Assembly (NCBI RefSeq): GCF_013359685.1
Contig: NZ_JABFMV010000004.1
Location: forward strand, 186,001-250,000
Origin: Leifsonia sp. C5G2
Lineage (GTDB): Bacteria; Actinomycetota; Actinomycetes; Actinomycetales; Microbacteriaceae
Direction: 5' to 3'
Length of the DNA stretch: 64,000 bases
The stretch's first letter is position 1, and each line of letters starts with the position of its first letter. Positions 1-64,000 of this stretch are shown in pieces. The notes under the pieces are model-generated. The model saw only the letters and a program-made list of their open reading frames with translations. It made no database searches and was not told where the DNA came from. The position numbers were made by a program, and so were the translations under genes.

Positions 1-1
1 C

Positions 2-121
2 CACGTCATGCTCGTCTACACCGCCGAGCCCGGCTCGCCATCGGCCGAGCGGCTGCGGCTGCTCGCATCCTGGGCCGCCGACCGGCCCGCACCGCTTCAG
101 ACCATCACGGAGAACTCATGA
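2..121 (+). CDS. C-terminal end of an HTH regulator with MmyB-type ligand-binding domain (partial)
   Basis: The window opens inside a reading frame that gives 39 residues before TGA. The tail contains VYTAEPGSPSAERLRLLASW, which closely resembles the C-terminal end of the MmyB-like ligand-binding domain of actinobacterial XRE-family regulators. These regulators often sit beside an oxidoreductase or DUF2255 gene. The stop overlaps the next start as ATGA, so the two are probably co-transcribed. The DNA-binding domain lies outside the window. The family call rests on a short tail and is moderately secure. Confidence 0.6.
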   Translation, partial: HVMLVYTAEPGSPSAERLRLLASWAADRPAPLQTITENS

Positions 122-492
122 CCGCCTGGACCACCGACGAACGACACGCCATCGGCTCCACCGACGACTTCTACATCGCGCCGTTCCGGGCGGATGGCGC
201 GACCCTCGGCACACCGACCTGGATCTGGTCGGTCGTGGTCGACGACAACGTGTACGTGCGCGCCTACAACGGCACGGCCTCCCGTTGGTACCAGTCCGCC
301 CGCGCACAGCGCGCCGGCCGCATCACCGCCGGCGGCATCGAGAAGGACGTCACCTTCACCCCTGTCGACGACCCGGAGCTGAACGATCGCATCGACGCCG
401 CGTACGAGGCCAAGTACGGCACCAGCCCGTACTACCCGCCGATGGTCACCGCGAAGACCCGCGCGGCGACGGTGCGGGTGGACCCGCGCTGA
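118..492 (+). CDS. DUF2255 family protein
   Basis: This 124-aa protein has the features of DUF2255: an N-terminal segment on a conserved DDFYIAPFR-like strand, the central WIWSVVVDDNVYVRAYNG, and the SRWYQSA motif. The family is small, cytosolic and of unknown biochemical function, with a fold thought to resemble nitroreductase-associated or PNPOx-like barrels. It overlaps the upstream regulator by four bases, which implies translational coupling. It is the last gene with flanking-type composition before the accessory island. Confidence 0.75.
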   Translation: MTAWTTDERHAIGSTDDFYIAPFRADGATLGTPTWIWSVVVDDNVYVRAYNGTASRWYQSARAQRAGRITAGGIEKDVTFTPVDDPELNDRIDAAYEAKYGTSPYYPPMVTAKTRAATVRVDPR

Positions 493-555
493 CGCCATCG
501 TCATACCGAGACGGACTTTCACCCGCTGAAGGCGGCGGCCCCGGTCGCCCTGCCC

Positions 556-1008
556 TCAACTAAGTTCCGGTGGCGTGGCTCGATCCACTTGCGAACGAAG
601 CGAACGAACAAGTGGTTGGCTGTCCAACCAGTCATGGGGATCTCCACCGCCATCCACGACATCAACGATGTCGTGGATGTGGTCGTGGAGATAGGTGATC
701 ACATTTTCCGCGTACTGACGGGGCATTTCTTGAACACGGAACGGACGTCGGAATATGTCGCACCAGAACTCGTCCTGCAGCACGACCCGCGCGTCAAAAA
801 CACCGGGCGGACGGGCGTCCCACTCGGTCACCGCCGCGTTCCCGGTCGCTTCGAGACCGTGCAAGCGGAGGTAGCGGAGCGTCCGGACGTAGGCCATGAT
901 GACGTCACTGAGTGGAACGTCACGCTCAGCCGCCGCCTGGAGAATCGGGCCAGGATCCGACCCGAAGGCGTGAGCCAATTCGATTGTCAGCTGGGTCTCG
1001 TTGATCAC
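556..1008 (-). CDS. hypothetical protein, second gene of a two-gene unit
   Basis: This 150-aa acidic soluble protein starts with GTG at 1008, overlapping the stop of the upstream gene as GTGA. The first half looks helical, and a His/Asp-rich stretch (YLHDHIHDIVDVVD) lies near residue 107. No signal peptide or membrane segment is visible and I do not recognise a family. Tight coupling to an antitoxin-like partner suggests a toxin-antitoxin or regulatory pair, but that is inference from arrangement only. The lower GC than the core genome supports membership in the acquired island. Confidence 0.5.
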   Translation of the reverse strand: MINETQLTIELAHAFGSDPGPILQAAAERDVPLSDVIMAYVRTLRYLRLHGLEATGNAAVTEWDARPPGVFDARVVLQDEFWCDIFRRPFRVQEMPRQYAENVITYLHDHIHDIVDVVDGGGDPHDWLDSQPLVRSLRSQVDRATPPELS

Positions 1009-1412
1009 AGTTCCTCCTCGTACTCCTCGTCCTCATCTGGATCGTCAAGGGCGTCGCCGTCCCGAACGAACTGAGCCGCCTGCAAGACACCGGCGAAGTC
1101 ATCTGCGGCGATGGCATCCGCCGGCCGCCTACCAACCACGGGGTTTGGGGTCATCAGCCACTCGACAACCCAGTCGTCTCCTCTTCTCGGCGCAAGCATC
1201 TTCCAGACGTCGTAGGCGACTCGCACTCGAGCCGCTTCCGCCGCGTCAGGACCAGGATCTCCCCATTCAGGCCAGACGTACGCACCGAGCGGCGACTCTG
1301 TTCCGGCAAGACGCGAGAGGAGAGAGGCACCAATGCCGTCGAGCAGGCATTGGGCAAGCCAGATCACCTCTTTGTCCTTGCCACGTGGCGCCATAGCGGC
1401 TATTTTAACCAC
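1005..1412 (-). CDS. antitoxin-like protein with MbcA/ParS-type C-terminal region
   Basis: The 135-aa frame begins with GTG at 1412; an in-frame ATG at 1394 is the alternative. The C-terminal part (WLMTPNPVVGRRPADAI followed by ...VLQAAQFVRDG) resembles the toxin-binding helices of Xre/MbcA/ParS-type antitoxins, where a W-x-x-x-PN-x-x-G-R-x-P-x-D pattern is usual. The tail is strongly acidic (DPDEDEEYEEEL). A TATAAT box ends eight bases before the GTG, so a leaderless transcript starting there is plausible. The downstream gene could be a toxin, although it is not a recognisable RES-domain protein. Confidence 0.5.
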   Translation of the reverse strand: MVKIAAMAPRGKDKEVIWLAQCLLDGIGASLLSRLAGTESPLGAYVWPEWGDPGPDAAEAARVRVAYDVWKMLAPRRGDDWVVEWLMTPNPVVGRRPADAIAADDFAGVLQAAQFVRDGDALDDPDEDEEYEEEL

Positions 1413-1420
1413 CGGCGGAT

Positions 1421-1426
1421 ATTATA
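1421..1426 (-). promoter_or_regulatory. -10 box (TATAAT) for the 1412-556 gene pair
   Basis: A perfect TATAAT is read on the minus strand, eight bases before the GTG at 1412. This spacing suits a leaderless mRNA, common in actinobacteria. No convincing -35 was found. The surrounding GGCTATAATATCCGCC resembles GGCTGTAATTACCGCC in front of the minus-strand HTH gene near 2150, so the two promoters may share a regulator. Confidence 0.45.
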
Positions 1427-1472
1427 GCCACTCGACAATGGGTGGTCCTTCACCGTCGGGGCGGGAGTGGCC

Positions 1473-1778
1473 ATGGGCACCGTAGACAACTCAATCCCCA
1501 GGCCATACCTGCGATTACCCGACGACGACGGCACCTACATCGCCACTACGCAGAGCGGCTCAACATACGTCTTCGATTTGAAGCACCGCACCGTAACCCG
1601 GACTCCAGGTCCCGACTCACATCCAGACATGCACGACGGCCAACGCACGCTTCGCTCGATCATCCAGTGTGAAGTCGGCGTTAGCGGCTACTGGACGATG
1701 CAGCCCGACGACTTCACCGTCGATTACTACTGGCAGTTGACGTCGCCGATAGTTTCGATCGAAGAGCAGAGATTCTGA
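1473..1778 (+). CDS. hypothetical protein
   Basis: This 101-aa predicted soluble protein is rich in Tyr, Thr and Asp, with probable beta strands (TYIATTQSGSTYVFDLKHRTVTRT). The ATG at 1473 is preferred over GTG at 1467 because GGGAG lies five bases ahead of it. I recognise no domain. It stands alone between two minus-strand regulatory genes in the low-GC accessory island. Confidence 0.4.
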   Translation: MGTVDNSIPRPYLRLPDDDGTYIATTQSGSTYVFDLKHRTVTRTPGPDSHPDMHDGQRTLRSIIQCEVGVSGYWTMQPDDFTVDYYWQLTSPIVSIEEQRF

Positions 1779-1780
1779 TG

Positions 1781-1999
1781 TCAGTCCTCGAAGTACCCCG
1801 GCCAGAGCGTTCGCTCGAAGGCCTGCTCGAGCTTGGCCAGGGCGTAGGCATCCACCCACGAACGCCCATCAAGAAGCGCCTGCAGAGTTCCGCGATCGAC
1901 ACCGGTCACCTCGCCGGCCTTACGGATGCTCATGTCGCCGAGGGCCTGCCTGAGGTTGACCACGAATCGACGATGGGCCTCGTGCACGGGGTCGCTCAT
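1781..1999 (-). CDS. small XRE-type helix-turn-helix protein
   Basis: The 72-aa product MSDPVHEAHRRFVVNLRQAL... carries one Cro/C1-type HTH (ALGDMSIRKAGEVTGVDRGTLQALLDGRSW, described in parts: positions about 20-47). The frame stays open upstream and ATG at 2062 is an alternative start, but the family usually begins at the chosen Met. It is likely a DNA-binding repressor or antitoxin of the island. A promoter-like TGTAAT at 2154-2159 would leave a leader of about 150 bases. Confidence 0.6.
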   Translation of the reverse strand: MSDPVHEAHRRFVVNLRQALGDMSIRKAGEVTGVDRGTLQALLDGRSWVDAYALAKLEQAFERTLWPGYFED

Positions 2000-2196
2000 C
2001 CTCGACGCCGGCCACGTGCTCTCGGCGCCCTCATTGGGCGCTGGGCGCGTCGGGCGGGGCATGCACTCACCGTAGACGATCCGCGTGCGGTTCGACGCGA
2101 TGCCATGCCCACTCCCGTCCTCCTCGCGACCCAGTATGACATACGTGGCGGTAATTACAGCCAACCAAGTGTTATTCTTTCTGTGCGGGTGCGGTC

Positions 2197-2610
2197 ATGA
2201 GCCGATCGCCATTCCGGATACCCCTGACTCTCCAGCGCGACTTGGGGCCCTTCTGGGGCACGAGAGAGGCCGCGCAGGCACTCTGCTGCTCGACAGATGA
2301 GGTGCACAGGCTGACTCGGCGGCGACAACTTGTGGCCATCGCGAATCCGGAGGGTAGCCTGGCTATCCCAAGCTGGGGAGTCAACGGGCCGTCAAGCAAG
2401 CAGCGGTATGCGACACCCCTTGAGGGCCTTGTAGAGGTGCTCGAGGCATTGGAGCGATCGACGGAAGACCCGTGGCTTCGTGCCTGGTGGCTCAGCGGGC
2501 TGTTGCCCGCGCACCGAGGCTGGTGGGCCATCGAGGATCTTGTTGCTGGCGGCCAACCTCGCGTGCTCGAGCGAGCGCGGAACGTCGACTGGTCATGCCT
2601 TCTCGGTTGA
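2197..2610 (+). CDS. HTH (excisionase/MerR-like) DNA-binding protein, hypothetical
   Basis: This 137-aa protein has an N-terminal GTREAAQALCCSTDEVHRLTRRRQLVA, which fits a winged-helix excisionase-type DNA-binding fold (residues about 20-48). The rest is Trp-rich (WLRAWWLSGLLPAHRGWWAIEDL) and of unknown role. No Shine-Dalgarno is evident before the ATG. Its end overlaps the convergent XRE gene by 18 bases. Similar proteins accompany small toxin genes in actinobacteria, but the partner here is not obvious. Confidence 0.45.
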   Translation: MSRSPFRIPLTLQRDLGPFWGTREAAQALCCSTDEVHRLTRRRQLVAIANPEGSLAIPSWGVNGPSSKQRYATPLEGLVEVLEALERSTEDPWLRAWWLSGLLPAHRGWWAIEDLVAGGQPRVLERARNVDWSCLLG

Positions 2611-3030
2611 GCGGGCGGCTGGGACCCCTAAGGCAGCCAGCGTGGCACGTACGATCGCCTCCACGCGCACTTGCTCTGATTCCAACCGATCCTTATCGCG
2701 CTCAGCAGCTCGCCGAGCCGGCTCGGTGATCTCTCCCAGAATCAGATCGGCAGCCGCTAAGTCCTCCAGCCGAATCGGAATCTCGCCCCGCATGATTCGA
2801 GATAGGCGCTGCGCCGTCGTACCAGCGCGCGCGGAGAACTCTTTCGTCGGCATGCGCCTCGCGCTCAAGCGCTCTCGCATGCGTAAGACGAACTGATGCT
2901 GAAGCCGGGCGGCATGCGTCTGAATGCTGGCCGCTAACGACTCGGGTTGCTTCCACGTAACTCCGGCGTCCCTCCCGAAAGCGCTCGGATCGTCACAAAA
3001 GGCGCGCGGCACGTAGCGAGGCCCTGGCAT
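2593..3030 (-). CDS. XRE-family transcriptional regulator divergent from the tns operon
   Basis: The 145-aa protein contains a Cro/C1-type HTH at about residues 58-85 (MPTKEFSARAGTTAQRLSRI) and a charged C-terminal helix (ERDKDRLESEQVRVE) suited to dimerisation. Its start lies only 47 bases from the tnsA start on the other strand, so both promoters must overlap. XRE-type regulators adjacent to transposition or guide modules are known in other Tn7-like elements. I infer it regulates transposition genes; nothing in the sequence proves this. Confidence 0.65.
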   Translation of the reverse strand: MPGPRYVPRAFCDDPSAFGRDAGVTWKQPESLAASIQTHAARLQHQFVLRMRERLSARRMPTKEFSARAGTTAQRLSRIMRGEIPIRLEDLAAADLILGEITEPARRAAERDKDRLESEQVRVEAIVRATLAALGVPAARSTEKA

Positions 3031-3077
3031 GCTGCAACTCTATCCACTGGAAGCACTTTCTTCTCAAAGGAGGCGCA

Positions 3078-3926
3078 ATGGTGCCTCAAATGGGCAAATC
3101 TCACAGCTGGCAGGCGCTTCACGCCCATAACTCCTTCGTGAGTGACAACGAAACTTCCCATAGTCCCCTGGCCGAAGCCAGCGCCACCTCATCCGCGACC
3201 GCAACAGTCGAATGGTGTCTGGACCGCCGGTCGGACTCGACGACCAGTGCGCTAGCAGGTCCCGCCCTCCTCGGCGAGGAGCTCTATCTCGCCGCACCGA
3301 CCCGAACTGCACCGCGCTACCCACGACAGCGCAACTACACCGGCTACTACTACTTCTCGCAGATCAGCCAACACATCTGGCATGAGTCGCTGCTCGAGGC
3401 AGCGACGCTGCGCCGGCTCGACTATGAGCAGGACATCGTCGCTATCGCAGCACAGCCGATGACGATCCGGTTCAGCGACGCCACGTGGCACATCCCCGAC
3501 TACCTCGCCGTGCACGCAGACGGTACCCAGGTGCTGTACGACGTGAAGCCGGAGTCGTTGATGAACGACGCCGTGCTCCACCAGTTCAGCAAGACCCGCG
3601 ACGTGTGCGCAACGGTCGGCTGGGGCTACGCGATCTGCAACGACCTCGCACCGCTCGTGAACCGCAACCTCACATGGCTGGCCAACTTCAAGCACCGCGG
3701 CTACCACCCCGGCGTGCCAGCCGCGTCCAAACTCCTCGAGTTCGTCGCTGCCACAAGTCAACACATCACGATCGGCGAAGCAGCCCGCTCGATGGGATTC
3801 CAAACGATGGCTCACGCCCGTTCGAGCGTCTACCACCTGATCTGGGTCGGGATGCTCGCCATCGATCTCGACAAGCGCATCAACGACAACACCATCGTGA
3901 AAGGCGGCCGCCATGCCCGCTCTTGA
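3078..3926 (+). CDS. tnsA: TnsA-type endonuclease of a Tn7-like transposon
   Basis: This 282-aa protein has the PD-(D/E)XK nuclease signature of TnsA, which cuts the 5' ends so that the element moves by cut-and-paste. Likely catalytic residues are E103 (HESLLEA), D141 (IPDYLAV) and K157 in YDVKPE, matching E63, D114 and Q-x-K of Tn7 TnsA. The C-terminal part has helices with an HTH feel. The start is chosen because AAAGGAGG lies just before ATG 3078. The last 14 bases overlap tnsB. The roughly 85 residues before E103 are longer than usual and low in recognisable structure. Confidence 0.88.
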   Translation: MVPQMGKSHSWQALHAHNSFVSDNETSHSPLAEASATSSATATVEWCLDRRSDSTTSALAGPALLGEELYLAAPTRTAPRYPRQRNYTGYYYFSQISQHIWHESLLEAATLRRLDYEQDIVAIAAQPMTIRFSDATWHIPDYLAVHADGTQVLYDVKPESLMNDAVLHQFSKTRDVCATVGWGYAICNDLAPLVNRNLTWLANFKHRGYHPGVPAASKLLEFVAATSQHITIGEAARSMGFQTMAHARSSVYHLIWVGMLAIDLDKRINDNTIVKGGRHARS

Positions 3927-5835
3927 TCTCAACTCAGACATCGAACTCGACAACGGCACCTATCGCTTTGTCGAACGGGACGGCAACATCGTCCGCCTCC
4001 GTTCGATCGCGACCGACAAGACGCGGGACATGACGCTCACGGAGCTGTCCCGCCTTGCCACTGGTCTGGTGCCAGGCGAGATGTTCTCCGTGCGCGACCT
4101 GAACGATCTCGAATCTCGCGCGAAGAAAAAGGAGAAGCGACGAATGGACCTTCTGGCTGCACACGTCAAGGAGCTGGCCACCGGCGAGCCCCTGCACGCA
4201 GGATGCGACTCGCGTCCCGAGTACGACCCCGTCGCTCACACCAAAGAGGAGCGCCTGAAGCGAAAGATTGCGGAGCTCAACAGGCTCGGTATCAAGGTCA
4301 GTCGCACAACTCTTCAGCGGCAGCTCGCGAAGTTCGACCGCGCCGGCGCTGCCGGGCTGATCGACAAGCGCACTACCCGCAAATACGCACCTCTGGCCAA
4401 CCTTGACCCCCGTCTCAAGGACTGCTTCCTCAGCGTGATCGCCGACCGCGAGCGCAGATCAACTGGCACGAACTCGCAACTCATCCTTAACGCGGCGAAG
4501 GAATATCGACGCCGCTATGGCGTGGATCCCGAGATGCCGTCCCGCGCGACGCTGTACAGGTACCTCGCTGCGATGACAGCGGGAAGGCACACCACCGGCA
4601 GCGCGCGCACCCGACAGTCGCTCGCCAACCGGCCGAAGCGCACCTTCGCAAAGGTCATGGCATCCCTCCCGGGTGAAGAGGTGCAAGTCGACTCCACGAA
4701 GATGGATGTGCTTGTCCGTCTGAGAGACGGCACGACCGAGCGGCCGATCCTCACCATTGCGGTCGATGTGGCCACGCGCAGCATCTTGGCGTCAACCATC
4801 CGACTTACGGCGACGAAGGCCGTGGATCACGCTCTTTTGATCGCTCACTGCCTCACCCCGTACGAGAACCGGCCAGACAGGACCGAGTACCGCTCGATCG
4901 TCTCTAGTCAGTTTCCGAATTACCCGCTGATCGAGGGCGACGAGCGCCGCAAGCTGGAGCAGGCTCGAGCCTTCGTCCACCCGCGCCGGATCCAGATGGA
5001 CAACGGGAAGGACTACGCCAGCGAGGTGTTCCTGGCGGCGCTCCGTAAGTTCGGCGCGGACGCCACCTTCTCGGCACCCCACACACCGACAGACAAGCCC
5101 ATCGTGGAGCGCACCTTCGAGAGCATCAACTCGATGTTCACGCAGTCGCTCCCGGGCTACACCGGACGTTCGCCGGAGCATCGCGGCTATCAGGTCGACA
5201 AGGAGGACCTGCTGGATGTCTTCATGCTCTACGAGCTGTTCGACGACTGGGTCCTCCGGACTTGGCAAAACCGCGCACACGAGGGTCTGCGAGACCCTCA
5301 TGACCCGTCGATCATGTACTCGCCCAACCAGGCGCTCCGAGCCGCGTCACGTGTGACCAGCACCCTCTACCTTCCGCTGACGCCCGAGGACTACATCGAC
5401 CTTCTTCCAACGCGTCACATGACCATCACATCGACGGGCGTCCGCCTCAACAACCGTTACTACGACTCCCCACAACTCCATCCGCTGCGTGATCAGAAAT
5501 CCAACGACGTCCAGCACGCCGGGAAGTGGAAGGTCAAGTACGACCCGTACAACTTTCTCGTCGTCTGGGTCGTGCTCGAGGATGGCAGCCTCGTCGAATG
5601 TCGCCTTCGCAACGAGAGCCAATTCGACTTTCCTCACGCCGGGGACATGTTCCTCATCGAGCTGGACGAACGCCTCGAGGTGGCGGCATCCAACGCCGCA
5701 CTCAACGGCGCCCCCGCCCACGAGTCGCTGACTCTTCCTGCAGCCGCGCCCAGCAGCTTCACAACAGACAGCGAGTGGGAGGACGCCGACGACGAGCTCC
5801 CCGACTTCGACCCCGACCAAGACATCTACGCATAA
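3913..5835 (+). CDS. tnsB: TnsB/TniA-type DDE transposase
   Basis: The 640-aa integrase-core transposase joins the 3' transposon ends to target DNA. The RNase H-fold triad is visible: D260 (VQVDSTKMD), D363 (IQMDNGKDYAS) and E399 (PIVERTFE), giving DD35E spacing. Upstream lie HTH segments (LQRQLAKFDRAGAAGLID near residue 140) that would bind end repeats. Downstream is the Mu-transposase-like beta barrel (residues about 490-590) and an acidic tail that probably contacts TnsC. Length and order match TnsB. It overlaps tnsA by 14 bases and precedes tnsC by 20. Confidence 0.92.
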   Translation: MPALDLNSDIELDNGTYRFVERDGNIVRLRSIATDKTRDMTLTELSRLATGLVPGEMFSVRDLNDLESRAKKKEKRRMDLLAAHVKELATGEPLHAGCDSRPEYDPVAHTKEERLKRKIAELNRLGIKVSRTTLQRQLAKFDRAGAAGLIDKRTTRKYAPLANLDPRLKDCFLSVIADRERRSTGTNSQLILNAAKEYRRRYGVDPEMPSRATLYRYLAAMTAGRHTTGSARTRQSLANRPKRTFAKVMASLPGEEVQVDSTKMDVLVRLRDGTTERPILTIAVDVATRSILASTIRLTATKAVDHALLIAHCLTPYENRPDRTEYRSIVSSQFPNYPLIEGDERRKLEQARAFVHPRRIQMDNGKDYASEVFLAALRKFGADATFSAPHTPTDKPIVERTFESINSMFTQSLPGYTGRSPEHRGYQVDKEDLLDVFMLYELFDDWVLRTWQNRAHEGLRDPHDPSIMYSPNQALRAASRVTSTLYLPLTPEDYIDLLPTRHMTITSTGVRLNNRYYDSPQLHPLRDQKSNDVQHAGKWKVKYDPYNFLVVWVVLEDGSLVECRLRNESQFDFPHAGDMFLIELDERLEVAASNAALNGAPAHESLTLPAAAPSSFTTDSEWEDADDELPDFDPDQDIYA

Positions 5836-5855
5836 CCCAACTCACGGAGACGACC

Positions 5856-6950
5856 ATGATCCAGTTCCACAGCAACGACCGCCCCGCCGCACTACACCGA
5901 ATGGAGGGCCTGGACGATTACCTCAGCAACCCGGTGCCGATCCCTGTGGTCCACACGGACGCGGAGTACGAGCAGCTGAGCCCGACTGATAAGGCCGCGT
6001 ACGACCGCGCCCGGATGCTCTACCTATCCGGCGGCATCGTGATCGACACCCCGCAGGTGCAACAGGCACGCTGGCTGCTCACCCAGCACTTCGCAGAGAA
6101 CGCCGGCCGCAACTCTGGCCACGCAGGCCTCATGCTCAGCGGTGACTCCACCGTGGGGAAGACGACCACGTGCAAGGCGCTCATGCGATACGTGCACGCG
6201 CAGTACTTCAAGCAGTTCCCCGACTTCAGAGAGCACGGGCGAGTGCCTGTCGCCTACATCGAGGTGCCTGCAGGATCCACCGGCAAGCTGCTCATGAAGA
6301 CCTTCGCCGACTTCTTCGGGCTCACCGTTCGCAGCGGCGAATCGATGGTGAGCATCCGCAGCCGTGTCGTCGACCTCCTCAACGACGCAGGTACCCAACT
6401 CATCGTCGTCGACGAACTGCACAACCTCGCCGGCCGCAGCGCATCCAACGGAGAATCGGTCGACGTGCTCAAGCTCCTCCACAACGACGTCCCGGCGACC
6501 TTCGTGTACGCGGGGATCGATCTCATCGGAAGCGCACTGCTTACCGGCCCTCGTGGGCGTCAGATCGGCGGCCGGTTCACCGCACTCGAGATGACCCGAC
6601 TCAACAACGCTGACGCGGAAGACCGGACGACCTGGGCGCGCCTCGTCGCGACGCTCGAGAAGAAGCTCCCGTTGCGGCACCATGAGCAGGGCACGCTCAA
6701 GAAGCTCGCCCCGTACCTCTACGACCGGACGAGCGGCTCAATCGGCAGCCTCAGCCGTCTGATCACCGGTGCAGCGATCGAGACCATCGCCAACCCCGGG
6801 ATCGAAAAGGAGGCCCTGGACAAGGATCTCCTCGACACACGTGTCCTCGACATCGCCGCGGAAACCGCGCGCAAGAACCGCGAGCTGCGAGCAGCAAACC
6901 GCAGTGGCAACGCTGTCACTCAGCTGCTGAAGGCGCAGGCCGCAGCATGA
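5856..6950 (+). CDS. tnsC: TnsC/TniB-type AAA+ ATPase
   Basis: This 364-aa AAA+ ATPase links target recognition to the transposase. Walker A is GDSTVGKT at residues 96-103 (K102), and Walker B is LIVVDELHN with D186 and E187. A TnsC/TniB-type lid follows (DRTSGSIGSLSRLI near residue 295). The frame is open far upstream, but ATG 5856 follows ACGGAGACGACC and gives the family's usual N-terminus. The stop overlaps the tniQ start by four bases, so tnsABC-tniQ read as one operon. Confidence 0.9.
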   Translation: MIQFHSNDRPAALHRMEGLDDYLSNPVPIPVVHTDAEYEQLSPTDKAAYDRARMLYLSGGIVIDTPQVQQARWLLTQHFAENAGRNSGHAGLMLSGDSTVGKTTTCKALMRYVHAQYFKQFPDFREHGRVPVAYIEVPAGSTGKLLMKTFADFFGLTVRSGESMVSIRSRVVDLLNDAGTQLIVVDELHNLAGRSASNGESVDVLKLLHNDVPATFVYAGIDLIGSALLTGPRGRQIGGRFTALEMTRLNNADAEDRTTWARLVATLEKKLPLRHHEQGTLKKLAPYLYDRTSGSIGSLSRLITGAAIETIANPGIEKEALDKDLLDTRVLDIAAETARKNRELRAANRSGNAVTQLLKAQAAA

Positions 6951-8875
6951 ACACCATCCGCCGGTATCGCGTCAGCCCACGCCCATTCCACCGGGAGACG
7001 CTGTTCAGCTACACCTCGCGCTGCCTCGCGGCGAACTTCGAAACTGAGCTGCACCGACAGCAGATGATCTCGGACTTCTCGACCGCCAAGAGCCGTGTTG
7101 AAAGGGAACAGGCATGGCGCTCCATCCTTTCCGTCCGCGTCGGGCGGTCACTTTCGTTGGACGCCGACCCGAGCGGATGGGTCCGCCACGTCGACGGATC
7201 GGCCTGCGAGGCCTGCGACAAGGACCTCCCGTCCCGCACGGCGTGCACGCTTTGTAGCCAGGGCGCCACCATCTCCCAGAACCCTCACTTCGATGATCTG
7301 GTCTGCATCCGCCACCACCGCTGGGTCGGGCTAACCACTCCGGCCGCCGAGCAACGACAGGTCGGAGTGGAACACGTCGACGCCGCGCTGCAGTTCGCGA
7401 AGCTCAAGCGGGCCGGACGCCTCGACCTCCGCCTCTTCACACTCGTGACTCGCAACCTCCGGGAGCGCTCCATCGCGGACGAGGCACTCACCTTCCCGAA
7501 TGCGATCGCGGTCATTCGCGCCATCACGGCGCCCTCCTTCACCCGCCGTTTCTTCTCGCCGACGAAACCGTTCAACGACAGCTTCGAGCACCTCGCTGAA
7601 ACGCTCACGGCCATCACGTCGGGAGCCGAAGATCGCTTGGCTCGCGCACTGTGGCTGTACGCGCGCGCCACGTTCTGCGACATCAGGCAGGCGATCATTT
7701 GCCACCGCCCGTTCAAAGCCACCTGGTCGCACGACTACCCCGTCCACCCCTCGGTCGTCCGCAATCTGACCACCTACACTGGCACGCTCCAGCCGTTCGC
7801 GGACTACCTCAAGGTGACGGGCGACACGCCTCAAACTACCGTCGCCGCCGTAGACCACCAGCGGATCATCGAGCCCGAGATCCGACTGTCGGTGCGGGAC
7901 CAGGAGATCGCCTCCGTTTGCAGCAACGGACACCTCATGCGCTACACGTACGCCACCGAACGGAAGGGAACGAACGGCAAGATGCCCACCTGCCAGATCT
8001 GCCGCGGATGGATCGTGATCGCGGGAGTCAACGACATCGCCACCACCGACCCGGAGATCGCCGCCGAACTCGACCCTCACCTCAACGGCGGCCTAACTGC
8101 CCAGCACATCAGCGCAAACTCCAAGCAGACCTACATCTGGCGCTGCCCCGCGAAGAACCACCCCTACCCCGCGACCGCCTCAAATCGGACCAAGGCGAAC
8201 TCCAAGTGCCCAGTGTGCCTCAACCGGCTCATCGTCGCCGGCATCAACGACCTGGCGACTACCCACCCGGAGGTCGCCGCCGAGTTCCACCCAAGCGAAC
8301 TCAGCAGAACATCGCCGACCAACCTCTCCTCGAACAGCGAGATGCTCATCGACTTCCTCTGCGCCAACGAGCACACATACCGCGCACGAATCTACGACCG
8401 AGTCCGCGCAGCAGGCTGCCCAGAATGCGTCCGCAACGCTAACGCTGCGTCCAAGAAGAACCTCGTCGCCACGCACCCGGCTGTCGCCGCCGAATGGCAC
8501 CCCAGCGCCAATGGCGACCTTCGGCCCGAACACTTCACCCACGGCTCCAACGAAGAGGTCTTCTGGCTCTGCCCGAAGGGCCACGACTACGAGCAGCGCA
8601 TCGACCGACGCGCCGCCGGCTACCAGTGCTCCGTGTGCTCACGACGACGCCTCGTAATCGGCACCAACGACGTCGCGACCGAACACCCGAAGCTCGTCAC
8701 AGAGTGGCACCAGTACCTCAACTACCCGAAGAAGCCGAACGAAATCTTCCCGGGCACAGAGAAGTACTACTGGAAGTGCAAGGCTGCCGGGCACAAGACG
8801 CACCAGTCGATCCCGCACCGGCTCAAGTCCAAGGGATGCACGGAGTGCCGGCCCGAGGCCCGCATCCTTCGTTGA
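6947..8875 (+). CDS. tnsD: TniQ/TnsD-type target selector fused to five zinc ribbons
   Basis: The 642-aa protein begins with a TniQ-like region (PFHRETLFSYTSRCLAANF; Cys/His clusters CEAC, CTLC and CIRHH at about 83-125). It ends with five units of the form C-x3/4-H...C-x2-C between residues about 320 and 635 (CSNGH/CQIC, CPAKNH/CPVC, CANEH/CPEC, CPKGH/CSVC, CKAAGH/CTEC). These resemble the DUF4379 zinc-ribbon repeat, each linked by an ND(I/L/V)ATxHPE(V)AAE segment. In Tn7 the TnsD protein reads a specific attachment site and recruits TnsC, so the repeat array is a likely sequence-specific DNA reader. The last unit exists as a decayed copy near 10,570-10,860. Confidence 0.85.
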   Translation: MNTIRRYRVSPRPFHRETLFSYTSRCLAANFETELHRQQMISDFSTAKSRVEREQAWRSILSVRVGRSLSLDADPSGWVRHVDGSACEACDKDLPSRTACTLCSQGATISQNPHFDDLVCIRHHRWVGLTTPAAEQRQVGVEHVDAALQFAKLKRAGRLDLRLFTLVTRNLRERSIADEALTFPNAIAVIRAITAPSFTRRFFSPTKPFNDSFEHLAETLTAITSGAEDRLARALWLYARATFCDIRQAIICHRPFKATWSHDYPVHPSVVRNLTTYTGTLQPFADYLKVTGDTPQTTVAAVDHQRIIEPEIRLSVRDQEIASVCSNGHLMRYTYATERKGTNGKMPTCQICRGWIVIAGVNDIATTDPEIAAELDPHLNGGLTAQHISANSKQTYIWRCPAKNHPYPATASNRTKANSKCPVCLNRLIVAGINDLATTHPEVAAEFHPSELSRTSPTNLSSNSEMLIDFLCANEHTYRARIYDRVRAAGCPECVRNANAASKKNLVATHPAVAAEWHPSANGDLRPEHFTHGSNEEVFWLCPKGHDYEQRIDRRAAGYQCSVCSRRRLVIGTNDVATEHPKLVTEWHQYLNYPKKPNEIFPGTEKYYWKCKAAGHKTHQSIPHRLKSKGCTECRPEARILR

Positions 8876-8932
8876 CGGGCGGTCTTGTCCACGCTCGCGC
8901 TCAAAGACACTGGTCGACCCCATACTGGTCTG

Positions 8933-9703
8933 GTGCATAAGCCGCGGTCCCTCCTCGACGACGTGGAAAAAGATCTCCTGGATGACAAACCCATCGCTTC
9001 GGTGCTGCGAAAACTCGTACTCCTGGGTGGCCGGGCAGGCTCTCAGCGGCTTCGAGACTGGGCGTCACGGGAACTCCGCGGATACGAGGCTGGCGATACC
9101 CTTCCGATGTACCGGCAGCTGCCCGCGGCTATCCAGATCGACGGTGTGCTTGCGAACACCATCGTTAAACACCAAACGGTGTCGGTCACGGACTTCCCGG
9201 ACTTCGTTCAGGAAGACCTCAGCGAACGCGCGCCAATCCCGTTTGGAGTCGGCGAGGTGCAAGCAGCAATCGAGCTGCACAAGAACGAGGGCGTGGTGCA
9301 GCTCCAGGTACCCGGTGCTCCTGTTCTTGCGCAAATGATCGATCATGGCAACCCGTTTCAGCGCACAACTGCGGTCTACTGGTCGGTGAGCACGTCCGCA
9401 ATGGCAGGATTGCTCGACCAAATTCGCACGCGCTTGGCCGAGCTAATCGGTGAGTTGCGCGCGGCGTCCCCGACCACCGAGCTCCCGACCGCACAGCAGG
9501 CGGACAACGCTGTGAACCTTGTTATCAACGGACCCGGCGCGCGTGTGGCCATTTCTCAAGTCGTGAATGGGGAGGCTTCCGACATCGTAGTTCCGCAACG
9601 TGCACGCTTCTGGACCATCGGTAAGCAGGTGGGTGCCGCTGCTGTCGGCATAGCGACCATTTTGGCGGCGGTGATCGCCTGGCTGCAGTTGCAGGCGGGC
9701 TGA
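8933..9703 (+). CDS. AbiTii-domain protein with C-terminal membrane anchor
   Basis: The N-terminus (SLLDDVEKDLLDD...LRKLVLLGGRAGSQRLRDWA followed by SRELRGYE) matches the AbiTii domain found in abortive-infection-type proteins. The last 25 residues form one hydrophobic helix (GAAAVGIATILAAVIAW), so the protein is probably tethered to the inner membrane. The frame is open back to TTG 8885, but GTG 8933 is preferred: it begins the conserved domain, and CATACT at 8921-8926 could be a -10 box for a leaderless transcript. It is 256 aa and pairs with the next gene 11 bases on. A defence role is inferred from the domain and the transposon-cargo setting. Confidence 0.75.
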   Translation: MHKPRSLLDDVEKDLLDDKPIASVLRKLVLLGGRAGSQRLRDWASRELRGYEAGDTLPMYRQLPAAIQIDGVLANTIVKHQTVSVTDFPDFVQEDLSERAPIPFGVGEVQAAIELHKNEGVVQLQVPGAPVLAQMIDHGNPFQRTTAVYWSVSTSAMAGLLDQIRTRLAELIGELRAASPTTELPTAQQADNAVNLVINGPGARVAISQVVNGEASDIVVPQRARFWTIGKQVGAAAVGIATILAAVIAWLQLQAG

Positions 9704-9714
9704 GGGGACCATTT

Positions 9715-10566
9715 GTGGACGTACGAACCAACCGGGAGTATCTCGCCTACCTGCTTGAGCAACTCATCGAGTTTCAGGCGACATTTGAAGACTTCATGCA
9801 ACTGCATGTCGAGTGGACAGGAACCGGGAGGGGTTTGCTTCCAGCAGTTGCGCCCCGGGAGGGTGCCGATCCCGAGCGGATACGTGACCTCACCGCCAAG
9901 CTGAATCTGCTTAGCGGCAGGCTGATGGAACTCAGTAGCGTCACAGATGTGAAGCTCGGCGTCGAGGGTCAGTCTCGACCGATCGACCCCTTCGTGAACT
10001 GGGAGCAGATCACGACGCCGAGACCGCTCCTTGAGCCCTCGACCGTAAGGATGACCTGTAAGCAGGCCCAAGGAAGGCTCGAAGGACTCTCCGCCCGCGC
10101 AAAGGCGATGGCTTCCCCCGAGATAGAGCCCAGTCGTTTGCACCCGGTGGTGTGGTCAACCGCCCAGCGCCTCTGGAATGACGGCCACTTACGTCTGGCC
10201 GTGGCCGCCGCAGCAGAAGCAGTCACCGGCCAAATGAAGCAGCTGACTAGGCGAAACGATGCGGCCGATACAACGCTTTGGCAGCAAGCGTTTTCCGAGC
10301 GGCCTCCGGAAGTTGGTAAGTCCCGGCTCCGCTGGCCGGGAGACCCGACGGACCAGGGAGTCAAGACTATGAACGACGGCCTTCGTCAATTCGCCCCGGG
10401 CGTCAACATGGTGATCCGAAACCCCGCAACTCATACTGATGAAGAGATCGCCGAGCAGGACGCCCTTGAAAAGCTCGCGGTCTTGAGTTCTCTCATGCGC
10501 TTCGTCGACCGGTGCGAGGTCGCCGCGGCACCTGTCGACCGGGCGCCAGCGACAACTGAGCGCTAG
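9715..10566 (+). CDS. TIGR02391/Hypoth_Ymh family protein (abortive-infection-like)
   Basis: This 283-aa protein starts with GTG after a good ribosome site (TGAGGGGACC). The C-terminal half carries the Ymh/TIGR02391 pattern: LHPVVWSTAQRLWNDGHLRLAV...EAVTGQM, then IRNPATHTDEEIAEQDALEKL and a final Leu-rich helix. The R-N-P-x-x-H stretch recalls the R-x4-6-H motif of HEPN RNases. The N-terminal half is helical and unassigned. Coupling to the AbiTii gene suggests a two-component defence unit, with the membrane-anchored protein possibly acting as sensor and this one as effector. That division is speculative. Confidence 0.72.
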   Translation: MDVRTNREYLAYLLEQLIEFQATFEDFMQLHVEWTGTGRGLLPAVAPREGADPERIRDLTAKLNLLSGRLMELSSVTDVKLGVEGQSRPIDPFVNWEQITTPRPLLEPSTVRMTCKQAQGRLEGLSARAKAMASPEIEPSRLHPVVWSTAQRLWNDGHLRLAVAAAAEAVTGQMKQLTRRNDAADTTLWQQAFSERPPEVGKSRLRWPGDPTDQGVKTMNDGLRQFAPGVNMVIRNPATHTDEEIAEQDALEKLAVLSSLMRFVDRCEVAAAPVDRAPATTER

Positions 10567-10567
10567 C

Positions 10568-10862
10568 CTCAACGGAAACAAGGAAGAGGTCATCTGGCTC
10601 TGCCCCAAGAGTCACGACCAGCGGCGACGTATCAACCGACGCACCGCCAGCTACCAGTGGTCCGTGTGCTCACGACGACTCCTCACCAGTACCAACCACG
10701 TCGCGACCGAACACCCGAAGTTCGTCGAGGAGTCGTACCCGTACCTCAAGCACCCGAAGAAGCCGAACCAGATCTTCCCGGGCACGCAGAAGTACTACTG
10801 GAAGTGCAAGGGGGTGCACCGAGTGCTGGCGGGAGGAGCGGATCCTTCGGTTATTGTCACGC
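10568..10862 (+). pseudogene. decayed duplicate of the tnsD 3' end (zinc-ribbon remnant)
   Basis: This stretch is clearly homologous to about 8543-8910, the last one and a half zinc ribbons of tnsD and a little past its stop. The shared frame reads EEVIWLCPKSHDQ...SVCSRRLLTSTNHVATEHPKF. Decay signs: Gly of CPKGH is Ser, the first Cys of CSVC is Trp, and roughly 55 bases are missing between two CAAG words, removing the final H...C. Homology resumes as TCCTTCG and TTGTC-ACGCTCG beyond the original stop. No start signal is present. It is a remnant of duplication or recombination, not a working gene. Confidence 0.85.
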
Positions 10863-11005
10863 TCGATAACGCGGCGCACTCGAATATCCCTGACACCGGT
10901 TCGACGATGGCTCCGCTTTCATGGATTGCGGGTTGCCGCCACTATTAGTTGGGAGCGCTCAACAGGCTGGCCCAGCATGATCGCCGCCGATCCAGAGAGG
11001 GAGAC

Positions 11006-11998
11006 ATGGCTATCGACGTGGAGCAAATGAAGATGGTTCGTAACCTCTCACACGAGCTTACGAGCTTGCCTCTCGCGGACGTCAACCTTCTTCTTCATAG
11101 CGCTGGAATCACCGAGATCGACCCATACGCGTGGTACGGGGACATCAACTGGGACCCTACGGCCGACGATCGGCTCGGGACAGTCACCACGCTCATACGG
11201 GACCTCTCGCGGTCGGAACTTATCGGCCTGAGCGCAGCCGTCCACGAGCTCTTTTCCTCCCCGGCATTGGCCACTCCCCATGACGGCTCGCCCGCCCTCC
11301 GCCTGTTTGCCTCGCACCTTACCGCGCAACGCGGCCTCGTTGGTCAGGTTTCTGATCACCTGGCCCGATGGAACGTCGACCTGTTCGTGGCACACAGCCA
11401 CATTGAGCCTGACGCCGAGTGGCATGCAGCCATCGAGGCCTCACTCCGGACTGTCCACGCTGGTGTCGTATTCCTCCACCACGGCTTCAACGAGAGCAAG
11501 TGGTGTGACCAGGAAGTTGGCTGGCTGCTCGGGCGCGGAGTACCCCTGCGGACGCTCATGTTCAACCACGAAAATCCGTACGGTCCTCTGGGGAAGTTGC
11601 AGGCCATGGAAATTCCAGATGGGTGGACTGCTTCGAAGATTGGTGACTCGCTTCTCGACTGGGCCGCGCAAAGAAGCGAACTGAAGTCTTCGTTTGCTAG
11701 TTCCATGGCCCTCAGTCTCGCCGGGTCGCGGTCCTTTGATCGGACCAACGCAGTTTGGGCTCGGCTAGACGACTACACGGATCTGGACGGCGCCCAGGTC
11801 GCGACCATCGCATCAGCTCTTCGCGACAACGACCAGGTCTTCGGGCCCGAGTTTCGGGTCAACGGCCCAGACTACGGCAAGTGGTTCCCTGAGGTTGTTC
11901 TCCGCAAACTGTTGTCGCAGCCAGGATATGCAGTCAACCGTGAACTGCTCGAAGAGGTCGCGGCCGTTCGTGGCGTAGAACTGGCTTCCAACGCGTGA
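11006..11998 (+). CDS. TIR-domain protein, probable defence effector
   Basis: The 330-aa product starts at ATG 11006 after AGAGAGGGAGAC. Residues about 90-215 form a TIR fold: LFVAHSHIEPDAEWHAAIEAS, VVFLHHGFNESKWCDQEVGWLLGRG (in parts) and VPLRTLMFN. E170 in W-C-D-Q-E sits where TIR NADases keep their catalytic glutamate. The first ~90 residues are a helical domain resembling the effector-associated adaptor domains found before TIRs. The C-terminal ~100 residues are unassigned. The likely activity is NAD+ cleavage or cyclic ADP-ribose signalling on infection, inferred from the family. It is convergent with the 401-aa gene, 12 bases apart. Confidence 0.78.
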   Translation: MAIDVEQMKMVRNLSHELTSLPLADVNLLLHSAGITEIDPYAWYGDINWDPTADDRLGTVTTLIRDLSRSELIGLSAAVHELFSSPALATPHDGSPALRLFASHLTAQRGLVGQVSDHLARWNVDLFVAHSHIEPDAEWHAAIEASLRTVHAGVVFLHHGFNESKWCDQEVGWLLGRGVPLRTLMFNHENPYGPLGKLQAMEIPDGWTASKIGDSLLDWAAQRSELKSSFASSMALSLAGSRSFDRTNAVWARLDDYTDLDGAQVATIASALRDNDQVFGPEFRVNGPDYGKWFPEVVLRKLLSQPGYAVNRELLEEVAAVRGVELASNA

Positions 11999-12010
11999 AA
12001 GAGAAGGTTG

Positions 12011-13216
12011 CTAACGCTTGTTCGCCCGTCGAACGACATCGCTCCTGCTCATGGCGTAGGTAAGGTAAGCGCGGTTTCGCCGCGCTTGTTCCTTGCCTCG
12101 TACGGAACCCACGAATGCGGCGAGGAATGGGGGAGCTACTGCCCCGACAAGGCTTAAACTACCTACTCCGGCCCACCCGGTGGCAAGACCGCCACCGATC
12201 GCGATCCCTATCGTTTGGAGGGCGTCGCGGCTCGTCGCAAAGAGGTCAACCGCATTGCGCCGGAAGCTGGAGGACGCGACCAGGCTCCGCATCTCAGCCA
12301 CTGCAGGTTCGACGTCCCTCTCCCAGGCCAACTTAAGGCTCCGCGATCGTTCAGCGGCGTCCCCGCTACTTAGATCCGCATTGCCAGCGACCTCAATCAT
12401 GAAACTTCGAAACGGGGCAACATACGCGTCGACCTCAATGCGAAGGTCAGCGATCTCGTCGATTGGGACTGCTGAAAGCCCCTCGATCATTTGAACTAGC
12501 TCGACCGCGCCCGACACGACTTCGGAGGACGCGATGTGTACCGGCGCTGGCACAAACTTCTTCACCCTTGCACTAATCACATCGTCGAGCATGACGCTGG
12601 AGGGCGAGGATTCCACCTCGTCAACCATGGCGAAGAACGCTCGCTCGAATTCAGCGTTCTCGCCGGCCTCCGAGTCCCTAATCTGCTGGCCGCGAGTCTT
12701 GGGGGTGAGATCCCAGGGCAGGTCTTCGATCAACCCTGCCAAGCTCAGTTTCTCCAGTGCTTGGCTCGTTAGGGCCTCACCACGGGAACGGTGATGTTTC
12801 ATCAGTGCCAGCCGTAACGGTTCCGCGCGGTCGACGAGTTCCTCCCACAAGGCATCCGGAATTGGGCGGCCATCTCTCATCAGTACCTCGGAGAATTTGC
12901 CAATGTCTGACTCGCTCAAGAGGTCGTTGAGGTTCATGTCGAGAACCGCCAGTTCGCGCGGATCCCTCCTCTGGGACATGACAAGGAGCCGAGAGAACAG
13001 GGGCACCGGAAAGGAAGCCATGTTGTGATCGCGGATTTCATTTCCCAGCAGATCCTTGCGATGAGATCGCAATGTCACTCGGTCAGCAAGAAACAGCGCT
13101 GGCTTCACCAGCTGCTCGTCATACTCCGAAGCCAGGTGAAGTTCCTCGTTGGGGAGGAGTCCTCCCGGGCCAACCAATGCGACCACAGGGTCACTGAAGA
13201 CCTGCACTTCGAACAC
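12011..13216 (-). CDS. unknown 401-aa protein with C-terminal hydrophobic segment
   Basis: The frame starts with GTG at 13216 after GCGAGGTGCTAG. The N-terminal region (EYDEQLVKPALFLADRVTLRSH) resembles a recurring class of uncharacterised cytosolic proteins; the middle is acidic and helical. Residues about 335-375 are hydrophobic and Gly/Ala-rich (TIGIAIGGGLATGWAGVG, LVGAVAPPFLAAFVG), possibly one or two membrane helices, followed by a basic tail. I cannot name the family. Its place between the TIR gene and the putative transposon end makes it candidate defence cargo. Confidence 0.55.
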   Translation of the reverse strand: MFEVQVFSDPVVALVGPGGLLPNEELHLASEYDEQLVKPALFLADRVTLRSHRKDLLGNEIRDHNMASFPVPLFSRLLVMSQRRDPRELAVLDMNLNDLLSESDIGKFSEVLMRDGRPIPDALWEELVDRAEPLRLALMKHHRSRGEALTSQALEKLSLAGLIEDLPWDLTPKTRGQQIRDSEAGENAEFERAFFAMVDEVESSPSSVMLDDVISARVKKFVPAPVHIASSEVVSGAVELVQMIEGLSAVPIDEIADLRIEVDAYVAPFRSFMIEVAGNADLSSGDAAERSRSLKLAWERDVEPAVAEMRSLVASSSFRRNAVDLFATSRDALQTIGIAIGGGLATGWAGVGSLSLVGAVAPPFLAAFVGSVRGKEQARRNRAYLTYAMSRSDVVRRANKR

Positions 13217-13344
13217 CTAGCACCTCGCGTTCTCGATAACTCAGCGAGCCGAGAATACCGAGAATCCATGTTTTGGGATGGGTTCTCCGACGAGCCAAGC
13301 CCAAGTAGCTTGAGAATGCCCACTTAGCGCGAGACGTGACACCA

Positions 13345-13490
13345 GTTGCGACTTCTTGGTCTACTCGGGCTTTTGTCGTTCGAGTTGGGGACTTGCGGCT
13401 TTCGCATGGAAGCTGGATTCGGCCGCGATTTGAGGGCATGCCAGGTTCTGAACCCGACTTGGCCGCAATTGCGGCGGAATGCCGGTACTC
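13345..13490. repeat. four imperfect direct repeats between cargo and the VapBC-type pair; possible transposase-binding sites
   Basis: The 292-base gap from 13217 to 13508 has no convincing gene. Within it the words GACTTCTTGG (13350), GACTTGCGGC (13390), GATTCGGCCGC (13416) and GACTTGGCCGC (13456) recur at spacings of 40, 26 and 40 bases. The last two copies continue alike: ATTtgagGGCATGCC and ATTgcggcGGAATGCC. Arrays of about 20-bp repeats are what TnsB binds at Tn7-like ends. No matching TGT...ACA terminus was found, so this is only a candidate end. Confidence 0.3.
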
Positions 13491-13508
13491 AAGTGCGATC
13501 ATTGGGGA

Positions 13509-14189
13509 ATGGCCGTCTCCCTCCTCGACCGCGCGATCTACTCATACGCTGATGTGGATCGTCTCGTCGGCCTGCACTCGGGCACCGCCAGGCGGTGGCT
13601 GGAAGGGTATGAGCGCTCCAGCCGGTTCTACGAGCCGGTCCTGCGTCCGGAACCAACCGGTTCCGAGGCTGTGACCTGGGGCGAGATGGTCGAGGCGCGG
13701 CTGCTTGCCGAGTTCCGCAGCCAGCAGGTCCCGGTACAGCGTCTGCGCCCAGCAATCGTTCGACTCCGCGAGGAGTTCGGCCGTTATCCGCTGGCCCACG
13801 CTCGCCCCTTCCTCGACGTCGAGGGCCGCGAACTGGTCCGCGCTGTCCAGGAAGAGTCCGGGCTGGATCGCCCGCTTCGTTTCGTTGTCGTACGCAACGG
13901 ACAGGCGATGCTTGCTGAGGCCACGAAACGGTTCAGGGATGTCGTCGAGTACGACGAAGGCGTCGTTGCGAGGCTGGCTCCCAGTCACCGCACTCCGCGC
14001 GTAGTGATGGATCCGGCGCGAGCGTTCGGCCAGCCCGCGGTCAGAAACGTGCGCACGGACGCACTCGCGGAGGACTACCGGGCCGGGACCTCCCGCGAGG
14101 AGCTCGCGGAGCTGTACGACCTCAGCGCCGCTCAGGTGGATGAGGCGATCCGTTTCGAACTCATCGCCGGAACCGAGCGCGCCGCCTGA
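13509..14189 (+). CDS. VapB45-like antitoxin with DUF433 domain
   Basis: The 226-aa protein starts MAVSLLDRAIYSYADVDRLVGL, the typical opening of the family; the frame allows ATG 13479 too. A MerR-like HTH opens it (YSYADVDRLVGLHSGTARRWL), a central domain follows, and the C-terminus has the DUF433 antitoxin HTH (RTDALAEDYRAGTSREELAELYDLS, given in part; residues about 175-215). It resembles M. tuberculosis Rv2018/VapB45 in size and order. It is stop-start coupled (TGATG) to the toxin gene and should bind both the toxin and its own promoter. Confidence 0.75.
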   Translation: MAVSLLDRAIYSYADVDRLVGLHSGTARRWLEGYERSSRFYEPVLRPEPTGSEAVTWGEMVEARLLAEFRSQQVPVQRLRPAIVRLREEFGRYPLAHARPFLDVEGRELVRAVQEESGLDRPLRFVVVRNGQAMLAEATKRFRDVVEYDEGVVARLAPSHRTPRVVMDPARAFGQPAVRNVRTDALAEDYRAGTSREELAELYDLSAAQVDEAIRFELIAGTERAA

Positions 14190-14644
14190 TGGCGCGTGAG
14201 TTCGAGCCGGTGTACTTCACCGACGAGAACACCCTTGGTCTCGGAAAGCTCCTGCACCGCAGTGGCCGGGATGACGTCCTGTATCCCGGTCACGAGTACC
14301 TCCCCGAAATTCCCCGCGAGACCCCCGACCTCGAATGGATGCCGGTAGTCGCTCGACGCGGACTTGTGGTCGTGAGTCGGGACAGGCGCATCCGCTCCCG
14401 GCCCGCCGAGCTGAAGGCGTACTTGGAACTCGGCATCCGTTCCGTGTGGATCGGCGGGAAACGCGACCTCGGGCCTCAGGACCAGCTTGAGGTCTTCCTT
14501 GCGCACGAGGTTCGATTGCGCCGAGAGATCATCAAGCGTGGTCCCGGACCGTGGGCTCTCGCGTTGTCGCCGACCGGGCTGCGACCATTGCGCTTGAGGG
14601 AGCACCCCGAGCGACTCGCCTTCGACGCACCGTTTCGCATGTGA
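14189..14644 (+). CDS. VapC45-like PIN-domain toxin
   Basis: This 151-aa protein matches the VapC45 PIN-like subgroup: FTDENTLGLGKLLHR supplies the first acidic residues, VVVSRDRRIRSRPAE gives the S-R-D-R-x-I-R motif with its Asp, and GKRDLGPQDQLEVFL follows. VapC toxins are Mg2+-dependent RNases that stop translation when released from their antitoxin. It overlaps the antitoxin gene by one base. Its end is 15 bases from the convergent lipoprotein gene, and core-like base composition resumes there. The pair could be the last cargo of the element or a resident of the insertion site. Confidence 0.72.
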   Translation: MAREFEPVYFTDENTLGLGKLLHRSGRDDVLYPGHEYLPEIPRETPDLEWMPVVARRGLVVVSRDRRIRSRPAELKAYLELGIRSVWIGGKRDLGPQDQLEVFLAHEVRLRREIIKRGPGPWALALSPTGLRPLRLREHPERLAFDAPFRM

Positions 14645-14659
14645 ATGCTTCTCCGCGGG

Positions 14660-15304
14660 TCAATCCCCACGCTCGCACGCCAGGTGCAGCTCCGTGTACG
14701 CGGGCTTGCCATCGGCCACGTAGAAGTCGGCCGACTCGAGGTCGGGCTCCGTCTCGACACATGTCCCCGAGCCGGCGCCTTCGTAGGCCGCCCACTCGAC
14801 GTGGAAGAGGCCGCCGCGGTAGTCGATCGAGGAGACCTTCGAGTGTTCGAGGCGGTCGATGTCCCCGAGGTCGTAGGAGCCGAGCAGGTCTCCGTGGACG
14901 CCGAAGAATCCCAGGACGTTCGGCCATTCGACCCCGCCTGCGTTGCAGGAGAAGGCGACCACGAGCGACGGGCTCGCCTGGGGATCGGTGGATTGCGCCC
15001 ACACGTACTTCTTGTCGGCGTTCATGGCGAGGCCCGTCTCCCCATCCCCTGCCGGGATGCCGGGCAGCTTGCCGTCCACGAGCCGGCCGGACTGCCGCTG
15101 GCACATCGGAGGCGCCGTCAGGTTCTCCAGCACCTGGTCTGTGATGGCCGGCGGCGAGGCCGGCTCAGCAGTGACGGTGGCGGTGACGGTCACGGTCGAC
15201 GGGGTGGGCGGCGGCCCTGACGTGCACGCAGAGAGCATGAGTGCGAGGCCGGCGACCCCGGTCATGGCCACCGAACGGAGGTGCGCAGACAACGTCGTCT
15301 CCAT
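14660..15304 (-). CDS. secreted lipoprotein, hypothetical
   Basis: The ATG at 15304 gives a 214-aa protein with a lipoprotein signal peptide: a basic N-region, the hydrophobic GVAGLALML and lipobox LSAC with Cys near residue 28. A Pro/Thr-rich linker (TSGPPPTPSTVTVTATVT) follows. The remaining ~150 residues contain four Cys that may form disulfides (PPMCQ, FSCNAGG, GTCVE, LACERG). The protein should sit on the outer face of the membrane. I recognise no domain. It is not clearly part of the flavin operon, from which a 113-base gap separates it. Confidence 0.6.
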   Translation of the reverse strand: METTLSAHLRSVAMTGVAGLALMLSACTSGPPPTPSTVTVTATVTAEPASPPAITDQVLENLTAPPMCQRQSGRLVDGKLPGIPAGDGETGLAMNADKKYVWAQSTDPQASPSLVVAFSCNAGGVEWPNVLGFFGVHGDLLGSYDLGDIDRLEHSKVSSIDYRGGLFHVEWAAYEGAGSGTCVETEPDLESADFYVADGKPAYTELHLACERGD

Positions 15305-15417
15305 TCCCGCGGGAGTTCGGGCCCCCGCGTTGCGGCACACCATAGCGCCTGGACGCGCATCCGGCCACGCCGGTCACAGGGTCCTGACGCTGCCAGCGGA
15401 GAACCGACCGGTCTCTT

Positions 15418-15927
15418 TCACTCCCCCCGCTCCAGCAGCACCTTCACCTTCCGCTGGTGCCAGACGATCGGGGCGGGGAGCTCGTCGCTCATCATGGCGA
15501 GCACGCGGAGGACGATGATGTCGTGGTCGCCGGCCGGGTAGCTGTGCTCGACGACGCACTCCAGCCAGGTGGGCGAGCCCTCCAGGAACACCGCGCCGGA
15601 TGGGAGTTCGGCCTTGCGGACGCCGCGGAGGCGGTTCTGCTTGTCGCGGGAGGCGAGCTGGCTGGTCTTGCCGGCGTGGTCCTCGCCGAGGATGGAGACG
15701 CCGATCGTGGGCGCGACGGCGAGGGTGGGCCACGTGGTCGAGCTGCGCTGCGCGGCGAAGGAGACCATGGGCGGGTCGTAGGAGACGCCGACCGAGAAGG
15801 AGGAGGCGATCATCACGACCGGCTCGCCGCCGATGGTGGCGGCGAGTGCGGCGACGCCGGACGGGAAGCCGGCGAAGGCGGACCGCATCTCCTCCGGGTC
15901 GGAGGTGAAGTCGTAGGTCATGGTCAT
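15418..15927 (-). CDS. flavin reductase family protein (RutF/HpaC-type)
   Basis: The 169-aa protein has the flavin-reductase-like split barrel: [14 protein letters not shown] near residue 18, [20 protein letters not shown] in the FMN-binding region, the SILGEDHAG motif and a [16 protein letters not shown] core. Such enzymes use NAD(P)H to make free reduced FMN for two-component monooxygenases. It is the last gene of a nine-gene operon with two LLM monooxygenases needing reduced flavin. The start at 15927 overlaps the previous stop (TGATG). RutF and the riboflavin reductase RcaB are functional analogues. Confidence 0.82.
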
Positions 15928-16439
15928 CAGGACCGGTCCTCCCGCAGTGAAGCCTCCAGCGAGGCGTGGATGGCGGGGGCCCACGCGTCCACCCATTTGT
16001 CGAGCGCGCCCTCCTCGGCGTACCGGGAGTCGAGCTGGTAGAGGCCCTGGGCCGGGCAGATCGCGCCGAGCTCGACCAGCACGGGCTTGAGGGTGAGCTC
16101 GGGGGCGAGCGCGTGCGCCGGGCCCGCGCCCAGCATCAGCGGCACGCCGATCTGGCCGGCGAGGCCGGTGGCGGTGGCGAACTGGTCGAGGAAGAGCTTC
16201 AGCAGACCGGTGTAGGTGCCCTTGTAAGTGGGGGATGCGGCGATCACGAGATCCGCGTCCTGCACCGTGGCCACGGCCGAGGCGACGACGGGGTCGCCGA
16301 AGCCGAGGAGGCCGGCGCCGAGTTCCGACACCTCGATGGTCGTCGCGGTCGCCCCGAGGGCGGCGGCGAGGCGCTCGGCGGCGTCGCGGGTGCGCGACTG
16401 CGGCTTGGGGTTGCCCGCGATGACAGCGGCAGTGAACAT
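15927..16439 (-). CDS. NADPH-dependent FMN reductase (flavodoxin-like fold, SsuE/MsuE type)
   Basis: This 170-aa protein opens [22 protein letters not shown], the phosphate-binding loop of the NADPH-dependent FMN reductase family (VxGxxxxxSxT), and continues with [20 protein letters not shown], the conserved SPxYxGxxxG-LK motif. It should supply reduced FMN. Two unrelated flavin reductases side by side are unusual and suggest that the substrate itself may be a flavin, or that the two LLM enzymes have separate partners. Its start abuts the MFS gene stop and its stop overlaps the next start. Confidence 0.85.
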
Positions 16440-18211
16440 CAGGAGACCTTCCTTTCAGGTTGGTGCCGGGCCTCGGAGAGCAGGGAGCGGGCCTCCCGCT
16501 CGTCCTGCCGCATGGCCTCGACCAGTTCGTCGGGACTCGCGAAGGCCCGCTGCGTTCGGAGCAGCCGGTCCGCGGTCACCTCGGCGCGGCGCCCGTACAG
16601 GTCGCCGGCGAAGTCGAGCACGTGCACCTCGACGGTGTGCGCGCGGCCGGGAAAGGTGTCGTTCGTCCCGACCGAGATCAGGGCCGGCAGCGGCTCGCTC
16701 CACGACTCGGCGCGGAAGCCGCCGACGTAGACGCCGTCGGCGGGCGTGCTCGAGGGCTCCTCCAGGTCGAGGTTCGCGGTCGGGAAGCCGAGGGCGAGTC
16801 CCGCGCCCGCCCCGCCGACGACGGTGCCGACGAGGACGCCACGGCTGTCGTCGGCATCCACGGGGGTGACGCGGAGGAGCGCGGCGGCCACGATGCTCAG
16901 CACCCCGACGAGCGCGAGCACGGCCAGTGCGGCGGCGTTGCCGGTCCACGCCAGCACGACGGCAGTCGCGGCGCTTCCGAGCACGGCGCCCAGCTGCTTC
17001 ACCGAGTTGAAGGCGCCCGAGGCGGCGCCGATCGACGACCGCTCGACCGAGCTGACCGTGGCGATGGAGAAGGGCGACCAGAGGAACGAGTTCGCGATCC
17101 CGAACAGCGCGAACACGGCGGCGATGGCCCACAGCGGAGCGTCGGCCCAGACCAGTGCGGCGGTTCCGCCGATCGAGAGCACGAGCGCGACGCCGCCGAT
17201 CACGGCGACGACCCGCAGCCCGACGGTGTTGTTCAGCCGGGCCGAGACGGGGGCTGCGAACAGGCACACGACGCCCATCGGCACCAGCACGATCGAGGCG
17301 GTGACGACATCCAGGCCCCGGTCCTCCTGCAGCGCCAGCATCAGCGGGATGGGCGCGGAGCCCACGCAGAACGCGGCGGCCGCCGCACCCCACGACGACG
17401 TGACGAAGCCGTGGCTGCGGAACAGCGACACCGGCAGCAGCGCGCGCTCGCCCGAGCGGCGCTGCAGCCACACGACGCTCACGACGAGGGCCGTTCCGAG
17501 CACGACCAGCAGCCAGCGCGGGATGCCGGCGACCGACGCAGAGGCCTCGTCGGTGCCCTGGATGCCGACCACCAGCGCGGCGACGCCGACGGCGTTGCCC
17601 GCCATCGCCCAGAGCGGGATGCGCGCGGGCTGCCGCTCCGACACCGGCACCCACACCAGCACGGCCACCGCCGTGATCAGCCCGATGGGCAGGTTGACCC
17701 AGAAGATCGACGGCCAGCCGGCTGCGCCGACGAGCAGGCCGCCCAGGATGGGACCCGCGACCGTGGCGGCGCCGCCGACCGCACCCCAGATCCCGAGCGC
17801 GACGGCGAGCCGCGGCGGGGCGAACAGCGTCCGGATGATGGTGAGGCACTGCGGGGTCATGAGCGCCGCCCCGACGCCCTGCGCGACGCGCCAGCCGATC
17901 AGGGAGCCGACGTCCTGCGACAGCGCGCACAGCACCGACCCGATGGTGAACGCGCCGAGCCCGACCAGGTAGATGCGCCGGCGGCCGAACCGGTCGCCCA
18001 GCCTCCCGGCGATCAGCAGCGGCACCGCGTACGCGATCAGGTACCCGCTGTTGACCCAGATGGCGAGCGTCGCCGTCGTGCCGAGACCGGCGATCAGGGC
18101 GGGCAGGGCGACCGAGGTGATGGTGCTGTCCAGCAGCAGCATGAAGAAGCCGAGGCAGAGGCTGGCGAGAGCCAGCCAGTCCCGCGTCGATCGCCGCACA
18201 GCGCCACCCAT
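16439..18211 (-). CDS. MFS (DHA2-type) transporter fused to a riboflavin kinase domain
   Basis: The 590-aa protein has about 14 membrane helices typical of DHA2 drug/H+ transporters ([21 protein letters not shown] with the RLGDRFGRR loop motif; [13 protein letters not shown] as motif C region). A cytosolic C-terminal domain from residue ~459 reads as riboflavin kinase: LGFPTANLD (the PTAN nucleotide/Mg motif at 477-480), GVYVGGF, VGTNDTF, and [15 protein letters not shown] with E528 at the catalytic glutamate. No FAD synthetase domain is present. The fusion would phosphorylate riboflavin as it enters and trap it as FMN. ATG 18211 is chosen because the longer frame runs into the upstream gene. 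Confidence 0.85.
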
Positions 18212-18212
18212 C

Positions 18213-19538
18213 TCAGACCGCCAGGTTCTCGCGGAGCGTCGAGCCGGGGTATCGCGGCGCGAGGGCACCGCGGCGGCGCAGCTCCGGGACGAGGAGCTCG
18301 CTCAGGTCGGCCAGCCCGGACGGCATCGAGAGAGGGCTCGACAGCATGTAGCCGCCGCGCGAACCGGTCTGGGCGAAGTTCTCCTCCAGGGCGTCGGCCA
18401 CGGCGGCGGCGTCGCCGACGACGGTGTGGTCGAGACCGCTGGCGGCCTCGAAGCCGTGCTCGAAGAACTCTGTCCGGCCGATCGTGTAGTCCTCGCCGAA
18501 CTCCGCGACGAGCGCGCCGACGAAACCGCCGGGGCTCGCCTGGGACGCGACGATCTCATCCCGAAGCTCGCCCAGCCGGAACGACTCGGGCAGCGTTGAG
18601 AAGTCGTACCCGGAGTTGTGCGAGAGCATCGTGCCGATCGCCTCCTCCGTCCAGAACTCGAGCACGGCATCCCGACGCGCCGCCGCCTCCGCCGCGGTGC
18701 GACCGACGATCGCCTGCGTGGCCCACAGGATGCCGACGCGCTCGGGATCGCGTCCTTCGGCGGTGAGCGCCTCGTCGAGCATGCGGCGGTGCCGCTGCTG
18801 ACCGGGGAGGCTGCCGCCGAACCCGAAGACGAGGTCGGCGAACGCCGCCGACCCGGCGATGCCGCGCGGCGAGTTCCCGGCCTGCACGATCACGGGATGC
18901 ACCTGCGGGCTCGGCACGGAGGCGAGCGGGCCCTTGACGGTGAAGAACCGGCCGTCGTGGTCGATCGGGTGCACCTTCGACGGGTCGGCGAACCGGCCGG
19001 TCGCCGGATCGCGCACGATCGCGTCCGGGGCCACCGAGTCCCACAGCGCGCGGCAGACGTGGATGAACTCCTCCATCCGCTCGTAGCGCAGGTCGTGGTC
19101 GATCAGCTGCGCGTAGCCGTAGTTCGCCGCATCCGCGCCGCGGCTCGAGGCCACGACGTTGAAGGCGATCCGGCCGCCGGTCACGTGGTCGAGCGAGTTG
19201 AGCAGGCGGGCGACGTAGAAGGGGTGCATGAAAGTCGACGAGTAGGTGAGCCCGAACCCGATGCTCTCCGTCACCGTCGACATGGCGGCGATGACCGGCG
19301 ACATGTCCTGCCGCGGCCACTGGATGCCCCACTCGACAGCCGGGTCGATGCTCCCCCGCCAGGTGCTCGGGATGCCGGAGCCGTCGCCGAAGAACAGCAT
19401 GTCGACGCCGGCGCGCTCGGCGGTCTTCGCGACCTCCAGGTACATGCGCACGTCGGGGAACTGCCGCCCGACCCACGACCCGGGCTGGGCCCAGCGGCCC
19501 TCGGTGTGCGTGAAGGAGAGGTCGTAGGCGATGTGCAT
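18213..19538 (-). CDS. LLM-class flavin-dependent monooxygenase (NtaA/SnaA/DszA type)
   Basis: This 441-aa TIM-barrel protein carries family motifs: [48 protein letters not shown] (in part), [28 protein letters not shown] and a [21 protein letters not shown] strand. These enzymes use FMNH2 and O2 to cleave C-N or C-S bonds in NTA, EDTA, dibenzothiophene sulfone or pristinamycin precursors. The riboflavin lyase RcaE is, as I recall, of the same superfamily. The start at 19538 lies five bases after the preceding stop. The substrate cannot be read from sequence; context favours a flavin or pyrimidine-like ring. Confidence 0.85.
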
Positions 19539-19543
19539 GCCGC

Positions 19544-20203
19544 TCAAACGGTCACCTGCTTCCAGAGGGAGACGACCTCGTCGGTGTCCGAGAGGACGGC
19601 GACGTTCAGCTCCAGCTGCACGAGCGCGGCCTCGTTGACGGCGAGGTCGTACGCGGCCGTCGCATCCGTGGGCACCACCACGGGCCAGTCGAGCTGCATG
19701 GCGTCCTGCGCTGTGGCGTCGACGCAGCACTCGCTGGTGAGGCCCACGATGGTGAGCCAGTCGTAGCCGGCGGCGCGCAGCCGCTGGTCGAGGTCGGTGC
19801 CGAGGAAGCCGCTGTAGCCGCGCTTGACGACCCGCAGCTCGCCCTCGGCGGGCTGCATCCGGTACCACTCGGCGCCGGGCGAGCCGACGATGCACGGTTC
19901 GGTCTCGCCCATGGGGGCGTCGTAGTCGCCCTCACGCAGCCAGTTGCTCGACCGCCACGGGCGGGCCGGGTCGCTGCCGAGCTCCACCCACACGACCGGC
20001 ACGCCCAGCTCGCGGGCGGAGTCCACCAGCGCGCCGATGCGGGTCACGGTGGCGTCGAGCTCGGCGACGACCTCGTCGGTCAGGCCGTAGGCGCCGAGCG
20101 CTTCGGGGTCGCCGAAGTCGCGCTGCACGTCCACCACGACCAGGGCCGGGGCGCTCCCGGGCCGGGTCAGCTGCGCGAGCTGCGCCTCGCGGAGATCGCT
20201 CAT
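19544..20203 (-). CDS. isochorismatase-family amidohydrolase (RutB-like)
   Basis: The 219-aa protein has the cysteine-hydrolase triad: D27 in ALVVVDVQRDF, the Lys of VVKRGYSGFLGTDL and the Cys of LTSECCVDATAQDA. RutB hydrolyses the ureidoacrylate produced by RutA. Here the gene overlaps a RutA-like gene by four bases, which supports the same pairing of ring-opening oxygenase and amide hydrolase. Nicotinamidase or N-carbamoylsarcosine amidase activities are possible alternatives. It is likely cytosolic. Confidence 0.82.
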   Translation of the reverse strand: MSDLREAQLAQLTRPGSAPALVVVDVQRDFGDPEALGAYGLTDEVVAELDATVTRIGALVDSARELGVPVVWVELGSDPARPWRSSNWLREGDYDAPMGETEPCIVGSPGAEWYRMQPAEGELRVVKRGYSGFLGTDLDQRLRAAGYDWLTIVGLTSECCVDATAQDAMQLDWPVVVPTDATAAYDLAVNEAALVQLELNVAVLSDTDEVVSLWKQVTV

Positions 20204-21264
20204 CGGTCACCGCCCGCGTCGTGCGCGCGCAGGGCCGGGAGCACGGTCTCGCCGAACAGGACCATGTCCTGGTCGTACTCGGGGAAGATCAGCATGAGGC
20301 CGTCGAGGTCCGCCTCGCCGACGATGTACTGGATGTGCTCGGTCACGGTCTGAGCGGAGCCGGCGACGTACGCGGTCTGGAACGCCGCCTCGCCGACCGC
20401 CCCGGAGGCCCAGGCGCGGGCCTGGTCCTCCGGAACGCCCCACGATGCGCGCATGTTCGCCAGCGCCTCCCGGTCGACACCGGCGCCCCACTCCTTCACC
20501 TTCGCCTCGGCGAGCGCGTCTGTCTCGTCCTGGACGACGGTGAGCATGGAGTACGTCTTGCAGGTGCGGCCGTTCGCCGCGGCCCTGGCGTGGACGTCGG
20601 CGGAGAGCTCCTTCATCTCCTCCAGGCTGTCGCCGGCGAGGAAGGCCCCGTCGGCGAACCGTGCCTGGAAGGCGCGCGCGGCCTCCGACTTGCCCGCGCT
20701 GATGATGGTCGGCGTGGCCGACGGGTGCGGCCGCGACTCGCAGTCGACCAGGTCGAAGTACGGGGTGTGCATGGTGACGGAGTCCTCCGACCAGAGCCGG
20801 GTGACCGCCTCCGTCCACAGCTCCGTCATCGTGTACCGGTCGGCGTGGCTGAGCGCGGGGTCCCAGATGCCGAACTGCTCGAACTCCCCGGCGTAGGCGC
20901 CGTTGACGATGTTCATGCCCGCCCGGCCCCCGGAGACGTCCTGCAGCGTGGCGTACATCTTCGCCGCGATCGCCGGGTTGTGCACGTTGGCGTGCATGGT
21001 GGCCCAGATCTTCACCCGCTCCGTGGCCTCGGCCAGCGCCGACATCATGGTCATCGACTCCAGCGACCGGCCCCAGTGATCGGTCGTGCCGCCGAAGCCG
21101 CGCCACTTCGCCATCGACATGATGAAGTCGAGGCCGATCTCCTCGGCGTGGAGGGCCGCACGCTTGTTCCAGGCGTACGTGGCTTCGGGATGCGGTGCGG
21201 TGGTGGAGAGCATCCAGCCGCCGTTTCCGATCGGGAGGAAGATCCCATAGTCTTTCGCGGGCAT
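20200..21264 (-). CDS. RutA-like pyrimidine-ring flavin monooxygenase (LLM class)
   Basis: The 354-aa protein aligns by eye with E. coli RutA: GIFLPIGNGGWMLSTTAP, SMAKWRGFGGTTDHWGRSLES, IWATMHANVHNPAIAAKM, VSGGRAGMNIVNGAYAGEFEQFGIW (in part) and DGLMLIFPEYDQDMVLFGE. RutA opens uracil between N3 and C4 using a flavin peroxide. The isoalloxazine ring contains a uracil-like pyrimidinedione, so a flavin-derived substrate such as lumichrome is a reasonable guess. ATG 21264 follows GAAAGG and gives the family N-terminus. RutC, RutD, RutE and RutG homologues are absent, so a plain Rut pathway is less likely. Confidence 0.85.
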   Translation of the reverse strand: MPAKDYGIFLPIGNGGWMLSTTAPHPEATYAWNKRAALHAEEIGLDFIMSMAKWRGFGGTTDHWGRSLESMTMMSALAEATERVKIWATMHANVHNPAIAAKMYATLQDVSGGRAGMNIVNGAYAGEFEQFGIWDPALSHADRYTMTELWTEAVTRLWSEDSVTMHTPYFDLVDCESRPHPSATPTIISAGKSEAARAFQARFADGAFLAGDSLEEMKELSADVHARAAANGRTCKTYSMLTVVQDETDALAEAKVKEWGAGVDREALANMRASWGVPEDQARAWASGAVGEAAFQTAYVAGSAQTVTEHIQYIVGEADLDGLMLIFPEYDQDMVLFGETVLPALRAHDAGGDR

Positions 21265-21296
21265 TGAGGGCCTTTCGCTGCGTTCGGTGGTGGGGC

Positions 21297-22409
21297 TTAC
21301 GGGGCGGGCCAGATGAGCGTGTCGCCCTTGTAGATGGCCTTGATGTAGGAGTCGTCGAACCACTTCTTCGCCTCGTCACCCGTCACGCTGTCCGGGACGA
21401 TCTGGAACTGGTGCAGCATGTCGACGAGCTTCGTCACGTTCGACTCGTCTATCCCGCCGAGCGGCTGGCCGGGGGTGGGGTTGTCGGCGACGACCTTGGT
21501 CTCGGTCTTCCAGATGGTCGCGTTGAGCTTCTTGTCGTACGTGGCGCCGCCGGAGAGGTCGGCCGCGAAACCGACGCACTTCTCGGTGTTGGCGTCGCTG
21601 GAGCTGCAGTAGTCGTAGGCGTGCAGAGCGGCGCGGAGGATGTCCTGCACCGCGGTCGGGTGGGCCTTGGCGAAGGCCGGGTTGACCGCCATCGCGCCGA
21701 GCGAGCTGGGGATGCCGTACTTGACCGGCTGCCAGACCGTGACCTTGTCGCCGGCCGCCTTGAGCTGATTGGGCTCGTTGGAGATGAAGCCGGTGAGGGC
21801 GGCGAGGCCGTCCTGCTTGCGCGGCAGCACCGAGGGGTCGTAGCCCTCCTTGACCAGGGTGAGCGACTTCCAGTCGACGCCGGCCTTGACCATCATCGCC
21901 TCGACCGCGGCGGGCACGTAGCCCTTGTGGCCGACGACCTTGCCATCCAGCTGCGTGAGGTCGGTGATGTCGGGGTTGGTCATCAGGATGTCGAGGCCCG
22001 CGTTCGAGTACGACGAGATCCCCTCGATGTCGATGCCGTTGGCGCGCGCCTGGATGAGGTCCTGCTGGGAGATGGCGGAGACCGACGCCTGGCCGCTCGC
22101 CAGAAGCTTCGTGTTCTGGGCGGTGTCGCCGGTCCCGGGCTTCAGCTGCACGTTCAGGCACAGGTCGTCGAAGTAGCCGAGCTTGCTGGCGGCGACGTAC
22201 TCGAGGATCGAGGCGGACGACTGGAACTGGTAGCCGGAGAGGTACGTGATCGTGCCGGCCTTCTTGTTCTCGGCGCAGCGCTCGGCCGAGATGGCCTTGC
22301 CGGACGACGAGGAGTCCGCGGGGGAGCCGGAACTGCACGCGGCGACACCGAGCGTCAGGACGACGGCGGTGAGGGACGCGAGACCGGCCTTGATGAGACG
22401 GTGCTGCAT
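21297..22409 (-). CDS. ABC transporter substrate-binding lipoprotein (SsuA/THI5/NMT1 type)
   Basis: The 370-aa protein has a lipoprotein signal (LASLTAVVLTLGVAAC, Cys ~25) followed by a Ser-rich linker. The mature part is a type II periplasmic-binding fold: LEYVAASKLGYFDDLCLNVQL, then ISQQDLIQARANGIDIEGIS and VVGHKGYVPAAVEAMMVKAGVDW (in part). This group includes sulfonate-binding SsuA, the pyrimidine-binding ThiY and the proposed riboflavin-binding RibY. Aromatic and acidic residues suit a planar heterocycle. It follows the permease gene in the operon and precedes the monooxygenases, so it should bring in their substrate. Confidence 0.85.
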   Translation of the reverse strand: MQHRLIKAGLASLTAVVLTLGVAACSSGSPADSSSSGKAISAERCAENKKAGTITYLSGYQFQSSASILEYVAASKLGYFDDLCLNVQLKPGTGDTAQNTKLLASGQASVSAISQQDLIQARANGIDIEGISSYSNAGLDILMTNPDITDLTQLDGKVVGHKGYVPAAVEAMMVKAGVDWKSLTLVKEGYDPSVLPRKQDGLAALTGFISNEPNQLKAAGDKVTVWQPVKYGIPSSLGAMAVNPAFAKAHPTAVQDILRAALHAYDYCSSSDANTEKCVGFAADLSGGATYDKKLNATIWKTETKVVADNPTPGQPLGGIDESNVTKLVDMLHQFQIVPDSVTGDEAKKWFDDSYIKAIYKGDTLIWPAP

Positions 22410-22525
22410 GGGTCACTCCTTCTTCGGGGATGGGGTGGTGCAGGGGTGCGCGATGGCAGGGGTGGGCCTTGTCGCCGGTCGGCGACAGGTGTGGGGAGCG
22501 GTGGGGTGGGGCGTGATGCCCCGGC

Positions 22526-23386
22526 TCAGTCGGTCGAGCTCTCGTGCCAGTGCAGGACGCGGCGCTCGATCAGGGTGATGAGGGCGAGCAGGAGGACGCC
22601 CATCACCGCCAGGACGAAGATCGCCGCGTAGACCACGGCGAGCTGGTTCATCGACGACGCGACGCTGATGGCCGTGCCGAGACCGCCCGTCGACCCGGAG
22701 GCGGAGAGCTCGGCGACGACGGCGCCGATGATCGACAGAGGGAAGACGATCCGCAGGGCCGCGAAGATGTACGGCAGAGCGTTGGGGATGCGGAGGTGGA
22801 CGAGCATCTCGAGCCGGGAGGCATCCATCGTCTTGTACACCTGCATCACCTGCTGCGGGACCGACCGGAGGCCGACCGCGGTGTTGATGAGGATGGGGAA
22901 GAAGCAGATCAGCGCGGTGATGATGAGCTTGGGCAGCGGTCCGAAGCCGAACGCGACGACGAGGGCCGGCGCGATGGCCACCAGCGGCGTGACGTTGAGC
23001 ACCACCGCGATCGGCATGATCGCCCGGCGCGCCACCGGCAGCTCGCTGATCAGCACGGCCACCACGAACGCGGCGACGAAGCCGATCGCCAGACCCGCCG
23101 TCGCCTCGCCCAGGGTGATGAGCGCGTTGCCGAGGTAGTAGCCGAGGTTGCCGCCCAGCGAGTCGCCGATCGCCTGCAGCGGCGGGAGGAGGTAGGGCAT
23201 GGATGCCGCGCCCCACTGCCACAGCCCCGCGAGGAGGGCGAGCATGACGACCAGCGGCAGCCACACCGCGGGGCGGATCCACGCCAGCCGCGACCTGGGG
23301 TGCTTGAGGCTGAACCGCGAGGGCTCGGCGGGGACGCCGTCCTGGAGCGAGGGGGACACGGCGGCCCGTTCTGTTGCGACGCTCAT
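22526..23386 (-). CDS. ABC transporter permease (SsuC/RibX/ThiX-like)
   Basis: This 286-aa membrane protein has about six helices and the EAA-type loop (VYKTMDASRLEMLVHLRIPNAL) that docks on the ATPase. The core AFGFGPLPKLIITALICFFP and the terminal GTAISVASSMNQLAVVYAAI fit the BPD_transp_1 family used by sulfonate, taurine and pyrimidine importers. It lies ten bases downstream of the ATPase gene and 116 upstream of the binding-protein gene; that gap shows no obvious hairpin. Confidence 0.87.
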   Translation of the reverse strand: MSVATERAAVSPSLQDGVPAEPSRFSLKHPRSRLAWIRPAVWLPLVVMLALLAGLWQWGAASMPYLLPPLQAIGDSLGGNLGYYLGNALITLGEATAGLAIGFVAAFVVAVLISELPVARRAIMPIAVVLNVTPLVAIAPALVVAFGFGPLPKLIITALICFFPILINTAVGLRSVPQQVMQVYKTMDASRLEMLVHLRIPNALPYIFAALRIVFPLSIIGAVVAELSASGSTGGLGTAISVASSMNQLAVVYAAIFVLAVMGVLLLALITLIERRVLHWHESSTD

Positions 23387-23396
23387 CTCGTGCCCC

Positions 23397-24227
23397 CTAC
23401 GCCGCGTCCGTCGATCGCCATGCGGAGTGCAGGCGATCCCTGATCAGGTCTTCGTATTCGTGGAAGCGGCGCTCCTCGAACAGCTTCTGGTTGCGCGGCC
23501 GCGGCAGGTCGATGTCGATCACGTCGACGATCCGTCCAGGACGCGGCGCCATCACGACGACGGTGTCGGACATCCGGACGGCCTCGGAGACCGAGTGCGT
23601 GACGAACAGGACCGTGGTCTTCAGCTCGTCCCACAGGTCGAGCAGCTGGTCCTGGAGGCTCTCGCGGGTGAACTCGTCGAGGGCGGAGAACGGCTCGTCC
23701 ATGAGGAGGACATCCGGCTGGAGGCCGAAGGCCCGCACGATCGCCGCACGCTGCTGCATGCCGCCGGAGAGCTGGGCGGGGAGCTTGTGGGCGGCGTCCG
23801 CCAGCCCGGCGCGGTCGAGCAGCTCGAGCATGTCCGGGGCCTGGGCGCCGCCGCCGCGCTCGGCGAGGTCGCCGATGCGCTGGCGCCGCTTGGCCGCCCC
23901 CGGGTTGATCTTCTGCGGCAGGGTCACGTTCTGCAGCACCGTCAGCCACGGCAGCAGCGCCGGGGTCTGCGGCACGAGCCCGATCAGCTTCGCCGCGCCC
24001 GCCTCACCGGGCGTCACGTCGTGGACGCGGACCTCGCCGCGACCGGCCGTCTCGAGACCGGCGACGATGCGCAGCAGCGTCGACTTGCCGCATCCGCTCG
24101 GACCGATCAGACTGACGAACCGGCCGGGCTCGACGACCAGGTCGACGTCGTTCAACGCGATCATCGCCGATGGGCCGTACCCGTAGACCTTGCCGACCGA
24201 GGTCAGCCGAACCGCTGGCGTCACCAT
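23397..24227 (-). CDS. ABC transporter ATPase (SsuB/TauB-like)
   Basis: The 276-aa protein has Walker A GPSGCGKST, Q-loop LVPQTPALLPWLTV, signature LSGGMQQR, Walker B VLLMDEPFSALD and switch VTHSV. The first gene of the operon, its ATG at 24227 follows GGAGGG by five bases. It energises uptake by the permease and binding protein. A short insertion (NPGAAKRRQRIGDLAERGGG) lies between Q-loop and signature. The sulfonate/nitrate/pyrimidine subgroup assignment comes from neighbours and overall similarity. Confidence 0.9.
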   Translation of the reverse strand: MVTPAVRLTSVGKVYGYGPSAMIALNDVDLVVEPGRFVSLIGPSGCGKSTLLRIVAGLETAGRGEVRVHDVTPGEAGAAKLIGLVPQTPALLPWLTVLQNVTLPQKINPGAAKRRQRIGDLAERGGGAQAPDMLELLDRAGLADAAHKLPAQLSGGMQQRAAIVRAFGLQPDVLLMDEPFSALDEFTRESLQDQLLDLWDELKTTVLFVTHSVSEAVRMSDTVVVMAPRPGRIVDVIDIDLPRPRNQKLFEERRFHEYEDLIRDRLHSAWRSTDAA

Positions 24228-24322
24228 CCACACCCTCCATGCCGTGCACGGACCACAGGCCCGTTCCCAGATGGCGGAGAGCGTGCGTAGCGAGTTCGAT
24301 GTCTGCCACGCGGAGTCCGCTT

Positions 24323-24375
24323 GATAGGACGACGCTATCCAGGCAATGTTTCGGCGACCGCGCCCGAATATTGCC
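24323..24375. promoter_or_regulatory. paired dyads upstream of the nine-gene flavin-type operon; probable operator
   Basis: Two inverted repeats lie between the upstream gene's stop and the operon. GATAG and CTATC bracket seven bases near 24,323-24,339. GGCAATGTTTCGG (24342-24354) faces CCGAATATTGCC (24364-24375) across nine bases. Such dyads usually bind a dimeric repressor. No regulator gene is adjacent except the MmyB-type protein about 550 bases away. No FMN riboswitch consensus was found. Confidence 0.4.
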
Positions 24376-24381
24376 TGCGTG

Positions 24382-24807
24382 TTAACTCTGCTCGCCGAAG
24401 GGGACGACGCCCGCGCCGTCGAACAAGTACACCTCGACGCCGAGGTCGGCGGCCGCGACGGCCACCCAGCCGTTGAGCGCGCGAGCGGTGACCGTGCTCA
24501 CCACGACGGCGGCGCGCTCCACCGCCGGTGCCGCTGCGCGCAGCCACAGGAGCTTGAACATGTCCGCCATCACCTTGTTGCGGTACGACGGCTTGTAGGA
24601 GCCCTGGTTCGCGACCAGCTGCACGACGATCGTGCCGGCCGCATCCATGCCCTCGACCTCGACCCGCACGCCCTCGGCGAGGAGCAGCTGGCGGGGGCGC
24701 AGCGGAGTGCCGAGCCGCTCGCTCAGCGCGGACAGCATCAACCGCTCCACCGACCCCTCGGCGAAGCGGTTCCACTCCCCTGCGCCGGACCCGTCCGTCC
24801 CTGCCAT
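24382..24807 (-). CDS. hypothetical protein, PD-(D/E)XK nuclease-like
   Basis: The 141-aa protein contains VRVEVEGMDAAGTIVVQLVA followed by NQGSYKPSYRNKVMADMFKLLWL. The pattern of a Glu/Asp-bearing strand, hydrophobic strand and Lys-rich helix recalls uncharacterised PD-(D/E)XK-like proteins common in actinobacteria. The canonical E-x-K is imperfect (VVQLVA where E is expected), so catalysis is doubtful. It ends just before the operator dyads of the flavin operon and is probably a separate transcription unit. Confidence 0.45.
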   Translation of the reverse strand: MAGTDGSGAGEWNRFAEGSVERLMLSALSERLGTPLRPRQLLLAEGVRVEVEGMDAAGTIVVQLVANQGSYKPSYRNKVMADMFKLLWLRAAAPAVERAAVVVSTVTARALNGWVAVAAADLGVEVYLFDGAGVVPFGEQS

Positions 24808-24877
24808 GCCGCCAGGATAGGCGCGGCCGGTTTCGGTCAGGTTTCCGGCCAGCGGTCGGACAGGGGTGCCCCACTCC

Positions 24878-24927
24878 TCACGAATCGCGCCGATTCGTGA
24901 GAAGCGGCGCTCATTCGTGACGAATCA
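24878..24927. repeat. intergenic palindromic repeat, TCACGAATCG / CGATTCGTGA family
   Basis: A 23-base perfect palindrome has arms TCACGAATCG and CGATTCGTGA around CGC at 24878-24900. It is followed by the half-site TTCGTGACGAATCA. The same 23 bases recur at 55101-55123. It overlaps the last codons of the MmyB-type gene by a few bases. The role is unknown; a small intergenic repeat or protein-binding site is likely. Confidence 0.7.
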
Positions 24928-25764
24928 CGGCGCAGGATGTCGAGCCGCCGGCTGGGCCAGCCCCGCCAGCATCCGGAGCTTCTCGTCGCTCTCGCTGCCG
25001 GCGTCGGGGTAGTAGACGACGAGGATGACGCCGCCGACGGGGAGCTTGTCGCGGTGGAGGCGCAGCTCGCCGACGACGGGGTGGTCGATCAGGGCGGTTC
25101 CGCCCTCCAGGTTGTGCACGTCGTGGCGGGCCCAGAGGGCTCGGAAGCGCTCGCTGGAGATGGCGAGCTCGCCGACCAGCTCGACGAAGCGGGCGTCGTC
25201 GACATCGTCCGCGATGTTGGCGCGGAGGGCGGCGACCATGCCCGCGGTGGCGGCGGACCAGTCGCGCTGAAAGGCCTGCTCCTCGGGATCGAGCAGCAGC
25301 GAGCGCAGGCGGTTGTGGCCGGGGCGGAGCCGCGGGGAGAGGGCGACGGCCAGGTCGTTGGAGGCCAGCACGTCGAACGACCGGCCCTCCACGAACGCCG
25401 GGACGCCGATGCTCGCCAGCAGGTGGTGCAGACGCTCGGGCACCCGCTCCTCCACGCGGCGGCGGCGCGCGGTGCGCGGGCGGTCGGCGCCGAGTCCGAC
25501 GAGGTAGGCGCTCTCGACGTCGTCGAGCTGCAGCACGCGGGCGAGCGACTCGAGCACCTGCACCGACGGGTGGGCGTCGCGGCCTCGTTCGAGCCGCAGG
25601 TAGTAGTCGGCGCTGATGCCGGCGAGCATCGCGACCTCCTCACGGCGGAGGCCGGGGACGCGCCGGTTGTCGCCCACCGGGAGGCCGACCTGCGCCGGGG
25701 TGACGAGGTCGCGGCGGGCGCGCAGGTACGCGCCGAGCCTGTTCGTGCGGTCGTCGTCGGTCAT
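24925..25764 (-). CDS. XRE-family regulator with MmyB-type ligand-binding domain
   Basis: The 279-aa protein has an N-terminal HTH with the diagnostic RVPGLRREEVAMLAGISADYYLRLERGR (in part; residues about 35-62) and a C-terminal MmyB-like domain (HPVVGELRLHRDKLPVGGVILVVYYP). Family members act as small-molecule-responsive repressors of adjacent oxidoreductase genes. The SDR gene starts 147 bases away on the other strand, which fits. A G/C-rich dyad (GGGGTGCCC..., CCCCGGATGGCCGGGG) lies in the gap and could be the operator. The tail (PDAGSESDEKLRMLAGL) matches the fragment at the window start in position. Confidence 0.85.
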   Translation of the reverse strand: MTDDDRTNRLGAYLRARRDLVTPAQVGLPVGDNRRVPGLRREEVAMLAGISADYYLRLERGRDAHPSVQVLESLARVLQLDDVESAYLVGLGADRPRTARRRRVEERVPERLHHLLASIGVPAFVEGRSFDVLASNDLAVALSPRLRPGHNRLRSLLLDPEEQAFQRDWSAATAGMVAALRANIADDVDDARFVELVGELAISSERFRALWARHDVHNLEGGTALIDHPVVGELRLHRDKLPVGGVILVVYYPDAGSESDEKLRMLAGLAQPAARHPAP

Positions 25765-25911
25765 GGACTCACGCTAACGCGCGACGGCACGGGATGGGGG
25801 TGCCCTGCCAGGACCCCGGATGGCCGGGGCTCTGCCGCGGTCGCGCGGCCGGAAGGATGCTCGATCCCGCGCCCGGCGACCGTTCGGGCGCAGAGAGAAA
25901 GGCGCATTCGC

Positions 25912-26670
25912 ATGGACATCAGCACTCGCACCGTCTTCATCGCGGGCGGAACCTCCGGCATCGGCCGCGAGTTGGCGCACCGGTTCGCCGCGGCGGGCAG
26001 CACGGTCGTGGTCGGCGGGCGCGACAGCGACGCCCTCGCCGCTGCCGCGGAGGACGGGTTCGGCGCGGTCCGCATCGACGTGACCGACGCCGCGTCGGTC
26101 GCCGAGGCGCGGGACGCGGTGCTCGCCGAGCATCCCGGAGTGGACACGGTCATCGTCATGTCCGGCGTCATGCTCATGGAGGACCTCCGGGACCCGGAGC
26201 ACTACGCCGCGGCCGAGACCACCGTCCAGACCAACCTGCTCGGCACGATCCGGGTGATCGACGCGTTCACTCCGCACCTGATCGCCCGCGGCGGCGGGAC
26301 GATCGTGACCGTCACCTCCGGGATCGCGTACCTGCCGTTCCCGCCGATGGCGACGTACGCGGCGTCGAAGGCCGGCGTCCACGCGTACTCCGAGGCGCTG
26401 CGTGTGCAGCTGGCGTCGAGCGGGATCGACGTGGTCGAGCTGGTGCCGCCGGCGGTCGCGTCGAGCGGCCAGGAGCGGGTCAACCCGCACGCGCTCGACC
26501 TCGGCGACTTCGCCACCGAGGTGATGGACCTGCTGGGCCAGGAGCCGACGCCGCCGCAGATCCTGGTCCAGGGCGTGCACATGCACCGCTGGGCGGAGAA
26601 GAACGGCACGTACGACGAGCTCGTCGCCCAGCGGGCGCAGTTCGTCTTCGACCAGCAGGCGAACGGCTGA
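25912..26670 (+). CDS. short-chain dehydrogenase/reductase (DltE-like)
   Basis: This 252-aa Rossmann protein has the cofactor motif GGTSGIGRE, the V-M-S-G-V strand in place of NAG, and the catalytic S-x11-Y-x3-K as TVTSGIAYLPFPPMATYAASK. Lack of a clear Arg after the first strand leaves NADH or NADPH preference open. The frame extends far upstream into the opposite gene; ATG 25912 follows GAGAGAAAGG. It is divergent from the MmyB regulator, its likely controller. The substrate is unknown. Confidence 0.85.
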   Translation: MDISTRTVFIAGGTSGIGRELAHRFAAAGSTVVVGGRDSDALAAAAEDGFGAVRIDVTDAASVAEARDAVLAEHPGVDTVIVMSGVMLMEDLRDPEHYAAAETTVQTNLLGTIRVIDAFTPHLIARGGGTIVTVTSGIAYLPFPPMATYAASKAGVHAYSEALRVQLASSGIDVVELVPPAVASSGQERVNPHALDLGDFATEVMDLLGQEPTPPQILVQGVHMHRWAEKNGTYDELVAQRAQFVFDQQANG

Positions 26671-26673
26671 GCC

Positions 26674-27087
26674 TCAGCGGGCGGGCGCCGTCGGAACGGA
26701 CCCGACCGGCGCCCCGCCGAGGGGCGCGCCGACCGGCGCCTCGGCGGGCCGGGTGGGCTGGGCGAGCAGCACGATGAGGACGATGAGCCCTGCGATCGGG
26801 AGCAGCAGCCAGAAGACGTGACCCCAGCCGTAGCCGGCGTCGCGCAGCCGCCGGACGGTCACCGCGAGCAGCGGCAGCGCGGTCGCGGCGCCGAACGCCG
26901 CCGCCAGGCTGCTGCCGATGAACACAACGCCGTCCGGGGTGGCGATGTTGAGGGCGGCGAGCGCCGCGGCCGCCAGGTACACGAACAGGGCGAACCACCA
27001 GAACTCCGGCCGTCTGGCCGTGCCGGTGAACTCCGCGTACTTGCGGAGGTCGGTCCGGATCGCCTCGAAGAACGTCATGGCGTCCAC
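26674..27087 (-). CDS. DUF805 membrane protein
   Basis: The 137-aa protein (134 if ATG 27078 is used, giving MTFFEAIR) matches DUF805: FTGTARRPEFWWFALFVYL, then VTVRRLRDAGYGWGHVFWLLLPIAG with the conserved RRLxDxGxS-type motif. Four hydrophobic helices are expected, then a Pro/Ala-rich cytosolic tail. Function is unknown. It ends three bases from the convergent SDR stop. Confidence 0.8.
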   Translation of the reverse strand: MDAMTFFEAIRTDLRKYAEFTGTARRPEFWWFALFVYLAAAALAALNIATPDGVVFIGSSLAAAFGAATALPLLAVTVRRLRDAGYGWGHVFWLLLPIAGLIVLIVLLAQPTRPAEAPVGAPLGGAPVGSVPTAPAR

Positions 27088-27093
27088 TTCCCC

Positions 27094-27399
27094 TTACGTC
27101 TCGTCGGAGTGCGCGAGCTGCTCCGGTTCGCCGGTGGCGGCGAGGATGGCCTCCTCCACGCGGTGCTCGCTGCGGTGGGGCCGGTCGACCGCGAAGAGGT
27201 AGATCGCATCCAGCGCGCCGAGGGTGTTGGAGAGCAGCAGGGTCACGAACCACGGCTTGCTCCCGTTGCGTGCAGCGCGCCAGAGCGACGCGCCCTTCCA
27301 GGCGAGGCTCCAGACGACCACGGCCCCGATCACGACCTTGCCGCCGGGTGGCATGTCCCGCCACGACATCGTGCCCATGCTCTGCGTCTTCGCTTTCAT
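27094..27399 (-). CDS. DUF5652 family small membrane protein
   Basis: The ATG at 27399 gives a 101-aa protein. The core VVWSLAWKGASLWRAARNGSK followed by PWFVTLLLSNTLGALDAIYLF matches the DUF5652 pattern W-K-x2-A-L-W-x-A-A-R...W-F...N-T-x-G-x-L-x-x-x-Y, with two helices. Function is unknown. A DosR-like box lies 36 bases upstream in the shared promoter region with the plus-strand PNPOx gene, so it probably belongs to the dormancy regulon. Confidence 0.7.
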   Translation of the reverse strand: MKAKTQSMGTMSWRDMPPGGKVVIGAVVVWSLAWKGASLWRAARNGSKPWFVTLLLSNTLGALDAIYLFAVDRPHRSEHRVEEAILAATGEPEQLAHSDET

Positions 27400-27434
27400 G
27401 CGTCCAGCCAAGCCTCTCCGGCGGGCGGTGCGAA

Positions 27435-27448
27435 GGGCCGAAAGTCCT
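27435..27448. promoter_or_regulatory. DosR/DevR-like box
   Basis: GGGCCGAAAGTCCT sits between the divergent DUF5652 and PNPOx-like genes. It matches the palindrome found in five other intergenic regions of the stress island (consensus GGGnCnWWnGnCCC), close to the mycobacterial DosR core GGGACTTTNGTCCC. Confidence 0.6.
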
Positions 27449-27506
27449 AACGGACGTGCGGTTTTCCGCGGGAGGCTCGACACACGAGCCGAGGTGAGGA
27501 GCACGC

Positions 27507-27998
27507 ATGGTGATGGAGCTGACCCGCGACGAGATCGACGACGTGCTGGCAGGCCAGATCGTCGGCCGGCTGGGGCTGGTCGACGGCTCCACCCCCTACG
27601 TCGTCCCCATCTCGTACGCGTACCGCGACGGCGACATCTACGCGCACAGCGCGCAGGGCCGCAAGCTGGACGCGCTGCGGTCGCACCCGGAGGTGTGCTT
27701 CGAGGTGGACGACGTGTCCAGCGTCGACGACTGGCGCAGCGTGATCGCCTGGGGCTACTTCGAGCAGCTGGTCGGCGCCGACGCGCGCGAGGGGCTCGAC
27801 ATCCTGCTCGACCGCTTCCGCCCGGTGTTCGCGGAGACAGGGACCGAGCACCCGGGGGCCGAGATCGGGATGATGCGCACGCTCGACATCCCGCGCTCCG
27901 CCTCCGCCGGGCCGGACCTCGGCCGCCCGAGCTCGTCCGCGGCGGTCTACCGCATCCGGCTGGAGACGGTGACCGGGCGGGCGGAGCGCCCGCGATGA
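27507..27998 (+). CDS. PNPOx-like FMN-binding split-barrel protein
   Basis: This 163-aa protein has the flavin-nucleotide-binding pattern LTRDEIDDVLAGQIVGRLGLVDGSTPYVVPISY (in part), then YAHSAQGRKLDALRSHPEVCFEVDD and WRSVIAWGYFEQL. Such proteins bind FMN, F420 or heme and several belong to the mycobacterial DosR regulon. The stop overlaps the next USP gene by four bases. The first of two PNPOx-like genes in this island, it starts a four-gene operon with three USP genes. Confidence 0.8.
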   Translation: MVMELTRDEIDDVLAGQIVGRLGLVDGSTPYVVPISYAYRDGDIYAHSAQGRKLDALRSHPEVCFEVDDVSSVDDWRSVIAWGYFEQLVGADAREGLDILLDRFRPVFAETGTEHPGAEIGMMRTLDIPRSASAGPDLGRPSSSAAVYRIRLETVTGRAERPR

Positions 27999-28879
27999 GC
28001 GACGGGAGGACCGTCGTCGGGTTCGACGGCACGGCGTCCGCGTGGCGGGCGCTGGACTGGGCCGCCCTGCGGGTCGGCACCCGCGGCGGCACGCTCGATG
28101 TCGTGATGGCTCTCGACACGCGGCTCGGCGCGGCCGTGTTCGGGCCGCATACGGACCTCTCGGTGACGGTGGAGGCGGAGCTCCGGCAGGCGCGCGCCCA
28201 CGTGGCGTCGCTCGTGCCGGGAGTCTCCGCCGAGTTCCGCTGGGTGGACGGGCCGCCGGCCGGCGCTCTGCTGCGTGCGGCCGAGGGCGCATCCCTGCTC
28301 GCCGTCGGTACGGACCGCCGGATCGACGGGTCGGGCGCCCGCATCGGCTCCCTCCCCCTCCGGGTCGCGGCGAAGGCGGAGTGCACGGTGGCGATCATCC
28401 CGGACACCCCTGCGCCGAAGCGGAACGTCGTCGTGGTCGGCATCGACCGGTCGAGCTTCGCCCGGTCGGCGCTGGCGCTCGCGGTCACCGAGGCGAGCTG
28501 GCTCGGGGCCGACATCGAGGCGGTGCACACGTGGGACGTCCCGCAGGTCTTCCAGCGCGCCCTCGACGAGGGGCAGACGCTCGACAAGGACTTCCTGGCG
28601 CGGGAGCAGACGGTGGTGTCCGACGCGATCGCCGACGTGCCGATCGCGCGGGAGGCGCCGATCACCCCGCTCGTCGTCCGGAGGAACCCCGCGACGGCCC
28701 TGATCGAGCGCGGGACGGGCGCGGCACTGGTCGTCGTCGGCACCCGCGGCCGCGGACGGTTCGCGGCGACGATGCTGGGCTCGGTCAGTCACGACCTGCT
28801 GCTCGATCTGCCGTGTCCCGTGCTGGTGACGCCGAAGGAGTACGCGTTCGTCGTCCCCGAGACCGTCGCGGACCAGTGA
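27995..28879 (+). CDS. universal stress protein, two USP domains
   Basis: The 294-aa protein has tandem USP domains. The first begins TVVGFDGTASAWRALDWAAL and lacks the usual ATP loop (LLAVGTDRRIDG). The second begins VVVVGIDRSSFARSALALAV and ends with LVVVGTRGRGRFAATMLGSVSH, a good G-x2-G-x9-G-S ATP-binding motif. So only the second domain looks able to bind ATP. It overlaps the PNPOx gene and is followed 17 bases on by another USP. Confidence 0.87.
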   Translation: MSDGRTVVGFDGTASAWRALDWAALRVGTRGGTLDVVMALDTRLGAAVFGPHTDLSVTVEAELRQARAHVASLVPGVSAEFRWVDGPPAGALLRAAEGASLLAVGTDRRIDGSGARIGSLPLRVAAKAECTVAIIPDTPAPKRNVVVVGIDRSSFARSALALAVTEASWLGADIEAVHTWDVPQVFQRALDEGQTLDKDFLAREQTVVSDAIADVPIAREAPITPLVVRRNPATALIERGTGAALVVVGTRGRGRFAATMLGSVSHDLLLDLPCPVLVTPKEYAFVVPETVADQ

Positions 28880-28896
28880 GCCGAGGGGGAACGACC

Positions 28897-29346
28897 ATGC
28901 AGCCATCGAGGACCGTCTCGCCTCCCATCGTCTGCGGTGTGGACGGGTCGGAGGAGTCGCGGAGGGCGCTGCACGAGGCGGCACGGCTGGCCGAGGCGCT
29001 CGGCACGCGGCTGGAGGTCGTCATGGCCTGGCAGCACTCCACGTCGATGTACGACGCGTACTACCCGGAGCCGGGGCGCGGGCCGAAGGCCGTCGCGTAC
29101 GGCGTGCTCGAAGAACTCGTCCGCGGGGAGTTCGGCGACGCGCGCCCCGAGTGGGTGCACCTGCACGCCGAGCTCGGGCACCCGGGGACGGTGCTCGCCG
29201 CTGCGGCGAAGGACGCGGCGATGCTCGTCGTCGGGAGCAGGGGGCTCAGCGGCCTGGCGTCGCCGTTCCTCGGCTCCGTCAGTCTGTACTGCGCGACCCA
29301 GGCACCGTGCCCGGTGCTGGTGGTCCGACCGGAGGGAAGACCATGA
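28897..29346 (+). CDS. universal stress protein, single domain
   Basis: This 149-aa protein has one USP domain: IVCGVDGSEESRRALHEAAR at the N-terminus and MLVVGSRGLSGLASPFLGSV with the complete G-x2-G-x9-G-S ATP loop. ATG 28897 follows GAGGGGGAACGACC. Its stop overlaps the following USP gene (ATGA). It is part of the 27507-30200 operon. Confidence 0.87.
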   Translation: MQPSRTVSPPIVCGVDGSEESRRALHEAARLAEALGTRLEVVMAWQHSTSMYDAYYPEPGRGPKAVAYGVLEELVRGEFGDARPEWVHLHAELGHPGTVLAAAAKDAAMLVVGSRGLSGLASPFLGSVSLYCATQAPCPVLVVRPEGRP

Positions 29347-30200
29347 ACGAACGGACGGTCGTCGGCTGGGACGGCTCGCTCGAGGCCGAGCAGGCCCTGG
29401 AGTGGGCGGTGCGCCGCGCCGAGCAGAACGACGACGCCATCCTGCTGGTGGATGTGGAGGACGACGACAAGCCGATCCCCGGCCGCGTCGTCACACCGGA
29501 GATGGTGGCACGGCGGCATGAGGCCGCGGACGAGCGCGCCCGGCGGGTGACCGAGGAGCATCCGGGACTCCGCGTCAACACGCACATCATGGCCGGCGAC
29601 CGCCTGGAGGAGCTTGGCCGGTTCTCCCGGCCGGACAACCTGGTCGTGGTCGGGACCGGTCAGCGCAGCGGGCCGCGCGCCCGCTACCACTGGTCGCTCG
29701 GAGCGCGCCTCGCGGCGACGGCACGCGGGGCGGTGGCGGTGATCCCGGCGCTGCCGGAGGAGGGCCGCTCGAGCGTCGTGGTCGGTGTCGATGGGTCGGA
29801 GGTGTCCCTCAAGGCGGCGCGGTTCGCCGCGCGGGAGGCACGCAGGCTCGGGCACGAGCTGGTCGTCGTGCACTCCTGGCTCGACCCGTTGGTGAGCGTC
29901 TCGGGCGCGGTGTCGGAGGGCCCGTTGCTCGGCGAGCTGGAGGACGAGCACGGGGCGATGCTGGACTCGGTGACCGGCAGCCTGCGCAGCGCCAACCCCG
30001 ACCTGACCATCACGTCACGGCTGGTGCGCGACCAGGTCTACTACGCGCTCGCCGGGCCGGTCCACTCCGCATCGCTGCTCGTGCTCGGCACGCAGCAGCA
30101 CCGCGGAGTCGACCGCTTCCTGCTCGGCTCGGTGAGCCACGCGATGATCCTGCACATCGAGGTGCCGACCGTGGTCGTGACGCCGGGATGCCTGGTGTGA
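29343..30200 (+). CDS. universal stress protein, two USP domains
   Basis: The 285-aa protein has two USP domains (RTVVGWDGSLEAEQALEWAV and SSVVVGVDGSEVSLKAARFA). In both, the ATP loop is altered: GTGQRSGPRARYHWSLG in the first, and LGTQQHRGVDRFLLGSVSH in the second retains most of the pattern. It is the last gene of the operon and its stop is 14 bases from the convergent small gene. Confidence 0.87.
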   Translation: MNERTVVGWDGSLEAEQALEWAVRRAEQNDDAILLVDVEDDDKPIPGRVVTPEMVARRHEAADERARRVTEEHPGLRVNTHIMAGDRLEELGRFSRPDNLVVVGTGQRSGPRARYHWSLGARLAATARGAVAVIPALPEEGRSSVVVGVDGSEVSLKAARFAAREARRLGHELVVVHSWLDPLVSVSGAVSEGPLLGELEDEHGAMLDSVTGSLRSANPDLTITSRLVRDQVYYALAGPVHSASLLVLGTQQHRGVDRFLLGSVSHAMILHIEVPTVVVTPGCLV

Positions 30201-30214
30201 GCCGTGTCGCCGGC

Positions 30215-30499
30215 TCAGATGCCCCAGTCGTCGAACTCGTCGGCGGGCATCGTGATGGCCTCCGCCATGGCCGCTCCGGCTGCGGCCGGCTCATGGTCGG
30301 TGCCCGGCTCGTCGCGCCGTTCGATGAACACCGGCAGCCCCGGGCTGACCAGGGCCTCCATCGCACCGTCGCCCGTGCGCATCACGACGAACTCGCCGCC
30401 GCTGCGCACCGCCTCGATGAGCCGGCCCCTGACCTCTTCGATGTCGTCGTCCCCCACGACGAACCGCCGCCCCGCGATGGTGATGATGTGCCGTGACAC
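30215..30499 (-). CDS. small hypothetical protein
   Basis: This 94-aa protein starts with GTG 30499 after AGGAGATGCCGC. The N-terminal half forms beta strands and a helix (IITIAGRRFVVGDDDIEEVRGRL); the C-terminal half is acidic. I recognise no family. It is probably cytosolic, within the stress-gene island, with its own promoter in the 145-base gap it shares with the plus-strand membrane gene. Confidence 0.5.
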   Translation of the reverse strand: MSRHIITIAGRRFVVGDDDIEEVRGRLIEAVRSGGEFVVMRTGDGAMEALVSPGLPVFIERRDEPGTDHEPAAAGAAMAEAITMPADEFDDWGI

Positions 30500-30644
30500 G
30501 CGGCATCTCCTGCCTGATGGGCCCGCGCCGCCGCTGTGGTCGGCCGACGTCGGAAGGCGCGCACGTTGCCGCGTAGGCGTCGGGCAGAGCTTACCTGCAC
30601 AGGCTGTGCATCCCTAGCCGATCGAGAAACTGGAGGGTTCTCTC

Positions 30645-30845
30645 ATGGCAGACAGCAGAAGCACCCGGGTGGTCGAGAGCGCAGGCCCGTGGGGCTTCGT
30701 GTTCCTGCTCGCCTACATCGGCGCCGCGATCTACTTCGTCTCCGTCTCGGACGGCTCGTTCTGGGGAGTCGTCCTCGGTCTCCTGCAGGCGTTCGTCTGG
30801 CCGGTGTACGTCACCTATCACGTTCTGGTGCTGCTGGGGGCGTGA
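30645..30845 (+). CDS. small membrane protein
   Basis: The 66-aa protein has a strong ribosome site (TGGAGGG) and two hydrophobic helices: GFVFLLAYIGAAIYFVSV and WGVVLGLLQAFVWPVYVTYHVLVLL. It has the look of small actinobacterial stress-related membrane proteins. Its last 35 bases overlap the convergent BON gene. Function is unknown. Confidence 0.6.
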   Translation: MADSRSTRVVESAGPWGFVFLLAYIGAAIYFVSVSDGSFWGVVLGLLQAFVWPVYVTYHVLVLLGA

Positions 30846-31560
30846 CCGGGAAGCTCTCCGGGTCGACGACCAGGAGGTCGTGGACCGCGGTGACGTGCGG
30901 CGACGCCCACGCGGTGCGCACGGCCTGAGCCCGCTCGGCCCAGGAGCCGACGTGTCCGCTGAGGGTGACCTCCGTGCCGTCCACGGTGGCCCGGATGCGG
31001 CGGGCGTCGAGGATGGCGTTGCGCGTGATGGCGTTCCCGATCTGCTCCAGCACGTCCTCGGCCTGCGGCCGGCGGGTCAGCTCGATCCGGTTGTCCACCT
31101 CGTGCACGCCGTAGATGTGCTGCACGGCCGACTTCGCGGCGGCTCGCTGGAAGTCCCACTCCACGGTGCCTGTGAGGACGACGCGGTGCCCTTGCACCTC
31201 GGCCCGGACGCCCTCCTGCGGAACGCTCGCCGTCCAGGCCAGGATCGCGTTGACGGCCGACGCGAGCTTGTGCCCGCTCGGCTCCCCGGCCCCGCCCTTC
31301 AACCGGAGCTCGTCGGCGACCGTGCGCACGCCGGCGACACGCTGCGCAGCGCCGACCGCGGCGATGCGCTCGTGCAGCGACGACACGTCGCCGGTGAGGG
31401 TCACCACGCCGTCGTCGACGGCCACCCCGATGGTGGGGCTCTGCACCTCGGGCGTCCAGGCGAGCTCCGCCTCGACGGCCTCCCGGACCCGGAGCTCCTC
31501 GTGCACCCGGGCCTTCTCGCTCGGCGCCGGCTCCGGCTTCGTCATGCTCATGCTGTCCAT
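30811..31560 (-). CDS. BON-domain protein with three BON domains
   Basis: The 249-aa protein has three BON domains, each with the G-x-V-x-L-x-G-x-V core: IGVAVDDGVVTLTGDVSS, VRAEVQGHRVVLTGTVEWDF and IRATVDGTEVTLSGHVGS. No signal peptide is visible, so unlike OsmY it is probably cytosolic. BON proteins bind membranes or proteins in osmotic and stationary-phase stress. A DosR-like box lies 36 bases upstream, between this gene and the regulator gene. Confidence 0.85.
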   Translation of the reverse strand: MDSMSMTKPEPAPSEKARVHEELRVREAVEAELAWTPEVQSPTIGVAVDDGVVTLTGDVSSLHERIAAVGAAQRVAGVRTVADELRLKGGAGEPSGHKLASAVNAILAWTASVPQEGVRAEVQGHRVVLTGTVEWDFQRAAAKSAVQHIYGVHEVDNRIELTRRPQAEDVLEQIGNAITRNAILDARRIRATVDGTEVTLSGHVGSWAERAQAVRTAWASPHVTAVHDLLVVDPESFPVTPPAAPERDR

Positions 31561-31596
31561 GGCGACGAGCCTGCCGTTCCCGCGGCTCCGGCTGGA

Positions 31597-31611
31597 AGGC
31601 CGAAGGTCCCC
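31597..31611. promoter_or_regulatory. DosR/DevR-like box upstream of the BON gene
   Basis: AGGCCGAAGGTCCCC lies between the stop of the response-regulator gene and the BON gene start. It is a near match to the island's palindrome GGGCCGAAGGTCCC, with one end base changed. It suggests that the adjacent two-component system controls the BON gene. Confidence 0.5.
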
Positions 31612-32256
31612 TCAAGCCTTGCTGCGGTGGTCGAGCTGCAGCACGGCCGCCTGCGTCCGCCGCTCGAGGCCGAGCTTGGCGAGCAGCGAGCTGACGTAGT
31701 TCTTCACCGTCTTCTCCGCCAGGCCGAGGCGCTCGCCGATCTGGCGGTTCGTCAGCCCGTCGGCGATGAGCGCGAGCACCTGCCGCTCGCGCAGCCCGAG
31801 CGACTCGAATCGCGGGTCGTCGGCCGGCTCCCGCAGCTGCGACGAGACCCGGGAGGCCACGCGCGGGTCGATCAAGCGCTTGCCGCGGGCCGCGGCGCGG
31901 ATGTCGTCGAGCAGCGAGCTGCCGCGGATGTCCTTGATGACGTAGCCATCGGCCCCGGCGATGACGGCGGCCCGCAGCGCGTCTTCGTCGTCGTACGCGG
32001 TGAGCATCAGGCAGCGGATGCCGGGCTCGTCCTGCTTGATCCGGCGGCAGACGTCGATGCCGCTCCCGTCGGGGAGCCGCACGTCGAGCACGGCGACATC
32101 CGGCCGGACCGCGAGGATGCGCGCCCGCGCCTGCGCCGCAGTGGCCGCCTCGCCGACGACCTCCAGGTCGTCCTGCGCGTCGATGAGGGCGACCAGCCCG
32201 CGGCGGACGATCTCGTGGTCGTCTGCGAGGAAGACGCGGATGGCCGTCCCGGTCAT
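31612..32256 (-). CDS. NarL/DosR-type response regulator
   Basis: The 214-aa protein has a receiver domain (VFLADDHEIVRRGLVALI; phospho-Asp in VAVLDVRLPDGSG; Lys in VIKDIRGSSL) and a LuxR HTH (LGLRERQVLALIADGLTNRQIGERLGLAEKTVKNYVSSLLAKL, in parts). Closest by pattern is DosR/DevR of mycobacteria. The start overlaps the kinase stop by four bases, so they are co-translated. It is the natural candidate for binding the GGGCCGAAAGTCCC-type boxes across the island. Confidence 0.9.
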   Translation of the reverse strand: MTGTAIRVFLADDHEIVRRGLVALIDAQDDLEVVGEAATAAQARARILAVRPDVAVLDVRLPDGSGIDVCRRIKQDEPGIRCLMLTAYDDEDALRAAVIAGADGYVIKDIRGSSLLDDIRAAARGKRLIDPRVASRVSSQLREPADDPRFESLGLRERQVLALIADGLTNRQIGERLGLAEKTVKNYVSSLLAKLGLERRTQAAVLQLDHRSKA

Positions 32257-33944
32257 GTGGTTCCTCTCGTCGTCGGCACGGGGACGCTGAGCCCGAGCCG
32301 GGTGCCGTCGGCTCCGGAGTCGACGGTCAGGGCGCCGCCCCTCCGCTTGGCCCTCTCATCCAGGTTGCTCAGGCCGCTGCGGCGGGTGGTGTCGCCGATA
32401 CCGTGACCGTCGTCGGCGACGGTGACCAGGATCTCGTCTCCGGATGCCGCCACCGAGACCGCGGCGGACGTCGCGCCGGCATGGCGGATCACGTTGGTCA
32501 GCCCCTCGCGAACGAACGCGGCGATGTCGTCGGCGAGGCCGGGCTCCGACACGACATCGACCGGGCCGGAGAACGACACCGTCGCGGGTGCCGGCAGTCC
32601 GCCTCCCACCTCCCGCACGATGTCGAGCACGCGGTGGCGCAGACTGTCGGCGCCGTTCTGCTGGTGGGAGAGCGCGAAGATCGCGGTGCGGATCTCGCCG
32701 ATCGCCTGGTCGATGGAGGCGACCGCGCCGTCCACCCGATCGGCGAGCGCACCAGGACCGAGCATGGACTCGACGCTCTGCAGTTCGAGCCCGGCACCGA
32801 ACAGCTGCTGGATGACGTGGTCGTGCAGGTCGCGCGCGATGCGGGCCCGCTCCTCCAGGAGCAGTGCGCGCTGCCGGTCGGCACGGGCCGCGGCGAGTTC
32901 GAGCGCCAGCGACGCCTGCCGGGCGAGACCCGTGGCCCGCTCCAGCTCGAAGGCGCTGAAGCCGGGCGCGCCCGCCGGGCGTACCACGACGAGCGCGACG
33001 GGACGGTCGTCGGCGAGGGCGAACGGTGCGACCAGCGCAGGCCCCGGCTGCCAGCCGGCCGCCTCCACAGGGACGGGCAGCGCGTCGAGCCGTAGCGGCT
33101 GCGCGCCTTCCAGAGCGCTCCGCACCAGATCCACCTCGACCGCCGCCTGGGCCAGCGCCCTGACGTCCTCGGCCGCGGTGGCGACCCGGGCCGCCGGGTC
33201 GTCGGGGTCCAACTGGACGACGAAGGCGGCTCGCGCCCCGACCAGGGCGGAGACGCGGGCGATCAGCTCGCCCAGCGCGTCCGGGGCCTCGCCGCCGAGC
33301 ACGGAGGCCGTCATCTCCGCGGCGGACGCCGTCCAGGCCTGGCGCGCGGACGACTCCGCATAGAGCCGGGCGTTGTCGATGGCGAACCCGGCCGTCGCGG
33401 CGAGCGACCGCACCAGCTGCTCGTCGTCCTCGCTGAAGCCGCCGGACTCCGGGTCGGTCAGGTACAGGTTGCCGTAGACGGTGTCCCGGACCGTGATCGG
33501 GACACCGAGGAACGCGGTCATGGGCGGGTGGTGGGCCGGGAAGCCGGCCGACCGCGGGTCGTCCGCGATCGACGGGATGCGGATGGGACGCGGGTCGTCG
33601 ATCAGCGCGCCGAGCAGGCCGTGTCCCTCCGGCAGGTGGCCGATGCGCTCGACGTCGGCCTGGGGCATGCCGACGTGGATGAACTGCTCCAGTCCCCCCG
33701 CCTCGGCGATCACGCCGAGCGCCCCGTAGTGCGCTCCGACCAGGTCGACCGCCGCCTCCACGATCGTCTGCAGCACCGTCGGCAGCTCCAGGTGCGACAC
33801 CACGGCCCGGTTCGCACGCATCAGCGTGCGCAGTCTTCCCTGGGTCTGGAGGACGCGGTTCGCCTGCTCCACGAGCTGCGAGAGAGCGTTGTCCAGCTCT
33901 GCCCGGGGTGCGTCCGGGAACGTGATCGGCTCGTCGCCCGCCAT
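32253..33944 (-). CDS. DosS/DevS-like GAF-GAF sensor histidine kinase
   Basis: The 563-aa protein has two GAF domains (about 50-200 and 215-355) and a HisKA_3/HATPase_c module (ERARIARDLHDHVIQQLFGAGL with the phospho-His; VREGLTNVIRHAGATS; DDGHGIGD). GAF-A reads SAGFPAHHPPMTAFLGVPI, matching the DosS segment that holds its heme-ligating histidine, so oxygen, NO or CO sensing through heme is likely. Start 33944 is chosen for the GGGGGTGG site and the family N-terminus, although the frame stays open upstream. It pairs with the downstream regulator. Confidence 0.88.
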   Translation of the reverse strand: MAGDEPITFPDAPRAELDNALSQLVEQANRVLQTQGRLRTLMRANRAVVSHLELPTVLQTIVEAAVDLVGAHYGALGVIAEAGGLEQFIHVGMPQADVERIGHLPEGHGLLGALIDDPRPIRIPSIADDPRSAGFPAHHPPMTAFLGVPITVRDTVYGNLYLTDPESGGFSEDDEQLVRSLAATAGFAIDNARLYAESSARQAWTASAAEMTASVLGGEAPDALGELIARVSALVGARAAFVVQLDPDDPAARVATAAEDVRALAQAAVEVDLVRSALEGAQPLRLDALPVPVEAAGWQPGPALVAPFALADDRPVALVVVRPAGAPGFSAFELERATGLARQASLALELAAARADRQRALLLEERARIARDLHDHVIQQLFGAGLELQSVESMLGPGALADRVDGAVASIDQAIGEIRTAIFALSHQQNGADSLRHRVLDIVREVGGGLPAPATVSFSGPVDVVSEPGLADDIAAFVREGLTNVIRHAGATSAAVSVAASGDEILVTVADDGHGIGDTTRRSGLSNLDERAKRRGGALTVDSGADGTRLGLSVPVPTTRGTT

Positions 33945-34048
33945 TCGGAACCACCCCCTTCCAGGTTCCGCCATGATGGCAGCAGGGAATGGGCGTCGTC
34001 GAGGTGAGTGTAACTCCAGCGGGCCTCGACGGCACTCTTCGAGAGCGT

Positions 34049-34912
34049 TCAGGATGCCTCCGGGCCGACCACCACCGTCGGGGCCGCCAGGTCGAGCAGG
34101 AGTCCGTGCGAGACCGAGCCGAGCCAGGTGCGCTTCCAGCCGGTCAGCCGGCGGCTGCCGACGACGAGCATGAAGGCGTGCTCCGACTGCACCCGCAGCC
34201 CGGCGATCGGGTTCTGCCGCAGCAGCACCGAGCGGACCTCGAGGCCGGGCCGCGCATCCCGGACGATCCGCACCTGCTCGTCGAGCAGCTCCTGACGCAC
34301 CAGCTGCTGGGAGTCGACGAACTGCTCGTCCGGCACGATGAGCGGCTCGTCTGCGAGCGGCTCCCGCCAGCAGTGGACGACGGTGAGCGGCTGCTGCAGA
34401 ATGGCCGCCTCGGCCGCGGCGAAGTCGAGCGCGCGGCGGGCGATCTCCGAGCCGTCGATGCCGACCACCACGCCCGACCGGGTCTTCGCCGCGTCGGAGG
34501 TCTCGATGGGCACGACCGCGACGGGCCCCGCCGCGACCGTCGCCAGCCGCGCGCCGAGCGACCAGCCGTACCGCACGCGAGGACCGGCGCGGCGGGAGGT
34601 GCCCGCGACCACCAGGGTGTCGGGCTGGGTCTGCTCGGAGAGCACCTCCACCGGATCCCCCACCAGCAGCGCGCTCGCCTCCACCGCTCCGGGGTGCGTG
34701 GTGGAGAGCTCGTCCATCCGCTCGGCGAGGCGCTGCTCCTCCTGCGTGGAGACACGTTCGAGCGCCCCGGCGTCGCCCTCGAAGAGCGCGCGCTCGATCA
34801 CGTCGAACACCTCCACGCTCTCCCCTGCGTCGCGCGACCGGCGCAGCGCCCACTCCAGGGCGGCCTCGGCGGCGGGCGTGCCGTTCCAGCAGACGACGGT
34901 CCGTTCGAGCAT
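34049..34912 (-). CDS. universal stress protein, two USP domains
   Basis: This 287-aa protein has an N-terminal domain (RTVVCWNGTPAAEAALEWAL) whose first strand has Asn in place of the usual Asp of VDGS. A second domain (SGVVVGIDGSEIARRALDFAA) ends FMLVVGSRRLTGWKRTWLGSVSH with an ATP loop. It follows the zinc alcohol dehydrogenase gene by 12 bases, so the two form an operon controlled by the DosR-like boxes at 35974-36003. The ribosome site AGGAAGAGGAGAGC is strong. Confidence 0.87.
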   Translation of the reverse strand: MLERTVVCWNGTPAAEAALEWALRRSRDAGESVEVFDVIERALFEGDAGALERVSTQEEQRLAERMDELSTTHPGAVEASALLVGDPVEVLSEQTQPDTLVVAGTSRRAGPRVRYGWSLGARLATVAAGPVAVVPIETSDAAKTRSGVVVGIDGSEIARRALDFAAAEAAILQQPLTVVHCWREPLADEPLIVPDEQFVDSQQLVRQELLDEQVRIVRDARPGLEVRSVLLRQNPIAGLRVQSEHAFMLVVGSRRLTGWKRTWLGSVSHGLLLDLAAPTVVVGPEAS

Positions 34913-34924
34913 GCTCTCCTCTTC

Positions 34925-35926
34925 CTATTCCGCTACCTGGAGCACCATGGAGCCGCTCGCACGGCCGTCGCGCAGGTCGGAGATCGCGTCGGCCAGACCG
35001 TCGAACGGGATGCTGCGCACGCTCGGGCGGAGCCGCAGGTTCGCGGCGAGGGCGAGGAAGCGCATCCCGTCGGCCCGGGTGTTGGCGGTCACCGTGCGCA
35101 GGTCACGCTCCCGGAACAGCGCGTCGGTGTACTTCAGCGACGGGATGTCGGACATCTCGATCCCGGCCAGCACGACCGTCCCGCCGCTGGCCGTCGCCCG
35201 GAGCGCGACGGGCACCAGCGTCCCGGCCGGCGCGAAGACGATCGCGGCGTCCAGCGGTTCCGGCGGCGCATCCGCTTCGCCGCTGACGAAGGCCGCGCCC
35301 AGTTCGCGCGCCAGGGCCCGGTTCTGCTCGCCCCTGGTCATCGCGAAGACGCGGGCGCCCGAGGCGAGGGCGAGCTGGGCGGTGACGTGCGCGCTCGACC
35401 CGAAGCCGTAGATCCCGAGCGTGCCGCCGGGCGGCAGCTGCGCCCGCTCCAGCGCCCGGAACCCGATGATCCCGGCGCAGAGCAGCGGCGCGGTCTCGGT
35501 CGCATCCACGTCGTCTCCGAGCGGGTAGACGTAGGCGGCGGGAGCGGTCAGGTACTCGGCGAAACCCCCGTCGACATCCCACCCGGTGTACTGCGACGAC
35601 GGGCAGAGGTTCTCGGCGCCGCGCCGGCAGAAGGCGCACTCGCCGCAGGTGCGCCGCAGCCACGCCACCCCGACCCGTTCGCCCGGCGTGACGCCGCTCA
35701 CACGGGCACCGGCCCCAGCGACCCGGCCGACGACCTGGTGGCCGGGCACCACCCGCGCACGATGGACCGGGATCTCGTGGTCGATCACGTGCAGGTCGGT
35801 CCGGCAGATGCCGCAGACCTCGACACGCACCAGCACCTCGTCGTCGCCCGGATCCGGCAGAGGGAGGTCGACCAGCTCCACCCCCCGCGCCTCACCCGTG
35901 GTGCGCCACGCGCGCATCGAAGCCAT
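34925..35926 (-). CDS. zinc-dependent alcohol dehydrogenase
   Basis: The 333-aa MDR-family protein has catalytic zinc ligands in CGICRTDLH and GHQVVGRV, structural zinc Cys in CGECAFCRRGAENLC, and a cofactor loop GIYGFGSSAH. The substitution of GxGxxG by GFGSSA is seen in AdhA-like members. It oxidises alcohols or reduces aldehydes with NAD(P), probably in anaerobic redox balance. The divergent promoter region carries two DosR-like boxes. Confidence 0.87.
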   Translation of the reverse strand: MASMRAWRTTGEARGVELVDLPLPDPGDDEVLVRVEVCGICRTDLHVIDHEIPVHRARVVPGHQVVGRVAGAGARVSGVTPGERVGVAWLRRTCGECAFCRRGAENLCPSSQYTGWDVDGGFAEYLTAPAAYVYPLGDDVDATETAPLLCAGIIGFRALERAQLPPGGTLGIYGFGSSAHVTAQLALASGARVFAMTRGEQNRALARELGAAFVSGEADAPPEPLDAAIVFAPAGTLVPVALRATASGGTVVLAGIEMSDIPSLKYTDALFRERDLRTVTANTRADGMRFLALAANLRLRPSVRSIPFDGLADAISDLRDGRASGSMVLQVAE

Positions 35927-35973
35927 GGAGACCTCCCTCCCCTGCAGTCAAGCCACGGGGCGGCAAGGCCGCC

Positions 35974-36003
35974 GGGCCGAAGGTCCCGCGGGACCTAGGA
36001 CCC
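35974..36003. promoter_or_regulatory. two tandem DosR/DevR-like boxes
   Basis: GGGCCGAAGGTCCC (35974-35987) is followed after two bases by GGGACCTAGGACCC (35990-36003). Both are near-palindromes of the island's motif, 16 bases apart centre to centre. They lie in the region shared by the divergent alcohol dehydrogenase and USP genes, the arrangement expected for cooperative binding of a dimeric NarL-type regulator. Confidence 0.65.
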
Positions 36004-36048
36004 TTCGCACCGCAGCGACCCCTGGGGAGACTGCGAGCGGAGGTCTTC

Positions 36049-36975
36049 ATGAACATCCGTGAGTTCGTCGTCGGAGTCGATGGATCGGTGCCCGCCCGGG
36101 CCGCTGTCCGCTGGGCCATCGCCCACGCGCGCGAGCACTCGGCGGCCGTGTCGCTGGTGCACGTCGCCGACGACGAGTGGGGCGCGGTCGGCACGCAGCT
36201 CATCGACGAGGTCGATTCGGGAGCCGGCGCGCTGCTGGACGACGAGCTCGCCGAGGCGCGCGCCCTCGCGCCCGGAGACGTCGCCATCACCGGCGAGCTG
36301 CGCTCCGGGAGCCCGATGGTCACCCTCGCCTCCTACAGCCGACCCGACTGCATGCTCGTCGTCGGCACTCACAAGACCGGCTTCCACTACGGGCGCGCGT
36401 TCGGCTCCCGCAGTCTGCAGCTCGCGAACCTGGCGACGGGTCCCGTGGCGATCATCCCGGCAACCGAGTCGCGGCTGCGTCGCGGCGTGGTAGTCGGCGT
36501 CGACGACACCCCCGCCGGCATGGCCGCGATCGACCTCGCCGCCGACCTGGCGTGCGACCACCACTGTGAGCTCGTCGCCGTGCGCTCCTCCAGCGTCCAC
36601 CACCGCTTCGAGACCGACCGCGACGACGAGCTGCGCGACTGGCAGCTGCGCCGCGACGACGAGGCCCGGCAGCTGCTCGCCACCGCGGTGGCCCGGGCTC
36701 GCACCCGCCAGCCGGGCATCACCATCCGCAGCCGGGTCGTGCGGCGGACGCCGGGCACCGCCCTCAACGAGGTGGCCCGCGCCGCCGAACTCCTCGTCAT
36801 CGGGGACTCGCGGCGCGACGTGCCCCAGCAGGGCGGCCTCGGCTCCGTCGCCTACGACGTGCTGCTGAACGTGTCGTCGCCCACCATCGTCGTCCACGCG
36901 CCGGTGCCTGCTCCGCTTCGGGCGGAGCCCGTCGCGGCGCGCCAGCCGGAAGGAGAGGCCCATGCCGTCGGATGA
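36049..36975 (+). CDS. universal stress protein, two USP domains
   Basis: The 308-aa protein starts after GCGGAGGTCTTC. Domain one (EFVVGVDGSVPARAAVRWAI) has the altered loop VVGTHKTGFHYGRAFGSRS, which still ends with G-S. Domain two (GVVVGVDDTPAGMAAIDLAA) ends LVIGDSRRDVPQQGGLGSVAY, a degenerate ATP loop. Its last 14 bases overlap the PNPOx-like gene. It is likely induced through the DosR-like boxes upstream. Confidence 0.86.
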   Translation: MNIREFVVGVDGSVPARAAVRWAIAHAREHSAAVSLVHVADDEWGAVGTQLIDEVDSGAGALLDDELAEARALAPGDVAITGELRSGSPMVTLASYSRPDCMLVVGTHKTGFHYGRAFGSRSLQLANLATGPVAIIPATESRLRRGVVVGVDDTPAGMAAIDLAADLACDHHCELVAVRSSSVHHRFETDRDDELRDWQLRRDDEARQLLATAVARARTRQPGITIRSRVVRRTPGTALNEVARAAELLVIGDSRRDVPQQGGLGSVAYDVLLNVSSPTIVVHAPVPAPLRAEPVAARQPEGEAHAVG

Positions 36976-37381
36976 ACCGGTGAGGGAGCTGAGCCGCGAC
37001 GAGTGCCGCGAGCTGCTGAAGCGGGGAGTGCTCGGGCGCCTGGCAACGGCGGCCGGAGGGGAGCCGGACATCTACCCGGTCAACTACTTCTCCGACGGTG
37101 ACAGCATCCTGATCCGCACCGCCCCCGGGACGAAGCTGCTGGAGCTGACGGTGCACAGCGCCGTCGCCTTCGAGACCGACGGCTACACCGACGACGCGGC
37201 GTGGAGCGTCGTCGCGCACGGCCGCGCCCGCCAGCTGGACCGGCAGTCCGAGATCGACGAGGCCGACCAGGCGCCGTTGCAGCCGTGGATCCCCACGCTG
37301 AAGTACCGCTACGTCCACATCGACATCGACGCCCTCAGCGGCCGGCGCTTCCTGCGCCGTCCCGAGCCTGAGCGCTGGTGA
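36962..37381 (+). CDS. PNPOx-like FMN-binding protein
   Basis: This 139-aa protein reads LSRDECRELLKRGVLGRLAT...GEPDIYPVNYFSDGDSILIRT then APGTKLLELTVHSAVAFETD, the standard start of the pyridoxamine-oxidase-like split barrel. The end FRRPEPE-like RRFLRRPEPERW is basic. Overlap with the USP gene and the ribosome site GGAAGGAGAGG argue for co-translation. It is the second such gene in the island. Confidence 0.83.
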   Translation: MPSDEPVRELSRDECRELLKRGVLGRLATAAGGEPDIYPVNYFSDGDSILIRTAPGTKLLELTVHSAVAFETDGYTDDAAWSVVAHGRARQLDRQSEIDEADQAPLQPWIPTLKYRYVHIDIDALSGRRFLRRPEPERW

Positions 37382-37399
37382 GCACGGAAAGGCAGACGC

Positions 37400-37888
37400 A
37401 TGACCGGCAACGCACCCGCCGAAGCAAAGACCGGCTCGGAGGACCGCATCCACCCGGGCGGCCGGATCGTCGTCGGGGTCGACGGCTCGGCCTCGTCGCT
37501 GTCGGCGCTGCGGCGCGGCATGCGCATCGCCGAACGCCTCGGCTGCTCCCTGGTCGGGGTGACGGTGTGGGAGTTCCCGCAGTCGTGGCCCGGCTACGTC
37601 ATGGACGGATGGTCGCCGGAGGCGGACGCGCACGCGATCGCCGAGCAGGCGTCGCGCGAGGTGTTCGGGCCGGAGGCGCCCACGTGGTACTCGACCGTGA
37701 TCCGCAACGGGTCGGCGGCACGGCAGCTGATCGCGGAGTCCGAGGATGCCGAGATGCTGATCGTCGGAAGCCGCGGGCTCGGCGGGTTCACCGGGCTGCT
37801 GCTGGGGTCGGTGTCCCGGTCGTGCGTCGAGCACGCGGACTGCCCGGTGCTCGTCATCCACGGGTCGGAGGCGGCCGACCGGAGTTGA
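37400..37888 (+). CDS. universal stress protein, single domain
   Basis: The 162-aa USP has a basic/acidic N-terminal extension, then RIVVGVDGSASSLSALRRGM and the full ATP loop LIVGSRGLGGFTGLLLGSVS followed by CPVLVIHGSE. It is the last gene of the three-gene operon beginning at 36049. Its stop codon lies inside a perfect 11-bp hairpin that probably ends transcription. Confidence 0.87.
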   Translation: MTGNAPAEAKTGSEDRIHPGGRIVVGVDGSASSLSALRRGMRIAERLGCSLVGVTVWEFPQSWPGYVMDGWSPEADAHAIAEQASREVFGPEAPTWYSTVIRNGSAARQLIAESEDAEMLIVGSRGLGGFTGLLLGSVSRSCVEHADCPVLVIHGSEAADRS

Positions 37889-37899
37889 TCCGGTCGGCC
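37873..37899. terminator. hairpin between convergent USP and flavodoxin genes
   Basis: GGCCGACCGGA (37873-37883) and TCCGGTCGGCC (37889-37899) form a perfect 11-bp stem with loop GTTGA. There is no T-run on either side, as is common for actinobacterial terminators. It lies exactly between two convergent stops and so could serve both strands. Confidence 0.55.
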
Positions 37900-37904
37900 G
37901 TGCT

Positions 37905-38459
37905 TCAGCGCAGCACCGGCATCCGGAGCTCTGCGCCGATGGTCCGGCCCCAGGACCGCGCCCGCTCGAGTTCGCCGTCGACGAGCACGCTCCGCTTGTC
38001 GACCACAAAACTCGCCTTCGGCAGGAAGCGCCGAGTCCCGAGCTTCCGCAGCCGCTTCTCGATGTGCGAGGCGGCGGAACCCGTGAACAGTTCGGCCGTG
38101 TCGGCGCGCGTGTCGAACGCGGCGAAGACCGGGGGAAGCTGGCCGCAGGTCTCCAGCCACTCCCGCATACCGATCCCTTCGGCGTCCGGCTCGAGCGTGA
38201 GGTGACGCGCGGTGTCGTCCGCCCATCGACCCGCCTCGGTCCTCGTGGACGGCCGGCTCAGGCTGTGGGCATGCGTCGGCGCTCCCGCGATCAGGATGTC
38301 GGACTGGCCGATCGACTCCGGCGCGTCCTTCACCGGGAGCACGGTGACGGTCGCGGTCGGCCGCAGCCCCTCCGCGATCGCCTCGGCGATCCTGCGCGTG
38401 TTGCCGAACATGGACTCGTAGATGATGGTCACTCTGGCGACCGGAGCTGTCTCATTCAT
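37905..38459 (-). CDS. flavodoxin domain protein
   Basis: The ATG at 38459 gives a 184-aa protein. Residues 9-30 (VTIIYESMFGNTRRIAEAIA) form the flavodoxin FMN phosphate loop (T/S-x-x-G-N-T), and ILIAGAPTHAHSLSRPSTR supplies the second FMN-binding loop. The C-terminal part (SAASHIEKRLRKLGTRRFLPKASFVVD in parts) is extended compared with classical flavodoxins. Two DosR-like boxes lie upstream, so it is probably induced under low oxygen as an electron carrier or quinone reductase. Confidence 0.82.
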   Translation of the reverse strand: MNETAPVARVTIIYESMFGNTRRIAEAIAEGLRPTATVTVLPVKDAPESIGQSDILIAGAPTHAHSLSRPSTRTEAGRWADDTARHLTLEPDAEGIGMREWLETCGQLPPVFAAFDTRADTAELFTGSAASHIEKRLRKLGTRRFLPKASFVVDKRSVLVDGELERARSWGRTIGAELRMPVLR

Positions 38460-38495
38460 GCGAACGACTCTCGTCGAGCCTCCGCGGCCTCCACA

Positions 38496-38548
38496 GGGCC
38501 GAAAGTCACTGGGTCGAAGCAACTCGGGCCCTGCGGGACTTTCGGCTC
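38496..38548. promoter_or_regulatory. two DosR/DevR-like boxes in a divergent promoter
   Basis: GGGCCGAAAGTCAC (38496-38509) and GGGACTTTCGGCTC (38535-38548) flank the centre of the region between the minus-strand flavodoxin and the plus-strand USP genes. They are inverted with respect to each other, one placed for each gene. Confidence 0.65.
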
Positions 38549-38582
38549 TACGCCCGCCGCGCGGACGGGCGAGGCTGTGGCT

Positions 38583-39509
38583 ATGACCGACACCATCATG
38601 GTCGCCGTGGACGGCGAGCCCGACCACCGCGCCGCCCTGGACTGGGCAGCGGAACGCGCCGCGCGAGAGGGCGCCCGGCTGGAACTGGTCCACGTGATCG
38701 AGCGCTCCTGGAGCGACAGCGGCTCCCGGCCGACCCGGCTGCTCGAGCTCGCCTCGAAGACCCTGCTGGAGGCGGAGCAGGGGATCGCGGTGCACCACGC
38801 GCGCAGCGTACTGGACCGCCGCGCGCAGGCGAACGCCTCCGGGAGCGTGCAGACGGTCGCGCCCGACATCGAGGTGACGACCAGGACGATGTTCGGCCAC
38901 GTCGGCCACGAACTCGTCGCCGCATCGGCGGACGCGGACCTGCTGGTTCTCGGGACGCCGTCCGACGCCGAGCGGCGGCACGCGTTCGCCAGCTCGATCG
39001 CCGCCCGGGTCGCCGCAGTGGCCGGGTGCACGGTCGTCGCCGTCCCGCACGGCTGGGTGGACGGCGGCGAGGGGGTCGTCGTCGGCGTGGACGGCGAGCC
39101 GGGAGCCGAGCCTGCCGTGGAGTTCGCCGCCGACGAGGCGGCGGCCCTCGGCGAGCCGCTGACCGTCGTGTGCGCCGGGTACATCGCCAACCCGCTGCTG
39201 GCGGGGCTCGTGCCGGAGGTCTCGCTCGGCGACCGGCGCGAGCGCATCGCGGAGGACACCGCGGAGCGGATGCGGGTGGAGCACCCGGGGCTGACCGTGT
39301 TCGCCGAGACGGTCGAGACCTCCCCCGCGCGAGGCATGGTGGCGGAGGCGGAGGGGTCGCGGCTGCTGGTCATCGGCACGCACGACCGCCGGGGGGTGCA
39401 GCGGGTGATGCTGGGATCGGTCGGCCACGACGTGCTGCTGAACGCCCTGACCCCGGTGGCCGTGGTGCGGAACCGCGCTCAGCGGCGCGACCGCACGGCC
39501 GGACGGTGA
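38583..39509 (+). CDS. universal stress protein, two USP domains
   Basis: The 308-aa protein has a first domain (TIMVAVDGEPDHRAALDWAA) with a decayed ATP loop (LVLGTPSDAERRHAFASS) and a second (GVVVGVDGEPGAEPAVEFAA) with LLVIGTHDRRGVQRVMLGSVGH. The stop overlaps the GTG start of the P-type ATPase by three bases, so they form one operon driven from the DosR-like boxes at 38496-38548. Confidence 0.86.
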   Translation: MTDTIMVAVDGEPDHRAALDWAAERAAREGARLELVHVIERSWSDSGSRPTRLLELASKTLLEAEQGIAVHHARSVLDRRAQANASGSVQTVAPDIEVTTRTMFGHVGHELVAASADADLLVLGTPSDAERRHAFASSIAARVAAVAGCTVVAVPHGWVDGGEGVVVGVDGEPGAEPAVEFAADEAAALGEPLTVVCAGYIANPLLAGLVPEVSLGDRRERIAEDTAERMRVEHPGLTVFAETVETSPARGMVAEAEGSRLLVIGTHDRRGVQRVMLGSVGHDVLLNALTPVAVVRNRAQRRDRTAGR

Positions 39510-42163
39510 TCGAGGCCCGGTCCGCGGCACCGGCCGCCGAGGTCGGCCGTGTCCGCGACGCGGCCGCCCGGGAGGTCGCGGAGGTGCTCGCTTCCCTCGG
39601 CTCGTCGGCCGCGGGGCTCTCGGACGAGGAGGCGGCGAAGCGGCTGGCGCAGGTCGGCCCGAACGCCGTCCGCGGCCACCGGGCGCGCCCGGGGCTCGTG
39701 CTGCTGCGGCAGGTGCGGAGCCCCATCCTGATCCTGCTGTTCGCCACGGCGGTCGTGTCGTCGTTCGTCGGCGAGGGCGTGGAGGCGACGATCATCGCGG
39801 TGATCCTGCTGGTGAGCGTCGGGCTCGGCTTCGTGAACGAGTTCCGGGCCGAGCGGGCCGCCGACGCGCTGCACGACCGGCTGCGGCACACGGCGGTCGT
39901 CGTCCGCGGCGGCGAGCGACGACAGGTGGATGTGACCGAGCTGGTGCCGGGCGACATCGTCGCGCTCTCGGTGGGCACGGTCGTCCCGGCCGACCTGCGG
40001 CTCGTCCAGGTCTCCGGGCTGGCGTGCGACGAGAGCATCGTGACCGGCGAGGCCGCCGCCGTGACCAAGTCCACGGCCGCGGTGCCCGCAGCGGGCATCG
40101 GCGACCTGACCTGCTGCGCGCTGATGGGGACCGTGGTGCATGCCGGCGGCGGCCTCGGGGTGGTCGTCGCGACCGCGGGCGACACGGAGTTCGGCCGCAT
40201 CGCCGTCGGGCTGGCCGAGACCGAGCCGCAGACGGAGTTCCAGCGCGGCCTCGCCCGGTTCTCCGTGTTCCTGCTGGTGGTCGCGCTCATCCTGACCTCG
40301 GTCATCTTCGCCGCGGCGATCCTGCTCGGGCGGCCGCTGATCGAGTCGTTGCTGTTCTCCCTCGCCATCGCCGTCGGGATCACGCCGCAGCTGCTCCCGG
40401 CGGTCGTGAGCACGAGCCTGGCCGCCGGGTCGCGCGCCCTCGCCCGCCGCCGCGTCCTGGTGAAGCGGATGGTGTGCATCGAGGACCTCGGCGACCTCGA
40501 CCTCCTGGTCACGGACAAGACGGGGACGCTGACCACGGGCCGGATCGCGTTCGACCGCGCCGTGCCGGCGGGCGCCGAGCCTGCAGACGATGTGCTCCTC
40601 TTCGGCCTGCTCGCGACGGACACCGACCCGGCCGCACCCGGACAGGTCGGGCTGAACCCGCTGGACGAGGCGCTCTGGCAGGCGCCGGGGGCGTCGACCG
40701 CCCCGCTCGCCGCCTACCGCCGTCTCGCCGTGGAACCGTTCGATCACGAGCGCCGCCGCTGCACCGCCCTCGCGCAGGCCGCGGGCTCCGACCCCATCGT
40801 CGTCGTGAAGGGTGCGCCCGAGTCGGTCCTCCCACTCTGCGACGGGACGTCCGACGACGCCTCCGCGACTCTGGCGCACCTCTACGACGAGGGCGCGCGC
40901 GTGGTGGCCGTCGCCTCCCGCCCGGCGCCGGGCACCTTCTCCCTCGGCCCGGACGCGGAGCGGGGGCTGGTGCTGCGCGGGTTCCTCGCCTTCACGGATG
41001 CCGTCAAGCCGGGTGCACGCGAGTCGCTCGACCGTCTGGCCGGGCTCGGGGTGGACGTGAAGATCGCCACCGGCGACGGCGCGGTCGTCGCCGAGCGGCT
41101 CTGGGCGCAGCTCGGCCGGCAGAACGGCGGCACGCTTCTCGGCGACGCGGTCGACGCGCTCGGGGACCTCGAGCTGGCGGAGGCGGCGCGCGCCGCATCG
41201 ATCTTCGCCCGCGTCTCGCCGGAGCAGAAGGCCCGCATCATCCGGGTGCTGCGCAGGAAGGGCCGCGCGGTCGGCTTCCTCGGCGACGGCGTCAACGACG
41301 CGCTCGCCCTGCACGGCGCCGACATCGGGATCTCGGTCGACTCCGCCGTCGACGTCGCGAAGGACGCCGCCGACGTGCTGCTGCTGGAGAAGGACCTCGG
41401 CGTGCTCGCCGACGGGGTGACCGAGGGGCGGCGCATCTTCGCCAACACGATCAAGTACGTGCTGATGGGCACCTCCAGCAACTTCGGCAACATGTTCAGC
41501 GCCTCGGTCGCCTCCATCGTGCTGCCGTTCCTGCCGATGCTGCCCGGGCAGATCCTGCTGAACAATCTGCTGTACGACTCCAGCCAGCTGGCGATCCCGA
41601 CCGACCACGTCGATGCGGAGCAGCTGCGCGCGCCCGCGCACTGGGACATCGGCGCGATCCGCCGCTTCATGCTGCTGTTCGGCCCGATCAGCTCGGTGTT
41701 CGACTTCGCGACCTTCGGGCTGATGCTCTTCGCCCTGCAGGGGGCGCCGCCCGAGTTCCGCTCGGGCTGGTTCATCGAGTCGATCGCGACCCAGACGCTG
41801 ATCGTGTTCGCGGTCCGGACGAGGCGGGTGCCATTCCTGCGCAGCCGCGCCTCCCTGCCGCTGACGGTCGCGGTGCTCGCCGTCGTCGCCATCGGCACCT
41901 GGCTGCCGTACTCGCCGCTGTCCGGCGTGCTCGGGTTCACGCCGCTCCCCGCGCCGTTCCTGCTGGCGCTGGTCGGCATGGTGCTGGCGTACCTGCTCCT
42001 CGTCGAGGCGGCGAAGGTCTGGTACTACGCCCGGCTGGTGCGTCCGCCGTCGGCGCCGGTGCGGCGGCGCGCGTACGGCCACCGGGTCGCGCGCCGCGCC
42101 TCCCGGTTCACGGCGCGGTCGCCGAGATCCGCCCGGACCCGGCCTGCTCCGCTGCCCCGGTGA
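39506..42163 (+). CDS. mgtA: magnesium-transporting P-type ATPase (MgtA/P3B type)
   Basis: The 885-aa protein has P-type ATPase landmarks: VTGEAAAVTKS (actuator), SLAIAVGITPQLLPAVV (TM4 of the MgtA class), DKTGTLTTGRI (phospho-Asp), KGAPESVLPLC (nucleotide site) and GDGVNDALALHGADIG. The N-P-x-D-LL hinge appears as NNLLYDSSQLAIPTD. About ten membrane helices are expected. GTG 39506 is chosen because it overlaps the USP stop; the frame open further upstream is a shadow of the USP gene. A homologous P-type ATPase (CtpF) belongs to the mycobacterial DosR regulon, so the setting is consistent. Confidence 0.9.
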   Translation: MIEARSAAPAAEVGRVRDAAAREVAEVLASLGSSAAGLSDEEAAKRLAQVGPNAVRGHRARPGLVLLRQVRSPILILLFATAVVSSFVGEGVEATIIAVILLVSVGLGFVNEFRAERAADALHDRLRHTAVVVRGGERRQVDVTELVPGDIVALSVGTVVPADLRLVQVSGLACDESIVTGEAAAVTKSTAAVPAAGIGDLTCCALMGTVVHAGGGLGVVVATAGDTEFGRIAVGLAETEPQTEFQRGLARFSVFLLVVALILTSVIFAAAILLGRPLIESLLFSLAIAVGITPQLLPAVVSTSLAAGSRALARRRVLVKRMVCIEDLGDLDLLVTDKTGTLTTGRIAFDRAVPAGAEPADDVLLFGLLATDTDPAAPGQVGLNPLDEALWQAPGASTAPLAAYRRLAVEPFDHERRRCTALAQAAGSDPIVVVKGAPESVLPLCDGTSDDASATLAHLYDEGARVVAVASRPAPGTFSLGPDAERGLVLRGFLAFTDAVKPGARESLDRLAGLGVDVKIATGDGAVVAERLWAQLGRQNGGTLLGDAVDALGDLELAEAARAASIFARVSPEQKARIIRVLRRKGRAVGFLGDGVNDALALHGADIGISVDSAVDVAKDAADVLLLEKDLGVLADGVTEGRRIFANTIKYVLMGTSSNFGNMFSASVASIVLPFLPMLPGQILLNNLLYDSSQLAIPTDHVDAEQLRAPAHWDIGAIRRFMLLFGPISSVFDFATFGLMLFALQGAPPEFRSGWFIESIATQTLIVFAVRTRRVPFLRSRASLPLTVAVLAVVAIGTWLPYSPLSGVLGFTPLPAPFLLALVGMVLAYLLLVEAAKVWYYARLVRPPSAPVRRRAYGHRVARRASRFTARSPRSARTRPAPLPR

Positions 42164-43518
42164 CGGTCACCGTCTCGCCGAACTCCGGCACGCGGGCGCT
42201 CCAGCCGAGCGAGCGGCGGATGCGCAGCCGCAGCTGATCGGCCGCCTCGGGCTCGCCGTGGGTCAGGTAGACCGAGCGCGGCGTGGTGGGCGCGGTCCCC
42301 ATCCAGTCGACCAGCTGAGCCGCGTCGGCGTGCGCCGAGAGCATCTCGAGGGTGTGCACCTGCGCCCGGATCGGGACGTCCTTGCCGTGGATGCGCAGCA
42401 CCCGCTCCCCGCGCTGGAGCGCCGCTCCCCGCGTGCCGCCGGCCTGGAAGCCGGTCAGCACGATCGCGTTGCGCGGGTCGCCGCCGTACGCGTCGATGTG
42501 GTGCAGGATGCGGCCGCCCTCGAGCATGCCGCTCGCGGAGATGATGACGGCCGGGCCGCCGCGCAGGTTGAGCAGCTTCGACTCGTCCACCGACCGCACC
42601 AGCGTCGCCAGCCGGTACATCGCGGCGAACTCCACGGCCGAGAGCCGGTGCTCCTCCGGGTGCCGCGCGTAGATCTCGGACGCGTCGACGGCCATCGGGC
42701 TGTTCAGGAAGATCGGGACGTCGGGGATGCGGTCGCGCGCCCGCAGCCTGCTCAGGTGGAGCAGCAGCGTCTCCGCACGCCCGACGGCGAAGGCGGGCAG
42801 CAGCACGACGCCGCCGTGCCGGCAGACATCGGTGACGATGCCGCCGAGCGCCTCCGCGGCATCCACCTGCGGGTGCCGCCGGTCGCCGTAGGTGGACTCG
42901 GAGACCAGCACGTCGGTCTCCTCCAGCGCCACGGGCGGCCGCATGAGCGGGTCGTCGACCCGGCCGAGGTCGCCGGTGAAGTGGATGCGGCCGTCGCCGG
43001 TGCGGACCAGCACCTGCGCGGCGCCGAGGATGTGGCCTGCCGGCACGAACCGCACGGTCGCATCCCCCAGGCTCAGGTCATGGCCGAAGGGGGTGGGGGG
43101 CGAATCGCTCCAGCGCGGCCAGCGCGTCCTGCTCGGTGTAGAGCGGGAGCGGCGGCGAGTGCCGCGAGGTGTGGTGGCGGTCGCGGAACTCCGCCTGCTC
43201 CTCCAGCAGCCTGCCGCTGTCCGGGAGCACGAGCCCGCTCAGCTCCGCGGTCGCGGTCGTCGCGTGGACGCGCCCACGGAAGCCGTCGCGGACGAGCGCC
43301 GGAAGGTACCCGGTGTGGTCGAGGTGCGCATGGCTGACGACGACAGCGTCGAGGGAGGCGGGGTCGACCGGGAACGGCCGCCAGTTGCGCTCGCGGAGCT
43401 GCTTGTACCCCTGGAACAGGCCGCAGTCGACGAGGATGCGCGTGGTGTCCGTCTCCACCAGATAGCGCGACCCGGTCACGGTGTCGGTCGCGCCGAGGAA
43501 CCGGAGGGTCGTGCTCAC
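42108..43518 (-). pseudogene. MBL-fold/beta-CASP RNA hydrolase, interrupted by a frameshift
   Basis: Two frames together make one protein of about 469 aa. The first (GTG 43518 to TGA 43078-43080) holds the metallo-beta-lactamase start TLRFLGATDTVTGSRYLVE and the metal motif VVVSHAHLDHTGYLP. The second (to 42108) continues DLSLGDATVRFVPAGHILGA and holds VSESTYGDRRH, IISASGMLEGGRI and LTGFQAGGTRG of the beta-CASP/RMMBL part. The break falls at G-runs 43089-43093 and 43095-43100; one base fewer restores the frame. Either a real mutation or a homopolymer error. Intact relatives are CPSF-like RNases. The 3' end overlaps the convergent mgtA by 56 bases. Confidence 0.85.
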
Positions 43519-43940
43519 GAGGCGGCCACCGCGCGGCGGCGGAAGAGGCCGAGCCCCAGCAGCACCAGGCCGAGCTCGGCGAGGCCGGCGACGAAGTAGA
43601 TGGCCTGGAGCGGGCTGAACGGGATGAACATCATCTGCACGAAGATCCAGATCAGCAGGCCGAACCCGGCGACCGCGGCAGCGAACGGGCCGGCCGGCGA
43701 CCCGCGCCCGGTGAGCACCGATGCCAGGATGTGCGTGCCGCCGACAATGACGGCCAGCACCAGCCCGGGAACGATGTAGGAGGTGAACGGGCTCCCGCCG
43801 AGGTAGGAGCGGTCCGGTGCGACGCCGCCGCCGTTCGTCGAGGTGAGCGCGGCGACGAGGAGGGCGAGGCCGCCCGCGACGGCGGTCAGGCCGACGGCTC
43901 CGGTCAGGACGGTGAGCGTGATGCGTATCCAGCGTGTCAT
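43515..43940 (-). CDS. four-helix membrane protein, hypothetical
   Basis: The ATG at 43940 gives 141 aa with about four hydrophobic helices: ITLTVLTGAVGLTAVAGGLALLVAA, YIVPGLVLAVIVGGTHILASV, FAAAVAGFGLLIWIFVQMMFI and IYFVAGLAELGLVLLGLGLF (each given only in outline). No family is recognised with confidence. It overlaps the RNase gene start (GTGA) and is preceded by DosR-like boxes. Confidence 0.6.
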   Translation of the reverse strand: MTRWIRITLTVLTGAVGLTAVAGGLALLVAALTSTNGGGVAPDRSYLGGSPFTSYIVPGLVLAVIVGGTHILASVLTGRGSPAGPFAAAVAGFGLLIWIFVQMMFIPFSPLQAIYFVAGLAELGLVLLGLGLFRRRAVAAS

Positions 43941-43994
43941 GGCGTTCTCCGAACTCTCGCGCCCAGGATGCCTGGCCGGGAGCGCCGGACCGCA

Positions 43995-44045
43995 GGGCCG
44001 AAAGGCCCGCGGCGCATGGCGCTTCCGCGGCGGGACCTTCGGCCC
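43995..44045. promoter_or_regulatory. two DosR/DevR-like boxes in a divergent promoter
   Basis: GGGCCGAAAGGCCC (43995-44008) and GGGACCTTCGGCCC (44032-44045) lie between the minus-strand membrane-protein gene and the plus-strand alcohol dehydrogenase gene. Arrangement and spacing parallel the pair at 38496-38548. Confidence 0.65.
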
Positions 44046-44099
44046 CACCGCACGGCCCGCGCCGCCCGGAGACTGGCGTCATACCGAAAGGAGCCGCCC

Positions 44100-45167
44100 A
44101 TGCGCGCAGCCGTCGTGAGCCAGTACCGTCAGCCGCTCACCCTCGAGAACCGACCCATCCCCTCGCCGGGTCCCGGCCAGGTCCTGGTGCGCCTGGAGGC
44201 GTGCGGACTGTGCCACACCGACATCCACGCGATCGACGGCGACTGGCCGGTCAAGCCCGGCCTCCCGTTCGTCCCGGGGCACGAGGGCGTCGGCATCGTC
44301 GAGCGCCTCGGCGACGGCGTCACCACCCGCAAGGTCGGCCAGCGCGTCGCCCTCCCCTGGCTCGGCTATGCCTGCGGCGAGTGCCGCTACTGCATCGACG
44401 GCCGCGAGAACCTTTGCGAGCGCCAGCACAACACGGGCTACTCCGTCGACGGCGGCTACGCCGAGTACACGCTCGCGGACGCGCGCTTCGCCTCGCCCGT
44501 CCCCGACGGAGTGAGCCCATTGGACGCCGCCCCGCTCACCTGCGCGGGCGTCACCACGTACGCAGCGGTCAAGAACGCGCACGTCGTGCCGGGCGAACGC
44601 GTCGCCGTCTTCGGCATCGGCGGCCTCGGCCACCTGGCCGTGCAGTACGCCCGTCTGGTCGGCGCGCAGGTCGTCGCCGTCGACATCACGGAGGAGAAGC
44701 TAGAGCTCGCCGTAGAGCTCGGCGCCGACCACGCCGTCAACGCGGCCGAGGTCGACCCGGTGGAGGCCATCCACCACCTCGGCGGGGCGGATGTCGCGAT
44801 CGTGCTCGCGGTCGCACCCGCAGTCTTCGACCAGGCGTTCCGCTCGCTGAACCGTGGCGGACGGCTCGTGCTCGTCTCCCTGCCCGCGGAGGGCACGCTG
44901 ACCATCCCCGTCTTCGACACGGTGCTGAAGGGCATCTCCGTCATCGGCTCCATCGTCGGCACCCGGCAGGACCTCGCGGAGGTGTTCGCGCTGCACGCCG
45001 CCGGACGCACGAGGGTGGTCGCCGAGCCGCGCGACCTCTCCGACGTCAACGACGCCGTCGGCGAGGTCCTCGCAGGCGAAGTGCCCGCCCGGCTGGTGTT
45101 CACCTACGACGCCGGGCTGCCTGTCGAGTCGGAGTCGGAGACCGCGGCCGGGTCGTCCGCCGGATGA
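44100..45167 (+). CDS. adhP: zinc-dependent alcohol dehydrogenase (AdhP type)
   Basis: This 355-aa MDR enzyme has the zinc ligands CGLCHTDIH and GHEGVGIVE, structural zinc Cys in CGECRYCIDGRENLC, and Rossmann motif GIGGLGHLAVQYAR. The pattern is that of AdhP/ADH1-class ethanol dehydrogenases. ATG 44100 follows AAAGGAGCC. DosR-like boxes upstream suggest fermentative use. The stop overlaps the P1B-type ATPase start as ATGA. Confidence 0.88.
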   Translation: MRAAVVSQYRQPLTLENRPIPSPGPGQVLVRLEACGLCHTDIHAIDGDWPVKPGLPFVPGHEGVGIVERLGDGVTTRKVGQRVALPWLGYACGECRYCIDGRENLCERQHNTGYSVDGGYAEYTLADARFASPVPDGVSPLDAAPLTCAGVTTYAAVKNAHVVPGERVAVFGIGGLGHLAVQYARLVGAQVVAVDITEEKLELAVELGADHAVNAAEVDPVEAIHHLGGADVAIVLAVAPAVFDQAFRSLNRGGRLVLVSLPAEGTLTIPVFDTVLKGISVIGSIVGTRQDLAEVFALHAAGRTRVVAEPRDLSDVNDAVGEVLAGEVPARLVFTYDAGLPVESESETAAGSSAG

Positions 45168-47083
45168 CGACCGCGCCGCCGCCGACAGGCCGGTCGCCCG
45201 CGGCCGGTCTGCTCGCCCGGTACTGGCTGGTGGCGCTGACGATCGTCGTCGGGGTCGTCTCGGCCGTGCTCGCCCTGGCCGGCGCGGCGACCGTCGCCGC
45301 ATGGCTCGCGGGAGGCTTCGCCCTGCTGGTGGCGGCCGGCTACACGGTCCGCATGATCCGCACCCTTCGCGGCGGCGGCCTCGGGGTCGACCTGCTCGCG
45401 GTCGTGGCGATCGTGGCGACCGTCGTGGTCGGCGAGCTCGCCGCCGCGATCATCGTCGTGCTCATGCTGGCCGGAGGGGAGGCCCTCGAGGACTACGCCA
45501 ACCGGCGGGCGCGGCGGGAGCTGGACGCGCTGCTCCGGCGCGACCCGCGCACCGCGCACCGCTACGTCTTCGACGGTTCGACGGCGGTCGAGGACGTGCC
45601 CATCGACGAGGTGCACGTCGGCGACATCCTGCTCGTCCGGCCGGCCGAGGTCGTCCCGGTCGATGCGGTCCTCCTCGCCGAGCACGCGGCGTTCGACGTG
45701 TCCTCGATCACCGGCGAGAGCCTGCCTGCGGAGAAGCAGGAGGGCGACGAGGTCCTGAGCGGGAGCGTGAACGGCACGGCTGCCGTGCGGATCCGCGCGA
45801 CGCAGGTCGCCGCCGACAGCCAGTACCAGCAGATCGTCGCCCTGGTGGCGCAGGCATCGAAGACGAAGGCGCGCGTCGTCCGGATCGCCGACCGCTTCGC
45901 CGTGCCGTTCACGGTCTTCTCGCTGCTGCTGGGCGGACTCGCCTGGTTCGTGAGCGGCGACCCGGTGCGATTCGCCGAGGTGCTCGTGCTCGCGTCGCCG
46001 TGCCCGCTGATCATCGCCGCCCCCGTCGCCTTCATCGGCGGGATGAGCCGGTCGGCGAAGTCCGGGATCATCGTCCGCAACGGCGGCGTCTTCGAGCGAC
46101 TGGCGCGGGCACGGACCGTGGTCTTCGACAAGACCGGCACGCTGACCGGTGGCCGGCCCATCCTGATGGAGGTGCGGGCCGCGGGCGGTTTCGAGGCCGA
46201 CGAGCTGCTCGCCCTCGCAGCCAGCGCGGAGCAGTACTCGTCGCACGTCCTCGCAGCCTCGGTCATGCGCGCCGCGGCCGAGCGCTCGCTGCCGCTGCTT
46301 CCGGCGGTCTCGGCCGACGAGCGCGCGACCGACGGCGTCCTCGCCCGCATCGGCGAGCGGACCGTGGCCGTCGGCAAGCTGTCCTTCGTCCGCTCGCTCG
46401 CGCCGGACGCTCGGCGGGAGCCCATCGCTCCCGGGGAGCTTGCGGTCTACGTCGCCGTCGACGGCGTCTACGCCGGCGCGCTGATCGAGCGCGACCCGCC
46501 CCGGGAGAACGCCCGCGACATGCTGCACGGGCTCGCCGCTCTGGGCATCCCGCACGTCGAGCTCCTTACCGGTGACGCCCAGGAGACCGCCGCCGGAGTG
46601 GCCGCGGAGCTCGGCATCGACGACTACCTTGCCGAGTGCCTCCCGGCGGACAAGGTGGCCCGGGTCGCCTCGATCGCCGAGCGCCCGGTGGCCATGGTGG
46701 GCGACGGCGTCAACGACGCGCCGGTGCTGGCCAGCGCGGACGTCGGGATCGCCATGGGCGCGAAGGGCGCCACCGCCGCCAGCGAGTCGGCCGACGTGGT
46801 GATCCTGGTGGACGACATCGGCAAGGTGGTCGAGGCCGTCGCGATCTCGCGCCGCACGGTGACCATCGCGCTGCAGAGCATCTGGCTCGGCATCGCCGCC
46901 TCGGTGGTGCTGATGTGCATCGCCGCCTTCGGCGTCATCCCGGCCGTCGTCGGCGCGCTGCTGCAGGAGGTCGTCGACCTGGCGACCATCCTCGCCGCGC
47001 TGCGCGCCGCCCGCCCGGCGCCGGGCGACCGAGGTCCCTCCGGCCGTCGCAGTGCTCTCGACCATCAGCTGGAGCAGCGATAG
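45164..47083 (+). CDS. P1B-type heavy-metal ATPase with SPC motif and no N-terminal metal-binding domain
   Basis: The 639-aa pump has the actuator SITGESLPAEK, the transmembrane metal motif SPCPLIIAAPVA, phosphorylation site VVFDKTGTLTGG and GDGVNDAPVLASADVGIA. SPC rather than CPC is the P1B-4 (CoaT/CtpD) signature. Two differences from that group: the HP dipeptide is HV (EQYSSHVLAAS), and the last helices read LLQEVVDLATILAALRA with no HEGGT motif. The metal is therefore uncertain; Co, Fe, Zn or heme-related export are candidates. Translation is coupled to adhP. Confidence 0.85.
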   Translation: MTTAPPPTGRSPAAGLLARYWLVALTIVVGVVSAVLALAGAATVAAWLAGGFALLVAAGYTVRMIRTLRGGGLGVDLLAVVAIVATVVVGELAAAIIVVLMLAGGEALEDYANRRARRELDALLRRDPRTAHRYVFDGSTAVEDVPIDEVHVGDILLVRPAEVVPVDAVLLAEHAAFDVSSITGESLPAEKQEGDEVLSGSVNGTAAVRIRATQVAADSQYQQIVALVAQASKTKARVVRIADRFAVPFTVFSLLLGGLAWFVSGDPVRFAEVLVLASPCPLIIAAPVAFIGGMSRSAKSGIIVRNGGVFERLARARTVVFDKTGTLTGGRPILMEVRAAGGFEADELLALAASAEQYSSHVLAASVMRAAAERSLPLLPAVSADERATDGVLARIGERTVAVGKLSFVRSLAPDARREPIAPGELAVYVAVDGVYAGALIERDPPRENARDMLHGLAALGIPHVELLTGDAQETAAGVAAELGIDDYLAECLPADKVARVASIAERPVAMVGDGVNDAPVLASADVGIAMGAKGATAASESADVVILVDDIGKVVEAVAISRRTVTIALQSIWLGIAASVVLMCIAAFGVIPAVVGALLQEVVDLATILAALRAARPAPGDRGPSGRRSALDHQLEQR

Positions 47084-47123
47084 AGGTTGCCCGGGAGAGG
47101 CAGCGTCGCGGATACGCCTCAGG

Positions 47124-47351
47124 TCAGACGATGCCGCCCACCATGGCATCCCGACGGAGTTGGGCATGAGTGGCGTGGAACTTGCCGTCCGGCGTCCACC
47201 ACGCCTCGTGCCCGGCCGCGTCCGGCTCGTCCTCGACGACCGCGGGCCAGTGCTCACGGATGTTCTTGATGTAGTAGCGCAGCTCGCCGCCGACCGTGCG
47301 CTTCTCGACCTTGTCGGAGGCTTCCAGCTGCTCCTGGGTGGGATCGTCCAT
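47124..47351 (-). CDS. small hypothetical protein
   Basis: This 75-aa protein has a basic-aromatic core (KRTVGGELRYYIKNIREHWPAV) and a Trp-rich segment (AWWTPDGKFHA). No membrane helix is present. A DosR-like box 40 bases upstream (47391-47404) suggests it belongs to the dormancy regulon, but the function is unknown. Confidence 0.55.
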   Translation of the reverse strand: MDDPTQEQLEASDKVEKRTVGGELRYYIKNIREHWPAVVEDEPDAAGHEAWWTPDGKFHATHAQLRRDAMVGGIV

Positions 47352-47390
47352 GCCGGAAGCCTAGGCCCGCGCCCGCCCGCCCGACGCGGA

Positions 47391-47404
47391 GTGACCAAAG
47401 TCCC
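47391..47404. promoter_or_regulatory. DosR/DevR-like box
   Basis: GTGACCAAAGTCCC matches the palindrome GGGACCAAAGTCCC with one change and stands 40 bases ahead of the 75-aa gene. It is the last box seen in the island. Confidence 0.5.
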
Positions 47405-47569
47405 TACTCCCGGCGTGGCGCATCGGCGATCGTGGATATGCGAGAGACCTGACCGAGCGCAGCTGCAGACGCTGCCGACCCGGCCCGGTCAGGAGCCGTC
47501 CTCACAGCGACGGCAGCCCGCGCCGATCGGGGGCGACGGCGCGGGCCTTTCTCTGGCCCGCGACCCGAC

Positions 47570-47787
47570 CGGGGTCGTCGATACGGTGCCCTGATCGACA
47601 CCCATCCGCTTGGCGACCTCGACCTGCGTGAGCTCCCCGGCGTCGCGGATCATCGCCAAGCTCATCGCGTAGACGCGGTCCCCTCGGCGGAGCGCTCCTT
47701 CTCCTCCGCGATCGCCTCGGCCATACCCGGCAGCTGCTGCAGTCTCTTCAGCCGATCGTTCCCGCGTTCGAACGTCTTCTCACTCAT
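47570..47787 (-). pseudogene. broken XRE/HigA-like antitoxin gene
   Basis: From ATG 47787 the frame reads MSEKTFERGNDRLKRLQQLP...EEKERSAEG, then stops early. One base further, the other frame continues DRVYAMSLAMIRDAGELTQ and VEVAKRMGVDQGTVST, an obvious Cro/C1 HTH. A single missing G in the run near 47690 explains the break. The usual end of the HTH domain after the recognition helix is also lost, so the gene is frameshifted and truncated. No toxin gene is present beside it. The 47352-47569 stretch holds nothing else I can support. Confidence 0.7.
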
Positions 47788-47853
47788 CAGTCCTCAGCCG
47801 CCTCGCGTGATCGTCGCAGTATCCGCGACGGGCGCGGCCTCCAACTGGGAAGC

Positions 47854-48150
47854 CTACGGGGTGCGTGCCGATGCGAACGCGGTCGCGGCGCCGACCAGGA
47901 GCACGACGGCGCCGACGGCGGCGAGGGCGAGGCCCATCCACAGCCCCACATAGTCGGGCACCATGCCGCGCTGGGTGTACTGGGTATAGACGTGCACCGG
48001 GAGGGTCGGCATCGCGGTGGAGCTCATCACCGAGCGCTCGGCCGCGGCCTTTGCGGCGAGTCCCCACGTGACGCCGAGCACCGCGACGAAGGCGCCTGCC
48101 GCGATCAGCCAGCCGCTGAACCGGAACCGGCGGGGGTGCGGTGTCGTCAT
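47854..48150 (-). CDS. small two-helix membrane protein
   Basis: The 98-aa protein begins MTTPHPRRFRFSGWL and has two hydrophobic helices (IAAGAFVAVLGVTWGLAAKA; GLWMGLALAAVGAVVLLVGA) separated by about 30 external residues. No family is recognised. It is preceded by a short promoter region shared with the divergent acetyltransferase gene. Confidence 0.55.
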   Translation of the reverse strand: MTTPHPRRFRFSGWLIAAGAFVAVLGVTWGLAAKAAAERSVMSSTAMPTLPVHVYTQYTQRGMVPDYVGLWMGLALAAVGAVVLLVGAATAFASARTP

Positions 48151-48288
48151 GGGGCCAGTCTGTCGTGCGCGGCGGCGGAACGCCAGCATCCACCATCGGT
48201 TCGCCGTCGGCCCTTGCCGCCGGGACGCCGTGCTCCTAGGCTCTGGCCACTTCCACCCGGGATTGCGGCACACGAAGGAGACCGGCAG

Positions 48289-48729
48289 ATGGCCACGAAC
48301 GACTTCGAATACCCCGACGAGGCCGGGTACCCCGACGGCGTCGGCACCCTGACCGAGGACCAGGTCGTCCTGATCGACGAGGTGCGAGCGGAGGAGCACT
48401 CCCCCACGATCACGTTCTTCGTCACCGACAACAAGCCGGAATCGACCTACGAGGCGATCTCCGGCGACACGGTGGTGGGCGGCCTGAGCTACACGGTCCC
48501 CTCAGAGAAACGGCTCGTGCTCGTGGCCGCCGCCGTGTTCCCGGAGTACCGCGGACAGGGCGTCGCGACCGAGCTCATCCGGCGCGTCCTCGACGACGTC
48601 CGGTCGCGCGGGCTGACGGTCACCGTGCTGTGCCCGATCGTCCGAGCCTTCCTCGACCGCAACCCGGAGTACGCGGACCTGGTCGACCCGGAGCTGCCCG
48701 GGCTGCGCGCGTCCGGCCAGGGCGGGTGA
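48289..48729 (+). CDS. GNAT-family N-acetyltransferase
   Basis: The 146-aa protein ends with a single GNAT core: VLVAAAVFPEYRGQGVATELIRRVL contains the acetyl-CoA loop R-G-Q-G-V-A, followed by VTVLCPIVRAFLDRNPEYADL. The compact size and this tail fit the YidJ/N-acetyltransferase C-terminal subgroup. ATG 48289 follows GAAGGAGACCGGC. The acceptor is unknown. Confidence 0.8.
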   Translation: MATNDFEYPDEAGYPDGVGTLTEDQVVLIDEVRAEEHSPTITFFVTDNKPESTYEAISGDTVVGGLSYTVPSEKRLVLVAAAVFPEYRGQGVATELIRRVLDDVRSRGLTVTVLCPIVRAFLDRNPEYADLVDPELPGLRASGQGG

Positions 48730-48736
48730 CGAGCGG

Positions 48737-49330
48737 TCAGCCCTGCTCGGCGCCGTGCCACGGCCGCAGGTGCGGCGCCTCGCCCGGAGGCGGGCCGTAC
48801 CGCACCGGTCCGGCGACGAACGCCGCGCTCGCGGCGAGCGCCAGCACCGTGCCTGCGGCGCACACCGCCGCGAACACGGAGGCGGTCCGCGCACCGAGCG
48901 CCCGGCGCGCTGCGGCGAGCAGCGCCACTCCGACGAGGGCGCCCGCGGTGTTCAGGATGACGTCCGTGACGTCCGAGCTGCCCACCGCCAGCACGTACTG
49001 GGTGGTCTCGAACCCCACGCTGACGACGGCGGCGAGCGCGCCGATCCGCCACCACCCCCACCCCGGTGCGAGCAACCCCAGGTAGACCCCGAAGGGCACG
49101 AACAGGGCGAGGTTGGCGACCATCTCGAACGGGCTGCTCTCGCCGTAGCCGTCGCCCGCGACGAAGGGCACGAGCTTCACCGCGCGGGTGTCGCCGCCGT
49201 GCAGCGACGGCACGCCCAGCTTCCACAGCACCGCCCAGACGAGGAGCGCGAGGTAGACGGCGAACAGTCCGCCGATCAGGACTCGGTGGTCGCGGCGGCG
49301 GGCGGAGGAGACGGGGATGGCGGTGCTCAC
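48737..49330 (-). CDS. VanZ family membrane protein
   Basis: The 197-aa protein has four to five helices and the VanZ pattern: LVPFVAGDGYGESSPFEMVANLALFVPFG (in part), AAVVSVGFETTQYVLAVG and SSDVTDVILNTAGALVG with conserved D-x-x-D-x-x-x-N-x-x-G. VanZ of Tn1546 gives low-level teicoplanin resistance; most homologues are of unknown function. It converges on the acetyltransferase gene. Confidence 0.82.
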   Translation of the reverse strand: MSTAIPVSSARRRDHRVLIGGLFAVYLALLVWAVLWKLGVPSLHGGDTRAVKLVPFVAGDGYGESSPFEMVANLALFVPFGVYLGLLAPGWGWWRIGALAAVVSVGFETTQYVLAVGSSDVTDVILNTAGALVGVALLAAARRALGARTASVFAAVCAAGTVLALAASAAFVAGPVRYGPPPGEAPHLRPWHGAEQG

Positions 49331-49410
49331 CTGCCGAGCCTAGGAATCCGGAGGGCACTGGCGGATCGGCCGCGAGTCGCGACCGCGTACAGCGGGAGGA
49401 GGATCGTGCC

Positions 49411-49806
49411 CTACACCGCCATGCCCCTGCGCAGCGGCGCCGGGTCGAGCCGCACCCACACGACGCTGACCAGCCGATCGGCCAGGTCGACGGCGATCGC
49501 CGCCGTCGGTCGGCCGCCTCGGCTGACCACGAGGCCGGGCCGGTCGTTGACCGGGCGCTCTGCCACCTCCTGACCGTCGCGGGCCGACAGGGCGTGCACG
49601 AGGAGCAGCGAGGCGTCGTCCGGGCCGTGGACGACCCGGACCTTCGCGCGGTCGGGCTCGCCCGCATCCACGACGACGGCGACATCGGGCGCGAGGAGCT
49701 CCCGCAGCCGCCGGAGGTCACGGGAGGACGCGGCGGCGCGCAGTGCGCCGACCGTCCTCCGCCGGCGGCCCCGGTGCGTGGGCGTGCGCAGCGCGATCAG
49801 CGACAT
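49411..49806 (-). CDS. stand-alone SnoaL-like domain related to the C-terminus of ECF41 sigma factors
   Basis: This 131-aa protein keeps the features of the SnoaL-like extension of SigJ/ECF41: an early helix (GALRAAASSRDLRRLRELLAPDVAVVVDAG in parts), then VNDRPGLVVSRGGRPTAAIAVDLAD and a final V-V-W-V-R strand. It lacks any sigma region and the NPDKL tail. ATG 49806 lies 40 bases after a TGTCACA-N16-GGTC promoter on the minus strand. It may modulate SigJ or bind its ligand; that is inference. Confidence 0.65.
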   Translation of the reverse strand: MSLIALRTPTHRGRRRRTVGALRAAASSRDLRRLRELLAPDVAVVVDAGEPDRAKVRVVHGPDDASLLLVHALSARDGQEVAERPVNDRPGLVVSRGGRPTAAIAVDLADRLVSVVWVRLDPAPLRRGMAV

Positions 49807-49845
49807 GGTGCTCCCTCCGTCGCCGGATGACCCGGACACAGATGA

Positions 49846-49872
49846 GACCACGCAGCGGGCCCGGATGTGACA
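49846..49872 (-). promoter_or_regulatory. ECF41 (SigJ)-type promoter, minus strand
   Basis: Read on the minus strand, TGTCACA (49872-49866) is followed by 16 bases and GGTC (49849-49846). The -35 word is identical to those of the two plus-strand promoters below, and the -10 differs by one base from TGTC. It would drive the lone SnoaL-domain gene. With the plus-strand copy it forms a TGTGACA-N10-TGTCACA dyad. Confidence 0.55.
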
Positions 49873-49882
49873 TCCCCGGTGC

Positions 49883-49909
49883 TGTCACAGATCGCGGGGC
49901 TGTCTTGTC
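49883..49909 (+). promoter_or_regulatory. ECF41 (SigJ)-type promoter upstream of the NmrA-like gene
   Basis: TGTCACA (49883-49889), 16 bases, then TGTC (49906-49909). ECF41 promoters have been reported with a TGTCACA -35 and a CGTC -10 at this spacing. The last 11 bases GCTGTCTTGTC are identical to the promoter at 51635-51661. Confidence 0.75.
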
Positions 49910-49956
49910 AGAGCTGGTGTGCGCGTGGATCGTCCGCGCGCGGAACGGAGGATCGC

Positions 49957-50718
49957 ATGAAGATCGTCGTCATCGGCGGGACGGGCCTGATCGGCCGGAA
50001 GGCCGTCGAGCTGCTGCGGCAGGAGGGCCACGAGGTGCTGGCCGCCTCGCCGTCGACCGGGGTGGACGCCGTCACCGGCGAGGGCCTCGCCGACGCGCTG
50101 CGCGGGGCGGACGTGGTCGTCGACGTGCCGAACGCGCCGTCCTTCGCGGACGACGCGGTGCGCGAGTTCTTCGAGCGCTCGGCCACCAACCTGGCCGCCG
50201 CGGAGAAGGCGGCCGGTGTGCGGCACCACGTCGTCCTGTCGATCGTCGGAGCCGACCGGATGCCCGACATCGGGTACATGCGAGCCAAGGTGCTGCAGGA
50301 GGGCATCGTCCGGGAGTCCGGCGTGCCGTTCACGATCGTCCGCGCCACGCAGTTCTTCGAGTTCATCGGCGCCCTGGCCGACGGCGGGACGCAGGACGGC
50401 GCGGCCGTGCTCTCCGACGTGCTCATGCAGCCGATCGCGGCCGCCGACGTCTCGACCGCCCTCGCGGAGGTCGCGGTCGCCGAGCCGCTGAACGACGTCA
50501 TCGAGGTGGCCGGTCCGGAGCCGCTGCGCCTCGACGACCTCGCCCGGCGCCTGTTCGCCGCCCGCGGGGACAGCCGGGAGGTGCGCACGGACCCGTCGGC
50601 CGGCTACTACGGCGGAACGGTCGACGACCGCTCCCTCACCCCCGGCAACGACCCGCGGGTCACGCACCAGCAGTACGGGAGCACGACGTACTCCCGCTGG
50701 TTGGAGCAGGACCGGTAG
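49957..50718 (+). CDS. NAD(P)-binding NmrA/YwnB-like reductase
   Basis: The 253-aa atypical SDR has a Rossmann start MKIVVIGGTGLIGRKAVELL and conserved strands VVVDVPNAPSF and HHVVLSIVGADRMP, and a YMRAKVLQEGIV helix containing the K of YxxxK-like sites. ATG 49957 follows CGGAGGATCGC. Its promoter matches SigJ/ECF41 and the sigma gene starts ten bases after its stop, the classical ECF41 pairing with an oxidoreductase. The substrate is unknown. Confidence 0.85.
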   Translation: MKIVVIGGTGLIGRKAVELLRQEGHEVLAASPSTGVDAVTGEGLADALRGADVVVDVPNAPSFADDAVREFFERSATNLAAAEKAAGVRHHVVLSIVGADRMPDIGYMRAKVLQEGIVRESGVPFTIVRATQFFEFIGALADGGTQDGAAVLSDVLMQPIAAADVSTALAEVAVAEPLNDVIEVAGPEPLRLDDLARRLFAARGDSREVRTDPSAGYYGGTVDDRSLTPGNDPRVTHQQYGSTTYSRWLEQDR

Positions 50719-50728
50719 CATTCGGCCG

Positions 50729-51622
50729 ATGCCGGGACGCGCTCCAGAGCACGAGGACCTCGACACCGCCGCGACCGAGTTCGCGGCGGTGCGTCCCCGC
50801 CTGTTCGGGATCGCGTACCGGATGCTCGGCACGGTGGCCGACGCCGAAGACATCGTCCAGGACACCTGGGAACGCTGGCAGCGCACCGACCGCTCGGTGG
50901 TGCGCGAGCCTGCGGCGTTCCTTGCGACGACGGCGACGCGGCTCGCCATCAACCACGCGACGTCGGCGCGGGCGCGCCGCGAGAGCTACGTCGGTCCGTG
51001 GCTGCCGGAGCCGGTCGACACGAGCGCCGACCCGGCACTCGGTGCGGAGCGCGGGGAGGCGCTCGAGTTCGCCGTGCTCGTGCTGCTGGAGAAGCTGACG
51101 CCGACGGAACGCGCCGCCTACGTGCTGCGGGAGGCGTTCGACTACCCGTACGCGCAGATCGCGGAGGTGGTGCAGGGGTCGGAGGCGTCCGCCCGCCAGC
51201 TGGTCAGCCGGGCCCGCAAGCACCTCGCGGAGGAGCGCGACGTGCACGAGGTCGGCCACACCGAGCAGCGCAGGATGCTCGACGCCTTCCTCGAGGCCGC
51301 GCAGTCCGGCGACATCGCCGAGCTGGAGAAGCTGTTCGCGGCCGACATCGTCAGCTACTCCGACGGCGGCGGCCTCGCCCGCGCGTCCCGCATCCCGGTG
51401 TTCACCCGGGAGACCGTGGCGAAATACGTGCACGCGTTCCACACCCGGTTCTGGGACGGGACGGTGCACGTCGTCGAGGCGAACGGCGCGCCGGCCGCCG
51501 TGCTCGTCCGGGACGGCGCCGTCGTGGCCTTCATCGCGCTCGACGTGACCGACGGCGGCATCCGCCGGCTGCAGTGGGTGCTCAACCCGGAGAAGCTGGA
51601 GCGCCTGCCCGTCCCCGCCTGA
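50729..51622 (+). CDS. sigJ: ECF41-family sigma factor SigJ with SnoaL-like C-terminal domain
   Basis: The 297-aa protein has sigma region 2 (RPRLFGIAYRMLGTVADAEDIVQDTW) and region 4 (LTPTERAAYVLREAFDYPYAQIAEVV), each given in part. The C-terminal SnoaL domain shows the three ECF41 markers: the linker GPWLPEPV, DGGGLAR (usually DGGGK) and NPEKL (usually NPDKL) near the end. In this group the extension takes the place of an anti-sigma factor. Targets in the window are the three TGTCACA-N16 promoters. Confidence 0.92.
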   Translation: MPGRAPEHEDLDTAATEFAAVRPRLFGIAYRMLGTVADAEDIVQDTWERWQRTDRSVVREPAAFLATTATRLAINHATSARARRESYVGPWLPEPVDTSADPALGAERGEALEFAVLVLLEKLTPTERAAYVLREAFDYPYAQIAEVVQGSEASARQLVSRARKHLAEERDVHEVGHTEQRRMLDAFLEAAQSGDIAELEKLFAADIVSYSDGGGLARASRIPVFTRETVAKYVHAFHTRFWDGTVHVVEANGAPAAVLVRDGAVVAFIALDVTDGGIRRLQWVLNPEKLERLPVPA

Positions 51623-51634
51623 ATCCCGCCCGCC

Positions 51635-51661
51635 TGTCACATTTCGAGCCGCTGTCTTGTC
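51635..51661 (+). promoter_or_regulatory. ECF41 (SigJ)-type promoter upstream of the NDH-2/cytochrome b operon
   Basis: TGTCACA (51635-51641), 16 bases, then TGTC (51658-51661), 43 bases before the ATG of the NDH-2 gene. It shares 11 contiguous bases (GCTGTCTTGTC) with the promoter at 49883-49909, although the genes behind them are unrelated. Confidence 0.78.
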
Positions 51662-51704
51662 TTGGCTGGTGAGAGCACCTTTCGGTGAGACAGGAGGCAG
51701 CACG

Positions 51705-53075
51705 ATGCGCCGGATCCTCGTGGTGGGCGGCGGCTATGCCGGGTTCTACACGGCCTGGAACCTGGAGAAGAAGCTCAGGAGGGACGAGGCCGAGATCGTC
51801 GTCGTCGACCCCCGCCCGTACATGACCTACCAGCCGTTCCTGCCGGAGGTCGCGGCCGGCTCCATCGAGGCGAGGCACGCCGCCGTCGCGCTGCGCAGCC
51901 ACCTGAAGCGGGCGCGTCTCATCCACGCGTCCGTCACCCGTATCGACCACGCCTCGAAGACCGTGACCGTCGCCCCGGAGGACGGCGAGCCGTTCGACCT
52001 CGGCTACGACATCGTCGTGGTGACCGCGGGCGCGGTGACGCGCACGTTCCCGATCCCCGGGGTGAAGGAGCACGCGATCGGCATGAAGCACGTGGAGGAG
52101 GCGGTGGCGATCCGCGACCGCCTGCTCGACGCGTTCGACCGGGCCTCCGTGCTGCCTCCGGGACCGGAGCGCACACGTCTGCTGACCGTCGCGTTCGTCG
52201 GCGGCGGCTTCTCGGGCGTCGAGGGCTTCGGCGAGACGCTGTCGCTCGCGACCGCGCTGCTCCGCCAGTATCCCGAGCTGCGCTTCCCCGACCTGTCGTT
52301 CCACCTGATCGAGGCGCGCGACCGCATCCTGCCCGAGGTCACCGACGGACCGGGACGCTGGGTGGTGCGGTCGCTGGAGCAGCGCGGGGCGCACATCCAC
52401 CTCGACACCCAGCTGGTGTCGGCGGAGGGCGGCCACCTGGTGCTGTCGACCGGTGAGGAGTTCGACGCGCACACGATCGTCTGGACGGCCGGCAACGGCG
52501 CCAACCCGGTCGTCGCACGCAACACCGACCTGCCCGTGACGGCCCGCGGCTCGGTGATGGTGCGGGCGGACCTGCGGGTGGGGACGCCGGAGGAGGTCGT
52601 CCCGGACGCGTGGGCGGCCGGCGACGACGCAGCGGTGCCCGATCTCGCATCGCCGATCGCGGGGGCGGTCACCGTGCCGAACGCGCAGCACGCCGTCCGC
52701 CAGGGGCGCCTGCTGGCGAGGAACATCGTGGCGACGCTGCGGGGGCGCGAACCGAAGGAGTACGTGCACCACAGCCTCGGCGTGGTGGCGACCCTCGGGC
52801 TCGGAAAGGGCATCTTCCAGTGGAAGGGCATCGTCATCACGGGGTTCCTCGCGTGGGTGATGCACCGCGGGTACCACGTGCTCGCCATCCCGACGTGGGA
52901 GCGGAAGGTGCGGGTGCTGCTGGTGTGGGCGACCGCCGTGCTCTTCGGACGCGACATCGTGTCTCTGCTGTCGGTGCAGCATCCGCGGCGCGCGTTCGAC
53001 GGCGGCGAGGCGCCGCGAGCGGTGCCCGAGGCCGCGCGTGCGGAGGAGCGCGAGCTGGCCGGGAGCGCGCGATGA
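51705..53075 (+). CDS. ndh: type II NADH dehydrogenase (NDH-2)
   Basis: The 456-aa flavoprotein has an FAD-binding GGGYAGFYTAWNLEKKL, a NADH-binding VAFVGGGFSGVEGFGE, and late motifs WTAGNGANPV, WAAGDDAAVPD and VTVPNAQHAVRQG containing the conserved A-Q-x-A quinone-site region. The C-terminal membrane-binding helices follow (WKGIVITGFLAWVMHRGYHVL in part). It oxidises NADH and reduces quinone without proton pumping. ATG 51705 follows CAGGAGGCAG. The stop overlaps the cytochrome b start as ATGA. Confidence 0.88.
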   Translation: MRRILVVGGGYAGFYTAWNLEKKLRRDEAEIVVVDPRPYMTYQPFLPEVAAGSIEARHAAVALRSHLKRARLIHASVTRIDHASKTVTVAPEDGEPFDLGYDIVVVTAGAVTRTFPIPGVKEHAIGMKHVEEAVAIRDRLLDAFDRASVLPPGPERTRLLTVAFVGGGFSGVEGFGETLSLATALLRQYPELRFPDLSFHLIEARDRILPEVTDGPGRWVVRSLEQRGAHIHLDTQLVSAEGGHLVLSTGEEFDAHTIVWTAGNGANPVVARNTDLPVTARGSVMVRADLRVGTPEEVVPDAWAAGDDAAVPDLASPIAGAVTVPNAQHAVRQGRLLARNIVATLRGREPKEYVHHSLGVVATLGLGKGIFQWKGIVITGFLAWVMHRGYHVLAIPTWERKVRVLLVWATAVLFGRDIVSLLSVQHPRRAFDGGEAPRAVPEAARAEERELAGSAR

Positions 53076-54724
53076 GCATCGACCGGAGGCCGCGGCCCTC
53101 GTTCACCGCACGCGCGTCGCGCCTGCTCGCGAACACCTCGGCCGGCCGGCGCACGGCGGCCCTGAGCGCCGAGCTGCGGACGCGACGCGTGCCGCTGCAC
53201 TGGACGAACCTGTTCGGCGTCGTCGCGCTCGCCTCCGTCGTCGTGCTGTTCGTCACCGGGTTCCTGCTGATGTTCTGGTACACGCCGTCGGGGACGCGGG
53301 TCGTCTACGACGGCCCGTACCTGCCGCTCGCCGGAGCGGAGATGTCGAAGGCGCTGCGGTCGACGCTCGCGATCTCGTTCGAGGTGCCGGGCGGCCTGCT
53401 CATCCGGCAGGCGCACCACTGGGCGGGGCTGCTGCTGCCCGCCGCACTGCTCCTGCAGCTGGCGGTCACCTTCTTCACCGGCGCGTTCCGCCGCCCGCGC
53501 CGGCTGTCGTGGCTGCTGCTGTTCGGGCTCGGCCTGACGGCGCTGCTCGGCGGCTGGAGCGGGTACGCCCTCCCCGACGACATGCTGTCGGGCACGGGGC
53601 TGCGGATCGTGGAGGGCATCGTCCTCGGCATCCCCGTGGTCGGGACCTGGCTTTCGGCGCTGCTGTTCGGCGGCGAGTTCCCGGGCCGGATCATCGAGAA
53701 CCTGTACCCGATCCACGTCGCGATCGTGCCGGTGCTGCTCGTGCTGCTCCTCGCCGCACGCTGGCGGAGCGCCTACGTGAACCGGCCGGCGCAGTTCGCC
53801 GCTCCCGGGCGGACGGAGGAGCGCATCGTCGGCGTGCCCGTGCTGCCGAACCTGGCCGCGCGCGCCGGCGGACTGTTCGCCATCGTGACAGCCGCCATCC
53901 TGCTCGTCGGCGCGACGGTGACGATCAGCCCGGTGTGGCTGTACGGCCCGTCGTCGCCCGGCGACGCCTCCGCCGGCAGCCAGCCGGACTGGTACACCGG
54001 CTTCCTCGACGGCGCGCTCCGGCTCATCCCGCCGGGGTGGGAGGTGGAGTGGCTGGGGCGCACCTGGACGCTCGCCGTCCTCGTCCCCCTCGCCGTGATC
54101 GGCCTGTTCCTGGTCGCGGTCGCCGCCTACCCGTTCGTGGAGGAGTGGATCACGGGCGACCACCGCGACCACCACCTGCTCGACCGGCCGAGGAACGAGC
54201 CGACCCGGACCGGAATCGGCGTCGCCGGGCTCCTCTTCTACGGTGTGCTCTGGGGTGCGGCGAGCGCCGACCTCGTCGCCACGCACTTCCACGTGGCCGT
54301 CGAGTCGGTGGTCGCCGCCTACCAGGTGCTCGCCGTCGCCGGGCCACCGCTCGCGTTCTGGGTGACCCGCCGGGTGTGCCTCGCGCTGCAGAAGCGCGAC
54401 CGCGACATCCTGCTGCACGGCTACGAGACGGGCCGGATCGTGCGGCTGCCCGGCGGCGAGTACGTCGAGCTGCACGCCCGGGTGGATGCGGACGAGCAGG
54501 CCAGGCTCGCCGGTCCGGTCGCCGCGCATCCCGCCGACGCCCGGCCCGACCAGGACGGCCGGCTGCGGCTCTCGGAACGGCTGAGGGCGGTGCTGTCGAG
54601 GGCGTACTTCGAAGACCGGCTGGAGCCGGTGCCGCCCGACGCGCGGCAGACGGAACACGACGGCCAGGTCGGCGGAGGGCGGACGGATGAGGCGATCGCG
54701 CAGGAGCGGGCGGGCGCGGCGTGA
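53072..54724 (+). CDS. QcrB-like cytochrome b lacking the heme bH ligands
   Basis: The 550-aa membrane protein resembles actinobacterial QcrB through its length, including the Qo motif PDWY (QPDWYTGFLDGAL) and the tail GYETGRIVRLPGGEYVELH. The bL ligands are kept: H115 (QAHHWAG) and H215 (LYPIHVAIV). The bH ligands are not: the position 14 after H115 is Q129 and that 15 after H215 is R230, both His in normal QcrB. No cytochrome c1 or Rieske gene is present. It probably passes quinol electrons with the coupled NDH-2, but not by an ordinary Q-cycle. Confidence 0.82.
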   Translation: MSIDRRPRPSFTARASRLLANTSAGRRTAALSAELRTRRVPLHWTNLFGVVALASVVVLFVTGFLLMFWYTPSGTRVVYDGPYLPLAGAEMSKALRSTLAISFEVPGGLLIRQAHHWAGLLLPAALLLQLAVTFFTGAFRRPRRLSWLLLFGLGLTALLGGWSGYALPDDMLSGTGLRIVEGIVLGIPVVGTWLSALLFGGEFPGRIIENLYPIHVAIVPVLLVLLLAARWRSAYVNRPAQFAAPGRTEERIVGVPVLPNLAARAGGLFAIVTAAILLVGATVTISPVWLYGPSSPGDASAGSQPDWYTGFLDGALRLIPPGWEVEWLGRTWTLAVLVPLAVIGLFLVAVAAYPFVEEWITGDHRDHHLLDRPRNEPTRTGIGVAGLLFYGVLWGAASADLVATHFHVAVESVVAAYQVLAVAGPPLAFWVTRRVCLALQKRDRDILLHGYETGRIVRLPGGEYVELHARVDADEQARLAGPVAAHPADARPDQDGRLRLSERLRAVLSRAYFEDRLEPVPPDARQTEHDGQVGGGRTDEAIAQERAGAA

Positions 54725-55082
54725 GGCGGATACGGCTCCGCTCGCGGCACTGGTGGCCGCGTTCCGCGATGCGTACCTCTCGGGCGACCCGGTCCGCGTG
54801 GGTCTCCTGCTCGCGCCCGGCGTGCGGGTGGTCGTCGACTCCGGGGGCGTCTCCGGCCGGGCTCACGGCCCGGCCGACGGCGTCACGGCGGCGCTGACGC
54901 TCCTCGCGGTCACTCTCGGCGGGCCGGACGGACTGCGCCTCGACCCGTGCTCGGTCAACGGCCGCCCCGGCCTGCGCGCCTCCCGCGAGGGCCGGCCGGT
55001 GGCGGTGATCGCCCTCGACGGCGGCACCTGCGTCGACCGCGCCTGGCTCGTCACCAACCCCGACAAGCTCCGCCACTGGTGA
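54687..55082 (+). CDS. stand-alone SnoaL-like domain related to ECF41 C-terminus
   Basis: The 131-aa product overlaps the cytochrome b gene by 38 bases. After a basic start it reads APLAALVAAFRDAYLSGDP, then VNGRPGLRASREGRPVAVIALDG and ends WLVTNPDKLRHW, the exact NPDKL marker of ECF41 sigma factors, without any sigma region. It is the third such domain within 6 kb. It could be a ligand-binding or decoy domain acting on SigJ, or an enzyme of its own. Confidence 0.68.
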   Translation: MRRSRRSGRARREADTAPLAALVAAFRDAYLSGDPVRVGLLLAPGVRVVVDSGGVSGRAHGPADGVTAALTLLAVTLGGPDGLRLDPCSVNGRPGLRASREGRPVAVIALDGGTCVDRAWLVTNPDKLRHW

Positions 55083-55100
55083 CCCGAGGCCGGCGACTCG

Positions 55101-55226
55101 TCACGAATCGCGCCGATTCGTGACGAACGGCGGCGATTCGTCACCAATCATGCCTCCGCTTCCCCGCTGTTCGTCACGAACGGCGTCGATTCGTCACGAA
55201 CGGCCGCGATTCGTGACGAGTCGCGG
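55101..55226. repeat. cluster of TTCGTCACGAA-type palindromic repeats
   Basis: This intergenic stretch begins with the same 23-base palindrome found at 24878-24900 (arms TCACGAATCG and CGATTCGTGA, centre CGC). It then carries four or more variants: GATTCGTCACCAATC, TTCGTCACGAACGG twice, and GATTCGTGACGAGTCG. There is no gene here. A related half-site ACTCACGAATCG occurs at about 58,322. Confidence 0.75.
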
Positions 55227-55245
55227 CCGGGCGTAGCGTGGCGGC

Positions 55246-55968
55246 ATGGTGAGGGTGCTGGTGACGGGAGCCGGGAGCGGGCTCGGGCTGGGGGCGGCGC
55301 GGGAGCTCGCCGCGGACGGGCACACGGTGATGGGGCACGTGCGGACCCTCGACCGCGCCGGCGAGCTGTGGGCGGCGCTGGGCGACGACGCGGACGTCCT
55401 CGCCGCCGAGCTCTCCCATCCCGAACAGGTGCGCGACCTCGCCGAGCACGTCGGGGCCCTCGGCGGCGTGGATGCGGTCATCCACAACGCGGGCGTGCTC
55501 GACGGGCGCGAGGTGCTCCCGGTGAACGTCGTCGCCCCCTACGTGCTCACCGCGCTGGTCCCGGCCGCCCGGCACGTCTACCTCAGCAGCGGCATGCACC
55601 GCGGTGGCCGCGCCCGGGTCGACGGCTTCGACTGGTCCGGAGGCCGGGCCACCGCGTCCTACTCCGACAGCAAGCTGTTCGTGACGGCCCTCGCCCTCGC
55701 CGTCCCGCGCCTCCGGCCGGGCGTCTTCGGCAACGCGGTCGACCCCGGCTGGGTGCCGACCCGGATGGGCGGACGCAACGCCCCCGACGACCTCGAGCTC
55801 GGCCATCGCACCCAGGTGTGGCTCGCCGAGGGGAAGGATCCCGCGACCGACACGTCGGCGTACTGGCACCACCAGCGGCAGCAGCGACCGCATCCCGCTG
55901 CGACCGACACGGCGTTCCAGGACGCGCTCGTGGCGGCGCTGCGCGAGCACACCGGGCTGAGCCTCTGA
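55246..55968 (+). CDS. short-chain dehydrogenase/reductase
   Basis: The 240-aa Rossmann protein starts VRVLVTGAGSGLGLGAARELA (TGxxxGxG), with NAG in VIHNAGVLDG, S-S-G in HVYLSSGMHRG and a Y-x3-K-like SYSDSKLFVTAL in which Y and K are spaced as usual. PGWVPTRMGG closes the fold. It converges on the ECF42 gene with a one-base gap. The substrate is unknown. Confidence 0.85.
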   Translation: MVRVLVTGAGSGLGLGAARELAADGHTVMGHVRTLDRAGELWAALGDDADVLAAELSHPEQVRDLAEHVGALGGVDAVIHNAGVLDGREVLPVNVVAPYVLTALVPAARHVYLSSGMHRGGRARVDGFDWSGGRATASYSDSKLFVTALALAVPRLRPGVFGNAVDPGWVPTRMGGRNAPDDLELGHRTQVWLAEGKDPATDTSAYWHHQRQQRPHPAATDTAFQDALVAALREHTGLSL

Positions 55969-55969
55969 G

Positions 55970-57211
55970 CTAGGCGAGCGCGTCGCGCCGCCGCGCGAGA
56001 GCCGCCGCCTCGGCTGCATTGCCGGCGAGGGCGATGGCGCGGCCGTAGGCCTCCCGCGCGGCCGTCGTCCGGCCGAGCCGGCGCAGCAGGTCGGCCCGCG
56101 TCGCGTGGAACGCGTGATAGCCGTCGAGGTCGGCCGCCAGCGCATCCACCTCGGCCATAGCGACTTCCGGGCCCTCGAGCTCGGCGACCGCGATCGCCCG
56201 GTTCAGCCGCACGACGGGCGACGGGTCGATCCGGGCCAGCCGGTCGTACAGGGCCACGATCTGCGACCAGTCCGTGTCCGCCATCGTCGGCGCCGAGGTG
56301 TGCACCGCGCCGATCGCGGCGAGCAGCTGGTAGCGGCCGGGACGTGCGCCGGCCCTCGCGGCGGCCAGGCGCTCGCGCACCAGGGCGTGACCCGCGGCGA
56401 TCAGGTCCGCATCCCAGGCGCGGCGGTCCTGGTCGGCGAGCGCGACCAGCTCGCCGACGGAGGAGACGCGGCCGGGCCTGCGGGCCTCGGTGAGCAGCAT
56501 CAGGGCGAGCAGGCCGGTCGTCTCACCGTCGTCGGGCAGCAGCTCGTGCACCAGACGCGTCAGCCGGATGGCCTCCGCCGTCAGCTCGCCCCGCACCGGG
56601 CCCGTGTCCGGCCCGCTCGCCAGATAGCCCTCGTTGAACACGAGGTACAGCACGGCGAGCACCCCGGACAGGCGCGCGGGCAGGTCGTCGGCGGAGGGCA
56701 CCCGGTACGGGATGCGCGCTGCCGCGATCTTCCCCTTCGCGCGGGTGATCCGCTGACCCATGGCGGCCTCCTGCACGAAGAAGGCGCGCGCGATCTCCGC
56801 GACGGTCAGGCCGGCGACCAGACGCAGCGTCAGCGCCACCCGTGCGGGCATCGCGAGCGCCGGGTGGCAGCAGGTGAACACCAGCCGCAGCCGGTCGTCC
56901 TCCACCGCGCCGACCGGCTCCGGAGGCTCGTCGTCGAGCACGAGCATCGCCTCCCTGTGTTTGTCGTCCCGCCTGCTCTCGCGGCGGAGGCGGTCGATCG
57001 CCTTGCGGTTCGCCGTGGTCGTCAGCCACGCGCCCGGGTTGGGCGGGACGCCGTCCATGCGCCACCGCTCCACCGCCACGGCGAACGCCTCGGCCGCCGA
57101 CTCCTCCGCGATGTCCAGGTCGCCGAAGCGACGGGCGAGGGAGGCCACAACCCTGGCCCACTCCTCGTGGTGGGCCCGGGTGATCGCCTGCTCGACCGCC
57201 TCCCGCGTCAC
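55970..57211 (-). CDS. ECF42-family sigma factor with TPR-like C-terminal extension
   Basis: The 413-aa protein has sigma region 2 (RVVASLARRFGDLDIAEESAAEAFA in part), the ECF42 linker GAWLTTTANRKAIDRLRRE, and region 4 (PARVALTLRLVAGLTVAEIARAF). The ~200-residue C-terminal part (LPDDGETTGLLALMLLTEAR, RIDPSPVVRLNRAIAVAELEGPEVA in part) forms helical repeats. GTG 57211 overlaps the stop of the DGPF gene, its typical partner. Confidence 0.9.
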   Translation of the reverse strand: MTREAVEQAITRAHHEEWARVVASLARRFGDLDIAEESAAEAFAVAVERWRMDGVPPNPGAWLTTTANRKAIDRLRRESRRDDKHREAMLVLDDEPPEPVGAVEDDRLRLVFTCCHPALAMPARVALTLRLVAGLTVAEIARAFFVQEAAMGQRITRAKGKIAAARIPYRVPSADDLPARLSGVLAVLYLVFNEGYLASGPDTGPVRGELTAEAIRLTRLVHELLPDDGETTGLLALMLLTEARRPGRVSSVGELVALADQDRRAWDADLIAAGHALVRERLAAARAGARPGRYQLLAAIGAVHTSAPTMADTDWSQIVALYDRLARIDPSPVVRLNRAIAVAELEGPEVAMAEVDALAADLDGYHAFHATRADLLRRLGRTTAAREAYGRAIALAGNAAEAAALARRRDALA

Positions 57212-57531
57212 AGGAACGGACGCACCTCCACCTTGCGGTTGCAGGCGCGGGAGCCCTCGGTCGCCAGGGCGAGGGCGACATCCAGGTCAGGTGCTTCGAT
57301 GATCCAGAAACCGGCGAGGAACTCCTTCGACTCGACGAACGGGCCGTCGGTGACGAGCGGCTCGTCGCCGCGGTTGTCGATCACGGTGGCGGTGTCGGGC
57401 ATGCCGAGGCCACCCGCGAACACCCAGTACCCCTCGGCCTGGAGGCGGTCGTTGAAGACGTCGATCGCGGCCTGCTCCTCGGGGACGGCGAGGCCGGGCC
57501 GGTCGTGGATGACGGACAGCAGATACTGCAT
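57208..57531 (-). CDS. DGPF-domain (YCII-related) protein
   Basis: This 107-aa protein has the eponymous motif in LVTDGPFVESKEFLAGFWII and the early YLLSVIHD strand. DGPF proteins are encoded next to ECF42 sigma factors and are usually their targets; their activity is unknown. The start at 57531 gives the common MxYLL opening; ATG 57549 or 57552 are possible. It precedes and is coupled to the sigma gene. Confidence 0.87.
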   Translation of the reverse strand: MQYLLSVIHDRPGLAVPEEQAAIDVFNDRLQAEGYWVFAGGLGMPDTATVIDNRGDEPLVTDGPFVESKEFLAGFWIIEAPDLDVALALATEGSRACNRKVEVRPFL

Positions 57532-57548
57532 CGGTCGATCATCCCGCA

Positions 57549-58172
57549 TCATCGTGCCGCCGGGTACTGCGGACGGCCGTTCGGGCGGAACACCTGGATG
57601 GTGACGCCCTTGCTGTCGATCTGCGAGTCGAGCAGCTCCAGCGCGATGTCCGGGCCGTCCTGCGGGAACAGCCGCGTCCCCTGGCCGAGGATGACCGGCA
57701 CGACCAGCAGCTCGAGCTCGTCGACGAGCCCGTTCGCCAGCAGCCAGCGGACCAGGGCTCCGCTTCCGTGCACCTGCACCTCGCCGCCCGGCTGCGCCTT
57801 CAGGTCGGCGACGGCCGCCGCGAGGTCGCCGGAGAGGACGGTCGTCCCCTCCCACTGCGGCGAGGTGAGGGTGGTCGAGGCGACGTACTTCGGCCGGGTG
57901 TTGAGGGGACGCCAGACGGACTCCCACCCGCGGACCTGGTCCGCATCCCACGAACCCCAGGAGCCGGCGAACACGTCGTACGTGTGCCGGCCGAAGAGGA
58001 AGGCGTCGGCGCGTTCGTAGGTCTCGTTGATGTGAGCGTGCGTGGATGCGTCGCCCAGCCCCAGCGCCCAGCCGCCGCGGTCGAACCCGCTCCTGCGGTC
58101 CTCCTCCGTGGCTCCGCCGTTTCCCTGCATGACGCCGTCCAGCGTGACCTGGGTGACCGTCCTGAGCTTCAT
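57549..58172 (-). CDS. dihydrofolate reductase family protein (RibD C-terminal-like)
   Basis: The 207-aa protein opens MKLRTVTQVTLDGVMQGNGG and has AFLFGRHTYDVFAGSW, KYVASTTLTSPQW, VQVHGSGALVRWLL and LLVVPVILGQGTRLF, typical of the YwjB/DHFR-like NADPH reductases. Such proteins are often adjacent to DGPF genes. True folate reduction is unlikely because the family lacks the usual substrate residues. It may form an operon with the DGPF and ECF42 genes. Confidence 0.83.
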   Translation of the reverse strand: MKLRTVTQVTLDGVMQGNGGATEEDRRSGFDRGGWALGLGDASTHAHINETYERADAFLFGRHTYDVFAGSWGSWDADQVRGWESVWRPLNTRPKYVASTTLTSPQWEGTTVLSGDLAAAVADLKAQPGGEVQVHGSGALVRWLLANGLVDELELLVVPVILGQGTRLFPQDGPDIALELLDSQIDSKGVTIQVFRPNGRPQYPAAR

Positions 58173-58262
58173 GTCGTGTTCCTCTCGTCGTGAGCCGCCG
58201 CGTCCGGGCGTCCTCTCACCCCTGCTACGAACCCGACCCCGCCGATCCGACAACTCCGACGG

Positions 58263-58310
58263 AAAAAATCCGCGGCGAGTGGCGACACTTTGTCACCACT
58301 CGCCGCGGAT
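58263..58310 (-). terminator. Rho-independent terminator of the csbD gene
   Basis: On the minus strand a hairpin with arms ATCCGCGGCGAGTGG and CCACTCGCCGCGGAT (58268-58310), extended by GACA/TGTC around a three-base loop with one mismatch, is followed at once by a run of six T. It stands 39 bases after the csbD stop and before the DHFR-like gene. The best terminator in the window. Confidence 0.88.
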
Positions 58311-58348
58311 AGGCACGATTACTCACGAATCGAGCCTGGGATGTCTCC

Positions 58349-58522
58349 CTACTTCTTGAAGATGTCCTTGACGTCCTCACCCAGGTTCTTGGTCTTGGCA
58401 GCGGCCTGGTCCGCCTTGCCCTCCGCGACCTTCTGGTCGTCGTCGGTCAGCTTGCCGATGGCCTCCTCGGCCTTGCCCTTGAGCTCCTGGGCGGTGTTCT
58501 TGATCTTGTCGGCAGCGCTCAT
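58349..58522 (-). CDS. CsbD family stress protein
   Basis: A 57-aa reading frame, MSAADKIKNTAQELKGKAEEA and onward to DVKDIFKK, matches CsbD: a highly charged Lys/Glu/Ala helix with the pattern G-K-x-x-E-x-x-G-K-L-T-D-D. CsbD is a general-stress-regulon protein of unknown action, expected to be cytosolic and partly disordered. ATG 58522 follows AAAGGAGACAGCC. Being too short, it is easily missed. Confidence 0.88.
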   Translation of the reverse strand: MSAADKIKNTAQELKGKAEEAIGKLTDDDQKVAEGKADQAAAKTKNLGEDVKDIFKK

Positions 58523-58567
58523 GGCTGTCTCCTTTCTGTGGGGTTCTTCGTTCGGTGTTTCCGGAGT

Positions 58568-59197
58568 TCACGAAGGCCGGGCGGCCCTCGTGGACGTTTC
58601 GATGCGGACGGCGGGGCGCAGGCGTGCGCGGAAGCCGCCGACCAGCTGGGCGAAGACGGGGAGCCGGACGCCGAGCGCCGAGTCGAGCAGCGCGACGGCC
58701 TCCTCGACCGCGTCCGCCACGATGCGGGGCGACGCTCCGCGGCGGCACCGGACGGTCAGCCGGAGCGCGGGTTCGCGCCGCACGCGGTAGGCGCTGACAT
58801 CGACGCCGGCGACGCCCGGGACGGACTGGAGGCGGTTCCGCAGGAGGGCGGACGCCACGTCGGCGGCGACCTCGGTCGAGCCGTCGTCTCCCGCCGCGGT
58901 GACCACGGTGGAGGTCGAGCCGCGGCCGGCGCGGAGCACCAGCTCGGCCAGCAGCACCACGAGCACCAGCGCGAAGGCCAGCGCGCCGAGAGCAGCCGGG
59001 CTGAGAGTCGTCGAGGGCCAGAGCGGCCGGCCGAAGGCGGCGTCGAGCGCGTGGACGATGGAGCGCGAGACCGAGGTCCACTGCTCACGGGCCTGCGGGG
59101 AGACGAGGAGGAGCACGGCCAGCCCGGAGGCCAGCAAGCACGCCACGCCCACCAGGGCGAGCAGCAGCCGGTTCACGACGCGGTTGGTGTCGTTCAC
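58568..59197 (-). CDS. AmaP/Asp23-cluster membrane protein
   Basis: The 209-aa protein has two N-terminal helices (LLLALVGVACLLASGLAVLLL; LGALAFALVLVVLLAELVL) that may form a hairpin. An Asp23-related cytosolic domain follows (VAADVASALLRNRLQSVPGV and VDVSAYRVRREPALRLTVRC in parts). In Firmicutes AmaP anchors Asp23 to the membrane. It starts with GTG overlapping the previous stop and is the last gene of a five-gene operon. Confidence 0.68.
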   Translation of the reverse strand: MNDTNRVVNRLLLALVGVACLLASGLAVLLLVSPQAREQWTSVSRSIVHALDAAFGRPLWPSTTLSPAALGALAFALVLVVLLAELVLRAGRGSTSTVVTAAGDDGSTEVAADVASALLRNRLQSVPGVAGVDVSAYRVRREPALRLTVRCRRGASPRIVADAVEEAVALLDSALGVRLPVFAQLVGGFRARLRPAVRIETSTRAARPS

Positions 59198-59766
59198 GAT
59201 CCCACCTTTCCGTTCGGGTCGACGAGCACGCCGAGCCGGATGGCCCTGCCGGCGCCCGCCTGGGCGAACTCATCCGTCACGGCGTCGCGCACCCCGTCGC
59301 GGTCGACCCTGCGGCCGCTGACCGGGACGATGCGGACGACCCCGCTACGGCGCCCGAGGGACACGGTGACCGCATCCGGGGAGACCTCCGCCGTGCGGGC
59401 GGCACGCCGGGCGAGCGCGGACGCGAGCATGTCGTCGTCCGCGACGATGGCGACCCGGCCGCCCGCGAGCACCCGCCGCGGCCGCCGCCCGGGGAGCACG
59501 GCCAGCAGCACCAGCCACAGGCCGGCCAGTCCCGAGAGCACGGCGGTCGCGAGGAGGAAGGCGGCCCCCGCCGAGGGGGCTGAGGCGAGGGCCGCCAGCT
59601 GGGAGCGGGGCGACAGCAGCAGCGGGCGGAGGCCCAGCAGCTGCAACACGCCCTCCACGGCGAGCCAGGTCACGACGAGCGCGACCGCAACAGCCGTCAC
59701 CGCTGCGGCGACCGTGCGCGGCGAGTGCGTCTCGCGGCGCAGGATGCGCCTCTCGATCCGGTTCAT
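59194..59766 (-). CDS. DUF6286-like membrane protein of the Asp23 cluster
   Basis: The 190-aa protein has two helices (AAAVTAVAVALVVTWLAVEG; AAFLLATAVLSGLAGLWLVLLAVL in part) and a C-terminal domain (RVAIVADDDMLASALARRA, VRIVPVSGRRVDRDGVRDAV) like actinobacterial DUF6286 proteins. Start and stop both overlap neighbours by four bases. Its function is probably structural, at the membrane together with the Asp23 protein. Confidence 0.65.
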   Translation of the reverse strand: MNRIERRILRRETHSPRTVAAAVTAVAVALVVTWLAVEGVLQLLGLRPLLLSPRSQLAALASAPSAGAAFLLATAVLSGLAGLWLVLLAVLPGRRPRRVLAGGRVAIVADDDMLASALARRAARTAEVSPDAVTVSLGRRSGVVRIVPVSGRRVDRDGVRDAVTDEFAQAGAGRAIRLGVLVDPNGKVGS

Positions 59767-60080
59767 CGGACCCTCCTCTCCGTGATGACCGCGCCGGTGG
59801 CGCGGAGGTCGACCCGGGCGACATCGAGCCCGGTGAGCTCGGCGAGCCGAGCCCGGATGTGCCCGCCGGCGGCCGTCAGCCGGTCGACCAGCGGGACGAC
59901 GTCGGGCGACCCGAGCGGGGCGAGAGCGACCGGCGCGGTGACCCGGACGCCGAGGGCGCCGGACTCGTCCCGGACGCGGGCGGACACCTCGCGGTAGCCG
60001 ACCCGCAGCTCGTCCGCGGCGACCGCCCGGGCCAGGTGCTCGAGCGCGATGCCCGCGAACCGGTCCCGACCGGCGGTCAT
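59763..60080 (-). CDS. small Asp23-like hypothetical protein
   Basis: The 105-aa soluble protein reads FAGIALEHLARAVAADELRVGY then LGVRVTAPVALAPLGSPDVVPL and a final strand DVARVDLRATGAVITERRV, reminiscent of the Asp23/Gls24 alpha-beta fold. Overlapping starts on both sides tie it to the cluster. The function is not known. Confidence 0.55.
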   Translation of the reverse strand: MTAGRDRFAGIALEHLARAVAADELRVGYREVSARVRDESGALGVRVTAPVALAPLGSPDVVPLVDRLTAAGGHIRARLAELTGLDVARVDLRATGAVITERRVR

Positions 60081-60268
60081 GACGACGAGCGCCGGCCGCG
60101 CAGGGCGTCGGCCACGCGGGCCAGGTCGACCTCGCCGCCGAGCACCCGGGCGACCAGCCAGCCGACCAGGGCCGCGGCGGCCACGCCGACGAACACCCAG
60201 AAGCCGAAAGCCGCCCAGACGATGGCGAGACCGCCGCCGACGAGGACTCCGAAGCGCGCCGTCGTCAC
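60077..60268 (-). CDS. small membrane protein of the Asp23 cluster (DUF2273-like)
   Basis: This 63-aa protein has two hydrophobic helices (FGVLVGGGLAIVWAAFGFWVFVGVAAAALVGWLVA in parts) and an Arg-rich tail, the size and pattern of the DUF2273 proteins found between Asp23 and AmaP genes in Firmicutes. It starts with GTG 60268 overlapping the Asp23 gene stop. Confidence 0.65.
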   Translation of the reverse strand: MTTARFGVLVGGGLAIVWAAFGFWVFVGVAAAALVGWLVARVLGGEVDLARVADALRGRRSSS

Positions 60269-60684
60269 TGGACCCGCGCCTCCTGGTTCTCGTCGTCGTC
60301 GCTCGGCACGTGGACGTCGTTGATGGTGACGTTGACCTCGGTCACCTCGAGCCCGACGATCCGCTCGATCGCCTGGACGATGGAGGCGCGCACGTCGGCG
60401 GCCACCTTCTGCAGCGAGACGGGGTACTCGGCCACGATGGTGACGTCCGCCGCGACCTGCTTCTCGCCCACCTCGACGCTGATGCCCTGACCGAGGTCGG
60501 TGGCGTTGATCGCCTCGCGCAGAGCGCCGAGGGCACGGGCCGCTCCGCCGCCGAGCGCGTAGACGCCGGGGACCTCGCGAGCGGCGATGCCGGCGACCTT
60601 GGCGACGACCGCGTCGTTGATGACGGTCTTGCCGAGCGCGGTCTCCGTGGGGGCCGAGCTGGTGGTTGCGGTGGTGTTGGCCAT
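60265..60684 (-). CDS. Asp23/Gls24 family envelope stress protein
   Basis: The 139-aa protein has the Asp23 core: GKTVINDAVVAKVAGIAAREVPGVYALG (in part), then ISVEVGEKQVAADVTIVAEY and IERIVGLEVTEVNVTINDVHV. Family members coat the inner face of the membrane and respond to alkaline or cell-wall stress. It is the first gene of a five-gene minus-strand operon and is divergent, by 202 bases, from an ECF sigma gene that probably controls it. Confidence 0.9.
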   Translation of the reverse strand: MANTTATTSSAPTETALGKTVINDAVVAKVAGIAAREVPGVYALGGGAARALGALREAINATDLGQGISVEVGEKQVAADVTIVAEYPVSLQKVAADVRASIVQAIERIVGLEVTEVNVTINDVHVPSDDDENQEARVQ

Positions 60685-60886
60685 GTCGTGTCCTTCCGAT
60701 CCGTTGGGCGGCCCGGTGGTGGGTCGCACTACTGTGACGGATCGACGGATCGGTTCGTCACGCCCGGAACCTGTGAGAATGCTCAATCGGCTAGCCAGGC
60801 TAGTTACTTACCCTTCTAGCAGAATTCCGTCTACAATCAAGTGCCTGGCTGCTGGAAGGCCCGGCTGCTCGAGGGAAGGGGACGCG

Positions 60887-61450
60887 GTGGGACGGACCGG
60901 CCTCGAGGCGTTGCAGGACGCCGCGGACGAGACCCTCGCCGGGCGCGCCGCCGACGGCGACACCGTCGCGTTCGAGGTGCTGGTGCGCCGCCACGGACCG
61001 CTGATGCGCGCCTACGCGGCCCGCATGCTCGGCTCGACCTACGAGTCCGACGACGCGGTCCAGGAGACGTTCCTGACAGCGTGGATCAGACTGCCGGAGC
61101 TGCAGGACGGTGCCACCGTGAAGTCCTGGCTCATGCGCATCCTGAGCCGCCGGTGCATCGACCGGATCCGCGCAAGGCGCGAGCACGAGGACGTGACCGA
61201 GCTCGACGCCCCCGGCCCCGCCGCCGAGGACCCGGGCCACATCGCCGAGGTGCGCACGGCGAACCAGGCGCTCGCCAGAGAACTCGACCGCCTGCCCGAG
61301 CTGCAGAGGAGATGCTGGGTGCTCCGCGAAGTGGGACAGTACAGTTACGACGAGATCGCGCAGGAGCTCGACATCCCGGTGTCGACCGTCCGCGGCCAGC
61401 TCGCGCGCGGCCGGCGGAGACTGCTCGAGGCAATGGAGGACTGGCGATGA
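60887..61450 (+). CDS. ECF sigma factor of the Asp23 cluster
   Basis: The 187-aa sigma factor has region 2 (RRHGPLMRAYAARMLGSTYES, DDAVQETFLTAWIRLPEL) and region 4 (LDRLPELQRRCWVLREVGQYSYDEIAQELDIPVSTVRGQLARGRR in parts). GTG 60887 follows GAGGGAAGGGGAC. A TACAAT at 60832-60837 could be its -10 box; three CTAG words (60790-60820) sit just upstream and may be an operator. Its stop overlaps the next gene (ATGA). Confidence 0.88.
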   Translation: MGRTGLEALQDAADETLAGRAADGDTVAFEVLVRRHGPLMRAYAARMLGSTYESDDAVQETFLTAWIRLPELQDGATVKSWLMRILSRRCIDRIRARREHEDVTELDAPGPAAEDPGHIAEVRTANQALARELDRLPELQRRCWVLREVGQYSYDEIAQELDIPVSTVRGQLARGRRRLLEAMEDWR

Positions 61451-62043
61451 CCGACCCGATCCTCCCCGGCGACGACCTGGTCGACGGCCACACGCTCGAC
61501 GAGCTGAGCGACTACCTGGCGCGCGGCCGCACCCCGGCGGACCCGAGCATCGACGACTCCCCCGAGTGCCGCGCGGCCCTCGACGCACTGGAGCAGCTGA
61601 GCCGCACCACACGCGCAGCCCTGGAGGCGGAGGCCGCGCAGTCCCCGCTCGACGACGGCTGGGTGGGCAGGATCCTCGACGGGATCCGGCTCGACGTGCA
61701 GTCCGGACGGCGCGTCCGCCTGGCGCACAGTGACCCCGCCGCAGACCTCGCCCTGACCGAGGGCGCCGTCCGCGCCCTCGTGCGCGGCGTCGGCGACGCG
61801 GTGGACGGCGTCATCGTCGGCCGCTGCCGGCTCGACGGCGACGTGGAGACCCCCGGCTCGCCGATCGCGGTGCACCTCGACATCTCGGTCCGCTACGGCG
61901 ACCCCCTCGCCGAGGTCGCCGCCCGCGTGCGCGAGCTAGTCGCGTCCGAGCTCGCCCGCCATGCGGAGCTGACCATCGCCTCCGTCGACGTGACGGTGAC
62001 GGACGTGCGCGACCACAGCGCGCAGGACGGAGGACGGGCATGA
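61447..62043 (+). CDS. hypothetical protein with anti-sigma-like N-terminus and Asp23-like C-terminus
   Basis: The 198-aa protein is coupled to the ECF gene by ATGA. Residues 1-95 (LDELSDYLARGRTPADPSIDDSPECRAAL in parts, then LEQLSRTTRAALE) occupy the place of a class I anti-sigma factor but lack a zinc motif. Residues 110-195 (LALTEGAVRALVRGVGDAVD, VHLDISVRYGDPLAEVAARV, IASVDVTVTDV) look like an Asp23 fold. It may link the Asp23 layer to sigma activity. Confidence 0.55.
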   Translation: MTDPILPGDDLVDGHTLDELSDYLARGRTPADPSIDDSPECRAALDALEQLSRTTRAALEAEAAQSPLDDGWVGRILDGIRLDVQSGRRVRLAHSDPAADLALTEGAVRALVRGVGDAVDGVIVGRCRLDGDVETPGSPIAVHLDISVRYGDPLAEVAARVRELVASELARHAELTIASVDVTVTDVRDHSAQDGGRA

Positions 62044-62360
62044 GCACGAGCGACGCCGAGACCGCGACGACCCTCGCGGGTGTCGTGACCGCCGTGCCGG
62101 GCGTGGCGAGGCTGTACCCGTCGGGCGGCGTCCTCGGCCAGGTCTCCGCGGCCCTGACCTCCGCCATCACCGGCGCGAACGCGGGAAGCGACATCGCCGT
62201 GGACGACGGCCGCATCGCCATCCGCATCGGCGTCGGGCCGGAACGGGCAGCCGCCGCGGTCTGCCGCGACGTCTACACGGCGGCCCGGGCTTGGGCCGTC
62301 GCGAGCGGGATGCCGGACGCGGTCATCGAGGTGACCGCCGCCTCCGTCGAGCCCGCGTAG
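62040..62360 (+). CDS. small Asp23-like hypothetical protein
   Basis: The 106-aa protein reads LAGVVTAVPGVARLYPSGGV, RIAIRIGVGPERAAAAVCRDV and DAVIEVTAASVEPA, again like a reduced Asp23 domain. It overlaps the previous stop by four bases, completing the plus-strand ECF operon. No membrane segment is present. Confidence 0.55.
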   Translation: MSTSDAETATTLAGVVTAVPGVARLYPSGGVLGQVSAALTSAITGANAGSDIAVDDGRIAIRIGVGPERAAAAVCRDVYTAARAWAVASGMPDAVIEVTAASVEPA

Positions 62361-62409
62361 GGCGGATTGCCAGCCTCCATCGCACCCTTCTCGGTAAGCT
62401 CGTCAGCAG

Positions 62410-62545
62410 CAAGGGGAGTACTCCCGCCCGCAGTGAGCCCGTCATTACGGATGCGCCATCGCATCCCGGGCCACTGGTCCCGCAGCCGAGTCCATCGGCC
62501 GGGGCGGAGGAGACCTTGGGCAGACGTTCCGCCTACCCCCCTTGG
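62410..62545 (+). promoter_or_regulatory. yybP-ykoY (Mn2+) riboswitch upstream of terC
   Basis: The closing stem pairs CAAGGGG (62410-62416) with CCCCTTG (62538-62544). Inside it are the conserved GGGGAGTA (62413-62420), CGTCATTACGG (62440-62450, consensus CGUCAnUACGG) and GGAGGAGACCTTGGG (62506-62520, consensus GGAGAC). This class binds Mn2+ and controls TerC/Alx and MntP genes. The 3' side of the closing stem runs directly into the GGAG ribosome site (62544-62547), so control is probably at translation. Confidence 0.87.
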
Positions 62546-62552
62546 AGTCCCG

Positions 62553-63581
62553 GTGCAGGTCACCCCGCTCATCTGGATCATCACGATCGCCGTGACGATC
62601 GCCTTCTTCGTCTACGAGTTCTTCGCCCACGTCCGCAAGCCGCACGAGCCGACGATCGGCGAGTCGGCGCGCTGGTCCGCGTTCTACATCGGCCTCGCCC
62701 TGCTCTTCGGCGTCGGGATCGGGATGGTGTCGGGCTGGGACTTCGGCGGCCAGTACTTCGCCGGCTACCTGACCGAGAAGGTGCTCTCGGTCGACAACCT
62801 GTTCGTCTTCCTGCTGCTGATGTCGGCCTTCGCCGTGCCGAAGGCGTACCAGCAGAAGGTCCTGATGATCGGCATCATCATCGCGCTGGTGCTGCGTGGC
62901 GCGTTCATCGCCGTCGGCGCGACGCTGATCGAGAACTTCTCCTGGGTGTTCTACCTCTTCGGCGCGCTGCTGCTGTTCCTGGCCTGGCGGCAGGCGTTCG
63001 CGTCGCACGACTCGGACCCCGCCGACAACCGGTTCATGCGATTCCTGCGCCGCCACCTCGCCGTCGCCGACGAGTACCACGGCGATCGCCTGACGGTCCG
63101 CAAGGACGGCCGCCGCTTCGTCACCCCGATGCTGCTGACGATCGTCGCGATCAGCCTGATCGACGTCGTCTTCGCGGTGGACTCCATCCCGGCGATCTAC
63201 GGCCTGACCAGCGAGGCGTACATCGTCTTCACTGCCAACGCCTTCGCGCTGATGGGCCTTCGCCAGCTGTTCTTCCTCATCGGCGGCCTGCTGCAGCGCC
63301 TGGTCTACCTGACGCAGGGACTCGCCGTGATCCTCGCGTTCATCGGCGTGAAGCTCGTCTTCCACGCGCTGCACGTCAACGAGCTGCCGTTCATCAACGG
63401 CGGCCGCCCGGTCGAGTGGATCCCCGAGATCCCGACCTGGTTCTCGCTGACGTTCATCGGCGCGGTCATCGTCGTCGCGGCGGTCGCCAGCCTGGCGAAG
63501 ACCCGCGGCGGGCGGCAGGGCGTCGCCTCCGAGGGCGAGGCGGACGCCGAGCTCACGAAGGACGCACCTCCGGCGCACTGA
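62553..63581 (+). CDS. TerC family membrane protein (Alx-like, probable Mn2+ exporter)
   Basis: The 342-aa protein has about nine helices and the TerC motifs EKVLSVDNLFVFLLLM (with the conserved acidic E-x4-D-N) and ISLIDVVFAVDSIPAIYGLT (D-x-x-F-x-x-D-S-I-P). Those acidic residues line a metal path. GTG 62553 is the start, with GGAG five bases before it. TerC/Alx proteins export Mn2+, and the riboswitch upstream fits. A charged tail of ~45 residues follows the last helix. Confidence 0.9.
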   Translation: MQVTPLIWIITIAVTIAFFVYEFFAHVRKPHEPTIGESARWSAFYIGLALLFGVGIGMVSGWDFGGQYFAGYLTEKVLSVDNLFVFLLLMSAFAVPKAYQQKVLMIGIIIALVLRGAFIAVGATLIENFSWVFYLFGALLLFLAWRQAFASHDSDPADNRFMRFLRRHLAVADEYHGDRLTVRKDGRRFVTPMLLTIVAISLIDVVFAVDSIPAIYGLTSEAYIVFTANAFALMGLRQLFFLIGGLLQRLVYLTQGLAVILAFIGVKLVFHALHVNELPFINGGRPVEWIPEIPTWFSLTFIGAVIVVAAVASLAKTRGGRQGVASEGEADAELTKDAPPAH

Positions 63582-63621
63582 GAGCGATCGACTACTCCGA
63601 CGGTAGTACGCACGCTGCCTC

Positions 63622-63654
63622 CGCCCGGCCGACGCGCGATGCATCGGCCGGGCG
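63622..63654. terminator. hairpin downstream of terC
   Basis: CGCCCGGCCGA (63622-63632) and TCGGCCGGGCG (63644-63654) form a perfect 11-bp stem with an 11-base loop. It stands 41 bases after the terC stop and before the next gene's start. There is no T-run. Confidence 0.55.
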
Positions 63655-63691
63655 CCAGCATGGCCCCATCCACAAGGAATGAGGACATGTC

Positions 63692-64000
63692 ATGTCGACA
63701 ATCACCGTCAGCCGCCCCCGCTCGATCACTACGAGCATCCTTCTCGTCGCCGTTCTCGGCAGTATCGCGAACGCGGCGGTCGCCTTGGGCGCCGTCTCTG
63801 TCGGCGCGCCTGCGAACGGCATGCCGCTCCAGCCCGTCGCATATGTCACTCTCACGGTCATCGCTTCGGTCGCCGGAGCTTTCGGATGGCGCACGATCGA
63901 GGTCAGAGCCCAGCGACCCGAGCGCGTCTTCCGGTGGCTCGTGCCCGCAACGCTGCTTCTCTCTCTTGTGCCCGACGTGATCCTGGGGACCTCGGGCGCA
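63692..64000 (+). CDS. DUF6069-like membrane protein (partial, runs off the window)
   Basis: ATG 63692 follows AATGAGGAC and opens a frame that continues to the last base, giving 103 residues. Three hydrophobic helices are visible (SILLVAVLGSIANAAVALGA; VAYVTLTVIASVAGAFGW; RWLVPATLLLSLVPDVIL). The pattern resembles DUF6069, a four-helix protein of unknown function. The C-terminus lies outside the window. Its GC content and spacing suggest a separate transcript from terC. Confidence 0.6.
   Translation, partial: MSTITVSRPRSITTSILLVAVLGSIANAAVALGAVSVGAPANGMPLQPVAYVTLTVIASVAGAFGWRTIEVRAQRPERVFRWLVPATLLLSLVPDVILGTSGA

Follow-up and report, generated by a model that had tools for sequence, protein, structure and literature searches.

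A Conserved Orphan QcrB without Heme bH Ligands in Leifsonia and Other Actinobacteria, Probably under ECF41 Control

Related Systems Already Described

Complex III is generally defined by its two-heme b chain. The closest described relative of the protein reported here is the QcrB subunit of the actinobacterial bcc-aa3 complex, represented by the profile NF050120 and by the structures 7q21, 6adq, 6hwh, and 9ftz. In Streptomyces coelicolor, the qcrB paralogues QcrB2 (SCO7120) and QcrB3 (SCO7236) are encoded outside the qcr-cta locus, like the gene studied here, and the orphan QcrB3 co-purifies with parts of bcc-aa3 and with Nar1; the available passages of that report describe no ligand loss, its main text containing neither "histidine" nor "ligand," and our comparison with these paralogues is by description (PMC7931247). 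The bH-less forms encountered in literature passages are laboratory mutants. The Rhodobacter capsulatus knock-out H212N keeps bL and has lost a bH ligand, as in our orphans, but it is a single laboratory point mutation, whereas the bH-less orphans are natural, belong to separate lineages, and differ at both ligand positions and over a large part of the N side (PMC4330944, PMC4807273, as far as their accessible passages go).

On the regulatory side, ECF41 sigma factors have the consensus promoter TGTCACA-n16-CGTC and linked COE target genes, and the systems described in the accessible part of that work share with ours the sigma factor type, the promoter, and a linked gene of the epimerase/oxidoreductase type (PMC3426412). 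The main text of the same paper does not contain the words "NADH," "cytochrome," or "quinone," whereas here respiratory genes are the candidate target. Neither a natural loss of bH nor an ECF41-controlled cytochrome b was found in the titles and abstract openings displayed, which gave the longer listings in part and covered subscription papers and preprints thinly.

A QcrB Fold without the bH Ligand Pair

We analyzed a window of 64,000 nt from Leifsonia sp. C5G2; all coordinates are window positions on the plus strand. An intact reading frame (53072–54724) encodes a protein of 550 amino acids, by its translation an actinobacterial QcrB paralogue, which scores 557.5 bits against the NCBIfam profile NF050120 (bc1_QcrB_actin; cut-off 500) and exceeds the cut-offs of Pfam PF13631 and PF00033. 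Mycobacterial and corynebacterial QcrB chains make up the top nine Foldseek matches of its AlphaFold2 model (pLDDT 82.2, pTM 0.81), and chain 9ftz_H superposes on its core with a TM score of 0.94 (by target length) and an rmsd of 2.0. The canonical QcrB of the same genome is 51% identical to it.

Alignment to the solved QcrB chains and to homologues places H115 (53414–53416) and H215 (53714–53716) at the positions of one ligand pair, and Q129 (cag, 53456–53458) and R230 (cgc, 53759–53761) at those of the other. With the His pairs assigned to the two hemes as we take them to be in QcrB chains, bis-His ligation is preserved for bL and lost for bH. The Qo-site motif of cytochrome b (PEWY/PDWY) is present as PDWY (residues 305–308, 53984–53995), within SQPDWY. 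Comparison with the solved chains thus agrees with the original prediction, which had described retained bL histidines and PDWY, with Gln and Arg in the place of the bH pair. Judged from these residues, the protein very probably holds no normal bH heme and, because bH would be missing, no Q cycle is expected of it. The curated NCBIfam model rates it as a normal bc1 cytochrome b, and annotation therefore hides the loss. Compared with QcrB of bcc-aa3, the orphan has the same fold, bL ligands, PDWY, and overall length, but both bH ligands and a nearby Arg are gone, N-side residues have diverged, and, with no qcrA or qcrC found adjacent, it has an ECF41-type promoter and a type II NADH dehydrogenase (NDH-2) gene instead.

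Conservation of the Ligand Loss

Our alignment comprised 150 sequences from fetched loci (best matches of the window protein and chosen stretches, not all matches), with L104, L105, and L106, which are short or broken, left out before ligands were counted. All 58 sampled QcrB genes located beside QcrA/C genes encode the four histidines (H-H-H-H), as do nine of nine further canonical QcrBs of Streptomyces. Among 92 orphans, meaning genes with no QcrA/QcrC match within the flanking sequence examined, which is short for some contigs, 53 have H-H-H-H, 38 lack at least one bH histidine, and a single sequence lacks a bL histidine; this last one has a damaged Qo motif and a broken NDH-2 gene adjacent. 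Throughout the Microbacteriaceae-type orphan clade (27 sequences), Q129 and PDWY are invariant, and R230 is found in 26, L013 having a Leu instead. The same 27 proteins all show an altered G150 and have all lost the Arg three residues past the first bH ligand (Thr in 14, Val in 9, Ala in 4), presumably a partner of the bH propionate. The Gln/Arg pair first seen in one protein is thus conserved among its homologues. In the Streptosporangiaceae-type relatives, PDWY is missing from 4 of 17.

Could bH still be bound, through Gln and/or Arg as unusual ligands or in a shifted register? An engineered cytochrome b functions with a His-Lys heme, according to the accessible part of the report (PMC4807273), so bis-His ligation is not absolute, and in the Streptosporangiaceae-type protein L210 a His lies directly beside the Arg; this His, at +15, is probably a register effect of a one-residue deletion common to most relatives, and L210 is less certain. 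The alignment of the 27-sequence clade contains no conserved substitute His near bH, a finding that would have contradicted the original prediction; the only new, partly conserved one, at position 210 (14 of 27), sits where helix D of the model begins, on the P side. Together with the near-constant Gln and Arg, and with the Arg and G150 changed in every member, this makes a bound bH very improbable.

The orphans evolve faster than their canonical counterparts, with dN/dS of 0.14–0.44 in eight of eight orphan pairs versus 0.089 for a canonical pair, and 0.70 between the orphan and its own canonical copy. This acceleration, the degraded L096, and the short or broken L104–L106 are what decay of a functionless duplicate would produce, but ratios well below 1 in all eight orphan pairs, the constancy of bL and Qo residues, promoter conservation, and separate origins make such decay hardly credible. 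We rejected a pseudogene or chance substitution on dN/dS and on conservation within the clade.

An ECF41-Type Sigma Factor and Its Promoters

The window also encodes an ECF sigma factor of the SigJ/ECF41 type (50729–51622), which matches TIGR02957 and NF007214 (SigJ) above cut-off over its whole length. It has the ECF41 arrangement of sigma regions 2 and 4, both found by Pfam, followed by a C-terminal extension, in which a SnoaL_2 match is weak (E = 0.0038, below cut-off). The adjacent gene (49957–50718) specifies an NmrA-like NAD(P)-binding protein, a "COE" gene of the ECF41 type (Pfam NAD_binding_10 and NmrA above cut-off), whose ATG was picked by inspection in an open reading frame listed from 49867. 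Exact ECF41-type promoters, TGTCACA-N16-TGTC, lie upstream of this NmrA-like gene (49883–49909) and upstream of the NDH-2 gene (51635–51661), the latter separated from the NDH-2 ATG by 43 nt. The whole genome (4.09 Mb) has three exact sites of the YGTC form, two of them at this locus and both with TGTC, and the reversed control gave 0.

A small frame at 54687–55082 resembles the C-terminal part of SigJ alone (TIGR02957, E = 6e-11, profile positions 150–279, below cut-off) and may encode an accessory regulator; in Leifsonia virtsii, too, the orthologue is adjoined by a match to this frame, 91% identical. Anti-phage defence was considered and set aside, three proteins having no PADLOC match.

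With at most one mismatch allowed, the promoter precedes 21 of the 27 bH-less genes or their NDH-2 operons but only 1 of 58 canonical genes, base-composition shuffles of these sets giving 0.6–0.9%. It is found at Streptosporangiaceae-type Q/R genes in three of three and 13 of 17 cases (one gene is common to both sets; L100 and L200 carry one identical gene) and at none of 13 H-type relatives in the Streptosporangiaceae-type set. Under the same rule, it was not detected at the other six of the 27 or at three of three H/Y orphans, one of which shows it once the search window is widened; other genomes, some of which contain no orphan, carry further matches to the consensus as well. From these patterns, the NDH-2–cytochrome b operon is very likely an ECF41 target, in line with the initial proposal of a switch by a SigJ-like sigma factor.

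The NDH-2 Gene and the Missing Partners

The first gene of the operon (51705–53075; Pyr_redox_2), whose ATG was picked by inspection in an open reading frame listed from 51657, has NDH-2 structures among its best PDB matches. FAD and quinone-site-like motifs of NDH-2 are invariant in 15 aligned homologues, the quinone site being presumably VPNAQHAVRQG. Family match and intact motifs identify the product as an NDH-2, with a predicted NADH:menaquinone activity. Its gene overlaps the start of the orphan qcrB by four bases (53072–53075), as noticed at the outset. An NDH-2 gene lies directly upstream of 11 of the 27 Q/R orphans and one of the three H/Y orphans. Of 20 Streptosporangiaceae-type loci, 19 of them distinct, eight have a gene for an NDH-2-type enzyme immediately downstream. 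Such genes adjoin some orphans in three lineages. In the remaining 16 of 27 Microbacteriaceae-type orphans, no adjacent NDH-2 was found within the flanking sequence examined, and a search elsewhere in genomes lacking it recovered the 67–79% identical NDH-2 subfamily in none of eight (best matches 56–64%, one partial). Gene overlap and repeated pairing in separate lineages support the NDH-2 link, and the orphan is probably a functional partner of this enzyme.

Genes for Rieske and c-type subunits, in contrast to the canonical copy, do not accompany the orphan: no QcrA/QcrC match was found among the selected window frames scanned by Pfam or beside the closely related, near-identical locus L032 (13.6 kb). 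The canonical copy lies in a CtaE-QcrC-QcrA-QcrB operon elsewhere in the genome (L109). The claim that there is no Rieske or c1 gene therefore holds for the locus and fails for the genome, which carries both.

Side-Specific Divergence and Separate Origins

We assigned 126 canonical-invariant positions among residues 1–419 to the N or P side from model helices and known topology. The Microbacteriaceae-type clade has lost 20 of 54 on the N side versus 11 of 72 on the P side (p = 0.0066, and p = 0.019 without the ligand positions; p values are uncorrected for the five tests made). The corresponding losses are 28/54 versus 15/72 in three Streptosporangiaceae-type rows (p = 0.0005), 14/54 versus 8/72 in three H/Y rows (p = 0.035), and 6/54 versus 6/72 in the Streptomyces orphans, mostly still H/H (p = 0.76). 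Retention in the clade reaches 100% at residues 301–325 (11 residues) and 99% at 176–200. As assigned here, conserved residues tend to be lost from the N side, the bH/Qi half. Such a pattern, with the P side better kept, would also suit a dead-end QcrB made under ECF41 control that displaces the working copy and throttles the bcc-aa3 branch, NDH-2 electrons then being diverted to a different oxidase, for example cytochrome bd; engineered bH knock-outs likewise lack normal turnover in the passages available (PMC4330944). A blocking subunit would not need to keep the bL ligands and Qo motif under purifying selection, and we consider this dominant-negative or regulatory role unlikely.

A one-clade origin of the Q/R pair was rejected by an AU test (p = 0.0007), which was post hoc, the groups being visible on earlier trees, and whose outcome may be influenced by long branches; its tree was without L013, L169, and L117 and used every second Microbacteriaceae Q/R row. 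A single origin being set aside on this basis, the pair, as read from the trees, was reached separately in Microbacteriaceae and in a Streptosporangiaceae-like lineage. Each main orphan group clusters with the canonical QcrB of its own family, in a tree also without L013 and L169 and with nine added Streptomyces canonical rows (L096 was omitted from all trees), and for this reason we rejected a descent of the Microbacteriaceae orphans from those of Streptomyces. The Streptomyces orphans L060, L090, and L157 fall outside both main groups, and orphan L117 falls within a different family, showing that transfer can take place without local copying. One NDH-2 subfamily is common to Microbacteriaceae and Streptomyces.

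A better-kept P side, together with a QcrB that follows the family and an NDH-2 that is shared, points to a subunit fitting the resident Rieske and c-type partners. The original prediction had instead envisaged a bL-only cytochrome b that works on its own with NDH-2 as a quinone oxidoreductase, perhaps a one-electron shuttle or sensor, which would account for the gene overlap and the pairing that recurs in separate lineages. NDH-2 works on the cytoplasmic side of the membrane, bL is close to the opposite side, and no bH lies between them; a closed pair would not need a family-wise QcrB with a shared NDH-2, and 16 of the 27 orphans lack an NDH-2 neighbour in the flanking sequence examined. With the P side conserved and QcrB grouping by family, this arrangement is less supported and appears rather improbable.

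A Possible Non-Energy-Conserving Branch

The reading that we prefer, at a probability of roughly 0.45, is that a QcrB paralogue turned into a single-heme, Qo-only subunit that would fit into the resident Rieske/cc/aa3 complex and form, jointly with NDH-2, an ECF41-controlled, non-energy-conserving branch. When ECF41 is active, the resident bcc-aa3 complex would contain the orphan instead of QcrB; menaquinol would be oxidized at Qo, and electrons would pass to the Rieske protein, cytochrome cc, and aa3, none returning via bH to the Qi site. The non-pumping NDH-2 and the orphan would together carry electrons from NADH to oxygen with less energy conserved and with resistance to back-pressure, a redox-relief branch for times of stress. 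There is good support for the ligand loss and for the promoter, and the electron route is what we infer from them. That the orphan acts inside the resident complex has about even odds; that the net result is an uncoupled branch is more tentative.

The P-side positions also lost in the Microbacteriaceae-type clade (11 of 72) count against a Qo-only subunit. In R. capsulatus, the engineered knock-out H212N has no normal Qo–Qi turnover (PMC4330944), and the Rieske-only route hardly runs in the presence of antimycin (PMC8361435), according to the passages available of both reports; an evolved Qo-only enzyme would therefore need further changes. Electrons could have another exit in a mixed dimer of the orphan and one canonical QcrB, with two Qo sites but a single Qi site, passing from the orphan bL to the partner bL, the partner bH, and Qi. 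Transfer from bL to bL with one bH knocked out is described for fused Rhodobacter cytochromes b in the accessible part of one study (PMC4330944), and the Leifsonia sp. C5G2 genome retains its canonical qcrB, but such a dimer leaves the NDH-2 link unexplained and seems doubtful to us.

If the Qo-only reading is right, Actinobacteria may have repeatedly evolved a bH-less cytochrome b (twice with Gln/Arg) that is ECF41-controlled with NDH-2 and oxidizes quinol at Qo without a Q cycle, a generalization we advance as possible only. With similar reserve, such a branch might be an inducible, non-energy-conserving counterpart of the I–III–IV chain, obtained by swapping a single subunit. A conserved, apparently regulated, natural bH-less form from at least two families offers a system for testing Qo oxidation without bH, and lets one ask how short-circuits are prevented and whether cells deliberately use a Q-cycle-free complex III. 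ECF41 sigma factors gain a likely respiratory target, and the pairing with a non-pumping NADH dehydrogenase suggests a natural respiration without the usual energy storage in soil bacteria.

A QcrB-type cytochrome b without bH ligands

The gene at 53072-54724 encodes a protein of 550 residues that scores above the curated cut-off of the NCBIfam profile for actinobacterial QcrB (NF050120), and the best structural matches of its predicted model (pLDDT 82.2) are QcrB chains from the supercomplexes of mycobacteria and corynebacteria. Alignment to solved QcrB chains bore out the original prediction that the bL histidines (H115 and H215) and the SQPDWY motif are kept and that the bH histidines are replaced by Q129 and R230. 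By sequence and predicted fold the protein is a member of the QcrB family, but one without the ligands for two hemes, and heme bH is probably absent from it. Its closest named relative found is in Leifsonia virtsii (96%). The host genome also carries, on a different contig, a canonical CtaE-QcrC-QcrA-QcrB operon, whose QcrB is 51% identical to the window protein.

The genome_contigs collection supplied 77 homologous loci; further homologues came from 150 genomes belonging to the host's own family, 296 belonging to its class, and 150 from another family. The last is labelled Streptosporangiaceae-like, a name inferred from the resemblance of its bH-less members to those of Nonomuraea, Streptosporangium and Thermocatellispora. 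Chosen loci were aligned, a sample biased towards the nearest relatives of the window protein, and ligands (in the order bL, bH, bL, bH) were counted in 150 distinct QcrB sequences, three short ones being left out. All 58 sequences with QcrA/QcrC in the stretch examined (canonical) were H-H-H-H; the 92 without such a match (orphans) comprised 53 H-H-H-H, 29 H-Q-H-R, 1 H-Q-H-L, 5 H-H-H-Y, 2 H-H-H-R, 1 H-Y-H-H, and 1 H-H-Y-H. These counts put bH ligand loss in 38 of 92 orphans and bL loss in a single one (L096, H-H-Y-H), which has a damaged Qo motif and a broken NDH-2 adjoining. In the Microbacteriaceae-type bH-less clade, whose 27 rows include one of a different family, Q129 and PDWY occur in 27/27 and R230 in 26/27; the arginine at +3 from the first bH ligand is replaced, and G150 is leucine, in every row. 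No new conserved histidine near bH was present in this 27-row alignment, and the claimed ligand loss stands. Among Streptomyces orphans, the bH pairs H/R, H/Y, and Y/H are scattered. One Microbacteriaceae genome with a Q/R orphan also holds a tandem pair of H-H-H-H qcrB genes beside QcrA/QcrC (L172, G006:C1:1301000-1319000). QcrB appears to have multiplied in the Streptosporangiaceae-like genomes G464, G519, and G498, with 7, 7, and 8 QcrB-like matches, respectively (G498 is incomplete and fragmented).

Orphan QcrB copies in Streptomyces, ECF41 sigma factors, and NDH-2 are already known; in the part of the open-access literature covered, our searches turned up neither a natural bH loss in a QcrB nor ECF41 control of a cytochrome b.

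Selection and location of the changes

Pairwise dN/dS was 0.14-0.44 for eight orphan pairs, 0.089 for one canonical pair, and 0.70 for the window gene against its own canonical copy, which indicates that orphan QcrB is constrained, less so than QcrB proper. Among 141 positions invariant in at least 93% of canonical QcrB, the clade retained those of residues 301-325 (100%, 11 positions), 176-200 (99%, 7 positions), and 376-475 (96-100%) well, and those of 26-50 (41%), 126-150 (57%), and 226-250 (36%) poorly. The 126 such positions within residues 1-419 were split between the N side (bH/Qi half) and the P side (bL/Qo half) and counted as lost when kept in less than half of rows. Losses in the Microbacteriaceae-type clade reached 20/54 on the N side versus 11/72 on the P side (P = 0.0066; 0.019 with ligand positions excluded); the figures were 28/54 versus 15/72 (P = 0.0005) for three Streptosporangiaceae-type rows, 14/54 versus 8/72 (P = 0.035) for three H/Y rows, and 6/54 versus 6/72 (P = 0.76) for Streptomyces orphans, whose ligands are mostly intact.

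Phylogeny

Microbacteriaceae orphans (support 100/100) were placed beside canonical QcrB of Microbacteriaceae (86/99), and the main Streptomyces orphan group (100/100) with canonical QcrB of Streptomyces (100/99), three other Streptomyces orphans falling outside. In a second tree, 17 Streptosporangiaceae-like Q/R rows grouped with other QcrBs of the same family (97/92). A single clade for both Q/R groups was rejected (log-likelihood 68.75 lower, p-AU 0.0007) in a post hoc test, the groups being already visible on earlier trees. Three Microbacteriaceae H/Y orphans branch as sister to the Microbacteriaceae-type Q/R clade and represent an intermediate form. An exception to the grouping by family is L117: this orphan is of the Microbacteriaceae type but comes from a different family, has NDH-2 and ECF41 adjoining, and sits on the longest branch of the clade.

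Together with the three named rows, the 17 Q/R rows of the second tree amount to 19 distinct Streptosporangiaceae-type genes (L100 and L200 are one gene). The first bH position is Q in all 19. At the second, the arginine stands at +15 in L209, L212, L213, and L214, whereas a one-residue deletion places it at +14 in the rest; in L210 a histidine directly follows this arginine. The PDWY string is absent from the subgroup L210, L211, L212, and L214, whose Qo site may also be altered.

NDH-2 partners and gene neighborhood

As predicted, the cytochrome b gene and the NDH-2 gene directly 5′ of it (51705-53075) overlap, sharing four bases where the latter ends; ahead of both lie a SigJ-type sigma factor gene (50729-51622) and an NmrA-like gene. 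The cluster is flanked by small frames at 54687-55082 (+) and about 49429-49779 (−) that match the C-terminal part of SigJ models only, below cut-off, and are possibly stand-alone regulators. In the intergenic stretch 55095-55235, inspection by eye showed a near-palindrome, centered on TTCGTGACGAATCG, repeated several times. Farther on, a DUF6596 sigma factor gene (55970-57211, −) and an overlapping YCII-domain protein gene (57208-57951, −) form a pair resembling the ECF42 arrangement.

The NDH-2 motifs are intact (15 aligned homologues). Besides that of L. virtsii (96%), the NDH-2s beside other orphans in Microbacteriaceae and one other family, and those near Streptomyces orphans, are 67-79% identical to it, versus at most 64% for other copies in Microbacteriaceae (best copies 56-64%) and at most 48% in Streptomyces. 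NDH-2 lies directly upstream of 11/27 Q/R and 1/3 H/Y orphans, in keeping with the suggestion that the cytochrome works with NDH-2. Two results speak against a strict pair: an adjoining NDH-2 is missing from 16 of the 27 Microbacteriaceae-type orphans, and the shared subfamily was not found elsewhere in any of the eight such genomes searched (G057, G028, G006, G079, G009, G113, G337, and G411). In the Streptosporangiaceae-like family, 8 of 20 loci (19 distinct) carry a different NDH-2-type enzyme immediately downstream, with 5kmq and 4nwz as its nearest solved chains.

ECF41-type promoters

The ECF41 promoter has been published as TGTCACA-n16-CGTC (PMC3426412). The form TGTCACA-N16-YGTC occurs at three sites in the 4.09-Mb host genome (reversed control, 0), which has three sigma genes above the SigJ cut-off: exact matches precede the NmrA-like gene (49883) and the NDH-2/cytochrome b operon (51635), and the third lies outside the window near another SigJ-type gene and a Pyr_redox_2 oxidoreductase (L197, G000:C11:290723-292868), where a second ECF41 unit may also control a flavin oxidoreductase. 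Twenty-two other genomes have 0-7 exact sites each, and such sites are also present in some genomes that lack an orphan.

Under a relaxed rule (at most 1 mismatch of 11, spacer 15-17, within 200 nt upstream of the cytochrome gene or an operon-opening NDH-2), promoters precede 21/27 bH-less Microbacteriaceae-type genes (13 at the cytochrome gene, 8 at the NDH-2), 1/58 canonical genes, and 0/3 H/Y orphans. They were also present in the three named Streptosporangiaceae-type rows and at 13/17 Q/R genes versus 0/13 H-type relatives in the further Streptosporangiaceae-like set. Streptomyces has them before the cytochrome gene in 18/46 orphans (the −10 being GGTC in 16 of these) and ahead of NDH-2 in 9/11 loci with a same-strand NDH-2. 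Base-composition shuffles met the rule in 0-1.7% of cases, depending on the set. Of 33 bH-altered loci, 13 have a SigJ-type gene no more than about 6 kb away. The idea that SigJ switches the cytochrome on thus gains an exact promoter before the operon; ECF41 control itself is probable from promoter sequence and neighborhood.

Possible function

We infer that the orphan QcrB would work with the resident QcrA/QcrC/aa3, mainly because NDH-2 is common to several families whereas the cytochrome b clusters family by family, and because fewer changes fell on its P-side half. By analogy, Streptomyces coelicolor QcrB3 offers a precedent for an orphan near the complex: it co-purifies with supercomplex parts, and its deletion alone left Nar1 activity unchanged (PMC7931247). 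A Rhodobacter bH knock-out had bL reduced and turnover that was not normal (PMC4330944), and Rieske-only turnover, possible in principle, was hardly seen with the b branch antimycin-blocked (PMC8361435). Given these limits, the orphan would have evolved past them, act in a mixed dimer, or throttle the complex. A mixed dimer agrees with bL-to-bL transfer working if one half keeps bH, according to the same Rhodobacter study (PMC4330944); we nevertheless hold it quite improbable, and throttling rather unlikely. Our tentative preference, with a probability of about 0.45, is that the orphan QcrB evolved past the limit of bH-less, Rieske-only turnover and would function in the resident complex. An uncoupled branch as the net result is conceivable, though less likely than not.
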